From Methanospirillum stamsii (GTDB lineage Archaea > Halobacteriota > Methanomicrobia > Methanomicrobiales > Methanospirillaceae), in assembly GCF_003173335.1 (NCBI RefSeq), contig NZ_QGMZ01000039.1:1-64000 (forward strand): a stretch of DNA of 64,000 bases, in the 5' to 3' direction. The stretch's first letter is position 1; each line of letters starts with the position of its first letter. Of this stretch, positions 1 through 64,000 are shown one piece after another. The notes beneath the pieces are model-generated. The model searched no databases, was not told where the DNA came from, and worked only from the letters and a program-made list of their open reading frames with translations. The translations under genes were made by a program, and so were the position numbers.

Positions 1-9
1 TTATTTATA

Positions 10-1248
10 TTAAATAGAAAAAGTAGGATTTCTTAGTGAATCACCTGATTTTTGGACACTGTCAACTTGTGTAACATCAATAAACATAATCACAACACGA
101 TCAATTTCAGAACTGGCATTTAAAACAGGAATATATGTAGATTCCAGAATCCGGATATCAGATCCAAATTTTACAACGATTTTTCCTTTGCCAGGTTTTT
201 TGGTAATTTTGACATCTTTGAATGTATCACCGGTTTTCGATATTATTGAAAAATCATGAATCTGCATATTTAGAAGTTTTTCTTCATTCATCTGGCTGAT
301 TTGTTTGAACGCATGATTAACATGAATTAATTTTCCTTCACTATCTGTTGTCAGTATTCCTGCAGGGTTTTCCCGAACAAGAGATCCTGCTTCATTAATT
401 TTTTCAATCAAAGAGGTTTGATCAGAAATTAGGGTAAATATTAATTGAACCTCCTTTTTTTGAGTCAATACAGGGATATATGTACTTTGAAGATATCGGA
501 TACCATTTTTTGTTCGTATCACCATTTTTCCATTCACTGGTTTTAAGAGACGAATTGCATCTTCAATAGTCTCTCCCTCTGACTTAATGAGTGGGATATC
601 ATTATAGTGCATAGAACAGAGTTCCTGCCTGGTATATCCGGTAATTGTGATCACCGCAGGATTGACATCAACAATTTTCCCATTTTTATCCAGTGAAAAA
701 ATTCCGGATGAGGATTCTCTGATAAGAGAGGTGGTCTCCTCAATTTGATCATGAATGTCACTGGTATCTACGACTGATGCCATTAAGCAGGGAATTCCAT
801 CATACATTATATGGTTTAGTGTCACTTTCGCTGGAAACACATAATTATTTAATTTTTTATGAAACCAGGAAAAGGAAACAGTTTTTCCAGAAAATGCTTC
901 AGAAATCTTTTCCATTGAAACTTCTTTTGATGTTCTTCCATCCTGTTGTAATATTGGTGAAAGTATTGAGGGGGGTTGTCCGATTATGTCATCAGGTGAC
1001 TGTGCACAGAATAATTGAAAAGTCTTCCTGTTACAATCGATGAATGTCCCATTCGGACCCACGATTTGTATTGCAACGGGGGCATTATCTATGATCTCCC
1101 GCAATGTTGTCGAATCCGCCGTAATTACTCCGGTATTATCTAAATTATTTCCACCGGGAAATTTATTATCCATCCCTGGTTTTTGAGAACTTTGAGTGGA
1201 ATAATACCCAGATAAATCAAAGCCAGTTTTTGTCACACCATCATTCAT
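10..1248 (-). CDS. Multi-PAS-domain sensory protein without a visible output domain
   Basis: The 412-residue protein is built from PAS units. Three repeats can be read, each starting with a phrase of the type APVAIQIVGPNGTFIDCN, SSSGIFSLDKNGKIVDVN or NPAGILTTDSEGKLIHVN, at about residues 53, 180 and 290. The second and third share the ending YLQSTYIPVL / ILESTYIPVL. There is no signal peptide, transmembrane segment, histidine kinase domain or HTH, so it is a cytosolic sensor whose output must be supplied in trans. PAS domains bind small ligands or cofactors; the ligand cannot be read here. The gene is divergent from the PII-like gene. ATG at 1248 is preceded by a weak GGTG-like site. Confidence 0.8.
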   Translation of the reverse strand: MNDGVTKTGFDLSGYYSTQSSQKPGMDNKFPGGNNLDNTGVITADSTTLREIIDNAPVAIQIVGPNGTFIDCNRKTFQLFCAQSPDDIIGQPPSILSPILQQDGRTSKEVSMEKISEAFSGKTVSFSWFHKKLNNYVFPAKVTLNHIMYDGIPCLMASVVDTSDIHDQIEETTSLIRESSSGIFSLDKNGKIVDVNPAVITITGYTRQELCSMHYNDIPLIKSEGETIEDAIRLLKPVNGKMVIRTKNGIRYLQSTYIPVLTQKKEVQLIFTLISDQTSLIEKINEAGSLVRENPAGILTTDSEGKLIHVNHAFKQISQMNEEKLLNMQIHDFSIISKTGDTFKDVKITKKPGKGKIVVKFGSDIRILESTYIPVLNASSEIDRVVIMFIDVTQVDSVQKSGDSLRNPTFSI

Positions 1249-1360
1249 ACTGCACCATAGCCAGATTTCGGAATTCTAAAAAAATATCAATTCAGCATTA
1301 TCCCGGATTTCCAATAACGATTCCATATATATTATCAGATAGATACACAATATAGATTGA

Positions 1361-1370
1361 TTATATATAG
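1361..1370 (+). promoter_or_regulatory. Probable TATA box of the PII-like gene
   Basis: TTATATATAG is a typical archaeal TATA element about 75 bases before the chosen ATG at 1445, which implies a leader of roughly 50 bases. It lies in the divergent spacer between the PAS gene and the PII-like gene. Confidence 0.45.
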
Positions 1371-1444
1371 AGATATGATTTAAAATGAAAATCATATTCT
1401 CATTAATAAAAAGATATAGCAATTCGAAACGAAATAACCGGAAC

Positions 1445-1777
1445 ATGAAAAAAATTGAAGCATTTGTCAGAGTAGAGAAAATCACTGATGTAAGGAATGC
1501 AATGAAAGCTATGGGTCATGGATCCATGATTAATTATGATATCTGGTATCGGGGCACATCTAAAGAAGTAAACCAGTATAATGTTCAATCATTGTACGAT
1601 TTTATGCCCAAAATAAAGGTAGAGATGGTTGTGGATGATGAAATTGTCAATGAAATTATTGATATCATCTGTGAGAGTGCCTTTACCGGAAACATCGGAG
1701 ATGGAAAAATATTCATAATTCCGGTTGAAGAAGCAATACGAATTCAGACAAGAGAGAATGGAGATATGATCCTGTAA
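1445..1777 (+). CDS. PII-like nitrogen-regulatory family protein with altered T-loop
   Basis: The 110-residue product starts MKKIEAFVRVEKITDVRNAM, the usual first strand and helix of GlnB/GlnK, and ends with the conserved B-loop TGNIGDGKIF and PVEEAIRI. PII trimers bind ATP/ADP and 2-oxoglutarate and control ammonium channels and nitrogen enzymes. The T-loop stretch between the first helix and DFMPKIKVE is shorter than usual and reads WYRGTSKEVNQYNV. The canonical Tyr-51 context (YRGAEY) is missing, as is the Gln-39 region. No amt or nif gene is adjacent, unlike typical GlnK genes. ATG 1445 is chosen over the upstream in-frame ATG at 1385 because it begins exactly at the family start. The nucleotide-binding fold is clear; the target is unknown. 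Confidence 0.82.
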   Translation: MKKIEAFVRVEKITDVRNAMKAMGHGSMINYDIWYRGTSKEVNQYNVQSLYDFMPKIKVEMVVDDEIVNEIIDIICESAFTGNIGDGKIFIIPVEEAIRIQTRENGDMIL

Positions 1778-1836
1778 ATCTCCCGGATTCAAACCGACTT
1801 TTTTTTATCTACTTTTATCGTGACAACCCATATCTC

Positions 1837-3267
1837 CTACTCAGTAATATCCTCAAGTGATCTTCCAGTAGTTTCAATCCTGCACATAACAGTCACCATA
1901 AGAGCAATAAGAACCAGAATCAGCATTACCAGAAGTGTTACGGTTATGCCATACATCTCTTTTAACACAGGAACGAGGATTATTCCAAGTGCTGCACCGG
2001 ATTTTGCTATACCTGCGGCAAACCCATGAGCGGTTGCACGGATATGTGTAGGAAATAATTCAGCTGGAAGAATGAAGGTTGTTGCATTGGGGCCCATGTT
2101 CATAAGAAGATTATATACCGCAAACCCGGTAAAAAGTAAAAAAATCAAGGATGAACCGTACATAGAACCAATAATGAGTAGACACAGACCTGCTGCCATT
2201 CCTGCAAAACCATAGATTTGTAATTTCATCCTTCCTAGTCGTTCGATCAGGATGATATTAAGAATAAAACCTATAATCAGAAAAATATCAAGAAATGCTG
2301 TTCCCTCTGTTGCCAGAATATCATCTGCGATGAAATTCGTACCATCTCCTTCAAATGCCATTGCTGCGAGAAGGATTGGAGTAAATAATCCGATACCATA
2401 AAAAACAACATCCATTAAAAACCATGGAACAGTAACAAGTAATGTTTTTTTTCTCATGCTCTTCGAAAAAAGAGTGGAATATGGTATATGAGAAGGTTCA
2501 GATGTTTCAAACGGAGACTTTTGTAATAATCTGAACTGTGAAATACAATCTTTAAGAGTTTGTGGAAGATCATGTAGTGTTCTACAGATGATTCTAACAG
2601 CCTGACCGGATTCACCTCTTTTAATGTGCCAACGGGCACTTTCAGGAATATCCCTTCTTGCCACAAGAATAAAGGTTGCAGGTATTGCACCGACAAGTAA
2701 CATAAATCGCCATGAAAGTTCATCAGGATAGATGTATAAAATTGCAAGACCAATTGCAGCAGCAAGAAATATTCCAACAGCCTGGAACGAGAATGCTCCG
2801 ATGAGCATCCGCCCCCGTATCTTTTTTGGCATGAATTCAGATACATATGATGCACAAATGGGATAATCAGCCCCAACTCCGATACCTAATAAAAATCTGA
2901 AAAGTATTAAAGATTCTATGCTCCAGGCCATGCCACACAAAATTGCTGCTATAATGAAAAGTCCCAGATCAAGTAGGAATATTTTCTTCCTACCATATTT
3001 ATCGGTAAGATGTCCGCCAATAACTGAACCGGCAATGGCTCCGATGGTTGCAGCAGCTCCGATTAATCCCGCCTGAATGGGAGTAGCACCGAAATAATAA
3101 ATAATCAAGGGTAAAGCTACAGAAAGAACAAAAAGATCAAACCCATCCAGAAGAATGCCCATCGATGATAACGCCCAGATTTTTTGGTGTTTTTTTGTAA
3201 AACAGGCATCATCAAGAAGACAGGTAAGAGTAGATGATTCTATCTTCTCAGTATGTGAAATATCCAT
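1837..3267 (-). CDS. Major facilitator superfamily transporter
   Basis: This is a 12-helix MFS permease of about 476 residues. The first helix has DGFDLFVLSVALPLI, followed by the loop motif GGHLTDKYGRKK between helices 2 and 3. GVGADYPICASYVSEF with KKIRGRM follows at helices 4/5, resembling the phosphate and organic-acid/sugar porter branches. A cytosolic loop of about 60 residues separates the two halves, and a second MFS-type loop (IERLGRMK) occurs in the C-terminal half. Substrate is not determinable; an acid or phosphate symporter is plausible. ATG 3267 is preferred to the in-frame TTG at 3270. The gene stands alone, divergent from the next gene. Confidence 0.85.
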   Translation of the reverse strand: MDISHTEKIESSTLTCLLDDACFTKKHQKIWALSSMGILLDGFDLFVLSVALPLIIYYFGATPIQAGLIGAAATIGAIAGSVIGGHLTDKYGRKKIFLLDLGLFIIAAILCGMAWSIESLILFRFLLGIGVGADYPICASYVSEFMPKKIRGRMLIGAFSFQAVGIFLAAAIGLAILYIYPDELSWRFMLLVGAIPATFILVARRDIPESARWHIKRGESGQAVRIICRTLHDLPQTLKDCISQFRLLQKSPFETSEPSHIPYSTLFSKSMRKKTLLVTVPWFLMDVVFYGIGLFTPILLAAMAFEGDGTNFIADDILATEGTAFLDIFLIIGFILNIILIERLGRMKLQIYGFAGMAAGLCLLIIGSMYGSSLIFLLFTGFAVYNLLMNMGPNATTFILPAELFPTHIRATAHGFAAGIAKSGAALGIILVPVLKEMYGITVTLLVMLILVLIALMVTVMCRIETTGRSLEDITE

Positions 3268-3270
3268 CAA

Positions 3271-3664
3271 TATTCTTCATGTTTTTTCGACTATATTAAA
3301 CATGAATAGATTTTATGGAGATATCAATAGAGGCTTTAGCTCAATAAAATAACTGTTTGAAAAGAGTATTTGTTTCACTCGATTGAAAGAGATTTTGTAG
3401 AGAGTCTTTTTGTTTTTTTTAAACAAGTGTTATCAACGCTTCTGAATTATCGAACAGAGAGTACATAATTCTCTATATTTTCTAGAGAAAATCCTTATTT
3501 TACCTCATTGAATAAAGCACTATCAATTGCCTGCGGAATTATTACACCGGATTCACTGAACTTTATATAACGGTCGATTCCACGAGAAGAGACATGAATG
3601 ATTTTTCAGGCAATATGAAAATAGACTTTCTAATTTAGTCTTTATCTGAAAACCAGGAGGAACT
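3271..3664. other. Divergent intergenic region with a TATA box
   Basis: About 390 bases separate the start of the MFS gene from the start at 3665. CTTTATATAA at 3561-3570 is a good TATA element for the rightward gene and would give a leader of about 65-70 bases. The rest is AT-rich and I see no convincing gene or RNA in it. Confidence 0.5.
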
Positions 3665-4669
3665 ATGAACGATATGGATTATTGCCTGTCAAGGATTACA
3701 AGCCAAAAACAACAACTCATCCAGGGAATAAATGCGGCAGAAACTGCTCTTGGACATATCACATTAATTAACGCAGCCAAATTGTATGCACAAAAAAGTG
3801 ATTTAGAAAAACTCCCTTTTACTGATTCCCTTAGACCGGAAATAATCCGGAACAATAAGTCATTTATTGAATGTTCTTCATGTAATGATTCCGGAATCAT
3901 CACTATACCAGGGATATTCAGAATCATAGACATAATCAAAGAACAGACTGACATCATTACAAATTCTGTTGAATTATCTTTTTCATTACTGGATTATTCG
4001 AAAAGAACTGATATACAATCGATTCAAAAACAGTTAACTAACATTTTTTTAGTCATTAGAAATCCTGATTGCATTACTGATAACTCTGCCCTGGAATATT
4101 TACAGGATTCTGATTCTGATAACACAACTACTCTCCCTGGTTGTATCAGAAAATTACATCATAACCTGTTGGAAATGAATAGGAAATTATCTCCGAAAAC
4201 AGAATTTGGAGCTTATTGCTACATCCTTGAGCCATCGGACAGGTATCTTGTCCGTTCATTTATGCAAGGTATTGGAGAAGTAAAAAATAATGATATCATG
4301 AATGATTTTCCAGTAACATTGGCAATTAGAGATAAAGACATCCTGATCATCGGATATTTTTCACATAAATACACTGGCAATTTATTCAGAATTGAAATGC
4401 GTGGATTATCAATCACGGTAACAATTTCCGGACTATACACTCAGCTTCTGACTTCTGTTACCGGGATATTTGCGCCCTTGAATTTGGTTTGGCGATACCA
4501 TTTTTCTGCTGGAAAAAAATCAAACGAAATGAACGTGATGTCTCCTCCGGTTAAAGGCTCTTATCATGCCAGATCCCTGGATGACGCAATGCAATTCCTC
4601 TCTGAAGTAGGGTATCACATTAACAGATATGCTCAGGATTTTTCTCAATGTGGAAAAATCACAGGATAA
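3665..4669 (+). CDS. Uncharacterised 334-residue protein with one CxxC motif
   Basis: The start is well set by AGGAGG directly upstream of ATG 3665. The protein is soluble, has no signal peptide or membrane helix, and I recognise no family. The N-terminal third is helical and contains CSSCNDSG at about residue 78, a half-site reminiscent of DnaJ-type zinc motifs. The C-terminal third (ILIIGYFSHKYTGNLFRIEMRG, then SITVTISGLY) looks like beta strands of an effector- or ligand-binding domain, by impression only. Downstream lies a 53-residue double-CxxC protein in the same direction, possibly co-transcribed. The function is unknown. Confidence 0.65.
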   Translation: MNDMDYCLSRITSQKQQLIQGINAAETALGHITLINAAKLYAQKSDLEKLPFTDSLRPEIIRNNKSFIECSSCNDSGIITIPGIFRIIDIIKEQTDIITNSVELSFSLLDYSKRTDIQSIQKQLTNIFLVIRNPDCITDNSALEYLQDSDSDNTTTLPGCIRKLHHNLLEMNRKLSPKTEFGAYCYILEPSDRYLVRSFMQGIGEVKNNDIMNDFPVTLAIRDKDILIIGYFSHKYTGNLFRIEMRGLSITVTISGLYTQLLTSVTGIFAPLNLVWRYHFSAGKKSNEMNVMSPPVKGSYHARSLDDAMQFLSEVGYHINRYAQDFSQCGKITG

Positions 4670-4757
4670 TTGAGAATAAATACAAATAAAAAATACATGG
4701 CAACCTATAGATTCTCTATACCGTACCATTATCAGCATTTACACTAACCAAGTCAGT

Positions 4758-4919
4758 ATGACAACTGGATTAGAAAAAAACCGAAAGAGTTTTCGAAATA
4801 AAGGAGAAGGACAATCCTATCATCTTTGTCCTAAATGTTTCCCATACGTAGACATATATTGTGATATATGTGAGGGGCATGGAGAATATCTTCTACCTGA
4901 TGCTGAGATGAACACATAA
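4758..4919 (+). CDS. Small double-CxxC (zinc-knuckle) protein, 53 residues
   Basis: ATG 4758 to TAA 4919 encodes 53 residues. The core CPKCFPYVDIYCDICEGHGE has two CxxC pairs spaced like a zinc ribbon, the second followed by GHG as in the CxxCxGxG repeats of DnaJ. The short length and cysteine arrangement suggest a real small metal-binding protein. There is no strong Shine-Dalgarno sequence, and the spacing of about 90 bases from the upstream gene leaves transcription open. The role is unknown. Confidence 0.5.
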   Translation: MTTGLEKNRKSFRNKGEGQSYHLCPKCFPYVDIYCDICEGHGEYLLPDAEMNT

Positions 4920-4938
4920 TTCTTTTAGCTAACGCCCG

Positions 4939-5496
4939 TTATTGATTTGGCGTAATTATACCTTCACAAGCCCTAACTGCATCAGAAATTGTTTTCAGAG
5001 TCATTTCATTATCGAGAACATGTCCTTTTTTCTCACTTACCCCTTCAATGGTAGCAATGATATTCATCTCATGATCACGTGCCCAATGTCTCATGGTATC
5101 GATGGTATGACCGGTTCCATATTCTGCACATGCGGCTACAAATATCACATTTTTTCCCTTGAGCATTTTTTTATGCCAGAGAGAATAGGTTCTATCAAAC
5201 AAGGCTTTTATCTGGGCACTCACGTCAGAGAAATATACCGGAGATCCGATGATGATTAAATCACTCTGGAGCATCTTCAATGCCACTTTTCCAAAGTCAT
5301 CCTGAATGATACAATTGTCTTTTTTAGTACACTTCTGGCAGGCGCTGCATGGGTACACATTCATCTCTGCGATGTTAAAAAATTTGTATTTAAAATCCTG
5401 GATGTTTAGCGACTCAAATTGCTTTTGAAACTCTTTTAGAATCTTTTCAGTATTGCCATGCTTTCTCTGGCTACCACAAATACTTACAATCTTCAT
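4939..5496 (-). CDS. Iron-sulfur flavoprotein / NADPH-dependent FMN reductase family
   Basis: A 185-residue flavodoxin-fold protein. MKIVSICGSQRKHGNTEKIL is the FMN phosphate-binding start and IIIGSPVYFSDVSAQIKALFDR is the second flavin-binding loop. Between them CSACQKCTKKDNC matches the C-x2-C-x2-C-x4-7-C cluster motif of the archaeal iron-sulfur flavoprotein Isf, which binds a 4Fe-4S cluster and FMN and passes electrons, with roles proposed in O2/H2O2 detoxification. The in-frame start at 5550 would add 18 residues before the fold; ATG 5496 is preferred because GGAG lies about 10 bases upstream. A paralogue lies at 11877-12548. Confidence 0.85.
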   Translation of the reverse strand: MKIVSICGSQRKHGNTEKILKEFQKQFESLNIQDFKYKFFNIAEMNVYPCSACQKCTKKDNCIIQDDFGKVALKMLQSDLIIIGSPVYFSDVSAQIKALFDRTYSLWHKKMLKGKNVIFVAACAEYGTGHTIDTMRHWARDHEMNIIATIEGVSEKKGHVLDNEMTLKTISDAVRACEGIITPNQ

Positions 5497-5572
5497 TTTT
5501 CTCTTTTCTCCTGGAATGATTCCGCTTAAAATCCCATTATATCTCTGCATTTTATAAGGTTAAAAACCAGTA

Positions 5573-5815
5573 TTAATCATCCTGCAATTTTTTCCCACAC
5601 TGGCAACAATACCTGGCATCTACCGGGTTTTGATAATTACATGGCCAGCACAAACCCGGAATAGGTGGATTCAGTTTTTCAACCAGTATGGCAATAATGG
5701 CTTCAGACATTGAATTGCATTCATGTTCTGTAACATAATCCTCCAGTGAATTCTTTAATTCCGCGGGCATCCTGATGGAAACACTCGCATGACTTTTTGC
5801 TTTGGCTTTAGGCAT
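5573..5815 (-). CDS. Ribbon-helix-helix regulator fused to a zinc ribbon
   Basis: The 80-residue protein starts MPKAKAKSHASVSIRMPAEL. SVSIRMPAELKNSLEDYV plus SMSEAIIAILVEKL is a ribbon-helix-helix (CopG/NikR-type) DNA-binding domain. It is followed by a C-terminal ribbon CWPCNY...CCQCGKKL, i.e. two CxxC knuckles. RHH proteins bind DNA as dimers through the beta ribbon. The zinc ribbon could sense metal or redox state or aid dimerisation. ATG 5815 is preferred to a TTG at 5824. TGTAAT/ATTACA elements surround the start, suggesting autoregulation. Confidence 0.75.
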   Translation of the reverse strand: MPKAKAKSHASVSIRMPAELKNSLEDYVTEHECNSMSEAIIAILVEKLNPPIPGLCWPCNYQNPVDARYCCQCGKKLQDD

Positions 5816-5859
5816 GTAATACAATATTGAATACAGAATGTAATAAAACCATCATTACA
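5815..5859 (-). promoter_or_regulatory. Candidate autoregulatory operator of the RHH gene
   Basis: The hexamer TGTAAT occurs at 5815-5820 and 5839-5844, and its inverse ATTACA at 5854-5859. These repeats sit over and just upstream of the start codon of the RHH/zinc-ribbon gene, where such regulators commonly bind tandem or inverted half-sites. AT-rich chance repeats cannot be excluded. Confidence 0.35.
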
Positions 5860-6369
5860 TATTGAACTCGGATATGTTTTCTCATTGTCCTGAATTTTTA
5901 CTCCATTCCAGAATAATCAGGGAAGAGAAAATATAATGATCTATGGAATCTCCATAGAAAAAAGATAACCAAGGTGAAGCACCCAATACAGATCATGCCA
6001 GCCGGTTTATTTAACCAAGGGGGCGCAATTGAACAGATAGAGATCCTATCTTTTCCTGATCCACCTCCAGACTATGAATAGCAGGTTACATAACAACTAT
6101 GCCAGCCGGTATGTGGGTTCCCAATGGAACATAAAGTACCGGTAAATGACAAAACCCCTTTTAAATTCTCGACTCTTATTCCATTTACTATCCTGCCAGT
6201 ATAATAACCCTGAGTATTTATTAGCATCCAGTCAGAAAAGAGACAGGTGTAAAGACTCTGATGATGAGAATAATTATAGGAGTAACTTTTCAGGAAATGG
6301 TTGAACAACAAATATAATAACAACTTTTTTAAATTAAAATGACAATTTCCATTTCATTTGAGGATTATC
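5860..6369. other. Intergenic region with a short duplicated element
   Basis: About 500 bases lie between the RHH gene and the exported-protein gene. ATGCCAGCCGGT occurs twice (about 5995-6006 and 6099-6110). A leftward frame of 83 codons at 6072-6323 shows no recognisable domain. Nothing else can be supported. Confidence 0.4.
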
Positions 6370-7653
6370 ATGCGAATATCCACCTGGTGTATCAGACTTG
6401 TGATTCTATTATTTCTGGTGGCATGTTGTCAGGCAGCAGACATTGAGGAATTAGTTCCTTCCCACAACGAGATAGAATCATTATTTGAACCATATTCATT
6501 GTCTCCTTTTGGAGAACCCATCATTTCTGATGATTTTTTGGATGTTGGGTATACATATTTTCAGTCAAAAAGTTACAATCCACCAAGAGAGAAGGTAAGA
6601 ATTTTTTTCCGGATTACCGTAAATGAATTCGATCCTGACAATCATGAAGGTGAAGTTGATCAGATGAACCGGATTATCAAGGAATCATTTGGAGATCCGG
6701 AATCAGGATATGGAAAAAAAGAATTTATTGACATTGGTGAAATAGGATATTATCAGGAAGTATACGATCAATACGCCGGAGGTCAGCCAATTGGATGTGA
6801 AATTGAATACATTACCGGCAATTATAAAATTTGGTGCGTATACAACAGGAAAGTCGATCCGGAGGGTTATGATAAAAATTTTGAAGACCCGCATGAATAC
6901 ATCCAGAGATGTATTCAGATTCTAAAAGCACCGGAAGGAAGAACCGAGGAACCAAGTCCCGGTATTGAAACCTCATCAATTCTTTTCCCGGAATTATCCA
7001 TCGATAAAAAAGAATACAGTCCCGGTTCTCCCTTTTCACTTACGATACAAGTTACAGACGAGAATGGAGAAAAAATTGCGGATGTAAATGGGTTGCTCAT
7101 TTTTTCATCCGGCACTGATATCATCATTCCTGAAATTTCATTCACTACAGATTCTTCAGGAATATCAGAAGTCAATGGAACCTGGCCGAATAATATTCAT
7201 GATAAAGTGTGGGTGCGGGTTGAAGTTGAAAAACCAGGATATAAGGGAGGAAGCAATGAAATATTTCTAATTTTAGAGGAGAATAATAAAACCGATCTTT
7301 CAATTGATGAATCAAAAACAAAAACCGAAGTAGATAGCGAAATTTCAGAGTTTATTACTGTTCGTCTATTACTATTACCAATTAAACGGGATACAGGTTC
7401 AATACTCATTGGAGTATTTGAGAAAGAAACAAATGGTTTTTATGAACGATGGCACCCTGAAAAAACACGGTTTTGTATTTTAAAAATAAAAATGCCAGAT
7501 GAAAGAGGCATAGAACAGATAAATGAGATAAGAGTGGAAATAGAACCTGCTGGTGAGTTTACGATAAAAAACCTTAATGATTATGTTGATGATACAGAGT
7601 TACTATTTGGTGCCTTACAAGCAGGAAAGTGGGATTTTATGGTTCTGAATTAG
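6370..7653 (+). CDS. Exported protein with a C-terminal Ig-like (invasin/MG2-like) module
   Basis: The 427-residue product has a signal peptide (MRISTWCIRLVILLFLVACC then QAADIEELV) with cysteines that could act as a lipid anchor. Residues of about 25-185 form an uncharacterised domain. Then comes LSIDKKEYSPGSPFSLTIQV followed by TDENGEKIADV and SSGISEVNG, a beta-sandwich repeat of the kind used in surface adhesins and macroglobulin MG2 domains. A final region of about 110 residues is beta-rich and unrecognised. ATG 6370 has GAGG upstream, better than the in-frame TTG 6358. It is probably cell-surface; no partner is adjacent. Confidence 0.65.
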   Translation: MRISTWCIRLVILLFLVACCQAADIEELVPSHNEIESLFEPYSLSPFGEPIISDDFLDVGYTYFQSKSYNPPREKVRIFFRITVNEFDPDNHEGEVDQMNRIIKESFGDPESGYGKKEFIDIGEIGYYQEVYDQYAGGQPIGCEIEYITGNYKIWCVYNRKVDPEGYDKNFEDPHEYIQRCIQILKAPEGRTEEPSPGIETSSILFPELSIDKKEYSPGSPFSLTIQVTDENGEKIADVNGLLIFSSGTDIIIPEISFTTDSSGISEVNGTWPNNIHDKVWVRVEVEKPGYKGGSNEIFLILEENNKTDLSIDESKTKTEVDSEISEFITVRLLLLPIKRDTGSILIGVFEKETNGFYERWHPEKTRFCILKIKMPDERGIEQINEIRVEIEPAGEFTIKNLNDYVDDTELLFGALQAGKWDFMVLN

Positions 7654-7808
7654 ATATAATTAGAATTTTCCATTTTTTTACGAGAGATTTTCCGGAGATT
7701 ATCATATCAGGAAAATTTCACAATCAATTGTTGAAACTAAAAATCGCTGCCTTTCAGATAATCCAAATAAAAAAAAGAAAAAAATTTAGAATAAAAAAAA
7801 ATTTTGGA

Positions 7809-8474
7809 TTAGGATCCTGCATCATATAATTGTGAGTAATATCTCGCAATAGCAATTGAAATGTAGGGTGCAAGAATGAGTTCAAGAAGTATACCAATTA
7901 CCGGAATCATTCCTAATATCATATAGATAACAAACAGGATGATCATGAGAACGATAAGAGCGAGGATATACTGAACCCAGCCAATCCGACCAATTGTTGC
8001 AGTTATTTCACCAAATGCAAAGGCTTCTCCCATACTATCCATTCTCGCAAACCGGACCATTCCAATGATACCAAATAAGGAGAAGATAAAAGCAACAATC
8101 ATGAAAACCAGTAATGAAAGACCAAATGATGCAAATAACAATCCCATATATGCCACAGGATCAGAAACATTCATCCCAAGCATCGTAAGGCTGCCAAATC
8201 CTCCACTTAAAGAGAACACCACAATTCCAATAATAATTGGTATGATCATGTAGACAATATTGATGATTATCATCTTGATTCCATCAATTAGCATGCCAAC
8301 ATATTCACCAGGTTCAGGTGCCGGAGTAACGCCCTTCATAACTCTGAGAGAATATCCCATAATCAGAGGAAAGATAATAGAACAGATAATGAGAATTATC
8401 CATCTCATCCATTTACCAATTAATCCTTCATTTGCATATCCAAATGAATCACTTACATATTCTCCAATGCCCAT
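7809..8474 (-). CDS. DUF4013 family integral membrane protein
   Basis: The 221-residue protein begins GEYVSDSFGYANEG and contains about five hydrophobic segments rich in Ile, Gly and Met, e.g. WIILIICSIIFPLIMGYSL and ILALIVLMIILFVIYMILG. The loop PEPGEYVGMLIDGIKM is typical of DUF4013, a family abundant in methanogens and haloarchaea with no known function. A strong ribosome binding site (GGAAGGTGA) precedes ATG 8474, and a TATA box lies about 40 bases upstream. Confidence 0.8.
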   Translation of the reverse strand: MGIGEYVSDSFGYANEGLIGKWMRWIILIICSIIFPLIMGYSLRVMKGVTPAPEPGEYVGMLIDGIKMIIINIVYMIIPIIIGIVVFSLSGGFGSLTMLGMNVSDPVAYMGLLFASFGLSLLVFMIVAFIFSLFGIIGMVRFARMDSMGEAFAFGEITATIGRIGWVQYILALIVLMIILFVIYMILGMIPVIGILLELILAPYISIAIARYYSQLYDAGS

Positions 8475-8514
8475 AATGTCACCTTCCTAAATAGGAACAA
8501 ATGTTCTGTCTTTG

Positions 8515-8524
8515 TATATATAAA
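8515..8524 (-). promoter_or_regulatory. TATA box of the DUF4013 gene
   Basis: On the minus strand this reads TTTATATATA, 40-50 bases before the start codon. An imperfect inverted repeat, AGAACA with TGTTCC, at about 8494-8507 lies between the TATA box and the start and could be an operator. Confidence 0.5.
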
Positions 8525-8634
8525 TTCCGTGTGAAAAATATATACTTAATGACAATTATCAGGATAAAACCGGATATGACCAGAATGAATAAGTGATGAA
8601 ACAACGGAAAAAAAGAATACAGAAATATTTCAGA

Positions 8635-9816
8635 TTAAAAATCGGTCATGATTCTGAACTGATCAATCTCTTCCTTATTAAGCTGCTCAAGGAATTCTTC
8701 TGCAGCATGCCGGACATCTTTGCTTGCCGTTATTGCTCTTCCGACAACAAGAATATCTGCTCCGGTCTTCAGAGCCTCTTTAACAACAGGAACACGGATA
8801 CCACCAGCAGTTGCAACAAGCAGTTTTCCACCTGCAGCTTTCTTGATGTCACCTATGTTACCCCATGCATGGGAGGTATGTTCTGCATCAATTGCACGGT
8901 GAAGTTCAACAATATCAGGCTTTACCTTCAGTCCTGCAATAAGTCCGACCGGATCTTCAACATTGAGCATATCGATAACAGAATATATTCCAGTCTTTCT
9001 TGCCTCAACAATTGCTTTCTCAATGGTGGAGGACGGGGCAAGACCAGACATCACAACTGCATCTGCAGAAGAATCTGCTGCCATACGTGCCTCAAGATTT
9101 CCGGTATCAAGGATCTTCATGTCAGCGACAATGAAGGCATTTGGCTTTATTGCACGAATCTCACTGATAACCTGCAGACCAAACTTCTTAATAAGCGGGG
9201 TTCCTGCTTCAATGATCAGATGGTCATTCTCAGGGAGGGATGAGAGAACTGCTCTGAGTTTACCCATGTCAACAATGTCGAGTGCAACCTGAAGATATGG
9301 CGGATCCCAGAGGCGCGGAACCTTAAAGCCCATTACTGCATGAGCTGCGCGATCTTTTTCATTAATAAGGGTCTTCTCATCGGGGAATTGTTCAAATGCA
9401 CGGGAAATTGCAAGTTTGGTAGCCCCATAATTGTACCGGTAAATCCGGTTGTAATCTTTTGCTGACGGATGCAGGAACGCACTTGCCAGAATGCAAATTT
9501 CATTTATGTCAGATTTACCAAAAGCCCCTTCCTCAACCGAATCGGCAACAGCTTTTGCAATTGCTGCCTGAACCGGACCGAACATCTGGTTAACCTGTCC
9601 CTCATGCTTTAAGGTAACTTTAGGAATAACCACAGTCGCTGGTTTGGTAAGCAGATTCGGACGTATTACAGCCAGAAGAGGAGTATGTCCGGCTGAAAGA
9701 TTTGAGAGGGCATTCGCAAATGCCATCCCGACCGGACCGTTTTTATCACCGACGATCAGGTCAACATGAGCCAGTTCAGCACCTTCGCCGATCAGAGCTT
9801 CGCCTATCAGATACAT
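8635..9816 (-). CDS. fae-hps: Bifunctional formaldehyde-activating enzyme / 3-hexulose-6-phosphate synthase
   Basis: A 393-residue fusion. Residues 1-160 are Fae (MYLIGEALIGEGAELAHVDL, with His-18 in the catalytic region and DKNGPVGMAFANALSNLSAGH), which condenses formaldehyde with tetrahydromethanopterin. Residues of about 170-385 are Hps, an orotidine-decarboxylase-type barrel with VADMKILDTG, SGLAPSSTIEKAI and GGIRVPVVKEALKTGADILVVGRAI. It interconverts hexulose-6-phosphate with ribulose-5-phosphate and formaldehyde. In archaea lacking the oxidative pentose phosphate route the fusion makes ribulose-5-phosphate for nucleotides while trapping the formaldehyde on the C1 carrier. The start has GGAAGG upstream and a TATA box at 9851. 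It is monocistronic. Confidence 0.96.
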   Translation of the reverse strand: MYLIGEALIGEGAELAHVDLIVGDKNGPVGMAFANALSNLSAGHTPLLAVIRPNLLTKPATVVIPKVTLKHEGQVNQMFGPVQAAIAKAVADSVEEGAFGKSDINEICILASAFLHPSAKDYNRIYRYNYGATKLAISRAFEQFPDEKTLINEKDRAAHAVMGFKVPRLWDPPYLQVALDIVDMGKLRAVLSSLPENDHLIIEAGTPLIKKFGLQVISEIRAIKPNAFIVADMKILDTGNLEARMAADSSADAVVMSGLAPSSTIEKAIVEARKTGIYSVIDMLNVEDPVGLIAGLKVKPDIVELHRAIDAEHTSHAWGNIGDIKKAAGGKLLVATAGGIRVPVVKEALKTGADILVVGRAITASKDVRHAAEEFLEQLNKEEIDQFRIMTDF

Positions 9817-9850
9817 AAGATAACCTTCCCGTATATCTCAGCGACCACAG

Positions 9851-9858
9851 TATAAATC
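9851..9858 (-). promoter_or_regulatory. TATA box of fae-hps
   Basis: Minus-strand GATTTATA lies 35-42 bases before the ATG at 9816, so the transcript should have a leader of only about 10-15 bases plus the ribosome binding site. Confidence 0.5.
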
Positions 9859-9906
9859 AACCATGGAAGAAAAAGTCCTATGACATAAATGGCTTTTTAA
9901 AAGAGG

Positions 9907-10066
9907 TGGGGTCGGTGAGATTTGAACTCACGATCGACGGGTCTCTCCGATATGCATCAGTGCTCCAACGGGTCATCACCAAATCAGCAGACCCATTTGT
10001 CATCATCTACACCGGAATGCAAAGACCGCTGGAGCCCGTCGCCATGCCGGACTAGGCCACGACCCC
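9907..10066 (-). tRNA. tRNA-Trp (CCA) with an 86-base intron at 37/38
   Basis: The acceptor strands GGGGTCG (10066-10060) and CGACCCC (9914-9908) pair fully, with A73 at 9907 and no encoded CCA tail. The T arm is GTGAG-TTCAAAT-CTCAC. The anticodon stem is ACGGG/CCCGT and the spliced loop reads CTCCAGA, giving anticodon CCA. The intron is 9943-10028. The splice sites form a standard bulge-helix-bulge: helix CTCC/GGAG flanked by the 3-base bulges AGC and AGA, cut after the second base of each. A TATA-like GTTTAAATC at 10094-10102 lies about 30 bases upstream. The intron contains a box C/D guide RNA. Confidence 0.95.
9957..10006 (-). ncRNA. Intronic box C/D guide RNA for tRNA-Trp positions 34 and 39
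   Basis: Inside the tRNA-Trp intron, in order on the minus strand: box C ATGATGA (10006-10000), box D' CTGA (9987-9984), box C' GTGATGA (9979-9973) and box D CTGA (9960-9957). By the D+5 rule, the guide before box D (TTGGAGC) pairs with GCTCCA plus intron bases of the precursor and selects C34. The guide before D' (GGGTCTG) pairs with CAGACCC, continuing to position 43, and selects C39. The same arrangement is established for the tRNA-Trp intron of Haloferax volcanii (2'-O-methyl C34 and U39); here position 39 is C and the guide matches it. Confidence 0.88.
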
Positions 10067-10157
10067 TGTGCTCATATAGGTAGTCTGAAAGCTGATTTAA
10101 ACATTATGATCATCAGTAGCGACAGATAAATTCTCTTAGCGTCTACCTGTGAGAATA

Positions 10158-11873
10158 ATGGAATCAAAGGCCACCCCCGAACTGAGTTATGCCTGTGGCA
10201 CTGCCGACTTTCCTCTGCTGGGACAATCGATTGGTGAAATGCTCAATGAAATTGCAGACAGGTATCCTGAAAATGAAGCGCTTGTATCCCCACAGCAGGA
10301 TATCAGATTAACCTATAATCAGTTTCGGGATGAGGTGGATAAGGTTGCCCGCGGCCTCATGGCCCTTGATGTCAACAAAGGAGATCGTGTCGGCATTTGG
10401 GCTATGAATTATGCGGAATGGATTATAGTCCAGTTTGCTACTGCAAAAATCGGCGCGATAATGGTCAATATCAACCCCTCGTACCGGACCTTTGAACTGG
10501 AATATTGTCTGAAACAATCCGAGATCAAACTACTCATTCTTCAGGGGAGGTTTAAAACATCAGATTATGTCGGGATGTTCTATGAAACCTGTCCGGAAGC
10601 ATACGAATCAAGACCCGGACGCATCTTATCTGAAAAATTTCCGTTCCTGAAAACGGTAGTTTTTATGGGGGATATCCCATACAATGGCATGTTTCAGTGG
10701 GATGAATTGCTGAAAAAAGCAGAACGAATCAGTCAGGATGAACTCATTGAACGGGAAAAATCTCTTGATTTTGATGATGCGATAAATATCCAGTATACTT
10801 CCGGAACAACCGGGTATCCAAAAGGTGTCGTACTCACCCATCACGGAGTTTTAAACAACGGATATATTATCGGAGAAGGAATGGGTTTTACTGAAAAAGA
10901 CAGATTGTGTATCCCTGTTCCGTTTTATCATTGTTTTGGCATGGTTCTTTCAAATATGGCATGTTTGTCTCATGGATCTACCATGATAATCCCGGGCCCG
11001 GCTTTTGATCCGGGTGAGGTGCTCCGGACCATCGAAGCAGAACGCTGCACCGCAGTCCATGGTGTGCCAACGATGTTTATCGCAGAACTCAGACACCCCG
11101 ATTTTTCAAAATTTGATCTTCGATCTCTACGAACCGGGATTATGGCAGGTTCCCCTTGTCCCATCGAGACGATGAAGGAAGTTGCAACAAAGATGCATAT
11201 GTCCGAGATAGTCATTGTCTATGGCCAGACAGAACTCTCACCTGGTGTGACCATGACAACAACCCATGATCCCCTGGACAAGCGGGTTACAACCGTTGGA
11301 CGAGTCTTTCCCCATACTGAAATCAAGATCATTGATCCGGAAACCAAAAAGATAGTTCCACGGGGTGAAATCGGAGAGATCTGTGCGAGAGGATACATGA
11401 CCATGCGGTGTTATTATAACAACCCGACTGCTACCAGGCAGGCAAAAGACGAACATGGATGGGTTCATACCGGAGACCTTGGATCATTCGATCCTGAAGA
11501 ATTCGTTCATATTGAGGGCAGACTCAAAGACATGGTCATCCGAGGCGGTGAAAATATTTATCCACGTGAAATCGAGGAATTTTTACACCAGCATCCAAAA
11601 ATCGCAGACGTATATGTAATCGGAGTTCCGGATGAGAAATATGGCGAGGAACTCATGGCATGGATAAAATTAGAAGAGGGGGCATCCCTGACCGAAGAAG
11701 AGATTCAGAACTATGCTGACGGCAAGATTGCACGATATAAAATACCAAAATATTACGCCTTTGTGGATACTTTCCCAATCACCGTGTCAGGAAAGATCCA
11801 GAAATTCAAGATGAAAGAAATGGGTATTGAAATGCTGGGTCTTCAGGATGTAGCGAAAATTAAAACGGCATAA
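10158..11873 (+). CDS. Acyl-CoA synthetase (AMP-binding, FadD-like)
   Basis: The 571-residue enzyme belongs to the ANL superfamily, which activates a carboxylic acid with ATP to an acyl-adenylate and then transfers it to CoA. Visible motifs are the P-loop YTSGTTGYPKGVVLTH, the VYGQTELSPG core, HTGDLGSFDPE, and RLKDMVIRGGENIYPREIEE at the hinge. The catalytic lysine motif is ITVSGKIQKFKMKEM near the C terminus. Overall similarity is to medium/long-chain acyl-CoA ligases. The substrate is unknown, and the role in a methanogen could be fatty acid salvage. ATG 10158, preceded by GTGAG, is chosen over GTG 10149. Confidence 0.88.
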   Translation: MESKATPELSYACGTADFPLLGQSIGEMLNEIADRYPENEALVSPQQDIRLTYNQFRDEVDKVARGLMALDVNKGDRVGIWAMNYAEWIIVQFATAKIGAIMVNINPSYRTFELEYCLKQSEIKLLILQGRFKTSDYVGMFYETCPEAYESRPGRILSEKFPFLKTVVFMGDIPYNGMFQWDELLKKAERISQDELIEREKSLDFDDAINIQYTSGTTGYPKGVVLTHHGVLNNGYIIGEGMGFTEKDRLCIPVPFYHCFGMVLSNMACLSHGSTMIIPGPAFDPGEVLRTIEAERCTAVHGVPTMFIAELRHPDFSKFDLRSLRTGIMAGSPCPIETMKEVATKMHMSEIVIVYGQTELSPGVTMTTTHDPLDKRVTTVGRVFPHTEIKIIDPETKKIVPRGEIGEICARGYMTMRCYYNNPTATRQAKDEHGWVHTGDLGSFDPEEFVHIEGRLKDMVIRGGENIYPREIEEFLHQHPKIADVYVIGVPDEKYGEELMAWIKLEEGASLTEEEIQNYADGKIARYKIPKYYAFVDTFPITVSGKIQKFKMKEMGIEMLGLQDVAKIKTA

Positions 11874-11876
11874 CTA

Positions 11877-12548
11877 TTAAAGCCATTTTTTTTGTTTAAA
11901 GTACTCATATTCATATGTCCAGTCATCCTTTCGAAAAGTAACAAGTTCTTTCATTCTTTGAAGCATTGCTTCGTGTTCCTTTTGCTGATCAGGAAAAGAA
12001 GTTTTTAAGGCAATAGCATCAGCCAGGTCCATCCCAAGTTTATAAGAACTCTGAACTGCATGTTTGAATGTTTCATCACCTTCTGAAAGGTTTGCACCAA
12101 CTCTGCCAACCACAGATGCCCCCATAATAAATAGAGAATGATTAAGATAGTCAGCAACCTCCTGTGAACCAGAACCCCCGGCGGTAGAGACAGCTGCAGA
12201 ATATTTCCCAAGTAACCGCTGACAATGAACTGTATCGGCCATCCTGTCAAGGAGTGTTTTCATTTTCGCCGTCACATTATTGATATAATTGGGACTGCCA
12301 AGGATTATACCGTCTGATTCAAGTATAATTTCATAGATATCAGGGAATTCATCCATAAGAACACAGGTTCCTGTCTTATAACATGAATCACAGGCCGTGC
12401 AATATTCAATCTCGAAATCATAGAGATTCAGGTGGACAGTCTCACTTTTTTTTTCTTTTGCTCCTTTCAACGCCGCTGACAGGAGAAGATCTGTATTACT
12501 ATTCTTCCTCGGACTGCTGTTGATACCAACAACCTTCATATAATTCAT
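11877..12548 (-). CDS. Iron-sulfur flavoprotein / FMN reductase family (paralogue)
   Basis: A 223-residue flavodoxin-fold protein. MKVVGINSSPRKNSNTDLL binds FMN phosphate, CTACDSCYKTGTC is the C-x2-C-x2-C-x5-C cluster motif, and IILGSPNYINNVTAKMKTLLDR is the second flavin loop. It ends with a charged extension of about 40 residues (MLQRMKELVTFRKDDWTYEY) absent from the paralogue at 4939-5496. It is probably an electron carrier or reductase for oxidants or quinones. It is convergent with the acyl-CoA synthetase gene, only 3 bases apart. The start could be either of two ATGs, at 12548 or 12539. Confidence 0.82.
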   Translation of the reverse strand: MNYMKVVGINSSPRKNSNTDLLLSAALKGAKEKKSETVHLNLYDFEIEYCTACDSCYKTGTCVLMDEFPDIYEIILESDGIILGSPNYINNVTAKMKTLLDRMADTVHCQRLLGKYSAAVSTAGGSGSQEVADYLNHSLFIMGASVVGRVGANLSEGDETFKHAVQSSYKLGMDLADAIALKTSFPDQQKEHEAMLQRMKELVTFRKDDWTYEYEYFKQKKWL

Positions 12549-12588
12549 AAATGCCGTAAAAAAAGATAAAAGAATGGATCAAAATCAA

Positions 12589-13269
12589 TCAGGGTTTTAT
12601 CTTTCCAAGTAAATTATCAATAACCTCCGGACTCTTTTCTTTTAATCCCCATCCAAAGAACAGTATTATTGAGCCACCTATTCCAAGACTGATTCCCCAT
12701 GATAGCGGGACAATAAAAGCATATATTATATCCAGATTCAGATTTAACTGTGTTAATGCCAGCACAACGATAACAAAATACAGAAAGATTCGCAGAAAAG
12801 CAATCACAGGTCTGATAAGTTCTATCTCTGCACTCTCCCCAATTTTGGCCATAAAATCCGCAAAATAATCAACCAGTAATAATCCAACAAACAGAATCAG
12901 AATAAATGCAATAATATGCGGGATATATGCCAGGATTCCAGTTAAGATTCCCTGTAAAGATTCGATCTGTAAAGTGTCAGCAGCTGACATGATAGCAAGC
13001 AGATAAACGATTATCCGAACTAAGTAATCTGTTGCAACAGATAGAGAACATTCTGATTCTGACAATGCTTTACCAATTGTTGTAGCTTCAAAACCTTTTT
13101 CTAATCCGGATTTACTGACAATCATAGAACCCAGTTTACCTAAAAGTCTTCCAGCTATCCAGCCCACTAACAGGATTATCAGAGCTGCAATAACAAAGGG
13201 GAAAACATCGGCAATAGTAGTTATTGTCGCATTCAGGGGATTTGCCACCATAGTTACAATATCAGTCAT
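12589..13269 (-). CDS. Membrane protein with mechanosensitive-channel-type TM helix
   Basis: About 226 residues with four to five hydrophobic segments. VFPFVIAALIILLVGWIAGR followed by LLGKLGSMIVSKSGLEKGFE matches the conserved TM helix repeat (Pfam TM_helix, PF05552) found in MscS-related proteins of bacteria and archaea. IPHIIAFILILFVGLLLVDYF is a second copy. The cytosolic MscS beta domain is absent, so channel function is uncertain. ATG 13269 with GGTGG upstream is preferred to 13341. Confidence 0.72.
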   Translation of the reverse strand: MTDIVTMVANPLNATITTIADVFPFVIAALIILLVGWIAGRLLGKLGSMIVSKSGLEKGFEATTIGKALSESECSLSVATDYLVRIIVYLLAIMSAADTLQIESLQGILTGILAYIPHIIAFILILFVGLLLVDYFADFMAKIGESAEIELIRPVIAFLRIFLYFVIVVLALTQLNLNLDIIYAFIVPLSWGISLGIGGSIILFFGWGLKEKSPEVIDNLLGKIKP

Positions 13270-13455
13270 AATTGCCACCAAGTAGGGATAGGTAAAATCA
13301 TTATATATAGTTAATGTGGAGTTTATCCGAACTATACCCAACTTCGATCATCCACAAAGATCATAAATCCATGTTACTGTGTAACAAGGGTTATTCACTG
13401 TCCCTGCCAACCATTATGTCATAAACATCCTCTTGGATGTTCAGGATATCTTGTT

Positions 13456-14745
13456 ATGTTCTGGGATGAGGCAATAGAGACGATAAAACCGGCAGAATTA
13501 CGAATTCTTCAGGAAAAACGTCTGCGAGAAACAATAACCCGATGTATGAAGGTTGGTTTTTATCAGGAGATGTTCCGAAGAGAAGGAATAAATCCATCAG
13601 ACATTCGTACTCTGGATGACCTGAAAAAAATACCATTTACACGGAAAAGTGATCTCAGGGAAGGATACCCGTTTGGATTCATGGCAGTACCTCTTCAAGA
13701 GGTAGTCCGGATTCACACAACATCAGGAACCACCGGAAAACCTACTGTTGTGGGTTATACTAAAGGAGATATTGAGAACTGGTCCGGTCTTATTGCCCGT
13801 AATCTTACCATGATAGGGCTTACTAATCAGGATGTATTCCAGAATATGGTCAATATGGGGATGTTTACCGGAGGGCTGGGTTTCCATTATGGATCAGAAA
13901 AGGCAGGAATTACCACATTGCCTGCCGGAACGGGAAATACCAAGCGTCAGATTGAGATGATCCACGACTTTGGTGTAACAGCAATCCACTGTACACCCAG
14001 TTATGGTCTGCATCTTGCTGAAGCTGCCACAGAAATGAAAATGGATCTCTCATCACTCAGGATAGGAATATTCGGAGCTGAACCCTGGTCTGAAAAGACA
14101 AGAAATGAATTGCAGAAAAAACTTGGTGTTGAAGCTTTTGACAGTTATGGGATGAGTGAACTGTACGGACCAGGAGTAGCATTTGAATGTCCGGAGCATA
14201 AAGGACTACACATCTGGCACGATTCATATCTTGTGGAGATCATTGATCCTGTGTCCGGGAAAACCTTAGGTCCTGGAGAGCGTGGTGAACTGGTTGTGAC
14301 TCCACTCGTAAAAGAAGCAATGCCACTTCTGCGTTACCGGACAGGAGATATTACCATGATCATGGAAGACGCGTGTCCATGTGGAAGAGGTCCAAAACTG
14401 GCACGGTTTACCGGAAGAAGCGATGACATGCTTGTAATCAGAGGTATTAATGTGTTCCCAAGCCAGATTGAACATGTTCTGCTTGCAATACCCGAAGTAG
14501 GCAATCACTATATGGTTTATGTTGACCGGATAAACCATATGGATGAGATGACGATTGAAGTTGAGGTCTCCCGTGATAATTTCCATGGAGAACTTGCTGA
14601 TTTAAAGAAAGTACAGAATAAGGTGATAAAATCACTTCGGGATGTACTGGAACTTAGAACCACCGTCCACCTGGTGGAACCTGGAACACTACCACGGTTT
14701 GAAGGAAAAGCAAAACGAGTTGTTGACAGGCGGGGTGCAGACTGA
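13456..14745 (+). CDS. Phenylacetate-CoA ligase family enzyme, first copy
   Basis: The 429-residue PaaK-type ligase has the P-loop TTSGTTGKPTVVGYT near residue 90. Other motifs are DSYGMSELYGPGVAFECPEH, RYRTGDITMI, a CPCGRG zinc-like motif, GRSDDMLVIRGINVFPSQIE, and the C-terminal PGTLPRFEGKAKRVVDRR with the catalytic lysine region. The family activates aryl acids such as phenylacetate or indoleacetate with ATP and CoA. In methanogens these ligases often sit beside indolepyruvate oxidoreductase genes; those are not here. The stop overlaps the start of the next ligase by one base (TGATG), so the two are translated from one message. Confidence 0.92.
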   Translation: MFWDEAIETIKPAELRILQEKRLRETITRCMKVGFYQEMFRREGINPSDIRTLDDLKKIPFTRKSDLREGYPFGFMAVPLQEVVRIHTTSGTTGKPTVVGYTKGDIENWSGLIARNLTMIGLTNQDVFQNMVNMGMFTGGLGFHYGSEKAGITTLPAGTGNTKRQIEMIHDFGVTAIHCTPSYGLHLAEAATEMKMDLSSLRIGIFGAEPWSEKTRNELQKKLGVEAFDSYGMSELYGPGVAFECPEHKGLHIWHDSYLVEIIDPVSGKTLGPGERGELVVTPLVKEAMPLLRYRTGDITMIMEDACPCGRGPKLARFTGRSDDMLVIRGINVFPSQIEHVLLAIPEVGNHYMVYVDRINHMDEMTIEVEVSRDNFHGELADLKKVQNKVIKSLRDVLELRTTVHLVEPGTLPRFEGKAKRVVDRRGAD

Positions 14746-16046
14746 TGCGATGTTGGGATCCGAGAATTGAGGAGATGCCAAAAGAAGAACTTCAAAAACT
14801 TCAGTTCAAACTCTTAAAGACCCTCATTTATAAAGTATACAGTTTTTCTCCGTTTTATCATAAGCGCATGAAAGAGGCGGCAGTTCATCCGGATGATATT
14901 ACCTGTCTTTCAGACATAAAGCGCCTTCCTTTCATGTTTAAAAAAGACCTTCGGGACACATACCCTGATGGGATGATCATGAGTGAACAGGAAGAACTGG
15001 TCAGATATCATGTATCATCAGGAACTACCGGAAAACCCACGGTTGTAGGATATACAAAAAATGATATCTATAACTGGTCTGAATCACTTGCACGTGGCCT
15101 GACTTCAGCAGGTATCGGACGCGGTGATGTCATGCAGGTGAGTTACGGATACGGGCTTTTTACCGGGGGACTTGGTCTTCATTATGGAGCTGAACGTATT
15201 GGAGCAACGGTTCTTCCAACATCGGTGGGAAATACAGAGAGACAGATAGAACTTATGCAGGACCTCCGGGTAACGGCAATTGCCTGTACACCTTCATACC
15301 TTCTGCACATGGGTGAAGTCGCAGACAAAATGGGTGTTTCTATTAAGAATAATACTCTTCTTCGTAAAGCCATTGTCGGAGCAGAACCCTGGAGTGAACA
15401 GATGCGCATAAGAATTAGGGACTGGCTCGGGGTTGATGCATATGATGTGTATGGGACAAGTGAACTTTCCGGACCGCTTTTTTGTGAATGCGAATATCAA
15501 CAGGGATTTCACGTATGGAGTGACCTGATTTATCCTGAAATACTGGATCCAGATACACAAGAGCCCCTTCCACCCGGCAAACGTGGAGAACTCGTAGTTA
15601 CAATGCTCCAAAAAGATGGTCTTCCGATCATCAGATATCGAACAGGAGATATTACCACTATTAGAGAAGAACCATGCCCTTGTGGGAGAACTCATCCAAG
15701 GCTTGAACGTCTTTCCGGAAGAGTAGATGATATGCTTATCATCAGAGGTATCAATGTTTTTCCAAGCCAGATTGAACATGCATTGCTTGGAATACCCGAT
15801 GTTGGTGAGCACTTTATGATCGAAATCGACCGGAAAGGTGCCCTGGATGAAATGCTTATCAAAGTTGAACTTGCCAAGGAAGCATTTTCAGATAAGATTG
15901 CTGATCTCATACATACAAAGAAAAATGTGGAGAAGACACTTAAAAATGCGTTAAATGTGCAGGTTTCTGTTGAACTGACCGAACCTGGAACACTTCCACG
16001 GTTTGAAGGTAAAGCAAAACGTGTTATTGATCGGAGATTGATATAA
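14745..16046 (+). CDS. Phenylacetate-CoA ligase family enzyme, second copy
   Basis: A 433-residue paralogue of the preceding gene with the same motif order: SSGTTGKPTVVGYT, DVYGTSELSGPLFCECEY, RYRTGDITTI, CPCGRT, GRVDDMLIIRGINVFPSQIE and PGTLPRFEGKAKRVIDRR. The two enzymes differ around the acid pocket (MGMFTGGLGFHYGSEK against YGYGLFTGGLGLHYGAER), so they may prefer different aryl acids or form a heteromer. It is translationally coupled on both sides: TGATG with the first copy, and an ACT gene beginning directly after its stop codon. Confidence 0.92.
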   Translation: MRCWDPRIEEMPKEELQKLQFKLLKTLIYKVYSFSPFYHKRMKEAAVHPDDITCLSDIKRLPFMFKKDLRDTYPDGMIMSEQEELVRYHVSSGTTGKPTVVGYTKNDIYNWSESLARGLTSAGIGRGDVMQVSYGYGLFTGGLGLHYGAERIGATVLPTSVGNTERQIELMQDLRVTAIACTPSYLLHMGEVADKMGVSIKNNTLLRKAIVGAEPWSEQMRIRIRDWLGVDAYDVYGTSELSGPLFCECEYQQGFHVWSDLIYPEILDPDTQEPLPPGKRGELVVTMLQKDGLPIIRYRTGDITTIREEPCPCGRTHPRLERLSGRVDDMLIIRGINVFPSQIEHALLGIPDVGEHFMIEIDRKGALDEMLIKVELAKEAFSDKIADLIHTKKNVEKTLKNALNVQVSVELTEPGTLPRFEGKAKRVIDRRLI

Positions 16047-16481
16047 ATGAATTGTGAACAGTATATGATCCGCCAGATTTCTCTTTTTTCAGAGAATAAA
16101 CCTGGAAGACTTGCTGCATTAGCAAAAGCCTGCCAAGAAGAGAACGTGAACATACTGGCATTCTCAATTGCAGAGGCAGATGGTTTCGGAGTTATCAGGG
16201 TTCTTGTAGATAAGCCTGATGTTGCGTTTTCAAGACTGACTGCACTGGGTTTTAATGTTGCATTTACTCATGTGATCGCAGTGCTGATGCGAGATGAACC
16301 TGGGGGTTTGTTCGAAATTGCCTCAAAACTCAGTGATGCGGGAATCAATATAGATTATTCATATGCATTTTCCGGCAAAAACAAAGCGATCCTTATTTTA
16401 CGGGTAGACAAGGTTGAAGAGGCTATAAAACTTCTGCTTTCACATTCCTTCACCCTTATCGCTACCGACTCAATCCAATAA
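16047..16481 (+). CDS. Tandem ACT-domain protein coupled to the PaaK ligases
   Basis: The 144-residue protein has two ACT modules. The first is IRQISLFSENKPGRLAALAKACQEENVNILAF and the second is FTHVIAVLMRDEPGGLFEIASKLSDAGINIDY. ACT domains bind amino acids, and proteins of this layout regularly accompany PaaK-type ligases, which suggests sensing of an aromatic amino acid. The ATG immediately follows the TAA of the second ligase, with GGAG just upstream inside that gene. It is the last gene of the operon; a T-tract follows. Confidence 0.88.
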   Translation: MNCEQYMIRQISLFSENKPGRLAALAKACQEENVNILAFSIAEADGFGVIRVLVDKPDVAFSRLTALGFNVAFTHVIAVLMRDEPGGLFEIASKLSDAGINIDYSYAFSGKNKAILILRVDKVEEAIKLLLSHSFTLIATDSIQ

Positions 16482-16491
16482 ACTTTCTCCC

Positions 16492-16497
16492 TTTTTT
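16492..16497 (+). terminator. T-tract terminator after the PaaK-PaaK-ACT operon
   Basis: A run of six T (CCCTTTTTTCGCC) lies about 10 bases after the ACT stop codon, with no hairpin, as is usual for archaeal termination. Confidence 0.4.
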
Positions 16498-16547
16498 CGC
16501 CATACCAAAACAATACCTTTATTGATTTGTGAGAAGATTTCCCTTCA

Positions 16548-17096
16548 GTGAAAATTATGACTATACCGAAGCGGGTGCTGATTGTAATTGCACCGGAAAA
16601 ATTCCGTGATGAAGAGTTATCTGAACCGATAAAATATCTGGAAAAAGCAGGAATTGACTATGATATCGTGTCAACCAGGACCGGACTTGCGATAGGGATG
16701 CTGGGTGGAAAGATCCTTGTTGAAAAGACAATTCGGGATATTGGAGTATCGGGTGTTTCGGGTTATGCAGGCATCATTATTATCGGTGGAGGAGGTTCTC
16801 CGGACTATCTCTGGGATGATAAAAACCTCCATGAGATAATCAGAGAATTTGACAGCCAGAAAAAGACGATATCTGCCATATGTCTTTCTTCAGTAGTCCT
16901 CGCAGAAGCCGGAATTGTAACCAAAAAACAAATGACCGTCTGGAATGACGATACTGCCATTGCCAGAATTAAGAAAGGGGGAGGTATCTATAAAGCAGAA
17001 CCTATTGTCGTCGACGGGAGAATTATCACAGCAAATGGGCCTCCAGCAGCTGCAGGTTTTGGTGAAAAAATTGTTAAATCAATTATGGCACAGTAA
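16548..17096 (+). CDS. DJ-1/PfpI family protein
   Basis: A 182-residue class I glutamine amidotransferase-like protein. It has KRVLIVIAPEKFRDEEL with the conserved glutamate, GYAGIIIIGGGGSPDYLWDD, and the nucleophile elbow ISAICLSSVVLAEAG, whose cysteine lies in the family position. The usual following His is Leu. TVWNDD and ITANGPPAAAGFGEKIV complete the fold. Members are proteases, deglycases or chaperone-like stress proteins; the activity cannot be assigned. The start is either GTG 16548 or ATG 16557. A T-tract follows at 17107-17112. Confidence 0.85.
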   Translation: MKIMTIPKRVLIVIAPEKFRDEELSEPIKYLEKAGIDYDIVSTRTGLAIGMLGGKILVEKTIRDIGVSGVSGYAGIIIIGGGGSPDYLWDDKNLHEIIREFDSQKKTISAICLSSVVLAEAGIVTKKQMTVWNDDTAIARIKKGGGIYKAEPIVVDGRIITANGPPAAAGFGEKIVKSIMAQ

Positions 17097-17106
17097 TAAA
17101 CTCTCC

Positions 17107-17112
17107 TTTTTT
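17107..17112 (+). terminator. T-tract terminator after the DJ-1/PfpI gene
   Basis: A run of six T (CCTTTTTTG) lies about 10 bases after the stop codon. Confidence 0.35.
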
Positions 17113-17168
17113 GTTTAAGAACAAACCAGAGAGTATTAAATAAAATAAAAGAAAAGGGTATTGAGGGT

Positions 17169-17612
17169 TTAATCCCTGAATGCAATGTGAACGGTCATCT
17201 TATCAGCACCGAAGAATTCCCGGCAGAATTCTGCGGTAAGCTGTGGTGCATATTCCTTGCATGAAAAGATATCAATGTATGCAGCATTGGTCTCATTTGC
17301 AAAGTGTGCACCGATAAGGGAAGTCTCAATCAGTTGAGTCATAGAATATCCAGCTACTCTCTCACATGGCCCGAAGTGAATGATCTGTGGTTCTCCGAAC
17401 CGCTTCATGTTAATCAGGTCACAGAGTTGGATGACAAATTCTCTGATCTTCCCTGCATCTCTGATGGTTTCCGGGTTACAGTTTTTCAGGTCAACACTGG
17501 CATACAGTCCCCAGGCATTCCTAACTTTAAACTCTTCCATAATCTCCTGATCTGATTTTGCAGGAGCGGTTGCAATTCCTTCTCTGGTTGGAACAAGTGT
17601 GTCAATCATCAT
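17169..17612 (-). CDS. S-adenosylmethionine decarboxylase (SpeD/SpeH) homologue with altered cleavage site
   Basis: The 147-residue protein contains LIETSLIGAHFANETNAAYI followed by DIFSC. Aligned on DIFSC with the bacterial/archaeal SAM decarboxylase stretch ESHxxIHTxPExGYxxVDxFTC, Ser-98 falls on the pyruvoyl-forming serine, His-103 on the catalytic His and Cys-118 on the proton-donor Cys, with identical spacings (5 and 20). Glu-107 also matches. The Glu before the serine is Thr-97 and the His after it is Leu-99. An N-terminal extension of about 30 residues is added. It may self-process at Thr-Ser and decarboxylate SAM or another amino acid, or be inactive. GGTGAT precedes the paired ATGs. 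Confidence 0.65.
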   Translation of the reverse strand: MMIDTLVPTREGIATAPAKSDQEIMEEFKVRNAWGLYASVDLKNCNPETIRDAGKIREFVIQLCDLINMKRFGEPQIIHFGPCERVAGYSMTQLIETSLIGAHFANETNAAYIDIFSCKEYAPQLTAEFCREFFGADKMTVHIAFRD

Positions 17613-18125
17613 GTATCACCATTTGACTCAATCACGTGTATCCCTGAGGATTTAAGGTTTACCCTTGTCAAAAGTGCCCAAATAGATAAATCGTCATTAT
17701 TGGACTTTGATTTTCATTTTAGACCCTATTTTCACGATTTAATCTAAAAATCTCGATTTATGCTTGAAATCTAATTTCTGACAAAAATATGAAATTTTAT
17801 CTCGAAGGATAATAGAAATAAATCATTTCTAATGGTTTTTAGAGGTAGCGCGGCAATACAAAGAGTTTTAATCATAGCAATTTCAATAAAACAAAAAAAT
17901 TGGTGCTCTTTTGTGAATTAAACGCAAGAATTTTCTTTTTTTTTGTGAAAAAAATACGGAATATTCGGGCAATTTCGGTTCTCAATTGTTAAATAAGATT
18001 GATCAGGAGGGTAAAAATTAATTCGCGCGATTCGATCCTGAAGGTGCCGCATAAAAAAAGTAAAAAAGAGAGCAGATCATGATTGAGTACTGCTGTATAA
18101 AAACCAGACAGTAATCATGAACTGC
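17613..18125. other. AT-rich intergenic region
   Basis: About 510 bases upstream of the SAM-decarboxylase-like gene. GATTTATCTATTT on the minus strand near 17680-17692 is a possible TATA element for that gene. TCAGGA (18003-18008) and TCCTGA (18036-18041) form an inverted repeat around a central near-palindrome CGCGCG. This could be a hairpin of a small transcript, but nothing else supports one. No gene is visible. Confidence 0.4.
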
Positions 18126-18713
18126 TTATTTTCTTGACAGGAAAAAGGGCAACAATAGTACCACTGCAATTATCAGCCAGAACTGGGCAAACAGAAAGAG
18201 AAGATGCTCCTGCTTTTCATCATAATATCGCAATTCAACAGAACGGACATTATTCCATGACACCGTTGTTGAGTTGTTACTCCATGTAGTCACCAGACCA
18301 GACGGCTGCATCGATGTGAGGAGAGGATTCCCAATCCGGTACGGATGTGGGAGCAAGACAGTTGCATTAGCAGGCTCAGTAAACAGGAACTGTATTGTTT
18401 TTGCAGTAATCGGTGCGTCATACCTGATAGTGTAGTTACCAGGTGGAAAGGTGAGCACCCCCCGATCTGGTTTTATTGATAACTCACTGGAATCATTACG
18501 AACACTTACATTTTGTACATCCAGAGGAATCCGTTCCCCTACCATTCCGGGTTGTATCAGATCATACCGTTCGGTATTATTAACCAGAACAATTGCGCTA
18601 TATCTCTCTCCGTCATCATGAACCGTTGCCGAAAGATTGATTCCGGCAACAGGCATCATCATCAGAATCAGAGATGCAATGCAGCAAGTAATGATTCGAG
18701 TGTAGCGTCGCAT
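18126..18713 (-). CDS. Exported, C-terminally membrane-anchored protein of unknown function
   Basis: From ATG 18713 the 195-residue product has a signal peptide (RIITCCIASLILMMMPVAG) and a beta-rich extracytoplasmic domain with several Asn-x-Ser/Thr sites (NNTERYD, NYTIRYD, WSNNSTTVSW). It ends with a membrane helix (FWLIIAVVLLLPFFL) and SRK. It probably sits on the outside of the membrane. It resembles small archaeal DUF5803-type proteins, an impression only. Its start overlaps the end of threonine synthase by about 46 bases, suggesting coupled translation. Confidence 0.55.
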   Translation of the reverse strand: MRRYTRIITCCIASLILMMMPVAGINLSATVHDDGERYSAIVLVNNTERYDLIQPGMVGERIPLDVQNVSVRNDSSELSIKPDRGVLTFPPGNYTIRYDAPITAKTIQFLFTEPANATVLLPHPYRIGNPLLTSMQPSGLVTTWSNNSTTVSWNNVRSVELRYYDEKQEHLLFLFAQFWLIIAVVLLLPFFLSRK

Positions 18714-19876
18714 TCGATTGGAGGAGCACATTGTTTAATAACCGTTTCCGGGTCTTTGAGGAGATGACCGGTAACAACACATACGATACGTTCATTACGG
18801 TCAATTTCTCCAGATTCGATGAGTTTCTTTACTCCAGCAACTGAAGCGGCAGAGGCAGGTTCTACCCCGATACCCTCTTTTTGTGCAAGATCTCGTTGCA
18901 TGGCAAGAATTTCTTCATCTGTGACTGAATCTGCTGTTCCTTTACTCATACGAATCGCTTTTAGAACTTTTTCAGCATTTACAGGAGCACCAATCCGTAT
19001 TGCAGTGGCGATGGTTTCAGGATTTAAATCTGGAACAACTTCAGGAAGGTCTCCTTTTATTGCCTTTACAACAGGCTGCGACCCATCAGCCTGGATACCA
19101 GTCATCATAGGTATCCTGTCAACAAATCCAAGTTCCTGCAGTTCTAAAAGTCCTTTATATACTGCAGAAATATTTCCGGCATTTCCAACCGGCAGGACCA
19201 TTCGATCAGGGACTTCCCCATTCAATTGATCAATTGTTTCAAATCCAATGGTCTTTTGTCCTTCAAGCCGGTATGGATTAACCGAATTGAGAAGATATAT
19301 TCCCTTCTTTTCACACAGATCCCGGACCATCTCAAGTGCACGGTCAAAATTACCACGAATAGAAATTACCCGTGCACCATGCATCAGGGCCTGGGCTACT
19401 TTACCAAGTGCAACCTTTCCTGATGGAAGAAGAACAACAACTGGAATACCCGCTTTTGCACCATAAGCTGAAAGAGAAGCAGAAGTATTTCCAGTACTGG
19501 CACAAGCAACCGATGACATCCCAAGTTGCATGGCCATAGAAACCCCAACCGTCATACCCCGGTCTTTAAAGGATCCTGTCGGATTCATACCTTCATGTTT
19601 GGCATATAATTCTTTGACTCCCAGTTCTTCCCCAATACGCTGGAGATGATAAAGGGGAGTACCACCCTCATGAAGAGTAACCGGAGATCCAGATACCGGA
19701 AGAAGTTCACGATATCTCCATACCGAGATAGGTTTTGAAAGCCAGTCCTTTCTGGTAATATTGATATTGGCAAGGTCATACCTGACCTCAAGAAGGTGGC
19801 CACACCTGCTGCAGGTATACATAACAGCATCAGATGGATAAGTTGCCCCACAACCGATGCATACGAGATCAAACAT
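18668..19876 (-). CDS. thrC: Threonine synthase
   Basis: The 402-residue PLP enzyme starts with a zinc-ribbon-like CIGC...CSRC knuckle typical of this type of ThrC. It continues with EGGTPLYHL, the PLP lysine motif NPTGSFKDRGMTVGVS, STGNTSASLSAYGAKAGIP and the phosphate-binding loop PVGNAGNISAVYKG. It converts O-phosphohomoserine to threonine. The C-terminal end GHLLKDPETVIK is also typical. It is upstream of, and overlapping, the exported-protein gene. Confidence 0.94.
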   Translation of the reverse strand: MFDLVCIGCGATYPSDAVMYTCSRCGHLLEVRYDLANINITRKDWLSKPISVWRYRELLPVSGSPVTLHEGGTPLYHLQRIGEELGVKELYAKHEGMNPTGSFKDRGMTVGVSMAMQLGMSSVACASTGNTSASLSAYGAKAGIPVVVLLPSGKVALGKVAQALMHGARVISIRGNFDRALEMVRDLCEKKGIYLLNSVNPYRLEGQKTIGFETIDQLNGEVPDRMVLPVGNAGNISAVYKGLLELQELGFVDRIPMMTGIQADGSQPVVKAIKGDLPEVVPDLNPETIATAIRIGAPVNAEKVLKAIRMSKGTADSVTDEEILAMQRDLAQKEGIGVEPASAASVAGVKKLIESGEIDRNERIVCVVTGHLLKDPETVIKQCAPPIECDATLESLLAALHL

Positions 19877-19949
19877 AGAAAGTAAGGTTAGTTCGTATTC
19901 TTACTTCATGTTGTGGGATGAAATATTCAATTCGATAAAATGAAAAAAA

Positions 19950-20576
19950 TCAATTTGAGCCGGAAAACACTTCACGAATCTGAACAAGACGCTGTTCCTG
20001 GAATTTGACATTTGTTTCCATACTTTTTATAGCAACATTAATGTCATCAGAAAATTTCATCGAAGGATCTGATAAATCATACGTAGATGAAAGGAGTTTT
20101 AAAAGCCGTTTCGTAATTTCAGTACTTTTGACCAACCGGCCATACTCATTAATGAGCGCTTCATCAAATCCTCCCTCTTTAGCCCGGACCATATCATCTA
20201 CAATCTGCTTACGGCGGTTGATAACACCCTCAATGGCTGCATAGAGCTCCGAATGTGTAACCGGCTTTAAGATATAGTCCTCAATGTACATCCCATATTC
20301 CTGCGCTTCCTGAGGAGTCAGTTGTTTTGCGGTGAGCATCATAACGGGGATATCTTTTGTCGAGAAATTTTGTTTAATTGCAACAAGAGTCTCCCATCCA
20401 TCCATCGGTTCCATCATGATGTCAAGAAGGATTAAATCCGGAGTGACTGTTTTTAAAAGATCAATACCTTCAGGACCACTGTTTGCAGAATAAACAGCAT
20501 ACCCCCCTCTCTCCAGCATCGTCACAAAGATGTCTACAATAAAAGGACTGTCATCAATCACCATTATCGTTGACAT
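19950..20576 (-). CDS. Receiver-domain protein with helical C-terminal extension (Roadblock partner)
   Basis: The 208-residue protein has a CheY-like receiver at residues 1-120: acidic pair D8/D9, phospho-acceptor D52 in LDIMMEPMDGWETL, T82 and K104 in YILKPVTH. It is followed by about 85 residues of predicted helix (NEYGRLVKSTEITKRLLKLL) with no DNA-binding domain. Its Rec and tail motifs are shared with the proteins at 23755-24393 and 55944-56591. Its ATG overlaps the TGA of the Roadblock gene (TGATG), so the two are made together. A protein-protein output is likely. Confidence 0.85.
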   Translation of the reverse strand: MSTIMVIDDSPFIVDIFVTMLERGGYAVYSANSGPEGIDLLKTVTPDLILLDIMMEPMDGWETLVAIKQNFSTKDIPVMMLTAKQLTPQEAQEYGMYIEDYILKPVTHSELYAAIEGVINRRKQIVDDMVRAKEGGFDEALINEYGRLVKSTEITKRLLKLLSSTYDLSDPSMKFSDDINVAIKSMETNVKFQEQRLVQIREVFSGSN

Positions 20577-20935
20577 CAGAAAGTTCCCCCCACATCTTCC
20601 GCAATTTCTCTGAGCAGATCAGTCATATGCTTTAAATCCTGTGCTGGATCGATTAATGCTGCCAGGAGGATCTTTTCCCCTGCCCCCATGATAATTAAGA
20701 CCCCGTCAGCAGAATGAATCGTTACCATTTCAGGTGACTGAATCTTAACAATGACTGCTGCAGACTCGGCTGAAGCAAGGAGTGTTGCACACATCGCTGC
20801 AAACCATGCTTCATTAAAATCACCAACTGCACACCGTCCAAGCATTATTCCATCACGGGATACGAGTGCACACAGTTTGACCCCTTCAATTACCCTGATA
20901 TTCTCAATTATCCCTGCAATCTTTTCCTTAAGCAT
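20576..20935 (-). CDS. Roadblock/LC7-domain protein
   Basis: The 119-residue single-domain protein has GVKLCALVSRDGIMLG, then AAMCATLLASAESAAV and PEMVTIHSADGVLIIMGAG, the alternating strands and helices of the Roadblock/LC7 (MglB-like) fold. In bacteria and archaea such proteins regulate small Ras-like GTPases or act as dimerising scaffolds. No MglA-type GTPase is nearby; instead the gene is coupled to a receiver protein, which suggests a phosphorylation-dependent partner. Confidence 0.85.
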   Translation of the reverse strand: MLKEKIAGIIENIRVIEGVKLCALVSRDGIMLGRCAVGDFNEAWFAAMCATLLASAESAAVIVKIQSPEMVTIHSADGVLIIMGAGEKILLAALIDPAQDLKHMTDLLREIAEDVGGTF

Positions 20936-21159
20936 ATCCCGCTCCCATTACCTGATGATAATACGATATTGTCCCAGACCTATATTATTTCATGGTTTGA
21001 TACTCATCCATATCAGAGAACTTTTCTTGAGAGATCAAATTCATCTGCGTTTACCAGTTTATCTGTTGTTTCGAGAGTACAAACCATCTGTTTTCTCCCA
21101 TATTTCCCGACTCATATGGGTAAGTACATATGGCAAAGCTGATAATCTAGTATGGAATT

Positions 21160-21232
21160 GGGGCCATAGGGTAGCCTGGCATCCTAGGAGACTGGGGGTC
21201 TTCTGACTCGAGTTCGAATCTCGATGGCCCCA
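21160..21232 (+). tRNA. tRNA-Pro (GGG)
   Basis: Acceptor GGGGCCA (21160-21166) pairs with TGGCCCC (21225-21231), and A73 is at 21232. The D arm is GGGTAGCCTGGCATCCT. The anticodon stem is GGAGA/TCTTC with loop CTGGGGG, giving anticodon GGG. The T arm is TCGAG-TTCGAAT-CTCGA. There is no intron and no encoded CCA. A weak TATA-like GTACATATGG lies about 30 bases upstream. Confidence 0.95.
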
Positions 21233-21254
21233 TTACCTTTTTTCGGGTGATGAA

Positions 21255-22112
21255 ATGAAACATGACCCACGTTGTTTTGAATGTCTTTTTTCAAGAGTCG
21301 ACTTGGAGATTAAACTTGCAGAAACAGAAACCAGGAAAAAAGAAGAGATATATGACCACGCAAAAGAAATAATCAGATTTTTAGAGTCCACACCATGGAC
21401 ACATCCGATGATTGCATCTGCTCTTCATAGGGCGATGTACCAGCGCCTGGGAGTGTCTGATCCCTTTTATGCGCTCAAGCAGGCGTCGGAAGAGGTTTCA
21501 CTTACAATAATAGACACAGTCCTATCAGATCTCACAAATTTCAGAGAATTTGTTCTCGCAAGTGTTATCGGCAATATGTTTGATTACGGTGTTAAAGGAC
21601 ATGAAGTCAGTGATGATTTTGTCTCTTTTTTTAATACTGAATTTGCATCCGGACTTGCAATTGATGATACAGAAAGAATACTCCCCCTTTGTAACGATGT
21701 CGTCTATTTTACGGACAACTGTGGTGAAATAGTCTTCGATCGTGCACTCATAAAATGGTTAAAAGATCAGGGCAGTAAAGTGACCCTGGTAGTTCGCGAA
21801 AAACCTATTTTAAATGATGCAACTATCGAAGATGCAAAAAGAATCAATCTCGATTCTATTGCAGATACCATCCTTACTACCGGTGCGGGAGTCGAACTGG
21901 GTATCAGATTTGACCTTATGCCGGATGAAGTCATGAAGGCAATCGACACTTGTTCCATCATTATTTCAAAGGGTATGGCTAATTATGAAAGTCTCCGGGA
22001 AGAAAACGGACTTGTCCCTGTTGCATACCTCCTCTGTGCAAAGTGTGAACCAATAGCCGAAGAACTTGGAGTAAACAGAGGAGATAAAATCGCATTATTA
22101 CGAAATCACTGA
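21255..22112 (+). CDS. DUF89 (ARMT1-like) metal-dependent phosphatase
   Basis: The 285-residue protein starts with a cysteine motif CFECLFSR typical of archaeal DUF89. It has the metal-site strand FTDNCGEIVFDRALI, then LVVREKPILNDATIEDA and SKGMANYESL, the conserved Asp/Asn/Lys positions of the family. DUF89 proteins dephosphorylate damaged or overflow sugar phosphates and nucleotides. It ends with another Cys pair (LLCAKCEPIA) that may bind metal. GGGTGATG precedes ATG 21255, and tRNA-Pro lies immediately upstream. Confidence 0.88.
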   Translation: MKHDPRCFECLFSRVDLEIKLAETETRKKEEIYDHAKEIIRFLESTPWTHPMIASALHRAMYQRLGVSDPFYALKQASEEVSLTIIDTVLSDLTNFREFVLASVIGNMFDYGVKGHEVSDDFVSFFNTEFASGLAIDDTERILPLCNDVVYFTDNCGEIVFDRALIKWLKDQGSKVTLVVREKPILNDATIEDAKRINLDSIADTILTTGAGVELGIRFDLMPDEVMKAIDTCSIIISKGMANYESLREENGLVPVAYLLCAKCEPIAEELGVNRGDKIALLRNH

Positions 22113-22159
22113 GGTTAACAGATACACACCTTTTTCTTTCATCCTGACCAGATTAGCAT

Positions 22160-22615
22160 ATGGTTTTTGAAAATTTATCATATGGCTGGATTATTATTCT
22201 TTTTGGCGCGATATTTTTCGTCCTTGAAGTTTTTTCACCAGGTTTTTTTTTCCTTGTACCGGGAACAGTCCTTTTGATAATTGGCGTGCTGGTAATTTTA
22301 GGAGTTGACATTTTCAACTCGACATATGGAATTGTTCTGGGGATTGTCATTGCTTTTCTTGCGGCAATTGTTACAGTATTTCTGTATAGCCGCCTTACAC
22401 CCGGAGATGAAAAACCCCTTACAATCAGTATGGATTCACTGGTTGGCAAAACAGGAACTGTATTAAACCCCACGGATGAAAAAACCCTTTCTGGAAAAGT
22501 CAGAATTGAAGGTCAGATTTTCAGTGCTAAATCTGTTTCCGGGATAATTCCTGAAGGGTCAAAGGTAAAAGTTATTGCCTCTCAAGGTGTGCATATTGTA
22601 GTAGAGGAGGAATAA
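22160..22615 (+). CDS. NfeD-like membrane protein
   Basis: The 151-residue protein has three transmembrane segments (WIILFGAIFFVLEVF region, FFFLVPGTVLLIIGVLVILG, GIVLGIVIAFLAAIVTVFLY). These are followed by a C-terminal OB-fold with LVGKTGTVLNPTDEKTLSGKV, the NfeD signature. NfeD proteins pair with SPFH/stomatin proteins in membrane microdomains, and the stomatin gene starts immediately downstream (stop TAA, then ATG at 22616). Confidence 0.9.
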   Translation: MVFENLSYGWIIILFGAIFFVLEVFSPGFFFLVPGTVLLIIGVLVILGVDIFNSTYGIVLGIVIAFLAAIVTVFLYSRLTPGDEKPLTISMDSLVGKTGTVLNPTDEKTLSGKVRIEGQIFSAKSVSGIIPEGSKVKVIASQGVHIVVEEE

Positions 22616-23704
22616 ATGGCATTCTTTGAAACACTTGTAACTCTATTTCTGGTCATAATTATCCTGATTATCTTTGCCAGAGGTGTAATTATTGTCCAGC
22701 CCTATGAACAGGGCCTTCAAATACGACTTGGCCGATATATCGGCAGGATGAATCCGGGTTTTCGATGGGTCATTCCCCTGATAACACAGGTTGTAAAACT
22801 GGACCTCAGAACTCTTGTCATGGATGTTCCAAGCCAGGAAGTAATTACCAAGGACAATTCACCCACCAATGTTGATGCAATCGTGTATATCAGGGTTATC
22901 GATCCGGAAAAGGCCTTTTTTGAGGTTGCCAATTACCGGATGGCAACAGTGGCCCTTGCACAGACAACCCTTCGTGGAATCATCGGTGATATGGAACTTG
23001 ATGAGGTCCTTTATAACCGTGAGAGCATCAATACAAAACTTCGTGATATTCTGGACCGTGAAACGGACCAGTGGGGAGTAAAAGTTGAGCGGGTTGAGAT
23101 AAAGGAAGTTGATCCGGTAGGCACTGTCAAGCAGGCCATGACTGAACAGACCGCTGCCGAACGTGAACGAAGAGCTGCAATTCTTCGTGCTGATGGTGAA
23201 AAACGCTCCGCCATTCTGAAAGCAGAAGGTCTTAAAAAGAGTATGATTCTGGAGGCAGAGGGAGAGCGTCAGAGTAAAATCCTAAAGGCTGAAGGAGAGA
23301 GGATGTCTCAAATCCTTCGGTCGCAGGGAGAATCGCAAGGACTGCGTATCCTCGCACTCGGTTCCAGATCCCTTGACAAACGGGCGATCACAGTTCTTTC
23401 CTTTGATGCATTAAAAACCATGGCACAAGGTCAGGCAACGAAAATTATCTTTCCGTTTGAAATTTCAAGTCTTATTAAACAGGGGGCAAAATACCTTGGC
23501 GCAACTGAATCAATGGATGATAACGAGGCATATGACATTACCTTAGATGAATCCATACTTGGAGACATCCCTACTGCTGAAAGAATCAGTGAAGTTGTTA
23601 AATCAATTGAAGAAGAAACCAGGGCAATCATGAAAGAAGAGGTAATGGTTGATAAAGGAAAGAATATATCAGACCTGGATGAAAAAAAACTAGTATCTGA
23701 ATAA
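22616..23704 (+). CDS. SPFH/Band 7 stomatin-like protein
   Basis: The 362-residue protein has an N-terminal membrane anchor (LVTLFLVIIILIIFARGVII) and an SPFH domain (VQPYEQGLQIRLGRYIGRMN, TKDNSPTNVDAIVYIRV). A long charged coiled coil follows with repeats of the form RRAAILRADGEKRSAILKAE. The C-terminal region is Glu/Lys-rich. It probably assembles ring-like membrane scaffolds with NfeD. The two genes form an operon. Confidence 0.93.
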   Translation: MAFFETLVTLFLVIIILIIFARGVIIVQPYEQGLQIRLGRYIGRMNPGFRWVIPLITQVVKLDLRTLVMDVPSQEVITKDNSPTNVDAIVYIRVIDPEKAFFEVANYRMATVALAQTTLRGIIGDMELDEVLYNRESINTKLRDILDRETDQWGVKVERVEIKEVDPVGTVKQAMTEQTAAERERRAAILRADGEKRSAILKAEGLKKSMILEAEGERQSKILKAEGERMSQILRSQGESQGLRILALGSRSLDKRAITVLSFDALKTMAQGQATKIIFPFEISSLIKQGAKYLGATESMDDNEAYDITLDESILGDIPTAERISEVVKSIEEETRAIMKEEVMVDKGKNISDLDEKKLVSE

Positions 23705-23754
23705 ATTAGAACAAAAATAAAATGCTAAAAAGGGCTTAAAATCCAGGTGGGATG

Positions 23755-24393
23755 ATGGGGGATAATTTAAAAGTCTTGTATGTTGACGATGAAGCACTGT
23801 TAAAAATGGCATTTGTGGAAACGCTTAAACAACAGGGTTTCAATGCCAGGGGTGCATTGAGTGGACAGGAAGCTCTGGACCTGATTCATGAAGAAATACC
23901 GGATATTATCATCCTTGATGTCATGATGAAACCCATGGACGGATGGGAAACACTCATGCATATAAAAGAATTTGAACCAAGTGCCCAGATCCCCATCATT
24001 ATGCAGACCGGCAAAAGCCTGACAATTAAGGATGTATTACGTTATGGCGATCTCATTGATGATTATCTCATTAAACCGGTTCGTCTTCCTGACTTGATTC
24101 GTTCAATTGACGGTGTTGGACAACGAAGCAATCAGATATCCCAGGAAAAAACACAAGCATTACAAAAAGGTGCAGATCCTTTAGTTGTGAATGAATATGG
24201 AGATTTGATTAAAAAAGTCCAGGTTGAAGAACGTCTTATTGAAATCCTTGGCAGAATTTATCCGATTCAAAAAAACGGAACCATTGAAACAGATCTTGAA
24301 ATTCCTGAATTACATGAATTTGTTCATCGATATGAAAAAGATAAAGAACGATATAAGGAACTAAAGACATTGATTTTTTCTTTTAGTTCATGA
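23755..24393 (+). CDS. Receiver-domain protein with helical C-terminal extension
   Basis: The 212-residue protein has a CheY-like receiver (LKVLYVDDEALLKMAF, LDVMMKPMDGWETL with the phospho-acceptor Asp at about 55, YLIKPVRL). A helical tail of about 85 residues includes NEYGDLIKKVQVEERLIEIL. This tail closely parallels the Roadblock-coupled Rec protein (NEYGRLVKSTEITKRLLKLL). It has no DNA-binding or enzymatic output. ATG 23755 is favoured over 23752 because AGGTGG is only one base from the first. It is convergent with the PPK2 gene, directly abutting. Confidence 0.84.
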   Translation: MGDNLKVLYVDDEALLKMAFVETLKQQGFNARGALSGQEALDLIHEEIPDIIILDVMMKPMDGWETLMHIKEFEPSAQIPIIMQTGKSLTIKDVLRYGDLIDDYLIKPVRLPDLIRSIDGVGQRSNQISQEKTQALQKGADPLVVNEYGDLIKKVQVEERLIEILGRIYPIQKNGTIETDLEIPELHEFVHRYEKDKERYKELKTLIFSFSS

Positions 24394-25890
24394 CTATTTT
24401 ATTTCCTTTAATTTTTTCTTAAATGCTGTTGCAACAGTTTCCAATACAGTAATCCGGGCATAGTATTTGTTATTAGCGGGAATAACATTCCAGGGTGCAT
24501 CAGCGGTTGTTGTTCTGCGGATCATGGCATTAACTGCTGCATTGTATTGATTCCATTTTTCCCTGTTCCTCCAGTCTTCCGGAGTAATCTTCCAGTTTTT
24601 CTCAGGATTATTTTCCCGTTCGTTAAATCGTTGAAGTTGCTCATCCTTATCAATATGAAGCCAGAATTTTATCAGAATTGTCCCATCACTTGTTAGTTCT
24701 TCCTCCATGACATTAATCTCATGATATGCCCGTTGCCATTCTGATTCAGTACAAAAACCTTCAACCCGTTCTACCAGAACACGACCATACCAGCTTCTGT
24801 CAAAAATTACAATATGCCCCCTTCTTGGAAAGCGTGTGTAAAACCTCCAAAGGTAATGATGCATATTTTCCCAATCATTGGGAGGGCCAATCGGCTCAAC
24901 AACGTATCCTCTGGGATTAAACGCTTCAGCAAGCCGGATAATACAACCACCTTTACCTGCAGCATCCCATCCTTCAAAAACAATAACCACCGGGATATTT
25001 TTTCTATAGATGTCCATTTGAAGAGAATGCAGCGTCTCTTTGAGTTTTTGAAGAATAGGTCTGTACTCATTCCGGGTGTAATTTCTTGACAGATCAGCTC
25101 TTTGAAGGAGCGTACTCTCTTCATGCCCGGCCATACTTTTAATCTGAAATGTCTGAGTACTCTCTATCTGTCCTCCTTCCTTCTCTTTTAGCCAGCATTC
25201 AACGACTGAATTAAATGTCTGCAGAATTCTGAAATGAGCATATTTCATCTGTTCTGCTTCTACAATGGTCCAGGGAGATGCAGGCATATCAGTTTTCATG
25301 AGCATCCGATCAATCATCGTGGAATCGCGACCAACGATGTAAATACCCTCTTTCCTCCGTAAATACCTGGCCTGCATGGTAAAGGGATCATTTTTGATCG
25401 CTTCAAGTCTTTTTTTCTGCTCATTTTTGCTAACATGCAGGAAAAATTTTAAAATCAGATTTCCATCACTGATAAGTTGTGCTTCAAAATTGTTGATATC
25501 CTCAATACATGAATTCGGAATTTCATCCATTTTTTCGGATTCATACCTTTCGACAATGGTTGCAGTATACCAGCTTCTGTCAAAAATCGCAGTCTGACCA
25601 TATGATGGAAGTCTTGACCAGAAACGCCAGAGAAGATCATGATCCCGTTCAATATCATTCGGCTCAGCAATAGGATGTATTCGTGTACCTCTTGGATCAA
25701 GAACAGGCTGGAGGAGATTGATTAGTTCTGTAATACCTGAACCCCTCCAGCCCTCCATAACAATAATGACAGACTTCCCTCTTTTTCTAACCTCACGCTG
25801 TAATTCAGCAGCCCTTGATTCTAGAGGTTCTATCATTGATGAATATTCTCCTTTTGGAACCTTTCCGGAGAGGTCAAAGGCATCAAGCAT
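24394..25890 (-). CDS. Tandem PPK2 polyphosphate kinase / polyphosphate:AMP phosphotransferase
   Basis: A 498-residue protein with two PPK2 domains, the class II architecture of polyphosphate:AMP phosphotransferase, which makes ADP from AMP and polyphosphate. The C-terminal copy has an intact Walker A EGWDAAGKGG, PPNDWENMHHYLWRF and the lid IFDRSWYGRVLVERV. The N-terminal copy has EGWRGSGITELI, lacking the Lys and second Gly, though it keeps IFDRSWYTATIVERYE. Catalysis therefore probably resides in the second domain, as in other class II enzymes. MLDAFDLSGKVPKGEYSSM matches the usual family start, so ATG 25890 is chosen over the TTG at 25974. Confidence 0.9.
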   Translation of the reverse strand: MLDAFDLSGKVPKGEYSSMIEPLESRAAELQREVRKRGKSVIIVMEGWRGSGITELINLLQPVLDPRGTRIHPIAEPNDIERDHDLLWRFWSRLPSYGQTAIFDRSWYTATIVERYESEKMDEIPNSCIEDINNFEAQLISDGNLILKFFLHVSKNEQKKRLEAIKNDPFTMQARYLRRKEGIYIVGRDSTMIDRMLMKTDMPASPWTIVEAEQMKYAHFRILQTFNSVVECWLKEKEGGQIESTQTFQIKSMAGHEESTLLQRADLSRNYTRNEYRPILQKLKETLHSLQMDIYRKNIPVVIVFEGWDAAGKGGCIIRLAEAFNPRGYVVEPIGPPNDWENMHHYLWRFYTRFPRRGHIVIFDRSWYGRVLVERVEGFCTESEWQRAYHEINVMEEELTSDGTILIKFWLHIDKDEQLQRFNERENNPEKNWKITPEDWRNREKWNQYNAAVNAMIRRTTTADAPWNVIPANNKYYARITVLETVATAFKKKLKEIK

Positions 25891-26008
25891 GTTATCTGTG
25901 ATTAGCCGAAATCTGATATTATTGTATTGGCGATAAAGGTTCAAGTCCGCATGAAGAGTATATGCAGTCGTCAATCATATGGCATTGTGATCCTAAATAC
26001 TATGAGAA

Positions 26009-26731
26009 ATGTCCAGATCATATATCCAGAATCAATTATCATATTTTTCTGAAGAACTGAGCCTTCTAAAGAACTGGAATGAGAGTGAACTGGCTGCAAT
26101 TTTCAGGGATGTGGGATTTTCATGCCTCCTGTGTGGAAGATGCTGCACTACAGATTTTAATGGCCACGTCTTTCTACTGGATAAAGACGCTGCCTGGGTA
26201 AAAGCCCACAATCCGGAATATCTTCTCCCAGCTCCTGAATTTGAACTTATTGATGATGATGGCGTTTTTTATGTTTCAGGATATACATTAAAAGCTAGAG
26301 AAAACGGAACCTGCCCCTATCTCAACCATGAACGTTGTACAATATACGAAAACCGCTTTTCTATCTGCAGGATTTATCCATACATGCTTCATCGGGAACC
26401 AGATCGGAAAAAACAATTGAAATTCAGACAGATTAGCGGGCTCAATGAACATGGCGAATATAACCAGATGATATCAGATGAAGAATTACTGAAAGCAGCA
26501 AAGGAGACAATAGCCTATGAATCAGAATGGCTTTCCCAGATGATCGATTTTTTTTCCGCTGCACAGTCATTATTCATAAATAAGGGATTTTCCCATGTAC
26601 GAAAAGCCTATGACCAGCGAATACAGGAATTTCGGAGAGGAATCCCTGTTGAAGTTTATGTCTGGTATCAGGGCAAGTTTGTTCTTACTACCGTGCGCTG
26701 TGAAGAATACGCGGGTTTTGGTTGGCCCTGA
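26009..26731 (+). CDS. YkgJ-type cysteine-cluster protein
   Basis: The 240-residue protein contains FSCLLCGRCCTTDFNGHVFL, then TCPYLNHERCTIYENRFSICRIYPYML. This is the CxxCxxCC...C...C arrangement of the YkgJ (CxxCxxCC, PF03692) family, thought to bind zinc or an iron-sulfur cluster. A C-terminal helical extension of about 90 residues follows. A second, shorter family member is at 47487-48029. The function is unknown; a metal-binding or maturation role is usually proposed. Confidence 0.82.
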   Translation: MSRSYIQNQLSYFSEELSLLKNWNESELAAIFRDVGFSCLLCGRCCTTDFNGHVFLLDKDAAWVKAHNPEYLLPAPEFELIDDDGVFYVSGYTLKARENGTCPYLNHERCTIYENRFSICRIYPYMLHREPDRKKQLKFRQISGLNEHGEYNQMISDEELLKAAKETIAYESEWLSQMIDFFSAAQSLFINKGFSHVRKAYDQRIQEFRRGIPVEVYVWYQGKFVLTTVRCEEYAGFGWP

Positions 26732-26774
26732 TGCGCAGGGATATGAGAAATGCAGGTAATGTTCATATAGGGAG

Positions 26775-26792
26775 ATGTATAATTTTATACAT
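26775..26792 (+). promoter_or_regulatory. Perfect palindrome upstream of the ECF transporter operon
   Basis: ATGTATAA-TT-TTATACAT is a perfect 8+8 inverted repeat around a two-base centre, beginning about 147 bases before the ECF S-component ATG. It includes TATA-like sequence, so a dimeric repressor bound here would block TBP. This is a good operator candidate for substrate-responsive control of the transporter. Confidence 0.45.
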
Positions 26793-26921
26793 AGATGACC
26801 CAACATGTTCAATACCCCTTTCAGGGCGTATTTTCAGGTTCACCACACCGTTGGCGTAAAGCACCATGACACCGATTTTCTGTATCGCCTTTTAGAATAA
26901 TCAAAAAAAAATGAATTAAAC

Positions 26922-27467
26922 ATGAAATCACAGGATATCGCCATTATAGGCATTTTACTCGCAGTGGGCGCAATTGCGCGGTTTGCTGCTTTGTATGCAC
27001 CACTTCCCCCGTTCTTAGTACCGAACTTTGTTATTGTTTTTTACTGTCTTGCTATCATGCTGGTAGTTCCAAAATTTTCCCAGGCCCTTGGTATCGGGTT
27101 TATCGGAGGAATTATCAGTGCCCTGATTAGTCACTCAATATTCCCTCCGGGAAACCTCATCAGTGAACCTATCGGAGCAGTTGCGTGTCTTCTGGTATTC
27201 CAGGCATTAAAAACCAGGTTTACTGCAGCCCCATCCATAGCTACCCTTATCGCAACCTTCGCAAGCGGAATTTCATTTATCCTGATTGTTATGCTGTTAG
27301 TAATGGTAGCTCCCGGTCTTCTCTTTAAGGCATTTAATTATGAAAGCCTGTACGCGTTCTTTAGTGCGATGATGATTATGATTGTCATTCCAACAGCAAT
27401 TATTAACACAATCATTGCCCAGGTTCTTTATATTCCGGCATCAAGGGCATTATCCAGAAGATCATGA
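26922..27467 (+). CDS. ECF transporter substrate-binding (S) component, possibly TrpP-like
   Basis: A 181-residue protein with six hydrophobic segments. The start IAIIGILLAVGAIARFAALY has the alanine/glycine-rich first helix used by S components to contact EcfT. It is followed by PNFVIVFYCLAIMLVVP and GGIISALISHSIFPPGNLIS. The shape resembles TrpP tryptophan S components, but the residues do not settle the vitamin or amino acid carried. Its TGA overlaps the ATG of the ATPase gene (ATGA). There is no strong ribosome binding site. Confidence 0.8.
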   Translation: MKSQDIAIIGILLAVGAIARFAALYAPLPPFLVPNFVIVFYCLAIMLVVPKFSQALGIGFIGGIISALISHSIFPPGNLISEPIGAVACLLVFQALKTRFTAAPSIATLIATFASGISFILIVMLLVMVAPGLLFKAFNYESLYAFFSAMMIMIVIPTAIINTIIAQVLYIPASRALSRRS

Positions 27468-28900
27468 TCCTTGCATCAGCTCTCAGTTATACTTACCCGG
27501 TTGGTGTCAGACCTGCCCTCCGGGATATCACCCTTTCTATCAGTACCGGGGAACTTGTGCTGATAACTGGTCCAACTGCTGCGGGTAAAACTACACTTTG
27601 TTATGCACTTTCAGGAATTCTGCACCATGAATTTGGAGGGACCGAATCCGGATTTCTTTCTCTTAAAAACAGACCAATTGCAGATTATGCAGGTGTCGCC
27701 GAACTAAATCAGCATGTCAGTATAGTCTTTGACGATGCCGATGCACAATTAATCTTTACGAGTGTCGAAGAGGAACTCGCATCAGGTCTTGAAACAAGGA
27801 TGGATTCGAAAGAGGAGATTGAAATGCGTGTTCGAGAGGTGATGGACCTGTGTGGCATCTCCCATCTGAAAGAACGTCCTCCTTATGCTCTTTCTGGCGG
27901 TCAGAAACAAAGGGTAGCACTCGCTGCTGCTCTTGCAATGGACACAGATGTGATAATCCTTGATGAACCAACTTCTGAACTTGATGTCCTTGCCACTACC
28001 CGGATAATCGAAATATTACACGATTTAAAACAAAAAGGGAAGACCATCATCATCGTGGATCACTCCCTCGAAGGATATCGGAATGTCGCAGACAGGGTTG
28101 TTGTAATGGGAGAGGGCATGATAAAAAAGGAAGGAACATTTGATCTCCTATTCCCTGAAAAGCAGGGTTCGATGAAGGCACTCTATGACGACCCGGATCT
28201 GCAGCCACATAATCCGAAAAATCGCACTTCAATCGTTACAATCAATAATCTAGTAAAACGATATGGTGAAATTGAAGCTTTAAGGGGCGTTTCCCTGAAG
28301 TTTTATGAGGGAGAATTCATTGCAATTTTGGGTGAAAACGGATCTGGAAAAACTACCTTGGTTAAACATCTGAATGGTCTGCTTCGGCCGGATAGCGGGA
28401 AAATCACGGTTAAATTACTGGATGCAGGAACAGCTCCTGTAATGGACCTGGTAAAAGAAACCGGACTGGTCTTTCAGAATCCAGACACCATGCTTTTTGC
28501 CGACAGTGTGAGGGATGAAATTCTCTTTGGGCTCGAAAACATCGGAACAGAAAACCCGGATCTGACGATTAGTGAAGTTCTGTCAATGGTAAGTCTATCA
28601 GGTAAAGAAACAATCTATCCGAGGCATTTATCTCGAGGTGAGCGACAACGTCTTGCTGTGGCATGTATCCTTGCCATGAAACCGGAAATAATCATCCTTG
28701 ACGAACCAACAACCGGACTAGATGAAAAAGAATCAGACCGCATGATGGAACTGATGCTGACTCTGCAAAAAACCGGACACACCATAATCATGGTGACACA
28801 TAACATGCGAATTGCAGAAATGTACGCTGATAGAATAATTGCCATGGAAAATGGGCGTGTTATCGGAGATTACCACAATCTTAAAAGGATGGCATCATGA
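27464..28900 (+). CDS. Energy-coupling factor transporter ATPase, two ABC domains fused
   Basis: A 478-residue protein with two complete ABC cassettes in one chain. Domain 1 has Walker A GPTAAGKTT, signature ALSGGQKQR and Walker B VIILDEPTSELD. Domain 2 has GENGSGKTT, HLSRGERQR and IIILDEPTTGLD. It corresponds to EcfA1 plus EcfA2 and powers uptake by the S/T membrane complex. It overlaps both neighbours by the four bases ATGA, so S, A and T are co-translated as one operon. Confidence 0.95.
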   Translation: MILASALSYTYPVGVRPALRDITLSISTGELVLITGPTAAGKTTLCYALSGILHHEFGGTESGFLSLKNRPIADYAGVAELNQHVSIVFDDADAQLIFTSVEEELASGLETRMDSKEEIEMRVREVMDLCGISHLKERPPYALSGGQKQRVALAAALAMDTDVIILDEPTSELDVLATTRIIEILHDLKQKGKTIIIVDHSLEGYRNVADRVVVMGEGMIKKEGTFDLLFPEKQGSMKALYDDPDLQPHNPKNRTSIVTINNLVKRYGEIEALRGVSLKFYEGEFIAILGENGSGKTTLVKHLNGLLRPDSGKITVKLLDAGTAPVMDLVKETGLVFQNPDTMLFADSVRDEILFGLENIGTENPDLTISEVLSMVSLSGKETIYPRHLSRGERQRLAVACILAMKPEIIILDEPTTGLDEKESDRMMELMLTLQKTGHTIIMVTHNMRIAEMYADRIIAMENGRVIGDYHNLKRMAS

Positions 28901-29685
28901 GTGAAATATTACAATATATACCGGGTAATAGTCCACTGCACCATTTGAATCCGGTAACAAAGTTACTCATGGTAATCCTGATAGTTGGTCTTTGCGTCCT
29001 TTCATCGCATATCCCCTTTCTATGTCTCCTGATAATAATCCTGGTACTTGGATCCTTATTTTCAGGACTCATAAATGAATTAAAAAGTCAGGTCCCGTTT
29101 CTTCTTTTGCTCTCATTTTTTCTTGTCTTATTAACAAGTCTTACAGTCCAGGAAGGAGAACTACTAATCACCCTTCTCCCATCATCAGACCCATCAGAGC
29201 CAGGTTATGGCATCACTTATGGTGGCCTCATGTTTGGGGTATTGTTATCACTACGGTTCATTGTCATGATAACAGCATTTCAGCTTTTTGTAGTCACCAC
29301 AAAACCAAGTGATCTGGTCACCGGACTCCTCGCATTCAGACTTCCGGTAGATTATATACTCATGCTCCTTATCGCGCTCCGTTTTATCCCAAGTCTTCAG
29401 CTTGAAGCAAAAAGAATTCATGAGGCACAATTATGCAGAGGATATAACCCAGGTACCGGAGTTAAAGGAAAAATCATGAGTATGAAACCAATTATGATCC
29501 CGTTAGTTGCCAACTCTCTGGCCAAAACCCAGGTTCTCGGACTCACACTTGACATGAGAGGGTATAGAGCCAGAAAAAAACTCCCCTTTCACCGGCTGGT
29601 TTTTAATTTTGGAGACGGTATCAGTGCAACACTACTTGTGTTAATTTTTATAACATTTGTCTTTGTCCATTTTTTCCAGACATAA
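28897..29685 (+). CDS. Energy-coupling factor transmembrane protein EcfT
   Basis: A 262-residue protein with a hydrophobic N-terminal half (KLLMVILIVGLCVLSS and others). The paired coupling-helix motifs are ALRFIPSLQLEAKRIHEAQLCRG and LGLTLDMRGYRARKKL, the Ala-Arg-Gly-type signatures through which EcfT contacts the ATPases. It is the last gene of the S-A-T operon, and a T-tract follows at 29689. Confidence 0.94.
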   Translation: MSEILQYIPGNSPLHHLNPVTKLLMVILIVGLCVLSSHIPFLCLLIIILVLGSLFSGLINELKSQVPFLLLLSFFLVLLTSLTVQEGELLITLLPSSDPSEPGYGITYGGLMFGVLLSLRFIVMITAFQLFVVTTKPSDLVTGLLAFRLPVDYILMLLIALRFIPSLQLEAKRIHEAQLCRGYNPGTGVKGKIMSMKPIMIPLVANSLAKTQVLGLTLDMRGYRARKKLPFHRLVFNFGDGISATLLVLIFITFVFVHFFQT

Positions 29686-29688
29686 CAC

Positions 29689-29694
29689 TTTTTT
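29689..29694 (+). terminator. T-tract terminator after the ECF operon
   Basis: A run of six T (CACTTTTTTG) begins 4 bases after the ecfT stop codon, without a hairpin. Confidence 0.35.
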
Positions 29695-29766
29695 GTTTTC
29701 CTTCCCGCTTCCCACCAGATACCATCGCCATAATTAAAGCCACAGAACAGTAATAGTTCACCATTT

Positions 29767-30327
29767 ATGATATCCGTCCTGCTTGTTGATGATGAACCGG
29801 TTATCCTGGACATTGCCCGTGCATTCCTCGAGCGACATGGAGAATTCACCGTCACCACAGTCCTTTCTGCAGAAGAAGGGTTAACCCTTCTGGATGAACA
29901 AAATTTTGACGCAGTGGTATCAGATTACGAAATGCCTGTTATGAACGGACTTGGATTCCTGCGTGCCATCCGCGAAAAAGAAAACCATATTCCTTTCATC
30001 ATTTTCACCGGAAGAGGAAGAGAAGATGTGGTTATCGAAGCCCTTAACGCCGGCGCAGATTATTACATCCAGAAAGGAGGCGATCCGCGTGCACAGTTCA
30101 CCGAACTTGCATATAAGATCCGTGAATCAGTGAGAAAGAAAAAAGAGATTGCAGCCCCGGCAGAACACGAGCATGTCAGAACCAGAGTTATCAACCACAT
30201 CCGTGCACTTGAAAAACTTGTTTCACAACTGCAGACTAATGGCGTAAATGCCTCACAAGAGCCCCTGATTCATGAATGCAATTCACATATTCATGATCTT
30301 CTGACTCTTTTCGGTGAGCATAAGTAA
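29767..30327 (+). CDS. Receiver-domain protein of the methanogen type
   Basis: A 186-residue protein. The receiver has MISVLLVDDEPVILDIAR, phospho-acceptor D53 in VVSDYEMPVMNGLGFL, FTGRGREDVVIEALNAGAD and YYIQKGGDP. This GGDP form of the receiver end is common in response regulators and sensor kinases of Methanomicrobia. A helical tail of about 60 residues with histidines (EHEHVRTRVINHIRALEKL) follows. No kinase or DNA-binding domain is seen. It differs from the three EPMDGW-type receivers in this window. Confidence 0.84.
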   Translation: MISVLLVDDEPVILDIARAFLERHGEFTVTTVLSAEEGLTLLDEQNFDAVVSDYEMPVMNGLGFLRAIREKENHIPFIIFTGRGREDVVIEALNAGADYYIQKGGDPRAQFTELAYKIRESVRKKKEIAAPAEHEHVRTRVINHIRALEKLVSQLQTNGVNASQEPLIHECNSHIHDLLTLFGEHK

Positions 30328-30347
30328 AAAAAAGGAAAAAATATCCA

Positions 30348-31058
30348 CTAATTCCTTTCGATCAGGCCTTTTGCAATAGTAAATGCTTCATTTGCTTCGT
30401 TTATCTGACCGAGCGCCAAGTAAATCTCACCTTTTTTATTCCATAATTCAGGGTTTTCAGGCTCAATCCCGGTCATTACCTCATAACATTTCAGAACTTC
30501 CATGAAGCGGGCCAGTTTGGTTAGAGTATAGGCTTTGTGTTGCCAGAGATCGATTCTTTTTGGATCAACTTCAATAGCCTTATCAAACTGAATTAACGCA
30601 TCTTCGTATTGTTCCAGCCTATTATACGCAAACCCGATGATGAGCCATGAATTTTCTTTTTTATCATCAGGTCCAGCCAATTCCAGGGAGCGTTCAGCGG
30701 CTTTGATTGCCAGTTTATACTGTTCCGAATCTATATAGGCAGATGCTTTTCCCTGCCATGCACTGCTCTCATCAGGATTCAGTCTTATTGCGGTATCAAA
30801 ATCATTCATTGCTTCCTGAAGGCGGTCAAGGTGCTGTAGCGCAATACCCCGCCAGGTCCACACCTTCGCATTGTTGGGGTCAAGACGGAGTGAATGGCTG
30901 TATGCATCGACTGCTTCAGTATAAAGACCATCTTTTGCAAACCGGTTTCCCTGTTCATTCCAGTCCTGTGCATTCCACCCCTCAGTCCCCAGACATCCGC
31001 AAAGAAAGAATAGAACCAATACAAACAGGGGAAGTAAAATAGCTGCTATAAACTTCAT
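30348..31058 (-). CDS. TPR-repeat lipoprotein
   Basis: The 236-residue protein has a lipoprotein-like signal (LLPLFVLVLFFLCGCLG, with a Cys after the hydrophobic core). About five TPR units follow, with motifs such as WNEQGNRFAKDGLYTEAVDAY, WTWRGIALQHLDRLQEAM and WNKKGEIYLALGQINEANEAF. TPR proteins serve as protein-binding scaffolds; this one would face outward from the membrane. It is preceded by a second, related TPR lipoprotein gene, suggesting duplication. Confidence 0.82.
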   Translation of the reverse strand: MKFIAAILLPLFVLVLFFLCGCLGTEGWNAQDWNEQGNRFAKDGLYTEAVDAYSHSLRLDPNNAKVWTWRGIALQHLDRLQEAMNDFDTAIRLNPDESSAWQGKASAYIDSEQYKLAIKAAERSLELAGPDDKKENSWLIIGFAYNRLEQYEDALIQFDKAIEVDPKRIDLWQHKAYTLTKLARFMEVLKCYEVMTGIEPENPELWNKKGEIYLALGQINEANEAFTIAKGLIERN

Positions 31059-31138
31059 GAAAGTTACACGTTCCAGGTGCCTGAATGCACAATTCTTTTG
31101 TATTTGTTATCAGGACAGTATGAAATGTCTTCCTCTTC

Positions 31139-31894
31139 TCAGGGAATTATTGACACAGGGGTTTTCGGAATCTTGCGGGTGATATCTTCACCTTGTTTCA
31201 GATATAGGAGATTCGCCTGATTTATTGCTATTTCCGCCTCATCGTTCTGACCAAGAACCCTTAAAACCGAAGCTTTATTGATCCAGTTTTCTGCATTATC
31301 AGAATTGAGTTTCAAAGCTTCATTAAATGAATACAACGCTTCAGTGTAATTCTTTTCCATGACATAGGCATAACCTCGTGAACTCCATGCATCCTCAAAG
31401 GATGGACTTATCATAATAATCTTATCGAAATGAGCAATTGCCAGATCATATTGTCCACGACTGCTCAGAGCCAGACCGCGATGATACCAGTATTCTGTAT
31501 TTGCTTCATCAAGTTCAATTGCTTTGTAAAATGACCTGACTGCTTCATCGTAGTCACCCATCATGTAACTTGCACGCCCTTTCCAGTACCATGCCTGATG
31601 ATATCCTGAATTAATACGAATCGCAGCGGTAAAGGCATCTATTGCATCTTTGTAACGAACTAGTTCAAAAAGCGCAAGCCCCTTAAGAAAGAATAATTCA
31701 CTATCCGTTCCGGTTTTTAAAATCGCCTGATCATAGAGTGATACTGCCTGAGCATACCGACCTTCTTCAAAAGCGATTCTGGCCTGATCTTTAATCTGGG
31801 CAGTTTCGGTACACCCTGCCGAGATGCATATAATAAAAAAGAGGACTATTACAAGAAAAAAACCTGCATTTTTCGTATTTACATCCGGCCACAT
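31139..31894 (-). CDS. TPR-repeat lipoprotein, related copy
   Basis: The 251-residue protein has a signal anchor (GFFLVIVLFFIICISAGC, a lipobox-like ending). About six TPR repeats follow, e.g. ARIAFEEGRYAQAVSLYDQA, WYWKGRASYMMGDYDEAV, WYHRGLALSSRGQYDLAI and WINKASVLRVLGQNDEA. ATG 31894 with GGTGAT upstream is favoured; a TTG start at 31948 would put 18 residues before the signal sequence. It probably acts together with the neighbouring TPR lipoprotein; partners are unknown. Confidence 0.8.
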   Translation of the reverse strand: MWPDVNTKNAGFFLVIVLFFIICISAGCTETAQIKDQARIAFEEGRYAQAVSLYDQAILKTGTDSELFFLKGLALFELVRYKDAIDAFTAAIRINSGYHQAWYWKGRASYMMGDYDEAVRSFYKAIELDEANTEYWYHRGLALSSRGQYDLAIAHFDKIIMISPSFEDAWSSRGYAYVMEKNYTEALYSFNEALKLNSDNAENWINKASVLRVLGQNDEAEIAINQANLLYLKQGEDITRKIPKTPVSIIP

Positions 31895-32003
31895 ATTCCA
31901 GAAATCACCAATCAGATATAATGTTGCTTTTCCTTTATTATGAACCAACCGGATACCTGTAAAAAACAGGAAAAAAAGATGGCAAAAGCCATTCAGAATT
32001 TAT

Positions 32004-32453
32004 TTACTCGTAGAGATATTTTTCATCAATCCGGGAATAAGAAACAAGTTCTTCCGGCCTGAAGTGAATTGCAATCTCCCGGTCAGCAGTTTCAACACAG
32101 TCGGACCCATGGATAACATTCATCCCTATTTCAAGGGCGAAATCTCCCCGGATCGTTCCCGGAACTGCACCGGCAGGGTTTGTTGCTCCAATCATATCCC
32201 TGCTGATTTTCACGATGTCCTTTCCTTCCCAAACCATGAGGAAGCAGGGACCAGAAGTTATGTATGCTTTCAGACCAGGAAAGAATGGTTTCTGCACATG
32301 CTCTGCATAGTGCTCCATTACCCGTGATTCAGGAAGTTTTTCAAAACGTGAGGCGACCAACTTGAATCCTCTTCGTTCAAACCGGGTAACGATTTCCCCG
32401 ATAAGTCCGCGCTGGACACCATCTGGTTTTACCATCAAAAAGGTTCGTTCCAT
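32004..32453 (-). CDS. ndk: Nucleoside diphosphate kinase
   Basis: The 149-residue enzyme starts [20 protein letters not shown]. It has the phospho-histidine motif [16 protein letters not shown] and ends [19 protein letters not shown]. It equilibrates NTP pools by gamma-phosphate transfer through the active-site His. The start ATG 32453 lies 1 base after the L24e stop codon, and AGGTTT inside L24e serves as ribosome binding site. The L7Ae-S28e-L24e-ndk order is common in archaea. Confidence 0.96.
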
Positions 32454-32454
32454 C

Positions 32455-32646
32455 TTAAACCTTTCCAAGAGCTTTCCTGCCGGCAGTGGTCCACCTTACA
32501 CGACGTGGTATACGGCCAAGTTTATGGTTTTTCTGGCACTTGGTACTGCAGTAGAAGAATACCTGCCCATCCTTCTTAACATACATCTTCCCGGTCCCAG
32601 GTTCCATCTGCTCGCCACAGAATGAACAGACATGAGTATCAATCAT
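32455..32646 (-). CDS. rpl24e: Ribosomal protein eL24 (L24e)
   Basis: A 63-residue zinc-binding protein. [20 protein letters not shown] and [15 protein letters not shown] give the C-x2-C...C-x3-C zinc site of L24e, and the tail RIPRRVRWT is typical. It is part of the large ribosomal subunit, in the same operon as L7Ae and S28e. Confidence 0.95.
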
Positions 32647-32651
32647 TGATT

Positions 32652-32858
32652 TTACCTCCGGGAAAGTTTCTTTGCTTCGCGTTCTGTCTCAAGGAGCATG
32701 AGGACATCACCTTCACGGATAGGTCCTACCGTGTTGCGGGTGATAATCCGCCCCTTGTTCGGGCCATCAAGGATACGGGCCTTGACCTGCATGGCTTCTC
32801 CATGCATACCGGTTGACCCGATAACCTCAATTACTTCAGCGGGCGTTCCATCAGACAT
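32652..32858 (-). CDS. rps28e: Ribosomal protein eS28 (S28e)
   Basis: From ATG 32858 the product is 68 residues and matches S28e: [20 protein letters not shown], then [16 protein letters not shown] and the strongly conserved end [15 protein letters not shown] at 32867 overlaps the L7Ae stop and could add three residues. Confidence 0.95.
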
Positions 32859-32863
32859 GATAT

Positions 32864-33232
32864 TCACTCAGCTTTGAGGGCTGCAATCTGGGCAGCAATA
32901 TCGTCGATGATCTCTTTTGCTTTACCGGACTTTACGATAGCTGCAGCAGCTGAACCGACTTCAAGTCCACAGGCAGCGCCAATATCATTCTGCTTGTTAA
33001 TGAAGAGATAGGGTATCTTCTTTTCATCACAGAGCGGTCCGAGATGCATGACAATCTCGGCTGGTTCAACGTCTCCACCAATAAGAACAAGCTGCGCAAT
33101 ACCGCGCTCGATTGCCTTGGTTGCTTCGTTTGATCCTTTTTTAATTTTACCGCTTTCGCGTGCTGCTTCTACAGCTTCAAGAGCCTTGTTCTGGATATCT
33201 TCAGAAACTTCAAAGGTAACGTAGTTTGCCAT
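32864..33232 (-). CDS. rpl7ae: Ribosomal protein L7Ae (K-turn-binding protein)
   Basis: The 122-residue protein matches L7Ae. [16 protein letters not shown] is the RNA-binding helix, [19 protein letters not shown] and [11 protein letters not shown] form the core, and the remainder is typical. L7Ae is a ribosomal protein that also binds box C/D and H/ACA guide RNAs and RNase P by recognising kink-turns. It is therefore the expected partner of the tRNA-Trp intron guide. The leader has its own candidate K-turn next to the ribosome binding site (33246-33273). It is the first gene of the operon. Confidence 0.96.
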
Positions 33233-33236
33233 GAAT

Positions 33237-33273
33237 TCACCTCATTCAGGAGGGGCATGACCCTCCATCATCA
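33237..33273 (-). promoter_or_regulatory. Candidate K-turn-like element and Shine-Dalgarno in the L7Ae leader
   Basis: On the minus strand: TGATGA (33273-33268), T, arm GGAGGG, loop TCATGC, arm CCCTCC, then TGA (33248-33246). The arm can be extended by U-U and two tandem G-A pairs, the core of a box C/D-type K-turn (box C TGATGA, box D CTGA). The Shine-Dalgarno GAGGTGA (33243-33237) begins two bases later, five bases before the ATG. L7Ae bound here would be expected to cover the ribosome binding site. The outer helix is weak (a couple of pairs), so it may be a K-loop. Confidence 0.5.
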
Positions 33274-33380
33274 CTCATCAGCAGATGACGAATGTGCCAT
33301 ATATGTTACGATTGACATCAATTAAAGGTTCGCAAATCGGACCTTCTCAATCATCCTAACTATGGAGAAATTTACACCTA

Positions 33381-35474
33381 TTACAATGAATTGAGTTGAT
33401 AAATAGTAACATCATGATTTTTGTACAATACATGGAAATCATCAGGGCATATTGAAACCGTATATTTTTTATTTTCTTCAGGACCGACATAGAGGAGACT
33501 GGCATTATATGATCTCATGAGTAGCGTGGTTTGCTCCGGGTTTTCATACATAGTGCGCACATCAGAACCCCTTTGTGAATACCAACCGTCAGGAGTATTT
33601 CCACGCCACATATACTCATGGAATTGCCATCCGATGATGGTTGGAATCCCGGTAAAAGATGATATCCGGGAGGTATATTGATAATCATCTCCTGCTGCTT
33701 CAACAATAATATGATTGCCCGGTAGAGAACGTAAAAAATTCACCGCTTCAGCATCACCCTGATTTGAACTGGAAAGCCAGGCAAGACCATCCAGAGTCGG
33801 GGTATGAGCCCCAGGAATAGTAGACACTACCATAGGGGGAACAACCAGACATAGACACAATAAAAGAACAATTCCATATTGAACCGCCCCCGCCCTCCAT
33901 CGGTTACTATTCTCAATCATTTGATCCAGTTCTTTTCCAATCATGAGACCCGCTGATGTCCCACATAGAATCCAGGCGCCGATATAGAGTTTGAATACCG
34001 TATTCATCCGATAATAGGTTTCACCCATGTTATCAGCCAGATAAAAAATTTCACAGAAAAGGAGGATTACAAGGCCACCTGTTGCAAGAAAATCAGCAGC
34101 ACCATTTCTCCGAAGGAATAACAGGATGAGAAATAATACTGCAAATCCCGCAGATAAATAACCAACCACAAAAAAAGGGATCAGGACTAAAATAACCCAA
34201 GGGACAGTTTTGATTAATGAACGGAATGAAAATAAAAATGCTAATAGGAACCAACTATGCACCATCAAAAATTCCATGATATGGGAGGGATTATGGACAA
34301 AACCTATCCCTTCAATTCCCTGGGTACACATACTAAAAAGAAGGGGAGAGATTAATAGCAGACTTACAACCGGAACCAACAAAAGATAGATTATTGCTGA
34401 TGCTTCGGAAGACATCCATCCGCCTTTTTTACGGAACAACTCTTCCCTCACCTGGTTTATAATAAGCAGGGGCCTATACCTTATAGAATCCCAAGCATTT
34501 TCTCCAATAATCATGCAGAATCCAACAGCAAGGATCATGGGGGCCCAGATCAAAATATCCCAACTATTTACAGCAGGGATTATTGAGAGCCCAAGAGAGG
34601 TAAGGAGAATAATTACACCACGACCAGTCCTGGTAACCGACTTCCAGCAGGTTAAAGCAATCGTGACCATAAGAACCAGAAATGTCTGGGGAAGAATTCC
34701 TAAAACATGGGCGTGGACATCACCGAATAAAAAAGAAAAAAGAGGATATTCGTTGATAGTATTCAGAATAACCCTGCTACTGTCCCAAAGAAGAGTGAAT
34801 GAAGCGGTTCCGGTCAACGCAAGGAATATGAAATATGGATTAACAATAAAAAATGCCAGTACCGGTAAGATCCGGACATGCTTTAAGACAACATTACCAG
34901 CACCGTATAGATTGAGTGCAGAAAGCGCAGCAATAGTTGGTAGGACCAGATTAAAAAGGAGATTGGAGGGTATTCCTGCAATAAAAGCAGGCATGGCTAC
35001 CATCCAGTGCCCAAAATAATAGTACACATTGAGTTCTCCCCCGGCAAACCAGGGGTCCAGGGGAGGAACCATGGGATTTCTAAGAATCGAGGCGAGAAAT
35101 CCATGGTCCATGAATTTTTCTGCCCCATTAATATCAGGATTAAACATCCTTACAACAAGGAACGCCGCGAAAACCACTATGAAAAGCAGATAATACCGCC
35201 ATTCTTTTGGAATCTCAAGATAGAAATGTCCAAGTTTAAGAACCATCACTCCGATGTAAAGTAACATAACAGGGACTAATCCCATGAGTGGAGAAAAACC
35301 AAGATAAACAGAATACCACGAACCAAGAGAGAAAAGTATAAATCCCCCGGTCCCTGACACAGGAACAGCTACTTTAGGTAGAATCTTTTTTATCCAAGGA
35401 TACAGGGAGAGATGAATCGCAACAAGCACAACGAACCATGAAAGAACTGCAAAGACCTGATCCACTTCAATCAT
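33381..35474 (-). CDS. DUF2298 (YYY) polytopic membrane protein, probable glycan-related
   Basis: A 697-residue protein with about a dozen membrane helices from residue 5 onward and a soluble C-terminal part. The signature DPWFAGGELNVYYYFGHWMVA with its YYYF gives the family its YYY name. PLFSFLFGDVHAHVLGILPQ resembles GT-C glycosyltransferase loops with an Asp-His pair. The C-terminal segment includes EAVNFLRSLPGNHIIVEAAGD. DUF2298 proteins are known in archaea and bacteria and thought to be membrane glycosyltransferases. It is four bases from the flippase-like gene, in one leftward operon with the GT2 and FAD genes. Confidence 0.82.
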   Translation of the reverse strand: MIEVDQVFAVLSWFVVLVAIHLSLYPWIKKILPKVAVPVSGTGGFILFSLGSWYSVYLGFSPLMGLVPVMLLYIGVMVLKLGHFYLEIPKEWRYYLLFIVVFAAFLVVRMFNPDINGAEKFMDHGFLASILRNPMVPPLDPWFAGGELNVYYYFGHWMVAMPAFIAGIPSNLLFNLVLPTIAALSALNLYGAGNVVLKHVRILPVLAFFIVNPYFIFLALTGTASFTLLWDSSRVILNTINEYPLFSFLFGDVHAHVLGILPQTFLVLMVTIALTCWKSVTRTGRGVIILLTSLGLSIIPAVNSWDILIWAPMILAVGFCMIIGENAWDSIRYRPLLIINQVREELFRKKGGWMSSEASAIIYLLLVPVVSLLLISPLLFSMCTQGIEGIGFVHNPSHIMEFLMVHSWFLLAFLFSFRSLIKTVPWVILVLIPFFVVGYLSAGFAVLFLILLFLRRNGAADFLATGGLVILLFCEIFYLADNMGETYYRMNTVFKLYIGAWILCGTSAGLMIGKELDQMIENSNRWRAGAVQYGIVLLLCLCLVVPPMVVSTIPGAHTPTLDGLAWLSSSNQGDAEAVNFLRSLPGNHIIVEAAGDDYQYTSRISSFTGIPTIIGWQFHEYMWRGNTPDGWYSQRGSDVRTMYENPEQTTLLMRSYNASLLYVGPEENKKYTVSICPDDFHVLYKNHDVTIYQLNSL

Positions 35475-35477
35475 TAA

Positions 35478-36437
35478 TTAAGAATCCTCTTTGAGTCGTT
35501 TTCTGATACTGGCTGATAATTCAGGAATGACCCAGTCACCAAGATAAAAAACAGAGATCACTCCTCCTGCAAGGGTGATTCCATTTTTAACAAGGTGATC
35601 AATTACCGCAATTAATGTTGAGACTGCAGGGGCGGTTCCGGCAAGTTCAAAGATTACCGCAAGGGCAAATTCATAGGTCCCAATCCCACCGGGAGTGAGT
35701 GGAACTGCTTTTACCAGGTTTCCAGCAACAACAGCAAGTAAGACCACCATAAACGGGATATCCTGCCTGAACATCATAACCACACAATAACAGATGATTG
35801 TATCCAGAATCCAGATTCCAACAGAAGTTAAACCCAGGATAATTGCTGACCGGGGAGTAAGAGATGCGTTTCTCATCTCATCCAGCATATTCAGAATATA
35901 TCGAAGGTATTTGTTTTCGGACTGAATCTTTCCGGTCAGCGTGAGGATTATAAAAAACAGGACACCCAGACACAAAGGCAGAACCAGAATCATCAAAACC
36001 CAGGAAGGGGCATTCAAAACAAACAAAATTGCACATAATCCAAGCAGGGCTACAGATATTATATCAAATACACGTTCTACAACAATTGACGAGAGCCCCT
36101 GTGATATTGTTGCATCATAGTCATGCTTTAAAAGCACCACCCGGATCAGATCACCTAAACGGGCCGGAACTACAAGATTCACCGTTTGAGAGATAAAAAT
36201 ACAGGCAACACCAAAGGCAACAGATATGAAAACCTGCATCCTTGATAGGATAGCCTGATACCTGCAACTCCTGATAAACCATGCAAACAGACAGAAAAAA
36301 ACTGCAGGAAATAAGTAAAGAGGCTGTACGTATGAGAGCGCTTCTGACAGGTCATCCCATACACGAACAACCATCACAATCAGAATGGCAGCTGCCAGGA
36401 GAACAGAAAAAACAATAGCCACCAGTTTACGATACAT
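35478..36437 (-). CDS. Flippase-like/LPG-synthase TM family membrane protein (UPF0104)
   Basis: A 319-residue protein with about eight membrane segments. PARLGDLIRVVLLKHDY and FDIISVALLGLCAILF, with PLTPGGIGTYEFALAVIFELAG, are signatures of the LPG_synthase_TM/AglD-like family. In archaea these proteins are linked to lipid-linked sugar modification. The gene overlaps the end of the GT2 gene by 11 bases, supporting a joint role in transferring sugar to lipid carriers. Confidence 0.85.
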   Translation of the reverse strand: MYRKLVAIVFSVLLAAAILIVMVVRVWDDLSEALSYVQPLYLFPAVFFCLFAWFIRSCRYQAILSRMQVFISVAFGVACIFISQTVNLVVPARLGDLIRVVLLKHDYDATISQGLSSIVVERVFDIISVALLGLCAILFVLNAPSWVLMILVLPLCLGVLFFIILTLTGKIQSENKYLRYILNMLDEMRNASLTPRSAIILGLTSVGIWILDTIICYCVVMMFRQDIPFMVVLLAVVAGNLVKAVPLTPGGIGTYEFALAVIFELAGTAPAVSTLIAVIDHLVKNGITLAGGVISVFYLGDWVIPELSASIRKRLKEDS

Positions 36438-37140
36438 GAATCTGCCACCACAGCCTTAAAATTGCTTTTCCCATCTTCCAGATATCACCCGAACGCACGG
36501 TGGTTCCCTTACCTTCAGTCCATACAACAGGAATTTCCTTAATTTTAAGCCCGATCCATTGTGCACGGACAAGTATTTCAGTGTCCCAGAACCAGTGAGT
36601 ATCAACGATATCAGGAAGAAGCATTTTCAGGGAATGAGTTCTAAATGCCTTAAACCCGCACTGATGGTCAGAAATGCTGCTCCTCAGAATACAGTGAACT
36701 AAGGTGTTATAACCCCTGCTTTTTATTTCCCGCCCATAACTCCGGATAATTTTGCTCTCTGAAAGAAGACGTGAACCAGTTGCAATATCATACCCTCCGG
36801 AAATTGCACCAAGGAGGTCGGTTAGATGAGAGAGATCTGTTGCCAGGTCCACATCAAAATAACAAAAGATTTCCCCTTTTGCTATCGATACTGCATGGGT
36901 AAGAGCAGAACCCCTCCCCAGCCGTTGATTCCGGTGAAGATGAATTACAGCATCATAGGCCTTTGCATATTCTTCTGCAACTTCTGTTGAGCCATCCGTA
37001 CTTGCATCCTCTGCAATAATGATCTCATAAGAAGTTGCAAGATCATCCATGATAGCCAACACTTTCGGTACCGTCCTACGAAGTGCAGAAACATCATTGT
37101 AAACCGGAATGACTATTGTTACAGGACTTTGAATTTTCAC
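36427..37140 (-). CDS. Glycosyltransferase family 2 (dolichyl-phosphate sugar synthase-like)
   Basis: A 237-residue GT-A enzyme. It has VTIVIPVYNDVSALRRTVPK, IIAEDASTDGSTEVAEEYAK, and the DxD-type FCYFDVDLATDLSHL. IATGSRL and SDHQCGFKAFRTHSLK (with QCGFK) are typical of dolichol-phosphate glucose/mannose synthases. It would use an NDP-sugar to make polyprenyl-phosphate sugar for the membrane enzymes next door. GTG 37140 is chosen because it overlaps the TGA of the upstream FAD gene (GTGA) and avoids the TTG at 37167. Confidence 0.88.
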   Translation of the reverse strand: MKIQSPVTIVIPVYNDVSALRRTVPKVLAIMDDLATSYEIIIAEDASTDGSTEVAEEYAKAYDAVIHLHRNQRLGRGSALTHAVSIAKGEIFCYFDVDLATDLSHLTDLLGAISGGYDIATGSRLLSESKIIRSYGREIKSRGYNTLVHCILRSSISDHQCGFKAFRTHSLKMLLPDIVDTHWFWDTEILVRAQWIGLKIKEIPVVWTEGKGTTVRSGDIWKMGKAILRLWWQIHVS

Positions 37141-38378
37141 CTGTTCACTTCCGAAATACGAATACAATCAGATATCTCACCAGCCACACGTTCTCCTGCA
37201 CGAACAGACCCTTCAATACTCCTTTCAGGATAATTCTCCCTTGAAAACATGCCGGCAAGATAAAGCCCGGGGACATGAACAGATTCCATCAGGGATTTGT
37301 ACCCGGCAAGATAAAGTGGACCTGCATATGAATCAGTAGTAATGTCAGACCAGGATATTTCATCTTGTCTGACGGAAAATTTATCACAAAAATCCTGTAT
37401 CATCCGTTCTTGTAGGTCAGGAGAAGGTTTTCCGGAATAATAAGACGCAAGATAAACGATATGTTCACCATACCATGATTCAGGGGCAAGGCAGGTATGT
37501 CCAATTACTGCACCATATGGTGCTTCATCATAAAGATTGATCCAGTATATCCCCCGGGTGACCTGTCTTTTCAAACCCAGAGTCACACAAGCAGCTCCCT
37601 GATATGGAATTTCAGGAATTTCAATTCCGGCTTCCTTGAGAAGAGGTAATGCTATGGTTGACACAACATAGTCAAATGATTCTCCATTTACAAACCAGTG
37701 ATTATTTTCTTGATAAATGTGAGTAACAGGAGTACCGGTAAAAAAAATACCACCTCTATTTATTATTTCATCGGATATTGAGGTAATAAAACCAGCAAAC
37801 CCACGGTTCAGATATCCAAGTCTCTCTCCACTCACTCCACGGTCAGAACGTATTGCAACTCTGCTTACCACCCAGGCTGCAGAAATTTTATTTGCATTCT
37901 GACCGAATTTGGATTTTAACAAAGGGAAAAAGAAAGAACGATAGATCTTTTCTCCAACTTTATCAATCAGGTATTTTTCTGCGCTTATCGTATCAAGCAT
38001 CGATGTGTCGACACACTTGATGTTTTTCATAAAAAGAGCCAGGCGTAATTTGTCATGAAAAGACAGAAGTGGATATCGTAATATTTCAAGCGGGGTGGTG
38101 AGAGAATAGATTACCCCATCCTGATACGTTCCCGTAGAACCCTTGAGCCAGAGAACATCCTGATAGAGACCTAATTCCTTTAAAAGCTCCAAAAAGGATT
38201 TATCTCCGGAGAAAAAATGGTGGTAAAACCTTTCAATAGAATAGTGCTCTTTGTGGTAGGATGCTAACAGACCTCCAATTTCATCTGACTTTTCGTAAAT
38301 TGTCACATTATGCTCAACTGAAAGCCTGTACGCCGAAACAAGGCCAGTTAGCCCTCCTCCAATAATTGCGATCCGCAT
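37137..38378 (-). CDS. FAD-dependent amine-oxidase/UDP-galactopyranose-mutase-like oxidoreductase
   Basis: A 413-residue flavoprotein. MRIAIIGGGLTGLVSAYRLS is the Rossmann FAD-binding start, ERFYHHFFSGDKSFLELLKE lies near the substrate site, and GLYLAGMFSRENYPERSIEG is the C-terminal FAD motif. It resembles the NAD(P)/FAD protoporphyrinogen-oxidase-like enzymes found beside glycosyltransferases in archaeal surface clusters, which may act on polyprenyl lipids or sugars. ATG 38378 is preferred to 38417. It is the first gene of the four-gene glycan operon. Confidence 0.8.
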   Translation of the reverse strand: MRIAIIGGGLTGLVSAYRLSVEHNVTIYEKSDEIGGLLASYHKEHYSIERFYHHFFSGDKSFLELLKELGLYQDVLWLKGSTGTYQDGVIYSLTTPLEILRYPLLSFHDKLRLALFMKNIKCVDTSMLDTISAEKYLIDKVGEKIYRSFFFPLLKSKFGQNANKISAAWVVSRVAIRSDRGVSGERLGYLNRGFAGFITSISDEIINRGGIFFTGTPVTHIYQENNHWFVNGESFDYVVSTIALPLLKEAGIEIPEIPYQGAACVTLGLKRQVTRGIYWINLYDEAPYGAVIGHTCLAPESWYGEHIVYLASYYSGKPSPDLQERMIQDFCDKFSVRQDEISWSDITTDSYAGPLYLAGYKSLMESVHVPGLYLAGMFSRENYPERSIEGSVRAGERVAGEISDCIRISEVNR

Positions 38379-38498
38379 ATTCTGTTTTAATCCCTTAGAT
38401 ATTCCCATCCTGCTCATTGAAGAAGCTTTTTGAATGTATAAAGGAAAGATGTACCAAATATTAACATTCCCGATATTTCATAAAACTGGTGTACCTCC

Positions 38499-39680
38499 AT
38501 GAAAGTGTTTTTTATAGGATTTGGTCAAGCAGGCGGAAAAATTGTTGATCGGTTCGTTGAGTATGATACAAGAATCGGTGGCAAAAGTTTTCGTGCAATT
38601 GCGGTAAATACGGCCAGAACTGATCTGATGGGACTTCAGCACCTGGACTTTGAGGATCGGGTGCTCATCGGTCAGACGGCTGTCAAAGGGCATGGTGTTG
38701 GGACAGATAATGACACCGGAGCCCAGATTACCTTTGATGAAATAGATATCATCATGAATGCCATCGACAGGAAAGGGATCGGTGAAACAGAGGCATTCAT
38801 AATTATTTCAGGACTTGGTGGTGGGACGGGATCAGGTGGTTCACCGGTTCTCGCACGACATTTAAAAAAGATATATAAAGAACCGGTATATGTCCTCGGA
38901 ATTTTACCGGCTCCGGAAGAGGGGCGACTGTATTCGTATAATGCTGCACGAAGCCTTGCCACATTGGTCAAAGAGGCAGACAATGTCATTCTTTTTGACA
39001 ACAGTGCCTGGAAAAATGAGGGAGAAAGTATAAAAGGAGCATTTGATCGCCTGAATGATGAAATCGTCCGTAGGTTTGGGTTATTATTCCGTGCCGGAGA
39101 GATTGGCCAACTAGGTATTGGAGAAATGGTGGTTGATTCGAGTGAGATCATTAATACTCTCAGGGGAGGAGGAATCAGTTCAGTCGGGTATGCAATCAGT
39201 GAAGTGACCGAAACTCCTACTATCGAGAAGGAACGCGGATTCTTTGATAGAATAATTGGAAAAAAGCAGATCGAGGAACGCAGACCAGATGAGAAACTGA
39301 TGGGTGAAGATAAAACGTCGCGAATTTTATCGCTTGTACGCCGGGCCATGCTTGGTCGTCTAACGCTTCCTTGTGAATATACAACTACCAGCAGGGCATT
39401 GGTGCTGGTAGCCGGTCCTCCTGATGATCTGGATAGAAAAGGAATCGAAAAAGCAAAAAGTTGGGTTGAAGAGAATATTGCAGGAGTAGAAGTTCGCGGA
39501 GGGGATTTTCCTGCACAGAGTAAATATGTAGCTGCAGTAGTTCTTCTTGCATCCATTGCTGATGCTCCCCGGGTAACAAACCTTCTTGAAATAGCTAAAG
39601 AAACAAAAGCTACATCTGAAAGAATTGATGAAGAAAACATTTTAAAACTTGATGAGAGCATTGAACCACTATTTGAATGA
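38499..39680 (+). CDS. cetZ: CetZ-type tubulin/FtsZ-superfamily GTPase
   Basis: The 393-residue protein has the tubulin signature GLGGGTGSGGSP at 106-117, nucleotide-contact FGQAGGKIVDRFVEYD at the N terminus, and AFDRLNDEIVRR. A T7-like loop MVVDSSEIINTL carries the acidic pair needed for GTP hydrolysis. The N-terminal GFGQAGGKI and absence of FtsZ motifs such as NTD place it in CetZ, which controls cell shape and motility in haloarchaea. It is followed 8 bases later by a gene for a membrane-anchored coiled-coil protein, probably its partner. The start at 38499 is the first residue of the fold. Confidence 0.92.
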   Translation: MKVFFIGFGQAGGKIVDRFVEYDTRIGGKSFRAIAVNTARTDLMGLQHLDFEDRVLIGQTAVKGHGVGTDNDTGAQITFDEIDIIMNAIDRKGIGETEAFIIISGLGGGTGSGGSPVLARHLKKIYKEPVYVLGILPAPEEGRLYSYNAARSLATLVKEADNVILFDNSAWKNEGESIKGAFDRLNDEIVRRFGLLFRAGEIGQLGIGEMVVDSSEIINTLRGGGISSVGYAISEVTETPTIEKERGFFDRIIGKKQIEERRPDEKLMGEDKTSRILSLVRRAMLGRLTLPCEYTTTSRALVLVAGPPDDLDRKGIEKAKSWVEENIAGVEVRGGDFPAQSKYVAAVVLLASIADAPRVTNLLEIAKETKATSERIDEENILKLDESIEPLFE

Positions 39681-39687
39681 GGAACCC

Positions 39688-40884
39688 ATGAAGATCAGAT
39701 CTTTTGTAATTTTTCTGTGTATCATTTTTTTTGTCATTGCTATCCCTGCAATGGCAAGTGTTGAAGTTGGATATGTGAACGTTAAACCAACCGGAGACCT
39801 TGAATCTGGTAAATCCAATGTATCTGCTGATTTAGAACTTTCTTTTATTTCTTCCAGCGGAGAATCATTTCCCAGTGATGAAAGCCTGGTATTAAGTACC
39901 GGACTTGATAACCCGGTGTGGACATATTCAATTATTCTCGATGGTGTTGAAAACCCTCGACCTGCTGTTAGTAAAAAACAACTGGACCTTTCCGGATGGG
40001 AACTCTCATATGAGAATGTTGAAGAAAGTGTTAAAGTCAATTTGAGAGGAATGGCCCCAAAGGTTGACAAATCAGCACAAGTCGAGATAGTTTCAGTCAA
40101 TGTTGCCACTGCCGGGGGAAGAGTAAAAGATACGGTTAAAAATGTATCCGCTTTTGTGACCAACCCAGGTGAATTAAAAGGCGATCTCTCTTCAGTCAAA
40201 GAATCCTATTCAAAGCTCGAAAAGGATCTGGCTCAGCACAAAGCAGACGGAATAGACATTTCAAAAGCAGAACAAAAGGCAAAAGAAGCATCAAGTGCAC
40301 TTAATTCAGCTGCAGGGGCAAGTTACTCCAATGCACAGGTATACATTAAAAACGCAAATACCTACATAAAAGATGCATATGCAATGCTTGATTCTGGATT
40401 GTCCCAAAAAGCGATTAATGACGCAAAAGAAGCAATAGATAAGACGGATGAATGGATTACATATTTCAAGACTGAAAAAGACCTGGGTAGTGATCCCCGT
40501 CTTGCCCCCATCATAACAAAGCGGGAATTTGCAGCCGAAGATGCAAGTGATGCCAAGGAACTTTATGATGCAGGCAAATATTCTGAAGCCAAGAAAAAAG
40601 CTGAAGAAGCCTATCAGAAAGCTACAGAAGTATTTGATGAAACACAAGCATTACAGGCAGAACTTGAAAAAGAACCTGAAGGAGTTGCACTTCCTGACGT
40701 TTCCGGCATATTGCCCTATTTAATCGGATTAATTATCCTTGTCATTGTAGGGTTTATCGCCTTACGTCTCTTTAAAAACCGTGGTGGCAAAGGAGGCAGC
40801 GGTAAGGGCGGCGGAGGTAGTTTTGGTTCCCGGGATAAACCCAAAAAGAAGTCAACTGCTCATCAATATGATGAGTTATTCTAA
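39688..40884 (+). CDS. CetZ-linked exported coiled-coil protein with C-terminal membrane anchor
   Basis: The 398-residue product starts at ATG 39688 with GAGGA upstream. A signal peptide (RSFVIFLCIIFFVIAIPAMA) is followed by a beta-rich domain to about residue 160. A long Ala/Lys/Glu-rich helical region follows with repeated AKEAxxAL-type segments (ISKAEQKAKEASSALNSAAG, AINDAKEAIDKTDEW). The single membrane helix ILPYLIGLIILVIVGFIALR precedes a cytosolic tail of about 35 residues, Gly- and Lys-rich (GGKGGSGKGGGGSFG) and ending HQYDELF. With a cleaved signal, most of it is extracytoplasmic and the tail is inside, where CetZ is. It lies in an operon with cetZ. I recognise no family. Confidence 0.72.
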   Translation: MKIRSFVIFLCIIFFVIAIPAMASVEVGYVNVKPTGDLESGKSNVSADLELSFISSSGESFPSDESLVLSTGLDNPVWTYSIILDGVENPRPAVSKKQLDLSGWELSYENVEESVKVNLRGMAPKVDKSAQVEIVSVNVATAGGRVKDTVKNVSAFVTNPGELKGDLSSVKESYSKLEKDLAQHKADGIDISKAEQKAKEASSALNSAAGASYSNAQVYIKNANTYIKDAYAMLDSGLSQKAINDAKEAIDKTDEWITYFKTEKDLGSDPRLAPIITKREFAAEDASDAKELYDAGKYSEAKKKAEEAYQKATEVFDETQALQAELEKEPEGVALPDVSGILPYLIGLIILVIVGFIALRLFKNRGGKGGSGKGGGGSFGSRDKPKKKSTAHQYDELF

Positions 40885-41221
40885 TTTTTTTCTCACATTT
40901 TTTTATTACTGTCACTATTCAAACGGGAATACCAAGATTTACGATCCTCAGTTATCCCATGAGGAATAATATTTTATTAGCATTAAAACCCTAAGGCATT
41001 CTTTTTTTGGTGATATACGCAAAAAAACTTTTTAAAAATAGCGAAAAAAACCCTTCCAATAAATTGAGATTATAATTTCATTTTTAAATTGGATAATTAA
41101 CGGTGGGTTTTTTGTTACCCTCTTTTGTTACCATCATAGTAAGAAAAAACAAAGGAATTATCCAGTAAATATTGTTGAGCCACTCGATATTACAATCGTA
41201 ACTGGATTAGGCCAGATTAAC
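40885..41221. other. Convergent intergenic region with T-tract terminator
   Basis: This lies between the ends of two convergent genes. T7 at 40885-40891 and another T7 at 40898-40904 are probable termination signals for the cetZ operon. The remainder is AT-rich with several A runs, some of which would be T-tracts for the opposite strand. No gene or RNA is visible. Confidence 0.45.
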
Positions 41222-42757
41222 CTATTTTTCCCGGACAAATACATCAAGGTTAACCGTACCCATTTCTCCATCACGGAGGAAGAACCACTGTAATGGTCGG
41301 TTCTGATTATCATACCATGAGAACCAATAACTCAAATGATATTCCCTTTTTTCAAACCCGGCCAATGAAGAGTAACTATCAATGTCATGTGCAATGATGA
41401 CATCAGGATCTTTTCCAGCCCATATAACAGGATCGACCTTTTTTCCATAAAATTGAATTTTATTCCATTTAGTTCCACGATAATACCATGGAAGTGGCCA
41501 GTACGAATCAGAAGTCACAACCACACTGTCTGCCGCATCAATAAGTTTCATTACCTCCCGCATGTCTTCAGAATTCTGAACCTGGACAATCGGTTCATTA
41601 ATATCTACAGGGGTAAAGCAAACATGAAGTGTCATCCCGATTAGAAACAATGCTGTGATAATCCCGGCAATAACTTTCTTTCCTGTCATTGCATATGATG
41701 CCAGAATGAGAACAGGAAATAACTGGTGAATGAGAAGCCAGGGTACTTTTTCTCCAATGTATCCATAAAAAACAATGGTACATAAAGCCCAGACTGTTAT
41801 GAGGGCCATTAAGTAATGCTGCTTCGTATTACCAGTATGAGAAGGAATTTCTTCATGTGGATGAAAAATAGAGGAAATGCCACCATTTTTATAACCCCAT
41901 TCCCATACCCCGAACACAGCGAGAGCGAAAAGCGGTAGTTCATAAAGAATGAACATCGCAATATACCAGTATGGTGGACCACAAAGCCTGCATTGGTCAT
42001 GCATTGAGGTCCAATGCTCGATGGCCTTTACCGGTGCTTCCCAAAACATTTCCGGATGTGTGAAAAATGAACTATAGAATAAAAATCCGGTAAAACCGGC
42101 AACAATTACCGCCCCAAGAATATCCCATCTCCAGCTTCGAGGAAGAATAATCAGGTTCTTGATTAATAGCAGAATAAAAAAAGCCCCAAAGATGAATATC
42201 GCTACCGGCATCTCTTCTTTAAGGCACATCCCACAGGCTGCAGAAAATCCTGCCAATATTGCCCAACCTGGTTTTTTAAATTCTATGTATGCAATTATGG
42301 AAAGGAGTAACAGGACCGTGAAAAATAATTGAAAAATATCGTGCCTTAAAAATCTTGAGAAATAAACCATATCAGGCGAGATTGCAAAAAATATTGCAGA
42401 CCAGATGGTCTGATTCCGGGAAAGCCATCCGGTTTTATAAATCCCATATATCAGCAGAATTATTGCAGATCCAAAAACAGCAGGAAGGAGCCTGACTACC
42501 AGGTCACTATCTCCACAAAATTTGAATATTCCTGCAGTCAGGTAATACAGGAACGGACCATGGTACATTGGATCATACTGATATACTCCTTTTGTAACAA
42601 GTTCATAACTGAACCAGGCATGAATGGCTTCATCGTGATGGAGAAGTTTAAGATTCGGAAGTAGTACCCGGAGAATAAGTCCAATTAAAAAAATTATAGT
42701 AATAATCTTTTCTATGGAGAAATTGGCTATTTTTTCCCTGAATTTTAGAATATTCAT
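41222..42757 (-). CDS. GT39-like membrane glycosyltransferase, flippase-associated Agl23 type
   Basis: A 511-residue polytopic protein with a GT-C architecture. The first lumenal loop has LLHHDEAIHAWFSYELVTKG with the acidic HHDEA motif, followed by QYDPMYHGPFLYYLTAGIFK. FSRFLRHDIFQLFFTVLLLL carries another conserved HD. These match the TIGR03663 family, named flippase activity-associated protein Agl23. It would transfer a sugar from a polyprenyl-phosphate donor on the outer membrane face, consistent with the dolichol-type enzymes at 33.4-38.4 kb. It stands alone, with the cetZ pair between. Confidence 0.84.
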   Translation of the reverse strand: MNILKFREKIANFSIEKIITIIFLIGLILRVLLPNLKLLHHDEAIHAWFSYELVTKGVYQYDPMYHGPFLYYLTAGIFKFCGDSDLVVRLLPAVFGSAIILLIYGIYKTGWLSRNQTIWSAIFFAISPDMVYFSRFLRHDIFQLFFTVLLLLSIIAYIEFKKPGWAILAGFSAACGMCLKEEMPVAIFIFGAFFILLLIKNLIILPRSWRWDILGAVIVAGFTGFLFYSSFFTHPEMFWEAPVKAIEHWTSMHDQCRLCGPPYWYIAMFILYELPLFALAVFGVWEWGYKNGGISSIFHPHEEIPSHTGNTKQHYLMALITVWALCTIVFYGYIGEKVPWLLIHQLFPVLILASYAMTGKKVIAGIITALFLIGMTLHVCFTPVDINEPIVQVQNSEDMREVMKLIDAADSVVVTSDSYWPLPWYYRGTKWNKIQFYGKKVDPVIWAGKDPDVIIAHDIDSYSSLAGFEKREYHLSYWFSWYDNQNRPLQWFFLRDGEMGTVNLDVFVREK

Positions 42758-42949
42758 AAATATATCTGCCCCATATACAGCCAGTTATGAACGATAATGA
42801 CCTGAATAATTATGAAAAAATACGATCGATTGATATTTACATCTGTTCTTATCAATCCCAAATAAAAGAGAAAAAAGGTATCTCCTTCAGGAGGTACTGT
42901 GGATTATATCGGGATTATTGCGGCTTGTCTGAAAAGCCGCTCTTTTCCA

Positions 42950-43258
42950 TCAGCTTTCAAGGACTATTTCAATACCAATATCCTTTGGTACCTGGGTACG
43001 CATAAGCTGACGAAGAGCACGCTCATCAGCGTCAAGATCGATGAGACGCTTATGAACTCTCATCTGCCAGCGATCCCAGGTTGCTGTGCCCTCTCCATCA
43101 GGACTTTTCCTGATGGGAACCACAAGCTTCCTGGTTGGCAGGGGAATCGGACCGGCCAGATTTACACCGGTCCGCTCAGCGATCTCTTTAATCTTTTCGC
43201 ATACTTCTTCGACTTTTTGATAGTCGGTTCCGGTGAGTCTAATTCTGGCCTTCTGCAT
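42950..43258 (-). CDS. rps10: Ribosomal protein uS10
   Basis: The 102-residue protein starts [20 protein letters not shown]. It has [20 protein letters not shown] and [18 protein letters not shown] with the end [13 protein letters not shown], all typical of archaeal S10. ATG 43258 is preferred to 43276 and has GGTGTTATC upstream. It lies 18 bases after the EF-1 alpha stop; this pair is a classic archaeal arrangement. Confidence 0.97.
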
Positions 43259-43276
43259 GATAACACCGAATCTCAA

Positions 43277-44554
43277 TCAGCGCATCTGCTTCTTGACTAC
43301 GCTTATACACATTCCTGCAGCAATGGTCTGACCCATATCACGAATTGCAAACCGTCCAAGCTGTGGGAATTCTTTTGCGCTTTCCACACAAAGTGGCTTG
43401 GTCGGGTGGCACTTGATGATTGCTGCATCACCGGCTTTCAGGAAGGTTGGGTTCTCTTCAAGAGTCTGACCGGTGCGTGGGTCAAGTTTCTTTACAAGTT
43501 CAGTAAAGGTACAGGCAGTCTGTGCAGTGTGGCAGTGGAAGACCGGAGTGTATCCGATAGTAATTGCACTTGGGTGCTGAAGCACAACAATCTGTGCTGA
43601 GAACTCTTCTGCAACTGATGGTGGGTTGTCTGCTGCTCCACACACATCGCCACGCCGGACATCGTCCTTCCCGATACCACGAACGTTAAATCCGATGTTG
43701 TCACCAGGAAGTGCCTGTGGGATTTCTTCATGGTGCATTTCAATGGACTTTACTTCCCCGGTCTTGTTAGCCGGCATGAAGGTAACGTTCATTCCTTTCT
43801 TAAGGGTACCTGTTTCAACACGACCGACCGGAACAGTTCCGATACCTGAGATGGAATAAGCATCCTGAATAGGGACACGGAGTGGTTTTTCGGTTGGTTT
43901 TTCCGGAACTTCAAGTTCGTCAAGAAGTCCGAAGAGTGTCTTACCCTTGTACCAGGGCATGTTTGCACTGATTTTAATGATGTTGTCACCCTCGAATGCA
44001 CTGATTGGGATGAACTTGACACTGTCAGGGTTTGTTCCAACCATTTTCAGAAGACTGCCAACATCGGCCTTAACCTGGTTGAAGCGTGCTTCCTCATACT
44101 TGGAAGCATCCATCTTGTTAACTGCAACAATGAGCTGCTTGATACCAAGAGTCTTAGACAGGAACACGTGCTCCTTGGTCTGTTCCATAACACCATCAGG
44201 TGCTGCAACAACGATAACAGCTGCATCTGCCTGAGATGCACCGGTGATCATGTTTTTAACAAAATCCCTGTGTCCGGGACAGTCCACGACAGTAAAATAG
44301 TACTTGTCAGTGTCGAACCGCTTGTGAGCAATATCAATGGTAATACCACGTTCACGCTCTTCTTTCAGGCTGTCCATAACCCATGCGAAAGCGAATGAAC
44401 CCTTACCCTTTGATTCTGCTTCTTTTTTGTACTGCTCAACAATATGTGCCGGAACTGCTCCGGCTTCATACATCAGTCTACCAACGGTAGTTGACTTTCC
44501 ATGGTCGATGTGACCAATAACAGCGAGGTTAATGTGCGGCTTTTCAGTTGCCAT
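43277..44554 (-). CDS. tuf: Translation elongation factor 1 alpha (aEF1A)
   Basis: A 425-residue GTPase that brings aminoacyl-tRNA to the ribosome. [10 protein letters not shown] is the P-loop and [15 protein letters not shown] is G3. VNKMD is G4, and [13 protein letters not shown] is the switch I region. The C-terminal beta barrels follow ([16 protein letters not shown]). ATG 44554 is chosen with a strong GGAGG upstream. A likely TATA box at about 44645-44656 gives a leader of some 65 bases. It is the first gene of the EF-1 alpha/S10 operon. Confidence 0.98.
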
Positions 44555-44644
44555 ATATAACAAATCCTCCAATACCTCCGCACGATATCAGAACTGCAAA
44601 GCACAGCCCGGTTATGCGAGTATTACATATTTGATAGAAGTCCT

Positions 44645-44656
44645 TTTAATATTTTT
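44645..44656 (-). promoter_or_regulatory. TATA/BRE element of the EF-1 alpha operon
   Basis: On the minus strand this reads AAAAATATTAAA with GG following, an AT-rich TATA element about 90 bases upstream of the start codon of a highly expressed gene. Its T-rich complement reads CCTTTTAATATTTTT. Confidence 0.45.
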
Positions 44657-44752
44657 CACTCTGCAGTTCATTCTCATTGAAAGCCGGATTAACCACTTAC
44701 AGCAGAAAAGCGAAGTGATTAAAAGGGTTTCAGAGGAAAGATCTGATTACAA

Positions 44753-45061
44753 ATGAAGTCAATTCCGATACTCCGGGAACCGAATTCAGATAAAGCCTAT
44801 GTAGAATGCGCCAGTGGAAAGTTGCCAGTGCACACCCGGTGCTCATATTGCCTGCATTGTAAAGGAATCCAGGTTGGGGCGCGGGTTATGCCTTCTCCCT
44901 ATGAAATGGCTTTTTCTCAGATTAAAGGCAGCTCTGCTCCCCCTGAAACCCTGATGGAAGCAGCAATGCAATTTAACAGCCTGGTCAGAGATGGCTCAGC
45001 AATATCCTGCGATGATGACAACGGACAGGGTTATACTCCCAGATTTGGGTCACGGCTATAA
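44753..45061 (+). CDS. Small cysteine-motif protein of unknown function
   Basis: The 102-residue protein contains HTRCSYCLHCKGIQVGARV, a CxxCxxC motif like those that bind metal or an iron-sulfur cluster. Further features are FSQIKGSSAPPETLMEAAMQ and a C-terminal Asp/Gly-rich SCDDDNGQGYTP. There is no membrane segment. I do not recognise the family. The gene stands alone between the EF-1 alpha promoter and the convergent cobS. Confidence 0.6.
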   Translation: MKSIPILREPNSDKAYVECASGKLPVHTRCSYCLHCKGIQVGARVMPSPYEMAFSQIKGSSAPPETLMEAAMQFNSLVRDGSAISCDDDNGQGYTPRFGSRL

Positions 45062-45072
45062 TCAGAAAAAAA

Positions 45073-45807
45073 TTACACCCAGACACAACAAGCAGTTGCC
45101 GCAAGGATAGCGCTTCGACAAATTTCCCCGGTGGCTCCGGTCACATCACCATTTACCCCATCAAAAAACCGGACTGCAAGAATTCTAATACAGAGAGGGA
45201 ATAAAACAAGGACAACTGCTGCACACATCCGTGCCATATACGGGAGAGGCAAAAGGAATGCAGGTATGAGGAGCAGGGTTGCAGGAATAAAAAACCATGA
45301 TTTTGCATAACCATAGAATGTTGCATGTAATCCTTCGTGGAAAGGTTTTCCAGTAATTGTCAGGACTGCCATCCCCCATTTCGCCCCCGTTTCTGCAAGG
45401 ATTATCGCAGAAACTGCCAAGACTGCACCTTTAATCGAGCCAAGGGATACTATAGACAGCAGCGTTATCATCATTCCAATAGCTACACCCCCGGTTCCAA
45501 TCTGCCGATCAGTTAATGCTGCAATTCTTTTTTCAGTCGAACCATGGGCCATAAGTCCATCTCCAAAATCCAGAAGACCATCCAGGTGATTTCCCCCGGT
45601 AACCAGAATAACAATCCCCATTGCAAGTACAGCCTGCAAAAGAGGAGGAGCAGGGAGAATGATGAAAACCAGTGAGGCAATTCCCCCAGTTATGTATCCT
45701 GCCAGGGGGTAGAGCCATGTATTTCGTGCAAAACTTTCAAAAGGAGCAGGAGAACCCAGGGGAAGAATGGTGGTGAACTGGAGCAGGGCACGGATCGCTT
45801 GTATCAT
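45073..45807 (-). CDS. cobS: Adenosylcobinamide-GDP ribazoletransferase (cobalamin synthase)
   Basis: A 244-residue membrane enzyme. The metal-binding HLDGLLDFGDGLMAHG, then TDRQIGTGGVAIGM and AETGAKWGM are CobS signatures, with several hydrophobic helices. It joins adenosylcobinamide-GDP with alpha-ribazole (phosphate) to finish the cobamide. It is divergent from cobT, so the two neighbouring late genes of cobalamin assembly share a short promoter region (45808-45886). Confidence 0.95.
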   Translation of the reverse strand: MIQAIRALLQFTTILPLGSPAPFESFARNTWLYPLAGYITGGIASLVFIILPAPPLLQAVLAMGIVILVTGGNHLDGLLDFGDGLMAHGSTEKRIAALTDRQIGTGGVAIGMMITLLSIVSLGSIKGAVLAVSAIILAETGAKWGMAVLTITGKPFHEGLHATFYGYAKSWFFIPATLLLIPAFLLPLPYMARMCAAVVLVLFPLCIRILAVRFFDGVNGDVTGATGEICRSAILAATACCVWV

Positions 45808-45886
45808 GAATACCTACATTATTCACAATGCTGATATGAGATAATATCCGTGAAATTGATGCCTTATTCAGAGTAATGAGATACCG

Positions 45887-46894
45887 ATGGTTTTTCTATC
45901 AAGGCCCACAAAATTTCAACCAAAACGACCATTATTCGTCGGAATTCTGGCAAATACCATGCTATCTACAGTTCCCGGATTGTCGGGTGCAGGCCCCAGT
46001 CCAGAAGGTTCATTATTAGTTCCCATTCTCGATGCTGAACTTATCTGGAACGGAAGGATCACAAGTTCTGATGCCACGCCAAATACATCGACTGGTTGCC
46101 CTACTCCTGCAACCATCACCCGCGCAGTCATGGGATTAACGGGCCTAACACCCCTATTCATTAACGCCGGACTAGTCCACCGGCCCACAATTCCGGTACT
46201 TGAAATCCCCTCTAATGCAGGGAATGATCCAAGAAAAGGCCCTTCTGTCCCTGATGCTATCAGATTATACCATGAAGGAGTGCGAATTGGATCCCTTCTT
46301 TCATCTCATGATCTTCTGGTTATCGGAGAATGTGTCCCGGGTGGGACTACTACTGCACTCTGCGTTCTTCGGGCACTTGGGTATGATGCCAGAGTGAGTA
46401 GTGCATCAATAAAAAACCCTGATTCAATGAAGGAAAAAGTATGTTCGGACGTATTAAACCGCATAGGAAAAATTCCGGACAACCCGCTGGAGGTTATTCA
46501 TGAGGCAGGCGATCCAATGATGGCAGTGACTGCCGGAATTGTTGAGGGATTTCCCGGAACGGTGCTACTTGCAGGAGGAACACAGATGCTGGCAGTTACT
46601 GCAATCATCAGTGCGCTTGGAAAACAGATCCCCGAGGTTGTCACAACGGTTTATGTCCGAGATGATCCAAACGCCAGCTGTGACAAAACCGCGCGTGACA
46701 TTGGCACTCCAATTACGTATGTTGATCCAGGATTTGGAGAGATTGGGCATTCGGGTCTTGTCAGGTATTGCATCGGTGAAGTAAAAGAAGGAATGGGATG
46801 CGGAGGAGCAATGATGCTTGGAAATCTAATGAATCACTCTCCGGAAGAGATTACACAAGCCATATTGTCATTCATTTCAGAGTACAGTCCCTGA
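45887..46894 (+). CDS. cobT: Nicotinate-nucleotide-dimethylbenzimidazole phosphoribosyltransferase, archaeal CobT type
   Basis: A 335-residue protein of the archaeal branch (TIGR00303/UPF0284). It has PGLSGAGPSPEGSLLVPILD, IGECVPGGTTTALCVLRALG, LLAGGTQMLAVTAIISAL and GCGGAMMLGNLM. It supplies alpha-ribazole phosphate for the lower ligand of the methanogen cobamide. In methanogens the base may differ from dimethylbenzimidazole. It is next to cobS, which uses its product. Confidence 0.9.
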   Translation: MVFLSRPTKFQPKRPLFVGILANTMLSTVPGLSGAGPSPEGSLLVPILDAELIWNGRITSSDATPNTSTGCPTPATITRAVMGLTGLTPLFINAGLVHRPTIPVLEIPSNAGNDPRKGPSVPDAIRLYHEGVRIGSLLSSHDLLVIGECVPGGTTTALCVLRALGYDARVSSASIKNPDSMKEKVCSDVLNRIGKIPDNPLEVIHEAGDPMMAVTAGIVEGFPGTVLLAGGTQMLAVTAIISALGKQIPEVVTTVYVRDDPNASCDKTARDIGTPITYVDPGFGEIGHSGLVRYCIGEVKEGMGCGGAMMLGNLMNHSPEEITQAILSFISEYSP

Positions 46895-46930
46895 ATGCAT
46901 ATCTACTGACTGGTCTAATATATACGGCAG

Positions 46931-47485
46931 ATGCTTCCCTTATGCGTGGTCAATAATTATGGCCAGTTTAATCACCTCATCCTGCGTGCCTTGCGGGATC
47001 TGGACATTGAAGCTAAATTAATTCCCAACACCACTCCGGTTGAACAAGTCAGGGAAGGATATATGGGCATTATTCTTGGTGGTGGACCAGATATAGCAAG
47101 GGCAGGATTATCTTCGCAATATTTGCACCTGGATAGACCTGTATTGGGTATCTGTCTTGGACTCCATGTTATCGCGGAAGAATTTGGTGGGAAAGTCCAC
47201 TCCGGACAGAAGGGAGGATATGGCGCCGTTACCATTACAATAACAGACCATCAAGGAATCCTTGAAGGATATCCGGAAACAATGCAGGTCTGGGCATCAC
47301 ATGCCGATGAAGTCATTTCACTCCCACCTGAATTTAAAAGACTTGCTACATCCTCTATTTGTGGAAATGAAGCAATAGCCCACCCTGAAAAACAGATATT
47401 TGGCATTCAGTGGCACCCGGAAGTCAGTCATACCTTTGAAGGCTACCGGATCTTTGAAAATTTCTACAAAATGTGTCAAACTTGA
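46931..47485 (+). CDS. guaAA: GMP synthase, glutamine-hydrolysing subunit A
   Basis: A 184-residue class I glutamine amidotransferase. The catalytic elbow is VLGICLGLHVIAEEFGGK with Cys, and the His/Glu pair is in IQWHPEVSHTFEGY. GGGPDIARAG and WASHADEVISLP match GuaA. In archaea GMP synthase is split; this subunit supplies ammonia to the separate ATP pyrophosphatase subunit, which is not in the window. The stop is one base before the next start codon. Confidence 0.92.
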   Translation: MLPLCVVNNYGQFNHLILRALRDLDIEAKLIPNTTPVEQVREGYMGIILGGGPDIARAGLSSQYLHLDRPVLGICLGLHVIAEEFGGKVHSGQKGGYGAVTITITDHQGILEGYPETMQVWASHADEVISLPPEFKRLATSSICGNEAIAHPEKQIFGIQWHPEVSHTFEGYRIFENFYKMCQT

Positions 47486-47486
47486 G

Positions 47487-48029
47487 ATGAATACCTCAAC
47501 TATATCCCTCGCACAAAAAATCCTTGAAAATAGATTTTCTTGCCAGTGTTGCGGTGCATGCTGTACTGAATATGAACCGGGTTCAAACCGCGTAATGGTA
47601 AGTCCGGAGGAAATACACCGGATAATGGAGGGGAGTGGCCTTTCATTTGAAGAAATTGCAGAGCCATATCCGGAGAGGATACAGGAATCAGGCAGAGATT
47701 ATACCTTTGGGTGGGTGATCAGACAGAAAGGAAACCATTGTATGTTTCTTTCTGAAAGCAGGTGTACGATTTACCAAAACCGCCCCTGGATATGTCGAAC
47801 ATACCCGTTCATGCTGGATAACGATGATCTCATAGTCCATCCCTGCTCCGGACTTAATAGGGCTGATTCAATTGAAGATCCGAAGGATATCGCTTTGAAC
47901 CTATTAAAACGTCAGGAATTTGAACACGCAGACGAAGATAGGATACGGAATATTTTTGCAACGAAGACCATTCCGGCAGGAAAACCGGTTGTAATTGATG
48001 GAGAAGGAATTAAGGAATATCATGGGTGA
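47487..48029 (+). CDS. YkgJ-type cysteine-cluster protein (short form)
   Basis: A 180-residue protein. CQCCGACCTEYEPGSNRVMV and HCMFLSESRCTIYQNRPWIC with CRTYPFML give the CxxCxxCC...C...C set of the YkgJ (CxxCxxCC) family. ATG 47487 follows the guaAA stop immediately; the in-frame start at 47400 would overlap it. The 3' end overlaps the TraB gene by 8 bases, suggesting an operon. It is a smaller homologue of the 26009-26731 protein. Confidence 0.84.
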   Translation: MNTSTISLAQKILENRFSCQCCGACCTEYEPGSNRVMVSPEEIHRIMEGSGLSFEEIAEPYPERIQESGRDYTFGWVIRQKGNHCMFLSESRCTIYQNRPWICRTYPFMLDNDDLIVHPCSGLNRADSIEDPKDIALNLLKRQEFEHADEDRIRNIFATKTIPAGKPVVIDGEGIKEYHG

Positions 48030-49233
48030 AATCCGGATAGTAGGGACAGCACATGTCTCACAAAAAAGTGTTGAAGAAGTACAGTCAGCAATTGATGAGT
48101 GGCAACCGGATGTGGTTGCAATCGAACTTGACCAGGGAAGATATCTAGGGCTAAAACAACAACAAAAAAATCCTGAAATTGAGGATATCCTTGAAGCAAA
48201 AAATTTCACACAACTTTTAATTCAGTGGATTCTTGCATATATTCAACGTCGAATCGGAATGGACGTCGGAGTTGAACCTGGTGCTGAAATGAAAGCTGCC
48301 ATTGCTGCCGCAGAGGAGAGACAGGTCAAAATTGCTCTAATCGACCGGGATATCCGGATGACCCTTCACCGGTTCTGGGCATCAATGTCAATTTTTGAAA
48401 AACTGAAAATGTTCTATGCCCTTATCGGTTCTATTGCGATTGCAGACAAGACCGGCGATGTCATCGATATTGAAGAACTGAAAAAGGAAAACGTTGTTGA
48501 AGCTGCGATGGAGGAGTTTTACAGGTACTCACCTCGTGGTGCTAAAGCCCTTATTGGTGAACGTGATGCATATATGTCACACAATCTCATCAGATTGGCA
48601 TCAACAAATGAACGTGTTTTAGCGGTTGTTGGGGCAGGTCATCGTAAGGGAATTGAACAGTTTTTAAAAAATCCGGAATTACTTCCCCCAATCGACAGTC
48701 TTACATCACAAATGAAAACCAGACCATGGGGTCTGATATTTGGTATTATTGTTACCGTAGTCTTTGCCCTTCTTCTTCTGGCCATTGTTTTTTCCGGAGT
48801 TGGGACTGAAATACTCCTCGAAGCACTTGTATACTGGGTACTCATTCATGGAGTTCTAACCTTCATTTTTACAATCATCGCGGGAGGTCACTGGATTTCC
48901 GGACTTGTCGGATGCGTGGTCAGCCCTCTGTCTTCCCTTCATCCTCTCATTGCAGCAGGATGGTTTTCTGCTATTGCAGAAGCAAAGATCAGAAAACCTA
49001 AAGGATCAGATATCCGGAAGATTATGGAAGCAGAATCTATAACTGAAATGCGAAAGATCCCACTATTCAAAGTAGTTCTGGTTGCGGCTCTTGCTAATGT
49101 CGGAGCTAGTATTGGGACATTTGCATATTTTATATTTATATTCCCCATTCTCGGGATAGATCCTAATGTGGTGCTTGGGCAGGGATTTGAAAATATGTGG
49201 ACGGCTATCACAAACCTGTTCTCATTTTCATGA
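48022..49233 (+). CDS. TraB/PrgY (GumN-type) membrane protein
   Basis: From ATG 48022 (AAGGAATAT upstream) the 404-residue protein opens MGEIRIVGTAHVSQKSVEEV. IVGTAHVS is the signature of the TraB/PrgY superfamily of proposed metal-dependent membrane hydrolases. VAIELDQGRYLGL, TLHRFWASM and IGERDAYMSHNL carry the conserved acidic and His positions. A hydrophobic C-terminal half has about four to five membrane segments. In bacteria PrgY/TraB degrade signalling peptides; archaeal targets are unknown. It is co-transcribed with the YkgJ-like gene. Confidence 0.85.
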   Translation: MGEIRIVGTAHVSQKSVEEVQSAIDEWQPDVVAIELDQGRYLGLKQQQKNPEIEDILEAKNFTQLLIQWILAYIQRRIGMDVGVEPGAEMKAAIAAAEERQVKIALIDRDIRMTLHRFWASMSIFEKLKMFYALIGSIAIADKTGDVIDIEELKKENVVEAAMEEFYRYSPRGAKALIGERDAYMSHNLIRLASTNERVLAVVGAGHRKGIEQFLKNPELLPPIDSLTSQMKTRPWGLIFGIIVTVVFALLLLAIVFSGVGTEILLEALVYWVLIHGVLTFIFTIIAGGHWISGLVGCVVSPLSSLHPLIAAGWFSAIAEAKIRKPKGSDIRKIMEAESITEMRKIPLFKVVLVAALANVGASIGTFAYFIFIFPILGIDPNVVLGQGFENMWTAITNLFSFS

Positions 49234-49441
49234 TAACCATTACGGATGAATAATCCAGATTCTTTCCAATTTTTTCTTGAATTTTATGTACATAATAAAA
49301 GAAAATAATTCGCCTTCGTAACTCCAAAGTACATAGCAAAGGCGAGGAAGAAGTATTACAAGCTATTGAAGATGAAATCTGTATGTTTGAGAAGTACCGG
49401 GGAGTTTATGGATACGTATTTTACCTAATGCAGCGGGTCAT

Positions 49442-49993
49442 ATGAGTCTTAATTATCCATCTCTTATCACGAACCGATTAAATCTTCGGGCTTTCACCCT
49501 TTTTGATGTTGATGAACTGTGCAGTTTAGCCGGGGATCGCCGGATATCAGATATGTGTCTGAACATTCCTCATCCTTACTTACCAGAAACGGGTAGTAAC
49601 TGGATTTCAGATCATTCCACTGCATTTAATGAAAAGAAGGCGGTAATTTTTGCAGTGTGTCAAAAAAATGGTGGAAAACTTGTAGGTGCCTGTGGTATGG
49701 AACTGGAATTTTCAGATAAAAGAGGTGAACTTGGGTACTGGATTGGACATCCGTATCAGGGAAATGGTTATGCAACTGAAGCAGTCCTTGAAACTCTCCG
49801 GTATGGATTCACATATCTTTTCCTGCATCGGATCACTGCAACAAGTATCTCATGGAACTCTTCATCAGCCCATGTTCTTGAAAAGGCCGGGTTTCAAAAA
49901 GAGGGACTGTTACGAAGGCATGTATTAAAAAACGGAGCATTTGCAGATCTCATCATGTGGGGGATACTTCGTGATGAATTCGCAGATGAATGA
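49442..49993 (+). CDS. GNAT N-acetyltransferase (RimJ/RimL-like)
   Basis: A 183-residue protein starting SLNYPSLITNRLNLRAFTLF. GELGYWIGHPYQGNGYATEAV is the acetyl-CoA-binding signature (QGNGYATEA). The end HRITATSISWNSSSAHVLEK and EKAGFQKEGLLRRHVLKNG match the RimJ/RimL ribosomal-protein acetyltransferases. It likely acetylates a protein N terminus or a small amine. The stop overlaps the next gene by 8 bases. Confidence 0.9.
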   Translation: MSLNYPSLITNRLNLRAFTLFDVDELCSLAGDRRISDMCLNIPHPYLPETGSNWISDHSTAFNEKKAVIFAVCQKNGGKLVGACGMELEFSDKRGELGYWIGHPYQGNGYATEAVLETLRYGFTYLFLHRITATSISWNSSSAHVLEKAGFQKEGLLRRHVLKNGAFADLIMWGILRDEFADE

Positions 49994-50681
49994 TGTTAAA
50001 CAGATGAGATTCGGAGCATTGTTATCCGGAGGAAAAGATTCCCTCTATGCGGCATGGAAGGTAATGCAGATGGGCAGTGATATTGCCTGTTTCATTACCA
50101 TCAGATCTAAAAATGCTGAAAGTTACATGTTTCATACGCCAAACATCTCTCTCACCCGTCTGCAGGCGGAAGCATCAGCCATTCCTCTTATTGAACAGGA
50201 AACAGAAGGCATAGAGGAAAAAGAACTTTTAGACCTTGCTACTTCCATCCATTGTGCTTCTGAAAAATTTCATCTGGATGGAATAGTTACCGGAGCGATT
50301 CAGTCAGTTTACCAGGCCACCAGGATTGAACGGATATGTCACCAGGAGGGGTTATGGTGTATATCTCCTCTCTGGCAGTGTGATCAGGAAACGTATGTTC
50401 GATCTCTCGCAAATGAAGGTTTTGAAGTGATAGTTGCAGGAGTATTTGCTGATTCTTTGGACGCCTCCTGGCTTGGAACACATATTGATAGAACCTTTGT
50501 GGATCGTTTAAAAAAAGTATCAGGGAAATATCAGATATCAATTGCCGGCGAAGGTGGGGAGTATGAAAGTTTCGTCCTCAATGCACCGTTTTTTAAAAAG
50601 AGAATAATAATAGAGAAAGCAGAAATCTTATTCAAACACGGAGCAGGAAATTATCGAATAATTTCTGCAGGGCTGGTCTGA
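49986..50681 (+). CDS. dph6: Diphthine-ammonia ligase (Dph6), PP-loop ATPase
   Basis: The product has the PP-loop MRFGALLSGGKDSLYAAWKV, then AESYMFHTPNISLTRLQAEA, DGIVTGAIQSVYQATRIERI, and GEGGEYESFVLNAPFF, the signature of the Dph6/MJ0570 family. It amidates diphthine to diphthamide on the elongation factor EF-2. Two starts are possible: ATG 49986 (with GTGATG upstream) or ATG 50004, which begins directly at the fold. It overlaps the GNAT gene and is followed after 6 bases by a glutaminase-like gene, which could supply ammonia. Confidence 0.92.
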   Translation: MNDVKQMRFGALLSGGKDSLYAAWKVMQMGSDIACFITIRSKNAESYMFHTPNISLTRLQAEASAIPLIEQETEGIEEKELLDLATSIHCASEKFHLDGIVTGAIQSVYQATRIERICHQEGLWCISPLWQCDQETYVRSLANEGFEVIVAGVFADSLDASWLGTHIDRTFVDRLKKVSGKYQISIAGEGGEYESFVLNAPFFKKRIIIEKAEILFKHGAGNYRIISAGLV

Positions 50682-50687
50682 TATATC

Positions 50688-51260
50688 ATGATTCTTGTGA
50701 TTGACTTGACAAGGCCGGACCTTCCCATCCTCTTTGATGAGTTTGTATCCCCTATTATCCGCATAGTAAATAATCTTGGATCAAAAGTAAGTACGATTCA
50801 TCTTTCAGACCTGAAAACCATTGACAGAAACGTGACTGGCATTATCATCGCCGGAACGGCACTTGCTGACACCTGGTATCAATCTCATGCTCCTACCTCC
50901 TTTCTGTGTAATGAAAAAATTCCGGTTCTAGGAATTTGTGCTGGAATGCAGATGATAACTGCAGGTAAGAGAGGAGAATACATTCCCTCTCTTGAAATTG
51001 GTATGGTCCCGGTTAAACTGACAAAAGCCGGAAGAACAGATCCACTTACAAAAGGAAAAGAAGATTTTTCAGGATATGCTCTTCATCAATATACTACTAC
51101 CATTAAACCATCATGGGATGTTCTTGCAGTGTCAGACACAGGTCCGCAGATAATCAAATGTCGGGATGCACCCCAATATGGCGCCCTTTTTCATCCGGAA
51201 GTCAGAAATGAATGGATTTATGAACGGTTTCTTTTAATTACCCAAAAAACCATCCCCTGA
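50688..51260 (+). CDS. Class I glutamine amidotransferase-like protein
   Basis: The 190-residue protein has VLGICAGMQMITAGKRGEYI with the catalytic Cys elbow and ALFHPEVRNEWIYERF with the His/Glu pair. The fold is that of GuaA/TrpG glutaminase domains but no synthase partner domain is fused. Its position directly behind dph6 suggests it could release ammonia for diphthine amidation, an inference only; known Dph6 enzymes use free ammonium. Confidence 0.82.
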   Translation: MILVIDLTRPDLPILFDEFVSPIIRIVNNLGSKVSTIHLSDLKTIDRNVTGIIIAGTALADTWYQSHAPTSFLCNEKIPVLGICAGMQMITAGKRGEYIPSLEIGMVPVKLTKAGRTDPLTKGKEDFSGYALHQYTTTIKPSWDVLAVSDTGPQIIKCRDAPQYGALFHPEVRNEWIYERFLLITQKTIP

Positions 51261-51332
51261 TTTTGCCAACACGGAATATCATATCAAAGTCAGGAAAAGA
51301 TATCTAATAGAAAACTGGCTTTCACAGATAAG

Positions 51333-52031
51333 TCAACCTTCTTCCCACCGGTGGGAGATATTTTCACTTGCAGATATCACATAATGGGGAACATCAGAGA
51401 TGATTACCAGGAGAATCCGGTGTGAACAATATGGGCAACTACCAGTACGAAGTGCTTTCATCTCCATCATCTCTTCAGATGACAAAGACCGGTAATCTAC
51501 AATTTCTCCTCTTGTCTGTGGCAGATTCATAAGAACGGCCGGACTAAACTGATGATGACACCGCTGACAAAAACCCCAAAGTCCATATTGAATGATTATT
51601 TGTGTAATCCCCTGCTCATCAAGTTCATGAACAACCGGGTGATTCCAATAAAAAATCGGAAATTTTCGGATTGCTACAGGAAGACCTGCATATATCTTTA
51701 TTTTTTGAAGTTCTGTCCGGGTCCGGTATCCACCAGGGATATGAAAAACCACCTGGCAGTGCAGACACATCATCTCCCCTCCGGTTATCGGATCCAGATC
51801 CTCTAGTTCCATGCTATTCCATTCACTGCATATTGGACAAGGAAAAACAATAGAATTTCTAACGAATTTTACGTCGTTTGTTGTTCGGTTCAGGGGAATT
51901 TTCAACCTTTTCTGAGGGGGTTCTGAAACTCTGGTTTCTTTTCCACCGGACACCTTTTCAAGCCTCTCATGAGCATTCGTATTAGTCTCTGTTTGGGTTT
52001 CCGGGGTTTTTTTTCTCTTCCAAAAATCCAT
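51333..52031 (-). CDS. Double zinc-ribbon protein of unknown function
   Basis: The 232-residue protein has a hydrophilic basic head of about 60 residues, then CPICSEWN...CLHCQVVF (first ribbon). FCQRCHHQF...CPYCSHRI forms the second ribbon, with a middle domain around LPVAIRKFPIFYW. There is no membrane segment. I do not recognise the family; zinc binding is a safe inference. The start is preceded by CGGAGAG, and a TATA element (minus strand ATTTATAAA at 52079-52087) lies upstream. Confidence 0.65.
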   Translation of the reverse strand: MDFWKRKKTPETQTETNTNAHERLEKVSGGKETRVSEPPQKRLKIPLNRTTNDVKFVRNSIVFPCPICSEWNSMELEDLDPITGGEMMCLHCQVVFHIPGGYRTRTELQKIKIYAGLPVAIRKFPIFYWNHPVVHELDEQGITQIIIQYGLWGFCQRCHHQFSPAVLMNLPQTRGEIVDYRSLSSEEMMEMKALRTGSCPYCSHRILLVIISDVPHYVISASENISHRWEEG

Positions 52032-52078
52032 TTACAAATATCTCTCCGAAAGTATACTGTTGTATTATCATAGGAGAA

Positions 52079-52087
52079 TTTATAAAT
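52079..52087 (-). promoter_or_regulatory. TATA box of the double zinc-ribbon gene
   Basis: Minus strand ATTTATAAA, about 50 bases before the start at 52031, with a purine-rich CGGAGAG ribosome binding site near the start. Confidence 0.4.
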
Positions 52088-52149
52088 GATCAATTACCGG
52101 ATTCTCACGTGAATATCTGAAAAAAGCCAAGTGATAAAGAACAAGCAAA

Positions 52150-52515
52150 GGTTGGGGAATTCCCTGATGGGATGCTGTCAGGGGGGATGTGAATGATGAT
52201 AGTTGCCCGAATATGAATGGCGTACAGAAAGCCGGGGGGTTTATCAGGTCTACCTTGTGCTGTCTGGTGGGGTTGATGTGTCTGGTAGGTGATCCATGTG
52301 TGCAGACCGGATGGGACTATTGTCCAACCCGATGCAACAGTTGTAATGGCATGCGGCATATCTGCCAGCAGGGATCGATTGCCTGAAATCCGGCTCTTAA
52401 GACGCCATTTGATTTGGGGCTATAGCGGATGTTCCCAGCCTTTGCCCGCGAGGCACCGCTCCGGGGGATCCGTCACGAGTACCTCTGATCCAATTGGTCA
52501 TCGGGTGTACGGTTA
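52150..52515 (+). ncRNA. Candidate structured RNA in a gene-free region
   Basis: This stretch is visibly richer in G and C than its AT-rich flanks and holds no convincing gene. Hairpins seen on the plus strand: CCCTGA/TCAGGG (52162-52167 with 52178-52183), GGAC/GTCC around TATT (52314-52317 with 52322-52325), GGCA/TGCC around TATC (52355-52358 with 52363-52366), and a closing stem CGGAT/ATCCG (52426-52430 with 52468-52472) with GCCT/AGGC inside. The strand is undetermined, and boundaries are approximate. The rest of the gap 52032-53033 is AT-rich with no gene I can defend. Confidence 0.35.
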
Positions 52516-53033
52516 AAGTTTACTTCTTGTAATCCTGAAATATTAATTCTGAAATAAATTTCAGACACATAATGTTCTTATTTCTGAGCTCTCGGAAAAC
52601 CCGGATCATCATAAATCCAAGTTAACATCAATCATACACACTTGCCCTCATATTATGATTAAAATCAGTTTTCATCAATTCAATTTCAAGGAATACTATT
52701 TACTGCCAATATCCGGAGCGCTGGATGATTATCCGTAAATTTTCATCAAATCTACAGGAAATAAAGTTTTCAACCCGTTTATCCACATGCGTGCCAAAAT
52801 CATTGTTTTTTGCTTCTCATTTCAGGTTATACGATGATATATTCCAGATATTGATTGTAATACCAAGGATGATTCATACATCATTGAAGGAAAAAAAATC
52901 AGGGAGATTACATGAGAAATTTTCATCACAGACAAATATATATAATTAATAGAATGTCAGTAATTTTCATTAAAACAGTTAAAAATTAATTGATAAGAAG
53001 AATAAAGAGAATGAATAATCCCTTCAGGGTAAC
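52516..53033. other. AT-rich intergenic stretch
   Basis: This remainder of the 1 kb gene-free gap lies between the structured candidate and the stop of the DUF4430 gene. It is AT-rich. A plus-strand frame of 74 codons (52725-52949) has no family resemblance or clear ribosome binding site. I see no supported feature. Confidence 0.4.
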
Positions 53034-54170
53034 TTATTCAATCGTAATTAATAAACTCGCCACTGCCTCATCAACGGGTTTTGAGGGTTCACCAAAATAA
53101 TAACCGATTTCATCACCTGAACTGACTTTAAATAAATTCAATCCATCAATTTCCGGATCAAGATAGTCTTTTAAAACAACTCCGTTGACGACAACAAACC
53201 AGGTTTTATCTCCTGAAAAGTGATAACCATTTATCCCTTCTAAAAATAGAATCCCTCCTTTCTGCATGCTTTTATCACTTATACTAAGGTCGGAGATCAT
53301 GTCATCATCAAGGAGTTTCTGCAGGATACCAAGAGGTGTTGCCGTATTGATGTCATACTCTCCTCCGGTGGTACTGATGTTTATGGTACCTGATGGGAGA
53401 GAGATATTCTCTTTATAGATCACTTCCTGACCACCGGATGAAATTCGATCGACATTGTCTGTTTCCTCATTACCATTATCTGAAGAAAAATTTGATCGTG
53501 ATATATTGTCAGATTCATCCTCTTTGATTTCAATTTCATCTGGTAATGTTGATTCTTGAGAAAGATTTTTGGTATTTTGAGCAGACTCCCCTTCTGCTTT
53601 AATCTCTGTTGTATCAGGTAGTGGTTCCTCTGTTTTTCCAATAGTAACTGTCAGGTATGCAACAGATTCTGATATCAAACCCTCCGGATTTCCAAGAACA
53701 TACAAAACAACATCTCCTTCTTTTAGAGCAAAGCGATTTAGACCCATCACATCAGACAGAACAACGTCCTCAAGCCGCTGACCATTGACCTTAACAAACC
53801 AGCCACTTTCATTTCCAGATTTAAGGCTATCAATCTCATCAATCAGAAGAATCCCCTTCTTATCCATGAGTTCGTCACCAAGTACATAGTTGGAAACTGC
53901 ACCCGATTTATGCAATGATTCAAGCACCCCAACCGGAGTATTCCCCTGAATTTTATAATCATTCCCGGAATCGGATTTGATGTTTACGTAACCTTCCGGA
54001 TTGATTGTCCCATTGTATAATAACCCACCCTTTAGTTCATCAGATGGCTGACTATCGTCATTATGAGTTATCGTGCTATTTTCTTCATCTGCAGATATTA
54101 CTGCAGGTAAAACCATAAGAAGAACTACAAAAATGGATAGAATTTTAGATATTTTTTTTCTAGTCATCAT
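53034..54170 (-). CDS. Exported protein with two DUF4430-like domains
   Basis: The 378-residue protein starts at ATG 54170 with GAGGG upstream. A signal peptide (KILSIFVVLLMVLPAVISA) leads to a first domain (TPVGVLESLHKSGAVSNYVL, then SGWFVKVNG and ALKEGDVVLYVLG). An acidic, low-complexity linker of about 90 residues follows. The second domain has TPLGILQKLLDDDMISDLSI, DKTWFVVVNGVVLKDYL and SSGDEIGYYFG. The WFVKVNG-with-LxxGD pattern is that of DUF4430/transcobalamin-like modules. The two halves are repeats of each other. It is probably cell-surface and ligand-binding; the ligand is unknown. Confidence 0.75.
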   Translation of the reverse strand: MMTRKKISKILSIFVVLLMVLPAVISADEENSTITHNDDSQPSDELKGGLLYNGTINPEGYVNIKSDSGNDYKIQGNTPVGVLESLHKSGAVSNYVLGDELMDKKGILLIDEIDSLKSGNESGWFVKVNGQRLEDVVLSDVMGLNRFALKEGDVVLYVLGNPEGLISESVAYLTVTIGKTEEPLPDTTEIKAEGESAQNTKNLSQESTLPDEIEIKEDESDNISRSNFSSDNGNEETDNVDRISSGGQEVIYKENISLPSGTINISTTGGEYDINTATPLGILQKLLDDDMISDLSISDKSMQKGGILFLEGINGYHFSGDKTWFVVVNGVVLKDYLDPEIDGLNLFKVSSGDEIGYYFGEPSKPVDEAVASLLITIE

Positions 54171-54447
54171 AAAAAACCCTCGTTTTCTAATTTTATACAG
54201 GTATACCATTATTGTTCCTGATAGAATACGAAATGTTTCTCACTACTCTCCAAAATCTGTTTTTACATTCTTTTTTTGAGAAGAATAGTACCGGACATTA
54301 AAGGAATTATTCAGTAGATATACGGTAATCAAGAATAATTCAGAAGAAATTTGCATTAATTCGGTTCATGTTCCAGCGCATTTTTTATTCGATCTTTTTA
54401 AAAAAGAAAACAGTAAGCTCTTATTAGATCAGGCTGAAAATGGAAAT

Positions 54448-55338
54448 ATGCAAAAGAACGATTCAATATTTCGGACCGTAGTTCTGACAGGACTTATAAT
54501 TTTTTCTATCGTCATATCCTGTTATGGTGAAGAAATATCAAACAACCCGGAATATTTTTTTCTTCCGGCACATGACATAACATCAGAACAATATGATGAA
54601 TATATTACCGTATCAGACATTTTTTCCCAGTTATCACAATCAGGAGGGATCGAATTCTCCCCCAATATTTCTCTTCTCTCGTATAATGCTAAACCGGGTG
54701 CAGTACTCTCACCCGATTCAATTCTTCCGGTTCCTGAAGTTCTATACATTACAAAGGGAACTCTCAGAATAACCACAGGTGAGGAGCAGCTTGTTGCAGA
54801 AAAAGATGATGTTGTATATATCCCGGCCAATAAAACCCGTCTGTTTGAAAACCATGGAGACAGTGAACTTACATTTTATTCTATCATAGACTTAAGTTTT
54901 GCAAATTTTCTATCAGACAATAATAATCTGAACATTACTGAGATCAAATCAGAAAAAACAGTCCCATCGCAGGAATTTGGAAATGTCAGTAATAATGAAT
55001 TTTTCACTTTTTACCGTCTCATCCATCCATCAGACGGTCCTTATGAAGTCTCTTATGATATAGGGACAACCAGACTGACCAAAGGAGCATCCATTCCGGA
55101 ACATTATATTGATGGAAGTTATCAGTTATTTTCGGTCCTGTCCGGATCAGGGAATATTTCTGTAGGCTGCTCCCCACAACAAATTTCAGAAGGGGATATT
55201 GTATATGTAGCTCCCGGAGCTCTCATGAACATGACGGCAACTGATACACTTCACATGATGGTACTTACTCATCCATTTTATGATGCAGAAAATGATCATT
55301 TCATAACTGGAGCCTGTGCCACCAGATTATCTCCATAG
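54448..55338 (+). CDS. Exported two-cupin (bicupin) protein
   Basis: The 296-residue protein has an N-terminal signal (VVLTGLIIFSIVISCYGEEI) and two cupin barrels. The first is around PEVLYITKGTLRITTGEEQL and DDVVYIPANKTRLFENHGDS. The second is around SIPEHYIDGSYQLFSVLSGS and GDIVYVAPGALMNMTATDTL. The PEH...H pattern and the G-D-x-V-Y-x-P motif are those of metal-binding cupins, although the usual HxHxxxxxE set is incomplete in domain 1. An extracytoplasmic cupin is unusual; it may bind a sugar or metal. Weak upstream signals mean the start is tentative. Confidence 0.72.
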   Translation: MQKNDSIFRTVVLTGLIIFSIVISCYGEEISNNPEYFFLPAHDITSEQYDEYITVSDIFSQLSQSGGIEFSPNISLLSYNAKPGAVLSPDSILPVPEVLYITKGTLRITTGEEQLVAEKDDVVYIPANKTRLFENHGDSELTFYSIIDLSFANFLSDNNNLNITEIKSEKTVPSQEFGNVSNNEFFTFYRLIHPSDGPYEVSYDIGTTRLTKGASIPEHYIDGSYQLFSVLSGSGNISVGCSPQQISEGDIVYVAPGALMNMTATDTLHMMVLTHPFYDAENDHFITGACATRLSP

Positions 55339-55598
55339 GAGATACTATTTTAAGACTTTTTCTTCATTGAAACCTGCTGAAGAGGATACAGAAAATCCCT
55401 CTTTTTCAGGTGATACTTCTTATACATTGGAGTCAATTAATGTATTGCAGACGTTTGAGCAATTCTGAAATAGTCCCTGAGCATCCTTCGGTCTGAAGTG
55501 TTTTGTGTCATGCTATTCTCGGTGATTTCTCTGGCATAACTGATCATACTGGATCATGACTGCCATTTACACGGATGCATAAAGAAAAGTGATAAATA

Positions 55599-55940
55599 AT
55601 GGAAGGAAAGAGATTATACATCGGGAATCTCCCCTATTCAACTAATGAGACCCAAATCAGAGAAATATTTGCTCCATTCGGAACCGTCGAGAATGTTAAA
55701 CTCATTGAGCAGAAAGGATTTGGATTTGTTGAGATGAGCACTTCAGAAGAAGCACAAAACGCAATGGACTCTCTGAACCAGACCGAATTTGGTGGAAGGA
55801 CACTTCGTATTGATGAAGCACGACCAATGCAACCACGCCGTGAATTTGGCGGGAGTGGATCCTTTGGTGGAAACCGCGGATATGGCGGCGGTGGAAACAG
55901 TGGAAGCGGTGGTTTTGGCGGCAATCGCAGAAGATTCTAA
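55599..55940 (+). CDS. Glycine-rich RRM RNA-binding protein
   Basis: The 113-residue protein has one RNA recognition motif: RNP2 KRLYIGNLPYS, then FAPFGTVENVKLIEQ and RNP1 KGFGFVEMSTSEEAQNAMDS, ending RTLRIDEARP. An Arg/Gly-rich tail (FGGNRGYGGGGNSGSGGFGG, NRRRF) follows. The layout is that of cyanobacterial Rbp and eukaryotic glycine-rich proteins, which are often cold-induced; RRM is uncommon in archaea. It has a leader of up to about 260 bases since the previous gene. A second RRM protein is at 60822-61499. Confidence 0.9.
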   Translation: MEGKRLYIGNLPYSTNETQIREIFAPFGTVENVKLIEQKGFGFVEMSTSEEAQNAMDSLNQTEFGGRTLRIDEARPMQPRREFGGSGSFGGNRGYGGGGNSGSGGFGGNRRRF

Positions 55941-55943
55941 TTT

Positions 55944-56591
55944 TTATTTTTTACCTGAGGTTCTAAGAACCGGATTTTTTTGTTCCAGTTCATAAAGAAG
56001 CTTTCTTTTCTCCTGAACCATATCTTCCACCTGTGTTGTCAATTGTATCATGCACTCCTCTTCAGTCCGGTATGCATCTGGAAGACAACGTAATGCAGCT
56101 TCCTCTTTTAAATCAGTTATGACCCTGATCTGCCTTGAAAGATCAAACCATTGCAAAATTTCGTCCTCCGGCACATTTGTTCTACGGTTTTTTGATACAA
56201 TATCAAGGAGGGATTGATACCACTCAAAAAAGGAGAATACACCGGCACAAATTTCTTCACGAGTGAGAGGTTTTCTCATAAAACCAAACAACCGTTCACC
56301 ATACCTGACAACTTCAAGCAGATCCATTTTTTTTGATGAGACCATTATTACCGGAGTTTCATATCCCTGTGTTAGATTTCCAATAAGGTCAAGAGTATCC
56401 CACCCATCAAGTGGCTCCATTAAAATATCAAGCAGAACAAGATCAAATTTTTCTGTCTTTAATAACCGAATCCCTTCAGAAGGAGTATCTGCAGATTTGC
56501 AGGTGTACCCACAATATACCAGATCTTCACTGAAAATTTTCCGAAAGAGTTCCTCATCGTCAATAATCAGGATTTTTCTCTTACCTGGCAT
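55944..56591 (-). CDS. Receiver-domain protein with helical C-terminal extension (third copy)
   Basis: A 215-residue protein. MPGKRKILIIDDEELFRKIF begins the receiver. LVLLDILMEPLDGWDTLDLI carries the phospho-acceptor Asp at about 55, and FMRKPLTREEI is the end of the domain. A C-terminal helical region follows (SLLDIVSKNRR...LTTQVEDMVQEKRKLLYELE), longer and different in sequence from its relatives but in the same place. It has no DNA-binding domain. ATG 56591 with GAGGT upstream is chosen over 56630. It is convergent with the RRM gene, 3 bases apart. Confidence 0.82.
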   Translation of the reverse strand: MPGKRKILIIDDEELFRKIFSEDLVYCGYTCKSADTPSEGIRLLKTEKFDLVLLDILMEPLDGWDTLDLIGNLTQGYETPVIMVSSKKMDLLEVVRYGERLFGFMRKPLTREEICAGVFSFFEWYQSLLDIVSKNRRTNVPEDEILQWFDLSRQIRVITDLKEEAALRCLPDAYRTEEECMIQLTTQVEDMVQEKRKLLYELEQKNPVLRTSGKK

Positions 56592-56675
56592 AAGGGCAAC
56601 CTCTGTAAGATGAAAGAGATATGTTCTCAAAATTTTTAAGATATCTGTGTATTAATCATTCTTCATCTTTGAACC

Positions 56676-57881
56676 TTATGATAATTCCTCATTCTTTTTT
56701 CCTGATGAAGGCCCTTTGAAAAAATCAGACAGCCTTGTTTGTTGTTCCTGAAGCAGAGATCTTAAGACACGACCTGATTTTATAAACCGGTCAGGGGGCA
56801 GTGTCATGGTATCTGATACATAGGAGAATGCATCTTTGAATGTCTCAAATTCTCTTCCTTTAACTGCCATGGCATTCCGGACATTCTCACGGACATTGAA
56901 TACCCCGAGGGGAACATACCCTTCAGTGGCTTCACGAAGCACAATTGCACCAGCCTGTTTCTGTTCACGAAGAAGAGCTTCAAGGATGGCCATTTTACAT
57001 GAATAATAGCAGCCACCAACGGATGAATATTCAGCTTTAGGTTTTTTTATCTCACTATCAGAAAAAACCAGTTCCTCATCACCTAGCACCCGGATAAAAG
57101 CTTCAGTCCATTCATACTGCCATCCGGTCGGGGTCAGAATGACTGCATACCGGTTATGAAGACTGCTGAATTCATGAACTCTCCAGGTATCAATCGGGCT
57201 GTATTGCTTTACCCGGTTAAATAGATGATTCGTTAGGGCACTGTCCACCGCAGTGATTGACCATCTGGTTGGAACCAGATGCCTCTTTTTTCCATTACCC
57301 ATTGTTCCAGCTGAAAACGCTTTTTGAATGGTTGAAAATGGGACTTTATCCTGATGGAGGCGTATAACAGCATCAGTCGCACGAAGGTCAGTATCATCAA
57401 ATACCTTCTCAAGACGATGGTTCCACCTGACCGGGTCACAAGAGAGTTTATCTATGGTAGCACTGGGTCCAAACGGTGCATGATCTTCACTTAAAGAAAA
57501 TCCTGTCGGGACCTCACGAAAAGCAGCTTCACTTTCTACCGATGTGTCAGAAAGGACAATTTCCTGGAGCTGGCTGACAAACCGGCTGCTTATATCCCTG
57601 GTTTCAACAAGCCGTTTCCCCCTGACCAGGTTTAGCCTGTACCTGATTATCTCCTCCTGTGAAGTTTGTGCAGGAATCCATAACTCAGGGGTATCATATT
57701 TACCGGTATCACCATGTTCCGGTGTAATAAGTGGCCCTGCATAGACCTTTGGGTAACCAGCACTCCCGATAAATATTGAAGGAGGAGTGCTGCCGTCAAG
57801 CTCAGTCCCAATAGGAACCGACCTGCTCTGAAGTGTTGAAACGGTAAGGGTTCTTAAGTACTCAGCTTTTCCGACACTCAT
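56676..57881 (-). CDS. nreA: Archaeal NreA-type DNA repair protein with a PCNA-binding tail
   Basis: A 401-residue protein of the Nre family (DUF650/DUF651): IFIGSAGYPKVYAGPLITPE, then PVRWNHRLEKVFDDTDLRAT and GGCYYSCKMAILEALLREQK with ATEGYVPLGVFNVRENVRNA. The C terminus has QTRLSDFFKG, a clear PIP box (QxxLxxFF) for binding PCNA. NreA in archaea takes part in repair of DNA damage caused by mitomycin C. Its ATG overlaps the TGA of the upstream carboxymuconolactone-decarboxylase-like gene (ATGA), so the pair is co-translated. Confidence 0.9.
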   Translation of the reverse strand: MSVGKAEYLRTLTVSTLQSRSVPIGTELDGSTPPSIFIGSAGYPKVYAGPLITPEHGDTGKYDTPELWIPAQTSQEEIIRYRLNLVRGKRLVETRDISSRFVSQLQEIVLSDTSVESEAAFREVPTGFSLSEDHAPFGPSATIDKLSCDPVRWNHRLEKVFDDTDLRATDAVIRLHQDKVPFSTIQKAFSAGTMGNGKKRHLVPTRWSITAVDSALTNHLFNRVKQYSPIDTWRVHEFSSLHNRYAVILTPTGWQYEWTEAFIRVLGDEELVFSDSEIKKPKAEYSSVGGCYYSCKMAILEALLREQKQAGAIVLREATEGYVPLGVFNVRENVRNAMAVKGREFETFKDAFSYVSDTMTLPPDRFIKSGRVLRSLLQEQQTRLSDFFKGPSSGKKNEELS

Positions 57882-58186
57882 TTTTCATCATATATTCGGA
57901 TAACTTCCGGGAGGCATTTGACAACGCCGGAGATACCACTAACGGTAAGAGTCAAAAGGACTGCATCAATTACTTCATCCCGGGTTGCTCCAACTGCTTT
58001 CGCCATTGGAAGATGAGCCTTTACCGCTATGGAATCACCCATTGCCGTCTTCATTGCAATATAGATCAACTGTTTGGTTTTCTGGTCAAGCCCTTTAGAT
58101 GCAATAAGTGACTGAATCAACCCATTAAAGGCAGATGCTACATCAGGTGCTTCTTTTTGAAAAAGTTCCATGGGAGAGATTTCCAT
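57878..58186 (-). CDS. Carboxymuconolactone decarboxylase/AhpD-like protein without the Cys pair
   Basis: The 102-residue helical protein matches the CMD fold: LFQKEAPDVASAFNGLIQSL, then LDQKTKQLIYIAMKTAMGDS and MAKAVGATRDEVIDAVLLTL. In active AhpD-like members CxxCxxxH reduces peroxide; here the region reads GDSIAVKAH, so both Cys are missing while the His (in AHLPMAKAVG) remains. A redox role is therefore unlikely, and a decarboxylase or structural role is possible. It overlaps nreA by 4 bases, a link to repair that is inference. Confidence 0.78.
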   Translation of the reverse strand: MEISPMELFQKEAPDVASAFNGLIQSLIASKGLDQKTKQLIYIAMKTAMGDSIAVKAHLPMAKAVGATRDEVIDAVLLTLTVSGISGVVKCLPEVIRIYDEK

Positions 58187-58240
58187 AGTATAATATTCAG
58201 TTTCTTATCTCATGAAGTGATCAGGAAGCATTTCTGTTAC

Positions 58241-59272
58241 CTATGATGATCTCATGTGAACATCCACTTGTGGAAACGGAATTTCAATACCTTCTTCCAG
58301 GAATCTTTTAAAGATTTTCGTATTGATATAATCCTTAACATCAAAGACCAGTGAATATTCATGTGTCCAGAGAATCAGTTGCAGATTAAGACTTGATTCA
58401 CCAAATTCAAGGAAATAGACGGCAGGAGCCGGGTCTTCAATACACAAACCGGTTTTTATTGCCTCATCTGCAATATTCAAAAGGATCTCTTTGACTCTTT
58501 CAATATCACTTCCATATGAAACCCCAATATTAATCCTTACCTTCATCTGAACATCGGGTTCTGCATAATTTGCAACAATATCATTGGTAAGAATAGAGTT
58601 AGGAATGGTAACCAGCTGGCTGTCCAGGGTTTTTATTCTGGTACTTCTGGGCCCGATATTTATGACATCTCCGGTATAATTCTGAACCTCTATCCGATCA
58701 CCGATTTTAAAAGGTTGATCTGCTGCAAGGACAGCTCCGGAAAAAAAATTCCCCAATATTTCTTTTCCTGCAAAACTTACCGCAACAGCGACAATACCCC
58801 CTGTTGCCAGAAGAGGAGTTATGTCAATTTCTAAAATTCCTAGAATGAGAATTAACGCAATTATCCAGATGATATAAGAATAAGTAGCCTTAAAAAAATG
58901 GTAAATTTTTAAAGCAGCAGGATTTGATGCAGAATTGATAATTTTTTCTTCGTATTGAAGTCCCACATTCCTCACAAATGACCAGATAATCCAGGCACCG
59001 ATGAGAGTAAAAATTACCATCAGGTATTTGCTATCCAGAATCCATCGATATGTTTCAGGGATTATTGAACTCACAAGCAGAGTATAATAGATGGTAGCAA
59101 TAAAAAGAAAAAAAACGAGAGGTTTGCCTATTGAAGAAATGATGATATCATCAAAATGTGAATCGGTAGATTTTGCTCTCTTTTTCAAATGATGCCCGAT
59201 TATCACTACAAACAGAACACCGATCATCCCGCATATGAAAATGACTAATGCAGAAAAATTTGCAGGATTCAT
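58241..59272 (-). CDS. mscS: MscS-family mechanosensitive ion channel
   Basis: A 343-residue protein. Four or more membrane helices precede the pore helix and the MscS core. GGIVAVAVSFAGKEILGNFF is the pore region, followed by IGDRIEVQNYTGDVINIGPR and DSQLVTIPNSILTNDIVANY. The beta and C-terminal alpha-beta domains follow (VRINIGVSYGSDIERVKEIL). It protects against osmotic downshock. The start at 59272 reads MNPANFSALVIFI. It is monocistronic and divergent from the DUF2115 gene. Confidence 0.92.
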   Translation of the reverse strand: MNPANFSALVIFICGMIGVLFVVIIGHHLKKRAKSTDSHFDDIIISSIGKPLVFFLFIATIYYTLLVSSIIPETYRWILDSKYLMVIFTLIGAWIIWSFVRNVGLQYEEKIINSASNPAALKIYHFFKATYSYIIWIIALILILGILEIDITPLLATGGIVAVAVSFAGKEILGNFFSGAVLAADQPFKIGDRIEVQNYTGDVINIGPRSTRIKTLDSQLVTIPNSILTNDIVANYAEPDVQMKVRINIGVSYGSDIERVKEILLNIADEAIKTGLCIEDPAPAVYFLEFGESSLNLQLILWTHEYSLVFDVKDYINTKIFKRFLEEGIEIPFPQVDVHMRSS

Positions 59273-59377
59273 AAATTAATGTTTGATCTGATAATTTATA
59301 GTGCATGGCATCATTGATTGGATTTTACCATCAGATATATGCAGTCTCCGGAATTACATGTATAGTCAAGTGAAACG

Positions 59378-59956
59378 GTGCCAAGTGAACAAAAAATCGA
59401 AATAATTGCAATCCGGTTGTCAAAGGCGACGAATAAAGGTGAACTTGGTATCATTATATCGGAAGAAATATTGAATTACTCGGTTTTTGAACTCCAGGTA
59501 ATAGGAGGAAGATTAAACCTTGAAATTGCATCTCTACCATCTCCCTATAAAAAAAGGGTTAAACCATACTTTATAGAACAAGTATTCGGGGCATACCATG
59601 AGTTGCTCAGACAATACCGATCAGGAACATTTCAACACCTGAAAAATAAAATTCACGACCACGATACTTTTATTTCATATTGCCAGATGATACCGGAGGG
59701 CTGCACAGCATGGGACGAAACCACATGGAAAAATCCGGAAATATGGAACCCGCGACACCGTTTATTTTACTACCTGATTGCTGCATTCACCATGTTTATT
59801 ATGGATAAACCCGGTCATCCGGTAGGTACGCCATTTCCAGGTGGCCTGACCGTTGAAAAAAAAGGAAACGATTACCTCTGTCCTATCAGAGATAAAGAAA
59901 AAGACGTATTTTTTTCCATATGTAATTATTGCCCTGCAAAGCAGTCGGGTGAATAA
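59378..59956 (+). CDS. DUF2115 (UPF0305) protein
   Basis: A 192-residue protein starting at GTG 59378 (AAGTGAAACG upstream). ILNYSVFELQVIGGRLNLEI, EGCTAWDETTWKNPEIWNPR and PGHPVGTPFPGGLTVEKKGN are characteristic of DUF2115, a family known from methanogens. SICNYCPAKQ at the end adds a CxxC. The function is unknown. It overlaps the lipase-like gene by one base (TAATG), giving a two-gene operon. Confidence 0.85.
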   Translation: MPSEQKIEIIAIRLSKATNKGELGIIISEEILNYSVFELQVIGGRLNLEIASLPSPYKKRVKPYFIEQVFGAYHELLRQYRSGTFQHLKNKIHDHDTFISYCQMIPEGCTAWDETTWKNPEIWNPRHRLFYYLIAAFTMFIMDKPGHPVGTPFPGGLTVEKKGNDYLCPIRDKEKDVFFSICNYCPAKQSGE

Positions 59957-60774
59957 TGGAAACAATAGTGCTTGTCCTGATTCATGGATGGAAAAGTCAT
60001 CCGGGAGTATGGAACCGACTAAAAGAGAGAGTAAACCTTCCACCAGATCGGATATGGTCATTTGATTATTCGACCTTACATGAATCAACTATTCAGGAAA
60101 TTGCAAGGAGATTACAAGATTTTATACAGGAAAACCGAACCAAACTTGGTTATTTTGGACCAATAGACATTGTTTGTCATTCTATGGGAGGCTATGTAAC
60201 CAGATATTTCGTGGAGGTACTTGATGGTGAGAAAAAGCGGGAAAAAATTCGTCAACTCATCGAAATAGGTGTTCCAAACCAGGGATCTTCCATGGCAGAG
60301 ATATTCAATGATCCAGAACATGGTCCGGCCATAATCAATGTTCTTGAAGGAGAATTTGTTCCAAAAAAATATATCCCGACTCATGATGTCAATGTCCAGG
60401 GGCTGCGTATTAAAAGCCGGGAGACAGCACAGTTATGTAATGCAGGGTTAAGGAAGGATATTAAATACCGGAATATTCTTGCGGCTAACAGAACAGGCGA
60501 TCCTGCATTTTTTCCCAGCTTTGAGGGTAAAACCTGGGTTTTCGGACATGATAACACATGGAAGAAAACCTGGCTTGGTGACGGAGTTATTCCGAATGCT
60601 GATTCATATCTGCCGGGAACCGGGTTTGATCTAATCCCCATTGATCCATCTTCTCTTCAGACAGAACCATACCGGTATTGTCATATCCACCTCCCTAAAA
60701 ATCCGGAAGTAATAAGACTGGTTATAAAATATATCGAAAATCCCTTACTTCCTTCATCAGAAATCTTCCCATAA
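59956..60774 (+). CDS. Alpha/beta hydrolase, lipase-like
   Basis: The 272-residue protein opens METIVLVLIHGWKSHPGVWN with the oxyanion HG. The nucleophile elbow is IDIVCHSMGGYVTRYFVEVL (Ser about 76), and the end HIHLPKNPEVIRL contributes the likely catalytic His. The GxSxGG-type elbow (CHSMGG) and general layout are those of triacylglycerol lipases/esterases. The pairing with DUF2115 is conserved-looking but unexplained. There is no signal peptide, so it is cytosolic. Confidence 0.85.
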   Translation: METIVLVLIHGWKSHPGVWNRLKERVNLPPDRIWSFDYSTLHESTIQEIARRLQDFIQENRTKLGYFGPIDIVCHSMGGYVTRYFVEVLDGEKKREKIRQLIEIGVPNQGSSMAEIFNDPEHGPAIINVLEGEFVPKKYIPTHDVNVQGLRIKSRETAQLCNAGLRKDIKYRNILAANRTGDPAFFPSFEGKTWVFGHDNTWKKTWLGDGVIPNADSYLPGTGFDLIPIDPSSLQTEPYRYCHIHLPKNPEVIRLVIKYIENPLLPSSEIFP

Positions 60775-60821
60775 ATTTTCCATGAAATTCTAGGGTATCA
60801 TATATTATAAAAAAAATGAGT

Positions 60822-61499
60822 TTAGCGTCTTCCGCCGGGCCAGAATCGCACTTTTGGTCTTTTTGGTGATGGTGCTTCGTCTTTTACCGGTTTAAAACCA
60901 GTAATTTTTTTATCTGAATGCGTAGAGTTACTTCTGGAATGGTGCCTGTCTTCATGTGATGATCTGGTAGAGTAATCTTTTTTACCAGAATTTTTAGAGG
61001 TTTTAGAAGCTGACCCGTGTGAGAACTGACCAGATTTATTACCAGGTTTCTTTCTGTCGTCGGATTCTTTTCCATATGGTCGTGGTGCACTTTTAAACGA
61101 ACGTTCAGGATATTCAGATCTCATTTTCACATCAGAACCACGAGATGATCCTGGACTGCTTTTCCGGATCTTGTCACCTGTTTTTCTAACAGAAGTCCCA
61201 GATCTTGCAGTTCCTCTTCCTGATTGCCATGCGCTACCAGACCCATTCTGATAACTGGATTTGCTTTTTGGAGGGCGGACATCGTCAATGAGAAGATTTC
61301 TTCCCTGAAACTCAGTTTCATTGAGAGCATTTCTGGCGGCTCTGGCATCCTCATAACTCTCCATTTCTACAAAACCATAACCTTTTCCTTCGATAATCCT
61401 CACTCCGACCACTTCACCATGTCTGGAGAAGAGACCCCAGAGTTGCTTTTCATCAACCGTATAAGTAAGATTTCCAACAAACAAACGTTTCGGGTTCAT
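60822..61499 (-). CDS. RRM RNA-binding protein with long Ser/Arg/Lys-rich tail
   Basis: A 225-residue protein starting MNPKRLFVGNLTYTVDEKQL. The RRM has RNP2 KRLFVGNLTYT and RNP1 GKGYGFVEMESYEDARAARN, ending RNLLIDDVRPP. About 145 residues follow of low-complexity, basic, Ser- and Arg-rich sequence (SGRGTARSGTSVRKTGDKIR, TRSSHEDRHHSRSNSTHSDK), reminiscent of SR proteins, ending RVRFWPGGRR-like KVRFWPGGRR. The start has AGGTGTAAT upstream. It is the second RRM gene in the window, in opposite orientation to the first. Confidence 0.85.
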   Translation of the reverse strand: MNPKRLFVGNLTYTVDEKQLWGLFSRHGEVVGVRIIEGKGYGFVEMESYEDARAARNALNETEFQGRNLLIDDVRPPKSKSSYQNGSGSAWQSGRGTARSGTSVRKTGDKIRKSSPGSSRGSDVKMRSEYPERSFKSAPRPYGKESDDRKKPGNKSGQFSHGSASKTSKNSGKKDYSTRSSHEDRHHSRSNSTHSDKKITGFKPVKDEAPSPKRPKVRFWPGGRR

Positions 61500-61718
61500 A
61501 TTACACCTAATGCCACTATTGATATCCATTCCATCCGGAGCTCATCCCGGAACTGGTATTTTGTGACAATCATTCTGACAGAATTATTACCGGTACAACT
61601 TTAAGTAACTATAACTCTCCTTCCAAAAAGGTTCTTCGTATGAAGATTGGAGAGAAACAATAAATCCATGCCGGGACTCTCCCATTCATTAAAGGTCATT
61701 GAAATTTATTTCACAGGG

Positions 61719-61726
61719 TATATAAT
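61719..61726 (+). promoter_or_regulatory. TATA box of the pilin-like gene
   Basis: TATATAAT starts 38 bases before the ATG at 61757, an ideal archaeal promoter position for a short leader. Confidence 0.5.
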
Positions 61727-61756
61727 TCAGGTTAAGAAATCTATGATAACTAAAAA

Positions 61757-62344
61757 ATGCAGTGCGATGAAGCAGGATCAAGCATTCAGGGAAATATTTT
61801 GATGTTGACAATTGTAGTTATCATGGGATCTGTACTTCTGTTTTTAGTAATGGGACTCTTTTCTCTCGACCTGTTTCATGATTCACTTGCACCACCAATA
61901 ATTAAAATAATCGGTATAAATCACAATGGAGCAAAATTTGAAAGCCAGGTGGTCATCCGGTCTTTTTCACCTGATGAACTGGACAACAATCTTCTAATGG
62001 CAAGGCTGAAAGTAAATGGTGATTATCTGCTTGCCCATATTTATACACTTCATGGATATGATTTTATACCGACCAGGCATTTTGGAGTGAAAAATATTGG
62101 TGGTTCAGGATGCAGCGGACAGTTTTTTTCACCAGGAGAAACTATTGTCATAGATTTAAAAAACGGATATATTCATCCTGGAGATATAATTGAACTTCGA
62201 ATATATCAAAAGAGTGATTCACGTAATTATCTCCCACCAGGGAACTTGCTGGATGAAGATTACATGGAAGAATACGAGGCTGAATACATCTTCAGCCAGA
62301 TGAAGGATTACCGGATTTTTTCTCAAGCCTGGTATACTGCATAA
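61757..62344 (+). CDS. Type IV pilin-like surface protein (archaeal class III signal)
   Basis: A 195-residue protein with a very short charged leader and then DEAGSSIQGNILMLTIVVIM, matching the archaeal pilin start D-E-A-x-S-x-I-x-G-x-I-L-M and its hydrophobic helix. The rest is a beta-rich domain with an SGCSGQFFSPGETIVID segment. The signal would be cleaved by the PibD/FlaK prepilin peptidase. No assembly ATPase is nearby, so it may be a minor pilin. Its 3' end overlaps the convergent DUF99 gene by 53 bases. Confidence 0.78.
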   Translation: MQCDEAGSSIQGNILMLTIVVIMGSVLLFLVMGLFSLDLFHDSLAPPIIKIIGINHNGAKFESQVVIRSFSPDELDNNLLMARLKVNGDYLLAHIYTLHGYDFIPTRHFGVKNIGGSGCSGQFFSPGETIVIDLKNGYIHPGDIIELRIYQKSDSRNYLPPGNLLDEDYMEEYEAEYIFSQMKDYRIFSQAWYTA

Positions 62345-62885
62345 GATTACGGGCACAAAGTCGTGCAACCCTGATTGGTTCAGGTATTTTTCCATGCAAT
62401 GTAAAAATTCTCAATAACTGCCTGACTTCAGGTTCATTGCATCCATATCCACGGGCAAATAGTTCCAATCCGGTTTTTAATGGGACGGTCATCCGTTCTC
62501 CAAGCCCTACATATGCTCTGATCCGATTATCATCACCAGGAAAATGATGTTTTATGTGTTCTGTAAGACCTTCAGAATCCTGGTATGACACACAGATTAC
62601 CGGAAGATTGGTTCTTTCTGCAATGAATGTAGGATCAATGATATTATACCATGCAATGACGCATCCATTCAGTAAAATCACATTTACATCCTGTCGGTTC
62701 AAAGATGATATCATCCGGAGTATTTCATCGGTACCATCCATTCCACCAACCCGGACCTTGCCAAAACAAAAACCATCAATATGCAGGTCTCTTCTCATAA
62801 CAACCCCGCACAAAACAGACCATTCCCGGTCTGAAAAACTCTCAGAAATTCCCAGGACCCGGATGCCATGTTTTTGGAGTTGCAT
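62292..62885 (-). CDS. DUF99 (endonuclease V-like) protein
   Basis: A 197-residue protein of the archaeal UPF0215/DUF99 family. GIRVLGISESFSDREWSVLC, then GVVMRRDLHIDGFCFGKVRV with GGMDGTDEI, and QDVNVILLNGCVIAWYNIID match the family, which shares a fold with endonuclease V. Its activity is unproven and may be nucleic-acid related. The last 53 bases overlap the 3' end of the pilin gene on the opposite strand. Confidence 0.84.
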   Translation of the reverse strand: MQLQKHGIRVLGISESFSDREWSVLCGVVMRRDLHIDGFCFGKVRVGGMDGTDEILRMISSLNRQDVNVILLNGCVIAWYNIIDPTFIAERTNLPVICVSYQDSEGLTEHIKHHFPGDDNRIRAYVGLGERMTVPLKTGLELFARGYGCNEPEVRQLLRIFTLHGKIPEPIRVARLCARNLMQYTRLEKKSGNPSSG

Positions 62886-63002
62886 GAAGATAACATCATC
62901 ATGAAAGGTAAAAAGGATCTCCTGGAAAAACCGTTAACTTTTTTTACACCCACAGGGTGATAGAAACATATACCAGATTAATACAAGCGGTGGTAATTAT
63001 CC

Positions 63003-64000
63003 ATGACAATACCAGAGAGTTGTGAAAAAATACTTCAGGAGATACAGGAAAACATTCCGGAAAACCATGGTTTTATAAGAGATTATCTTATAGATCAAAC
63101 TAACCGTTTTTCATCTCATCAATGTCAAAAGGAAATTACAAAAGCAATTTCATCACTTGCGATTCAATCATTATCCACCGAAGAATTCCAACAGTATATC
63201 AGCCACTTAATACAGCCTGAACCTATTATTCAGGCAGTTCTGGATGCAGCCACTTTTTTTCTCCAGGAAAAAAAATTTCAGAAAACAGAGACTTATCTCG
63301 ATTATATCCTACCCTATGCTAATGGAAATCCAAAGGAGAAAGAAGATGTTGCTTTTGTATCTTTTAGAGATTTTATCGAATATGCATATTATGCAATGTA
63401 CCTAAACCCGGAATCAGAGTTACCTGTGTATCCGTATCTGGGGACAGAAATTCTTTTTGTATTAGGAAAAATATGTGCAGGAAAGGAAAAAAGGAGCAGG
63501 GCATTCGCAATTTTTACATATCTGGCCAGGGTCAGCCCGGTAAATGATGAAATTCTCTTTGAAATTGCAGAACTATATCGTAACAAAGGCGAACTTGAAG
63601 ATTACAGAAAAATCACCAACCGGTGTTTTACCTATGCCTGGCGACCTGAAGAACTTGCACATGCATATCGGAATATGGGATATTACTTTACAGAGTCAAG
63701 GGATTATGAAATTGCCATCACCTGTTACCTTATGGGAACAACTTGGGAAGAGTCCCCAGTGACCGCACGGGAAATTAGTTACATCACAGAGATATCTGGA
63801 ATAACTCCCGACATTTCAGATCTCATATCACATGGTCATAAATTATTGGAAAAAAATGATGTTCCCTTTGGCCCGAATCCGGAGATGACAGATCTCATGA
63901 TCCAGTATGCAAAGGAATGTAAAGATGAGGGGGATTTTTTTGAAGCACGAAAATACCTTAGTCGTGCAAAGGCGTTACAGCTCAGTGATGATTTGGAGAA
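63003..64000 (+). CDS. TPR-like protein, cut off by the window edge
   Basis: An open frame starts at ATG 63003 and runs without a stop to the end of the window (about 332 codons). The protein is helical: a unique N-terminal part (IPESCEKILQEIQENIPENH) is followed by repeat-like segments, e.g. YLGTEILFVLGKICAGKEKR, DEILFEIAELYRNKGELEDY, AYRNMGYYFTESRDYEIAIT and YAKECKDEGDFFEARKYLSR, typical of tetratricopeptide-type pairs. It has no signal peptide and is probably a cytosolic scaffold. The C terminus is missing. Start support is modest. Confidence 0.75.
   Translation, partial: MTIPESCEKILQEIQENIPENHGFIRDYLIDQTNRFSSHQCQKEITKAISSLAIQSLSTEEFQQYISHLIQPEPIIQAVLDAATFFLQEKKFQKTETYLDYILPYANGNPKEKEDVAFVSFRDFIEYAYYAMYLNPESELPVYPYLGTEILFVLGKICAGKEKRSRAFAIFTYLARVSPVNDEILFEIAELYRNKGELEDYRKITNRCFTYAWRPEELAHAYRNMGYYFTESRDYEIAITCYLMGTTWEESPVTAREISYITEISGITPDISDLISHGHKLLEKNDVPFGPNPEMTDLMIQYAKECKDEGDFFEARKYLSRAKALQLSDDLE

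Follow-up and report, generated by a model that had tools for sequence, protein, structure and literature searches.

A conserved l7ae leader in Methanospirillum stamsii and its relatives: a K-turn adjoining the Shine-Dalgarno sequence and a probable second K-turn below it

Introduction

The closest described systems to the leader analyzed here are the autoregulatory leaders of archaeal L7Ae mRNAs. L7Ae of S. acidocaldarius binds the leader of its own mRNA and represses translation in vivo, as derived from RIP-seq, EMSA and reporters in a study that also aligned 121 archaeal l7ae leaders (Daume 2017, PMC5539422), and E. coli reporters carrying the leaders of several archaea, including M. acetivorans and A. 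fulgidus, are repressed as well (PMC5539422). For A. fulgidus a crystal structure of L7Ae with its leader is available, and in-line probing showed that the Shine-Dalgarno sequence (SD) is protected upon binding (Huang 2019, PMC6298567). By manual inspection, published work reported high leader conservation in Sulfolobales only.

Two further systems are of relevance. Yeast L30e, likewise an L7Ae-family ribosomal protein acting on its own message, recognizes a K-turn in its pre-mRNA and mRNA (PMC6298567), which is single and controls splicing as well as translation, unlike the leader described below. Euryarchaeal RNase P RNA is described as harboring a double K-turn module (Lai 2017, as cited in PMC6565675), and this is the nearest known double K-turn module.

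Here we characterize the leader of l7ae in a stretch of 64,000 nucleotides of Methanospirillum stamsii DNA (contig NZ_QGMZ01000039.1, positions 1 to 64,000), referred to as the window. Autoregulation as a mechanism is already known; what is new is the probable double-K-turn architecture.

Results

The l7ae operon and its leader

The first-pass annotation of the window had described a row of L7Ae, S28e, L24e and NDK genes, with which Pfam agrees, preceded by a K-turn-like element at 33237-33273. The features of the locus are collected in Table 1. The genes are separated by only 1-5 nt; L24e has its own SD, and S28e, L24e and NDK would be affected by a switch in the leader only on condition of coupled translation. 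PDB relatives of the L7Ae encoded in the window include the A. fulgidus L7Ae structures 4bw0 and 6hct. The gene upstream ends at 33381 and l7ae starts at 33232 (minus strand). Minus strand 33280-33230 reads TGATGAGTGATGATGGAGGGTCATGCCCCTCCTGAATGAGGTGAATTCATG, and the order of elements in 33283-33230 (minus strand) is UGCU-GAU-GA-GU-GAU-GA-U-GGAGGG-UCAUGC-CCCUCC-U-GA-AU-GA-GGUGAAUUC-AUG. In the relatives, the AAACCTTTAT-type box lies ca. 46-58 nt upstream of the distal GAUGA half; the spacing of this box places the transcription start site (TSS) near 33300, which would give a leader of ca. 68 nt.

Table 1. Features of the l7ae locus in the window (5' to 3' along the minus strand; KT1 and KT2, first and candidate second K-turn).
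Feature	Positions	Strand	Basis
BRE/TATA-like promoter element, AACCTTTAAT	33321..33330	-	AAACCTTTAT-type box aligned across nearly all relatives
Leader 5' arm, candidate strand of an anti-K-turn hairpin	33284..33300	-	MFE fold, shuffle and swap tests
Putative outer C-helix, 5' side UGCU, opposite SD GGUG (33241-33238): U.G, C-G, G.U, U.G	33280..33283	-	pairing counts
Candidate KT2 bulged strand: GAU bulge 33279-33277, GA 33276-33275, spacer GU 33274-33273	33273..33279	-	GA offset conserved
KT1 bulged strand: GAU bulge 33272-33270, GA 33269-33268, 3b U 33267	33267..33272	-	direct sequence
NC stem GGAGGG/CCCUCC with 6-nt loop UCAUGC	33249..33266	-	covariation across 36 leaders
KT1 non-bulged strand: 3n U 33248, GA 33247-33246; spacer AU 33245-33244	33244..33248	-	sequence, conservation
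Shine-Dalgarno GAGGUGA; first GA (33243-33242) also the candidate KT2 non-bulged strand	33237..33243	-	sequence, conserved columns
l7ae (eL8), 122 aa, presumed repressor	32864..33232	-	Pfam PF01248, E 9e-25
S28e (32858), L24e (32646) and NDK (32453), co-directional with l7ae	32004..32858	-	Pfam PF01200, PF01246, PF00334; ORF list

A nine-codon ORF, MAHSSSADE* (window 33300-33271, minus strand), begins with an ATG at the inferred TSS and ends inside the K-turn, and similar MATSLLTDE* peptides are found in many Methanoregulaceae and lost in other families. A leaderless upstream ORF with its stop inside the K-turn, giving translation-coupled control, would be one way to read this region. Of 117 leaders, 45 have an ATG whose frame is closed by a stop within the KT1 region, but 40 have no ATG at that place and the other 32 stop elsewhere, some reading through the element; not being conserved, this ORF was rejected, and control of this kind is very improbable.

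The K-turn before the Shine-Dalgarno sequence

The motifs from which the element had been proposed, TGATGA (33273-33268), GGAGGG (33266-33261), CCCTCC (33254-33249) and CTGA (33249-33246), are all in place, and the SD GAGGTGA (33243-33237) does start two bases after CTGA. Equally, the K-turn core of a U-U and tandem G-A pairs can be read off as G33269.A33246, A33268.G33247 and U33267.U33248, on a stem of 6 bp. Concerning folding, published rules state that metal ions alone fold K-turns with 3b=C, 3n=G or C:G at -1b:-1n. KT1 in the window has U.U at 3b.3n and U:A at -1b:-1n, and its folding is accordingly predicted to require L7Ae; some relatives carry C at 3b, hence this feature is not universal.

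To analyze conservation, leaders were extracted from ca. 150 distinct genomes of the phylum, and the element was located in 120 of them solely by the KT1 G.A pairs and a stem of 4 bp or more. The columns around KT1 are nearly invariant, the -AU of the bulge and the GA fully so, and the variable columns are those that K-turns leave free, namely 3b, nucleotide 1 of the bulge and, in the lower half, the matching 3n. The distance of 2 nt from KT1 to the SD is kept in 115-117 of the 120 leaders.

An alignment of this leader across Methanomicrobiales had been suggested as a check, and it shows conserved G.A pairs and compensatory changes in the stem. Among 36 diverse leaders, 95.5% of the cells are paired, compared with 84.8% in shuffles, and two-sided changes amount to 28 against 6.6 expected from shuffling. 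The covariation score reaches 0.399 against 0.212 in shuffled alignments, with none of 500 shuffles equaling it, and slid controls all score far below the native structure. The KT1 stem is the main source of the two-sided changes, with all four scored pairs varying on both sides.

The apical loop ranges from 2-3 to 92 nt among leaders, the stem being kept, and Methanoculleus-like and other Methanomicrobiaceae-type leaders carry an extra whole hairpin in it. In one set of Methanomicrobiales, mostly of family f2, insertions expand the loop to 43-92 nt and add a hairpin to it (L066, L068, L071, L072, L078, L137, L139, L141, L143, L144 and L147). A separate observation concerns one Methanomicrobiales leader (L044, CTGATGGGTGAGGTTAGTCCTGAATGAGG), where KT1 and KT2 appear eroded, through loss or an assembly error, and pairing of the 5' arm is still possible.

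A candidate second K-turn that includes the Shine-Dalgarno sequence

A second GA, with GAU before it, is found 7 nt upstream of that of KT1, and this offset is kept in 113 of the 120 leaders, which were located without it. Its bulged-strand columns are conserved as strongly as those of KT1. The resulting pattern, [GAU]GA-GU-[GAU]GA…GA-AU-GA, would allow a second K-turn, KT2, with candidate pairs G33276.A33242, A33275.G33243, G33274.U33244 (3b.3n) and U33273-A33245 (4b-4n), and a C-helix formed by U33280.G33241, C33281-G33240 and G33282.U33239. We thus take the outer part of the element as a probable second K-turn, placed 2 bp below KT1 in a stack, with the GA of the SD in its sheared pairs. 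The earlier annotation had located the element correctly and left out its conserved half at 33283-33274; its weak outer helix, read there as a possible K-loop, is most likely this second K-turn. A K-loop, in which a terminal loop takes the place of the C-helix, does not fit: here the terminal loop caps the NC stem, leaving the C side open for pairing with the SD strand.

KT2 takes its 3' strand from the SD (AAUGAGGUGA, to be compared with an ideal KT2 strand AAGGAGGUGA), and for this reason its conservation is uninformative; the case for KT2 rests on the 5' strand, on the boundary of conservation and on one compensatory event. As for the 5' strand, the K-turn rule score averages 5.7 of 6 for the native sequence and 2.2 for other upstream windows, and a perfect score is reached by 77% of the former and 0% of the latter. 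The C-helix pairs -1, -2 and -3 are formed in 71/71, 62/71 and 58/71 distinct elements, respectively, and conservation of the 5' strand ends at -4, together with the pairing. The outer helix has 1-3 bp with wobbles, and 1 bp in Methanosarcinales. The compensatory event is seen in Methanocorpusculum, where the spacer pair equivalent to U33273-A33245 has become C-G with pairing kept (14 of 14 genomes read), probably as one evolutionary event, and where position -1 of the C-helix has changed from U.G to U-A.

The same observations bear on a simpler reading, in which KT1 with a short C-helix is the L7Ae site and the upstream CUGAUGA is conserved for the 5' structure of the transcript or for another factor. 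In the literature l7ae leaders are depicted with one K-turn and weak C-helices (PMC6298567), the 3' GA of KT2 belongs to the SD anyway, and KT1 is retained without the upstream half in two leaders, L205 and L207. In L207 KT1 is kept together with the SD, so the upstream half is not indispensable; in L205 both halves of KT2 are absent and the SD is displaced, a joint loss that fits KT2. Against this reading, the upstream half matches the K-turn consensus column by column, varying only at 3b and L1, it persists in Methanosarcinales and Archaeoglobi despite unrelated 5' arms, and the base in its spacer changes in step with that on the SD side. We regard a single K-turn as conceivable but rather doubtful, and the formation of KT2 as somewhat favored by these column and pairing data.

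The leader 5' arm

The first ca. 17 nt of the leader are complementary to the bulged strands of both K-turns. In the MFE structure of the window leader a 5' hairpin forms together with the apical stem, with the SD unpaired or weakly paired, and in the centroid structure the SD is single-stranded. The 5' arm might then act against the K-turns, holding their bulged strands so that the SD stays accessible as long as L7Ae has not captured the K-turn. Pairing of the native arms is stronger than that of dinucleotide-shuffled arms (mean z -1.05) and of arms permuted among 30 representatives (p=0.0125), and the pairing is rewritten by family, with AUUC/GAAU, ACUC/GAGU or CAAUC/GAUUG. However, a coarser class-level arm swap, run first, was not significant (p=0.12), the whole-leader fold gives z = -0.93, the register shifts between clades, and the hairpin is absent from several lineages (Methanosarcinales, L194 and L195). 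The formation of a competing hairpin thus has moderate support; that it serves as the control just outlined is on the unlikely side. Such a hairpin is compatible with KT2 and does not exclude it.

Distribution and restriction to l7ae

A covariance model, R1, was built from the 36 leaders, the window leader being among the seeds. The window site scores 56.6 bits, well beyond chance, with the runner-up in the 3.7-Mb genome reaching 22.6 bits, and genomes outside the seed score as high as the window. Matches at E <= 0.01 are present in 146 of 149 genomes of the class, nearly always as a single strong one which, by coordinate comparison, lies directly 5' of l7ae. In the phylum as a whole, a match is present in 87 of 147 genomes, and all but about one of these matches are at l7ae according to the same comparison. 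They include the Archaeoglobi-like family f9, unrepresented in the seed, in which no more than one or two pairs of the stem remain, closed by a GNRA-like loop. One leader architecture is hence common to nearly all sampled Methanomicrobia and to most non-halophilic Halobacteriota.

It should be noted that the Archaeoglobi-like leaders L223-L226 read GCC-GAU-GA-NN-GAU-GA, although only one K-turn was described in the published A. fulgidus leader. R1 gives no match in the haloarchaea-like families f13, f17, f20 and f22, whose conserved leader is of another kind. This l7ae leader, seen in L227-L234 (GTTGATGATGCTCC ... GGAGCGnGAGCC), is unrelated, and may be their own version of a K-turn switch.

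In the search of the M. stamsii genome for other genes with the element, l7ae alone passes: pattern matches elsewhere lack the stem, the next covariance-model matches have E values of 0.06 or worse, and the nop5 leader is devoid of the element. This restriction to l7ae marks it as a presumed autoregulatory element and not a regulon motif.

It also bears on whether a stand-alone box C/D guide RNA overlaps the leader. KT1 has the box C-like UGAUGA, the box D-like CUGA and the U.U at 3b-3n of box C/D K-turns; the leader differs from them in lacking a guide segment and a C'/D' pair and in its location in an mRNA. The stem follows box C directly, leaving no room for a guide, and the tuned model matches at l7ae only. 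Rfam gives no match at the site and the candidate was rejected, a guide RNA here being hardly credible. Elsewhere in the window, at 9907-10066 (minus strand), Rfam places an sR3 C/D box RNA (9955-10010) inside a 160-nt tRNA match, which ARAGORN does not report as a tRNA; this sR3 would be a guide RNA located within the intron of a tRNA.

Discussion

Comparison with known K-turn systems

The window leader belongs, by every testable feature, to the L7Ae autoregulatory leaders, and L7Ae binding is predicted: the position adjoining the SD, the 3-nt bulge, the tandem G.A/A.G pairs and the compensatory NC stem were all found. It resembles the leaders of S. acidocaldarius, A. fulgidus and M. acetivorans (PMC5539422, PMC6298567) in the gene, the position over the SD, the GAU bulge, the tandem G.A/A.G, the weak C-helix and the unfavorable sequence for ion-induced folding, and it shares a terminal loop on the NC stem with half of the published leaders. 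These are described with one K-turn; the window leader and its relatives differ in a further GAUGA half, conserved to the same degree and placed 2 bp below the first, for which the SD provides the other strand, and in a possible competing hairpin at the 5' end.

With respect to RNase P RNA, inspection of that of the same genome (L209, G000:C3:151320-151621, minus strand) gives AUGUCC-G-GA-GU-AAU-GA...GA-AC-UAA-GA-U-GGACAU, in which two K-turn cores of opposite polarity surround a helix of 2 bp in the P12 region. Both this module and the leader have two cores flanking a 2-bp helix, but the bulges lie on opposite strands in RNase P RNA and both on the 5' strand in the l7ae leader; since the polarity differs, the leader is not a copy of the RNase P module. 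For the tandem K-turns of same polarity proposed here, the second half is conserved and covaries with the SD strand, with few independent changes. A search of article texts, of partial journal coverage, found no description of two K-turns in l7ae leaders and no solved example of two same-polarity K-turns 2 bp apart.

A proposed translational switch

The leader is very probably an L7Ae-responsive translational OFF switch. This is the best explanation because the anatomy matches that of the published leaders and because the U.U and U:A of KT1 fall outside the sequences that fold without protein. In all likelihood, by analogy with those systems, L7Ae represses its own translation via this element. 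The first-pass annotation had proposed this mechanism, rightly in view of the precedents (PMC5539422, PMC6298567), and had cited L7Ae feedback from Sulfolobus, where it is indeed known, as it is from a wide range of archaea.

The proposed course of events would be as follows. While free L7Ae is scarce, the SD strand would be open and ribosomes would start on l7ae, and the apical and 5' hairpins may form. As free L7Ae builds up it would bind KT1 and draw together the strands flanking the stem; KT1 closure would set the upstream CUGAUGA against the SD strand to give KT2, whose sheared pairs and short outer helix would consume the SD bases GAGGU. With the SD bases inside KT2, binding of the 30S subunit and of L7Ae would, in this proposal, be mutually exclusive, and a second L7Ae may occupy KT2. 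That two L7Ae bind, or that a full two-state switch operates, we consider quite unlikely. The most elaborate version, a cooperative two-step switch common to most non-halophilic Halobacteriota, with two L7Ae on stacked same-polarity K-turns 2 bp apart, the SD inside the second and the 5' hairpin keeping translation on at low L7Ae, is speculative and rather improbable as a whole.

Biological meaning

L7Ae is shared by the ribosome, by box C/D and H/ACA guide RNPs and by RNase P, and its level must therefore match its RNA targets. If KT2 does form, the SD would itself belong to an L7Ae site, and with two sites a sharper response would be possible. The leader is a natural test of whether two same-polarity K-turns can stack 2 bp apart, a question that is useful both to the structural study of K-turns and to the design of synthetic switches based on L7Ae.
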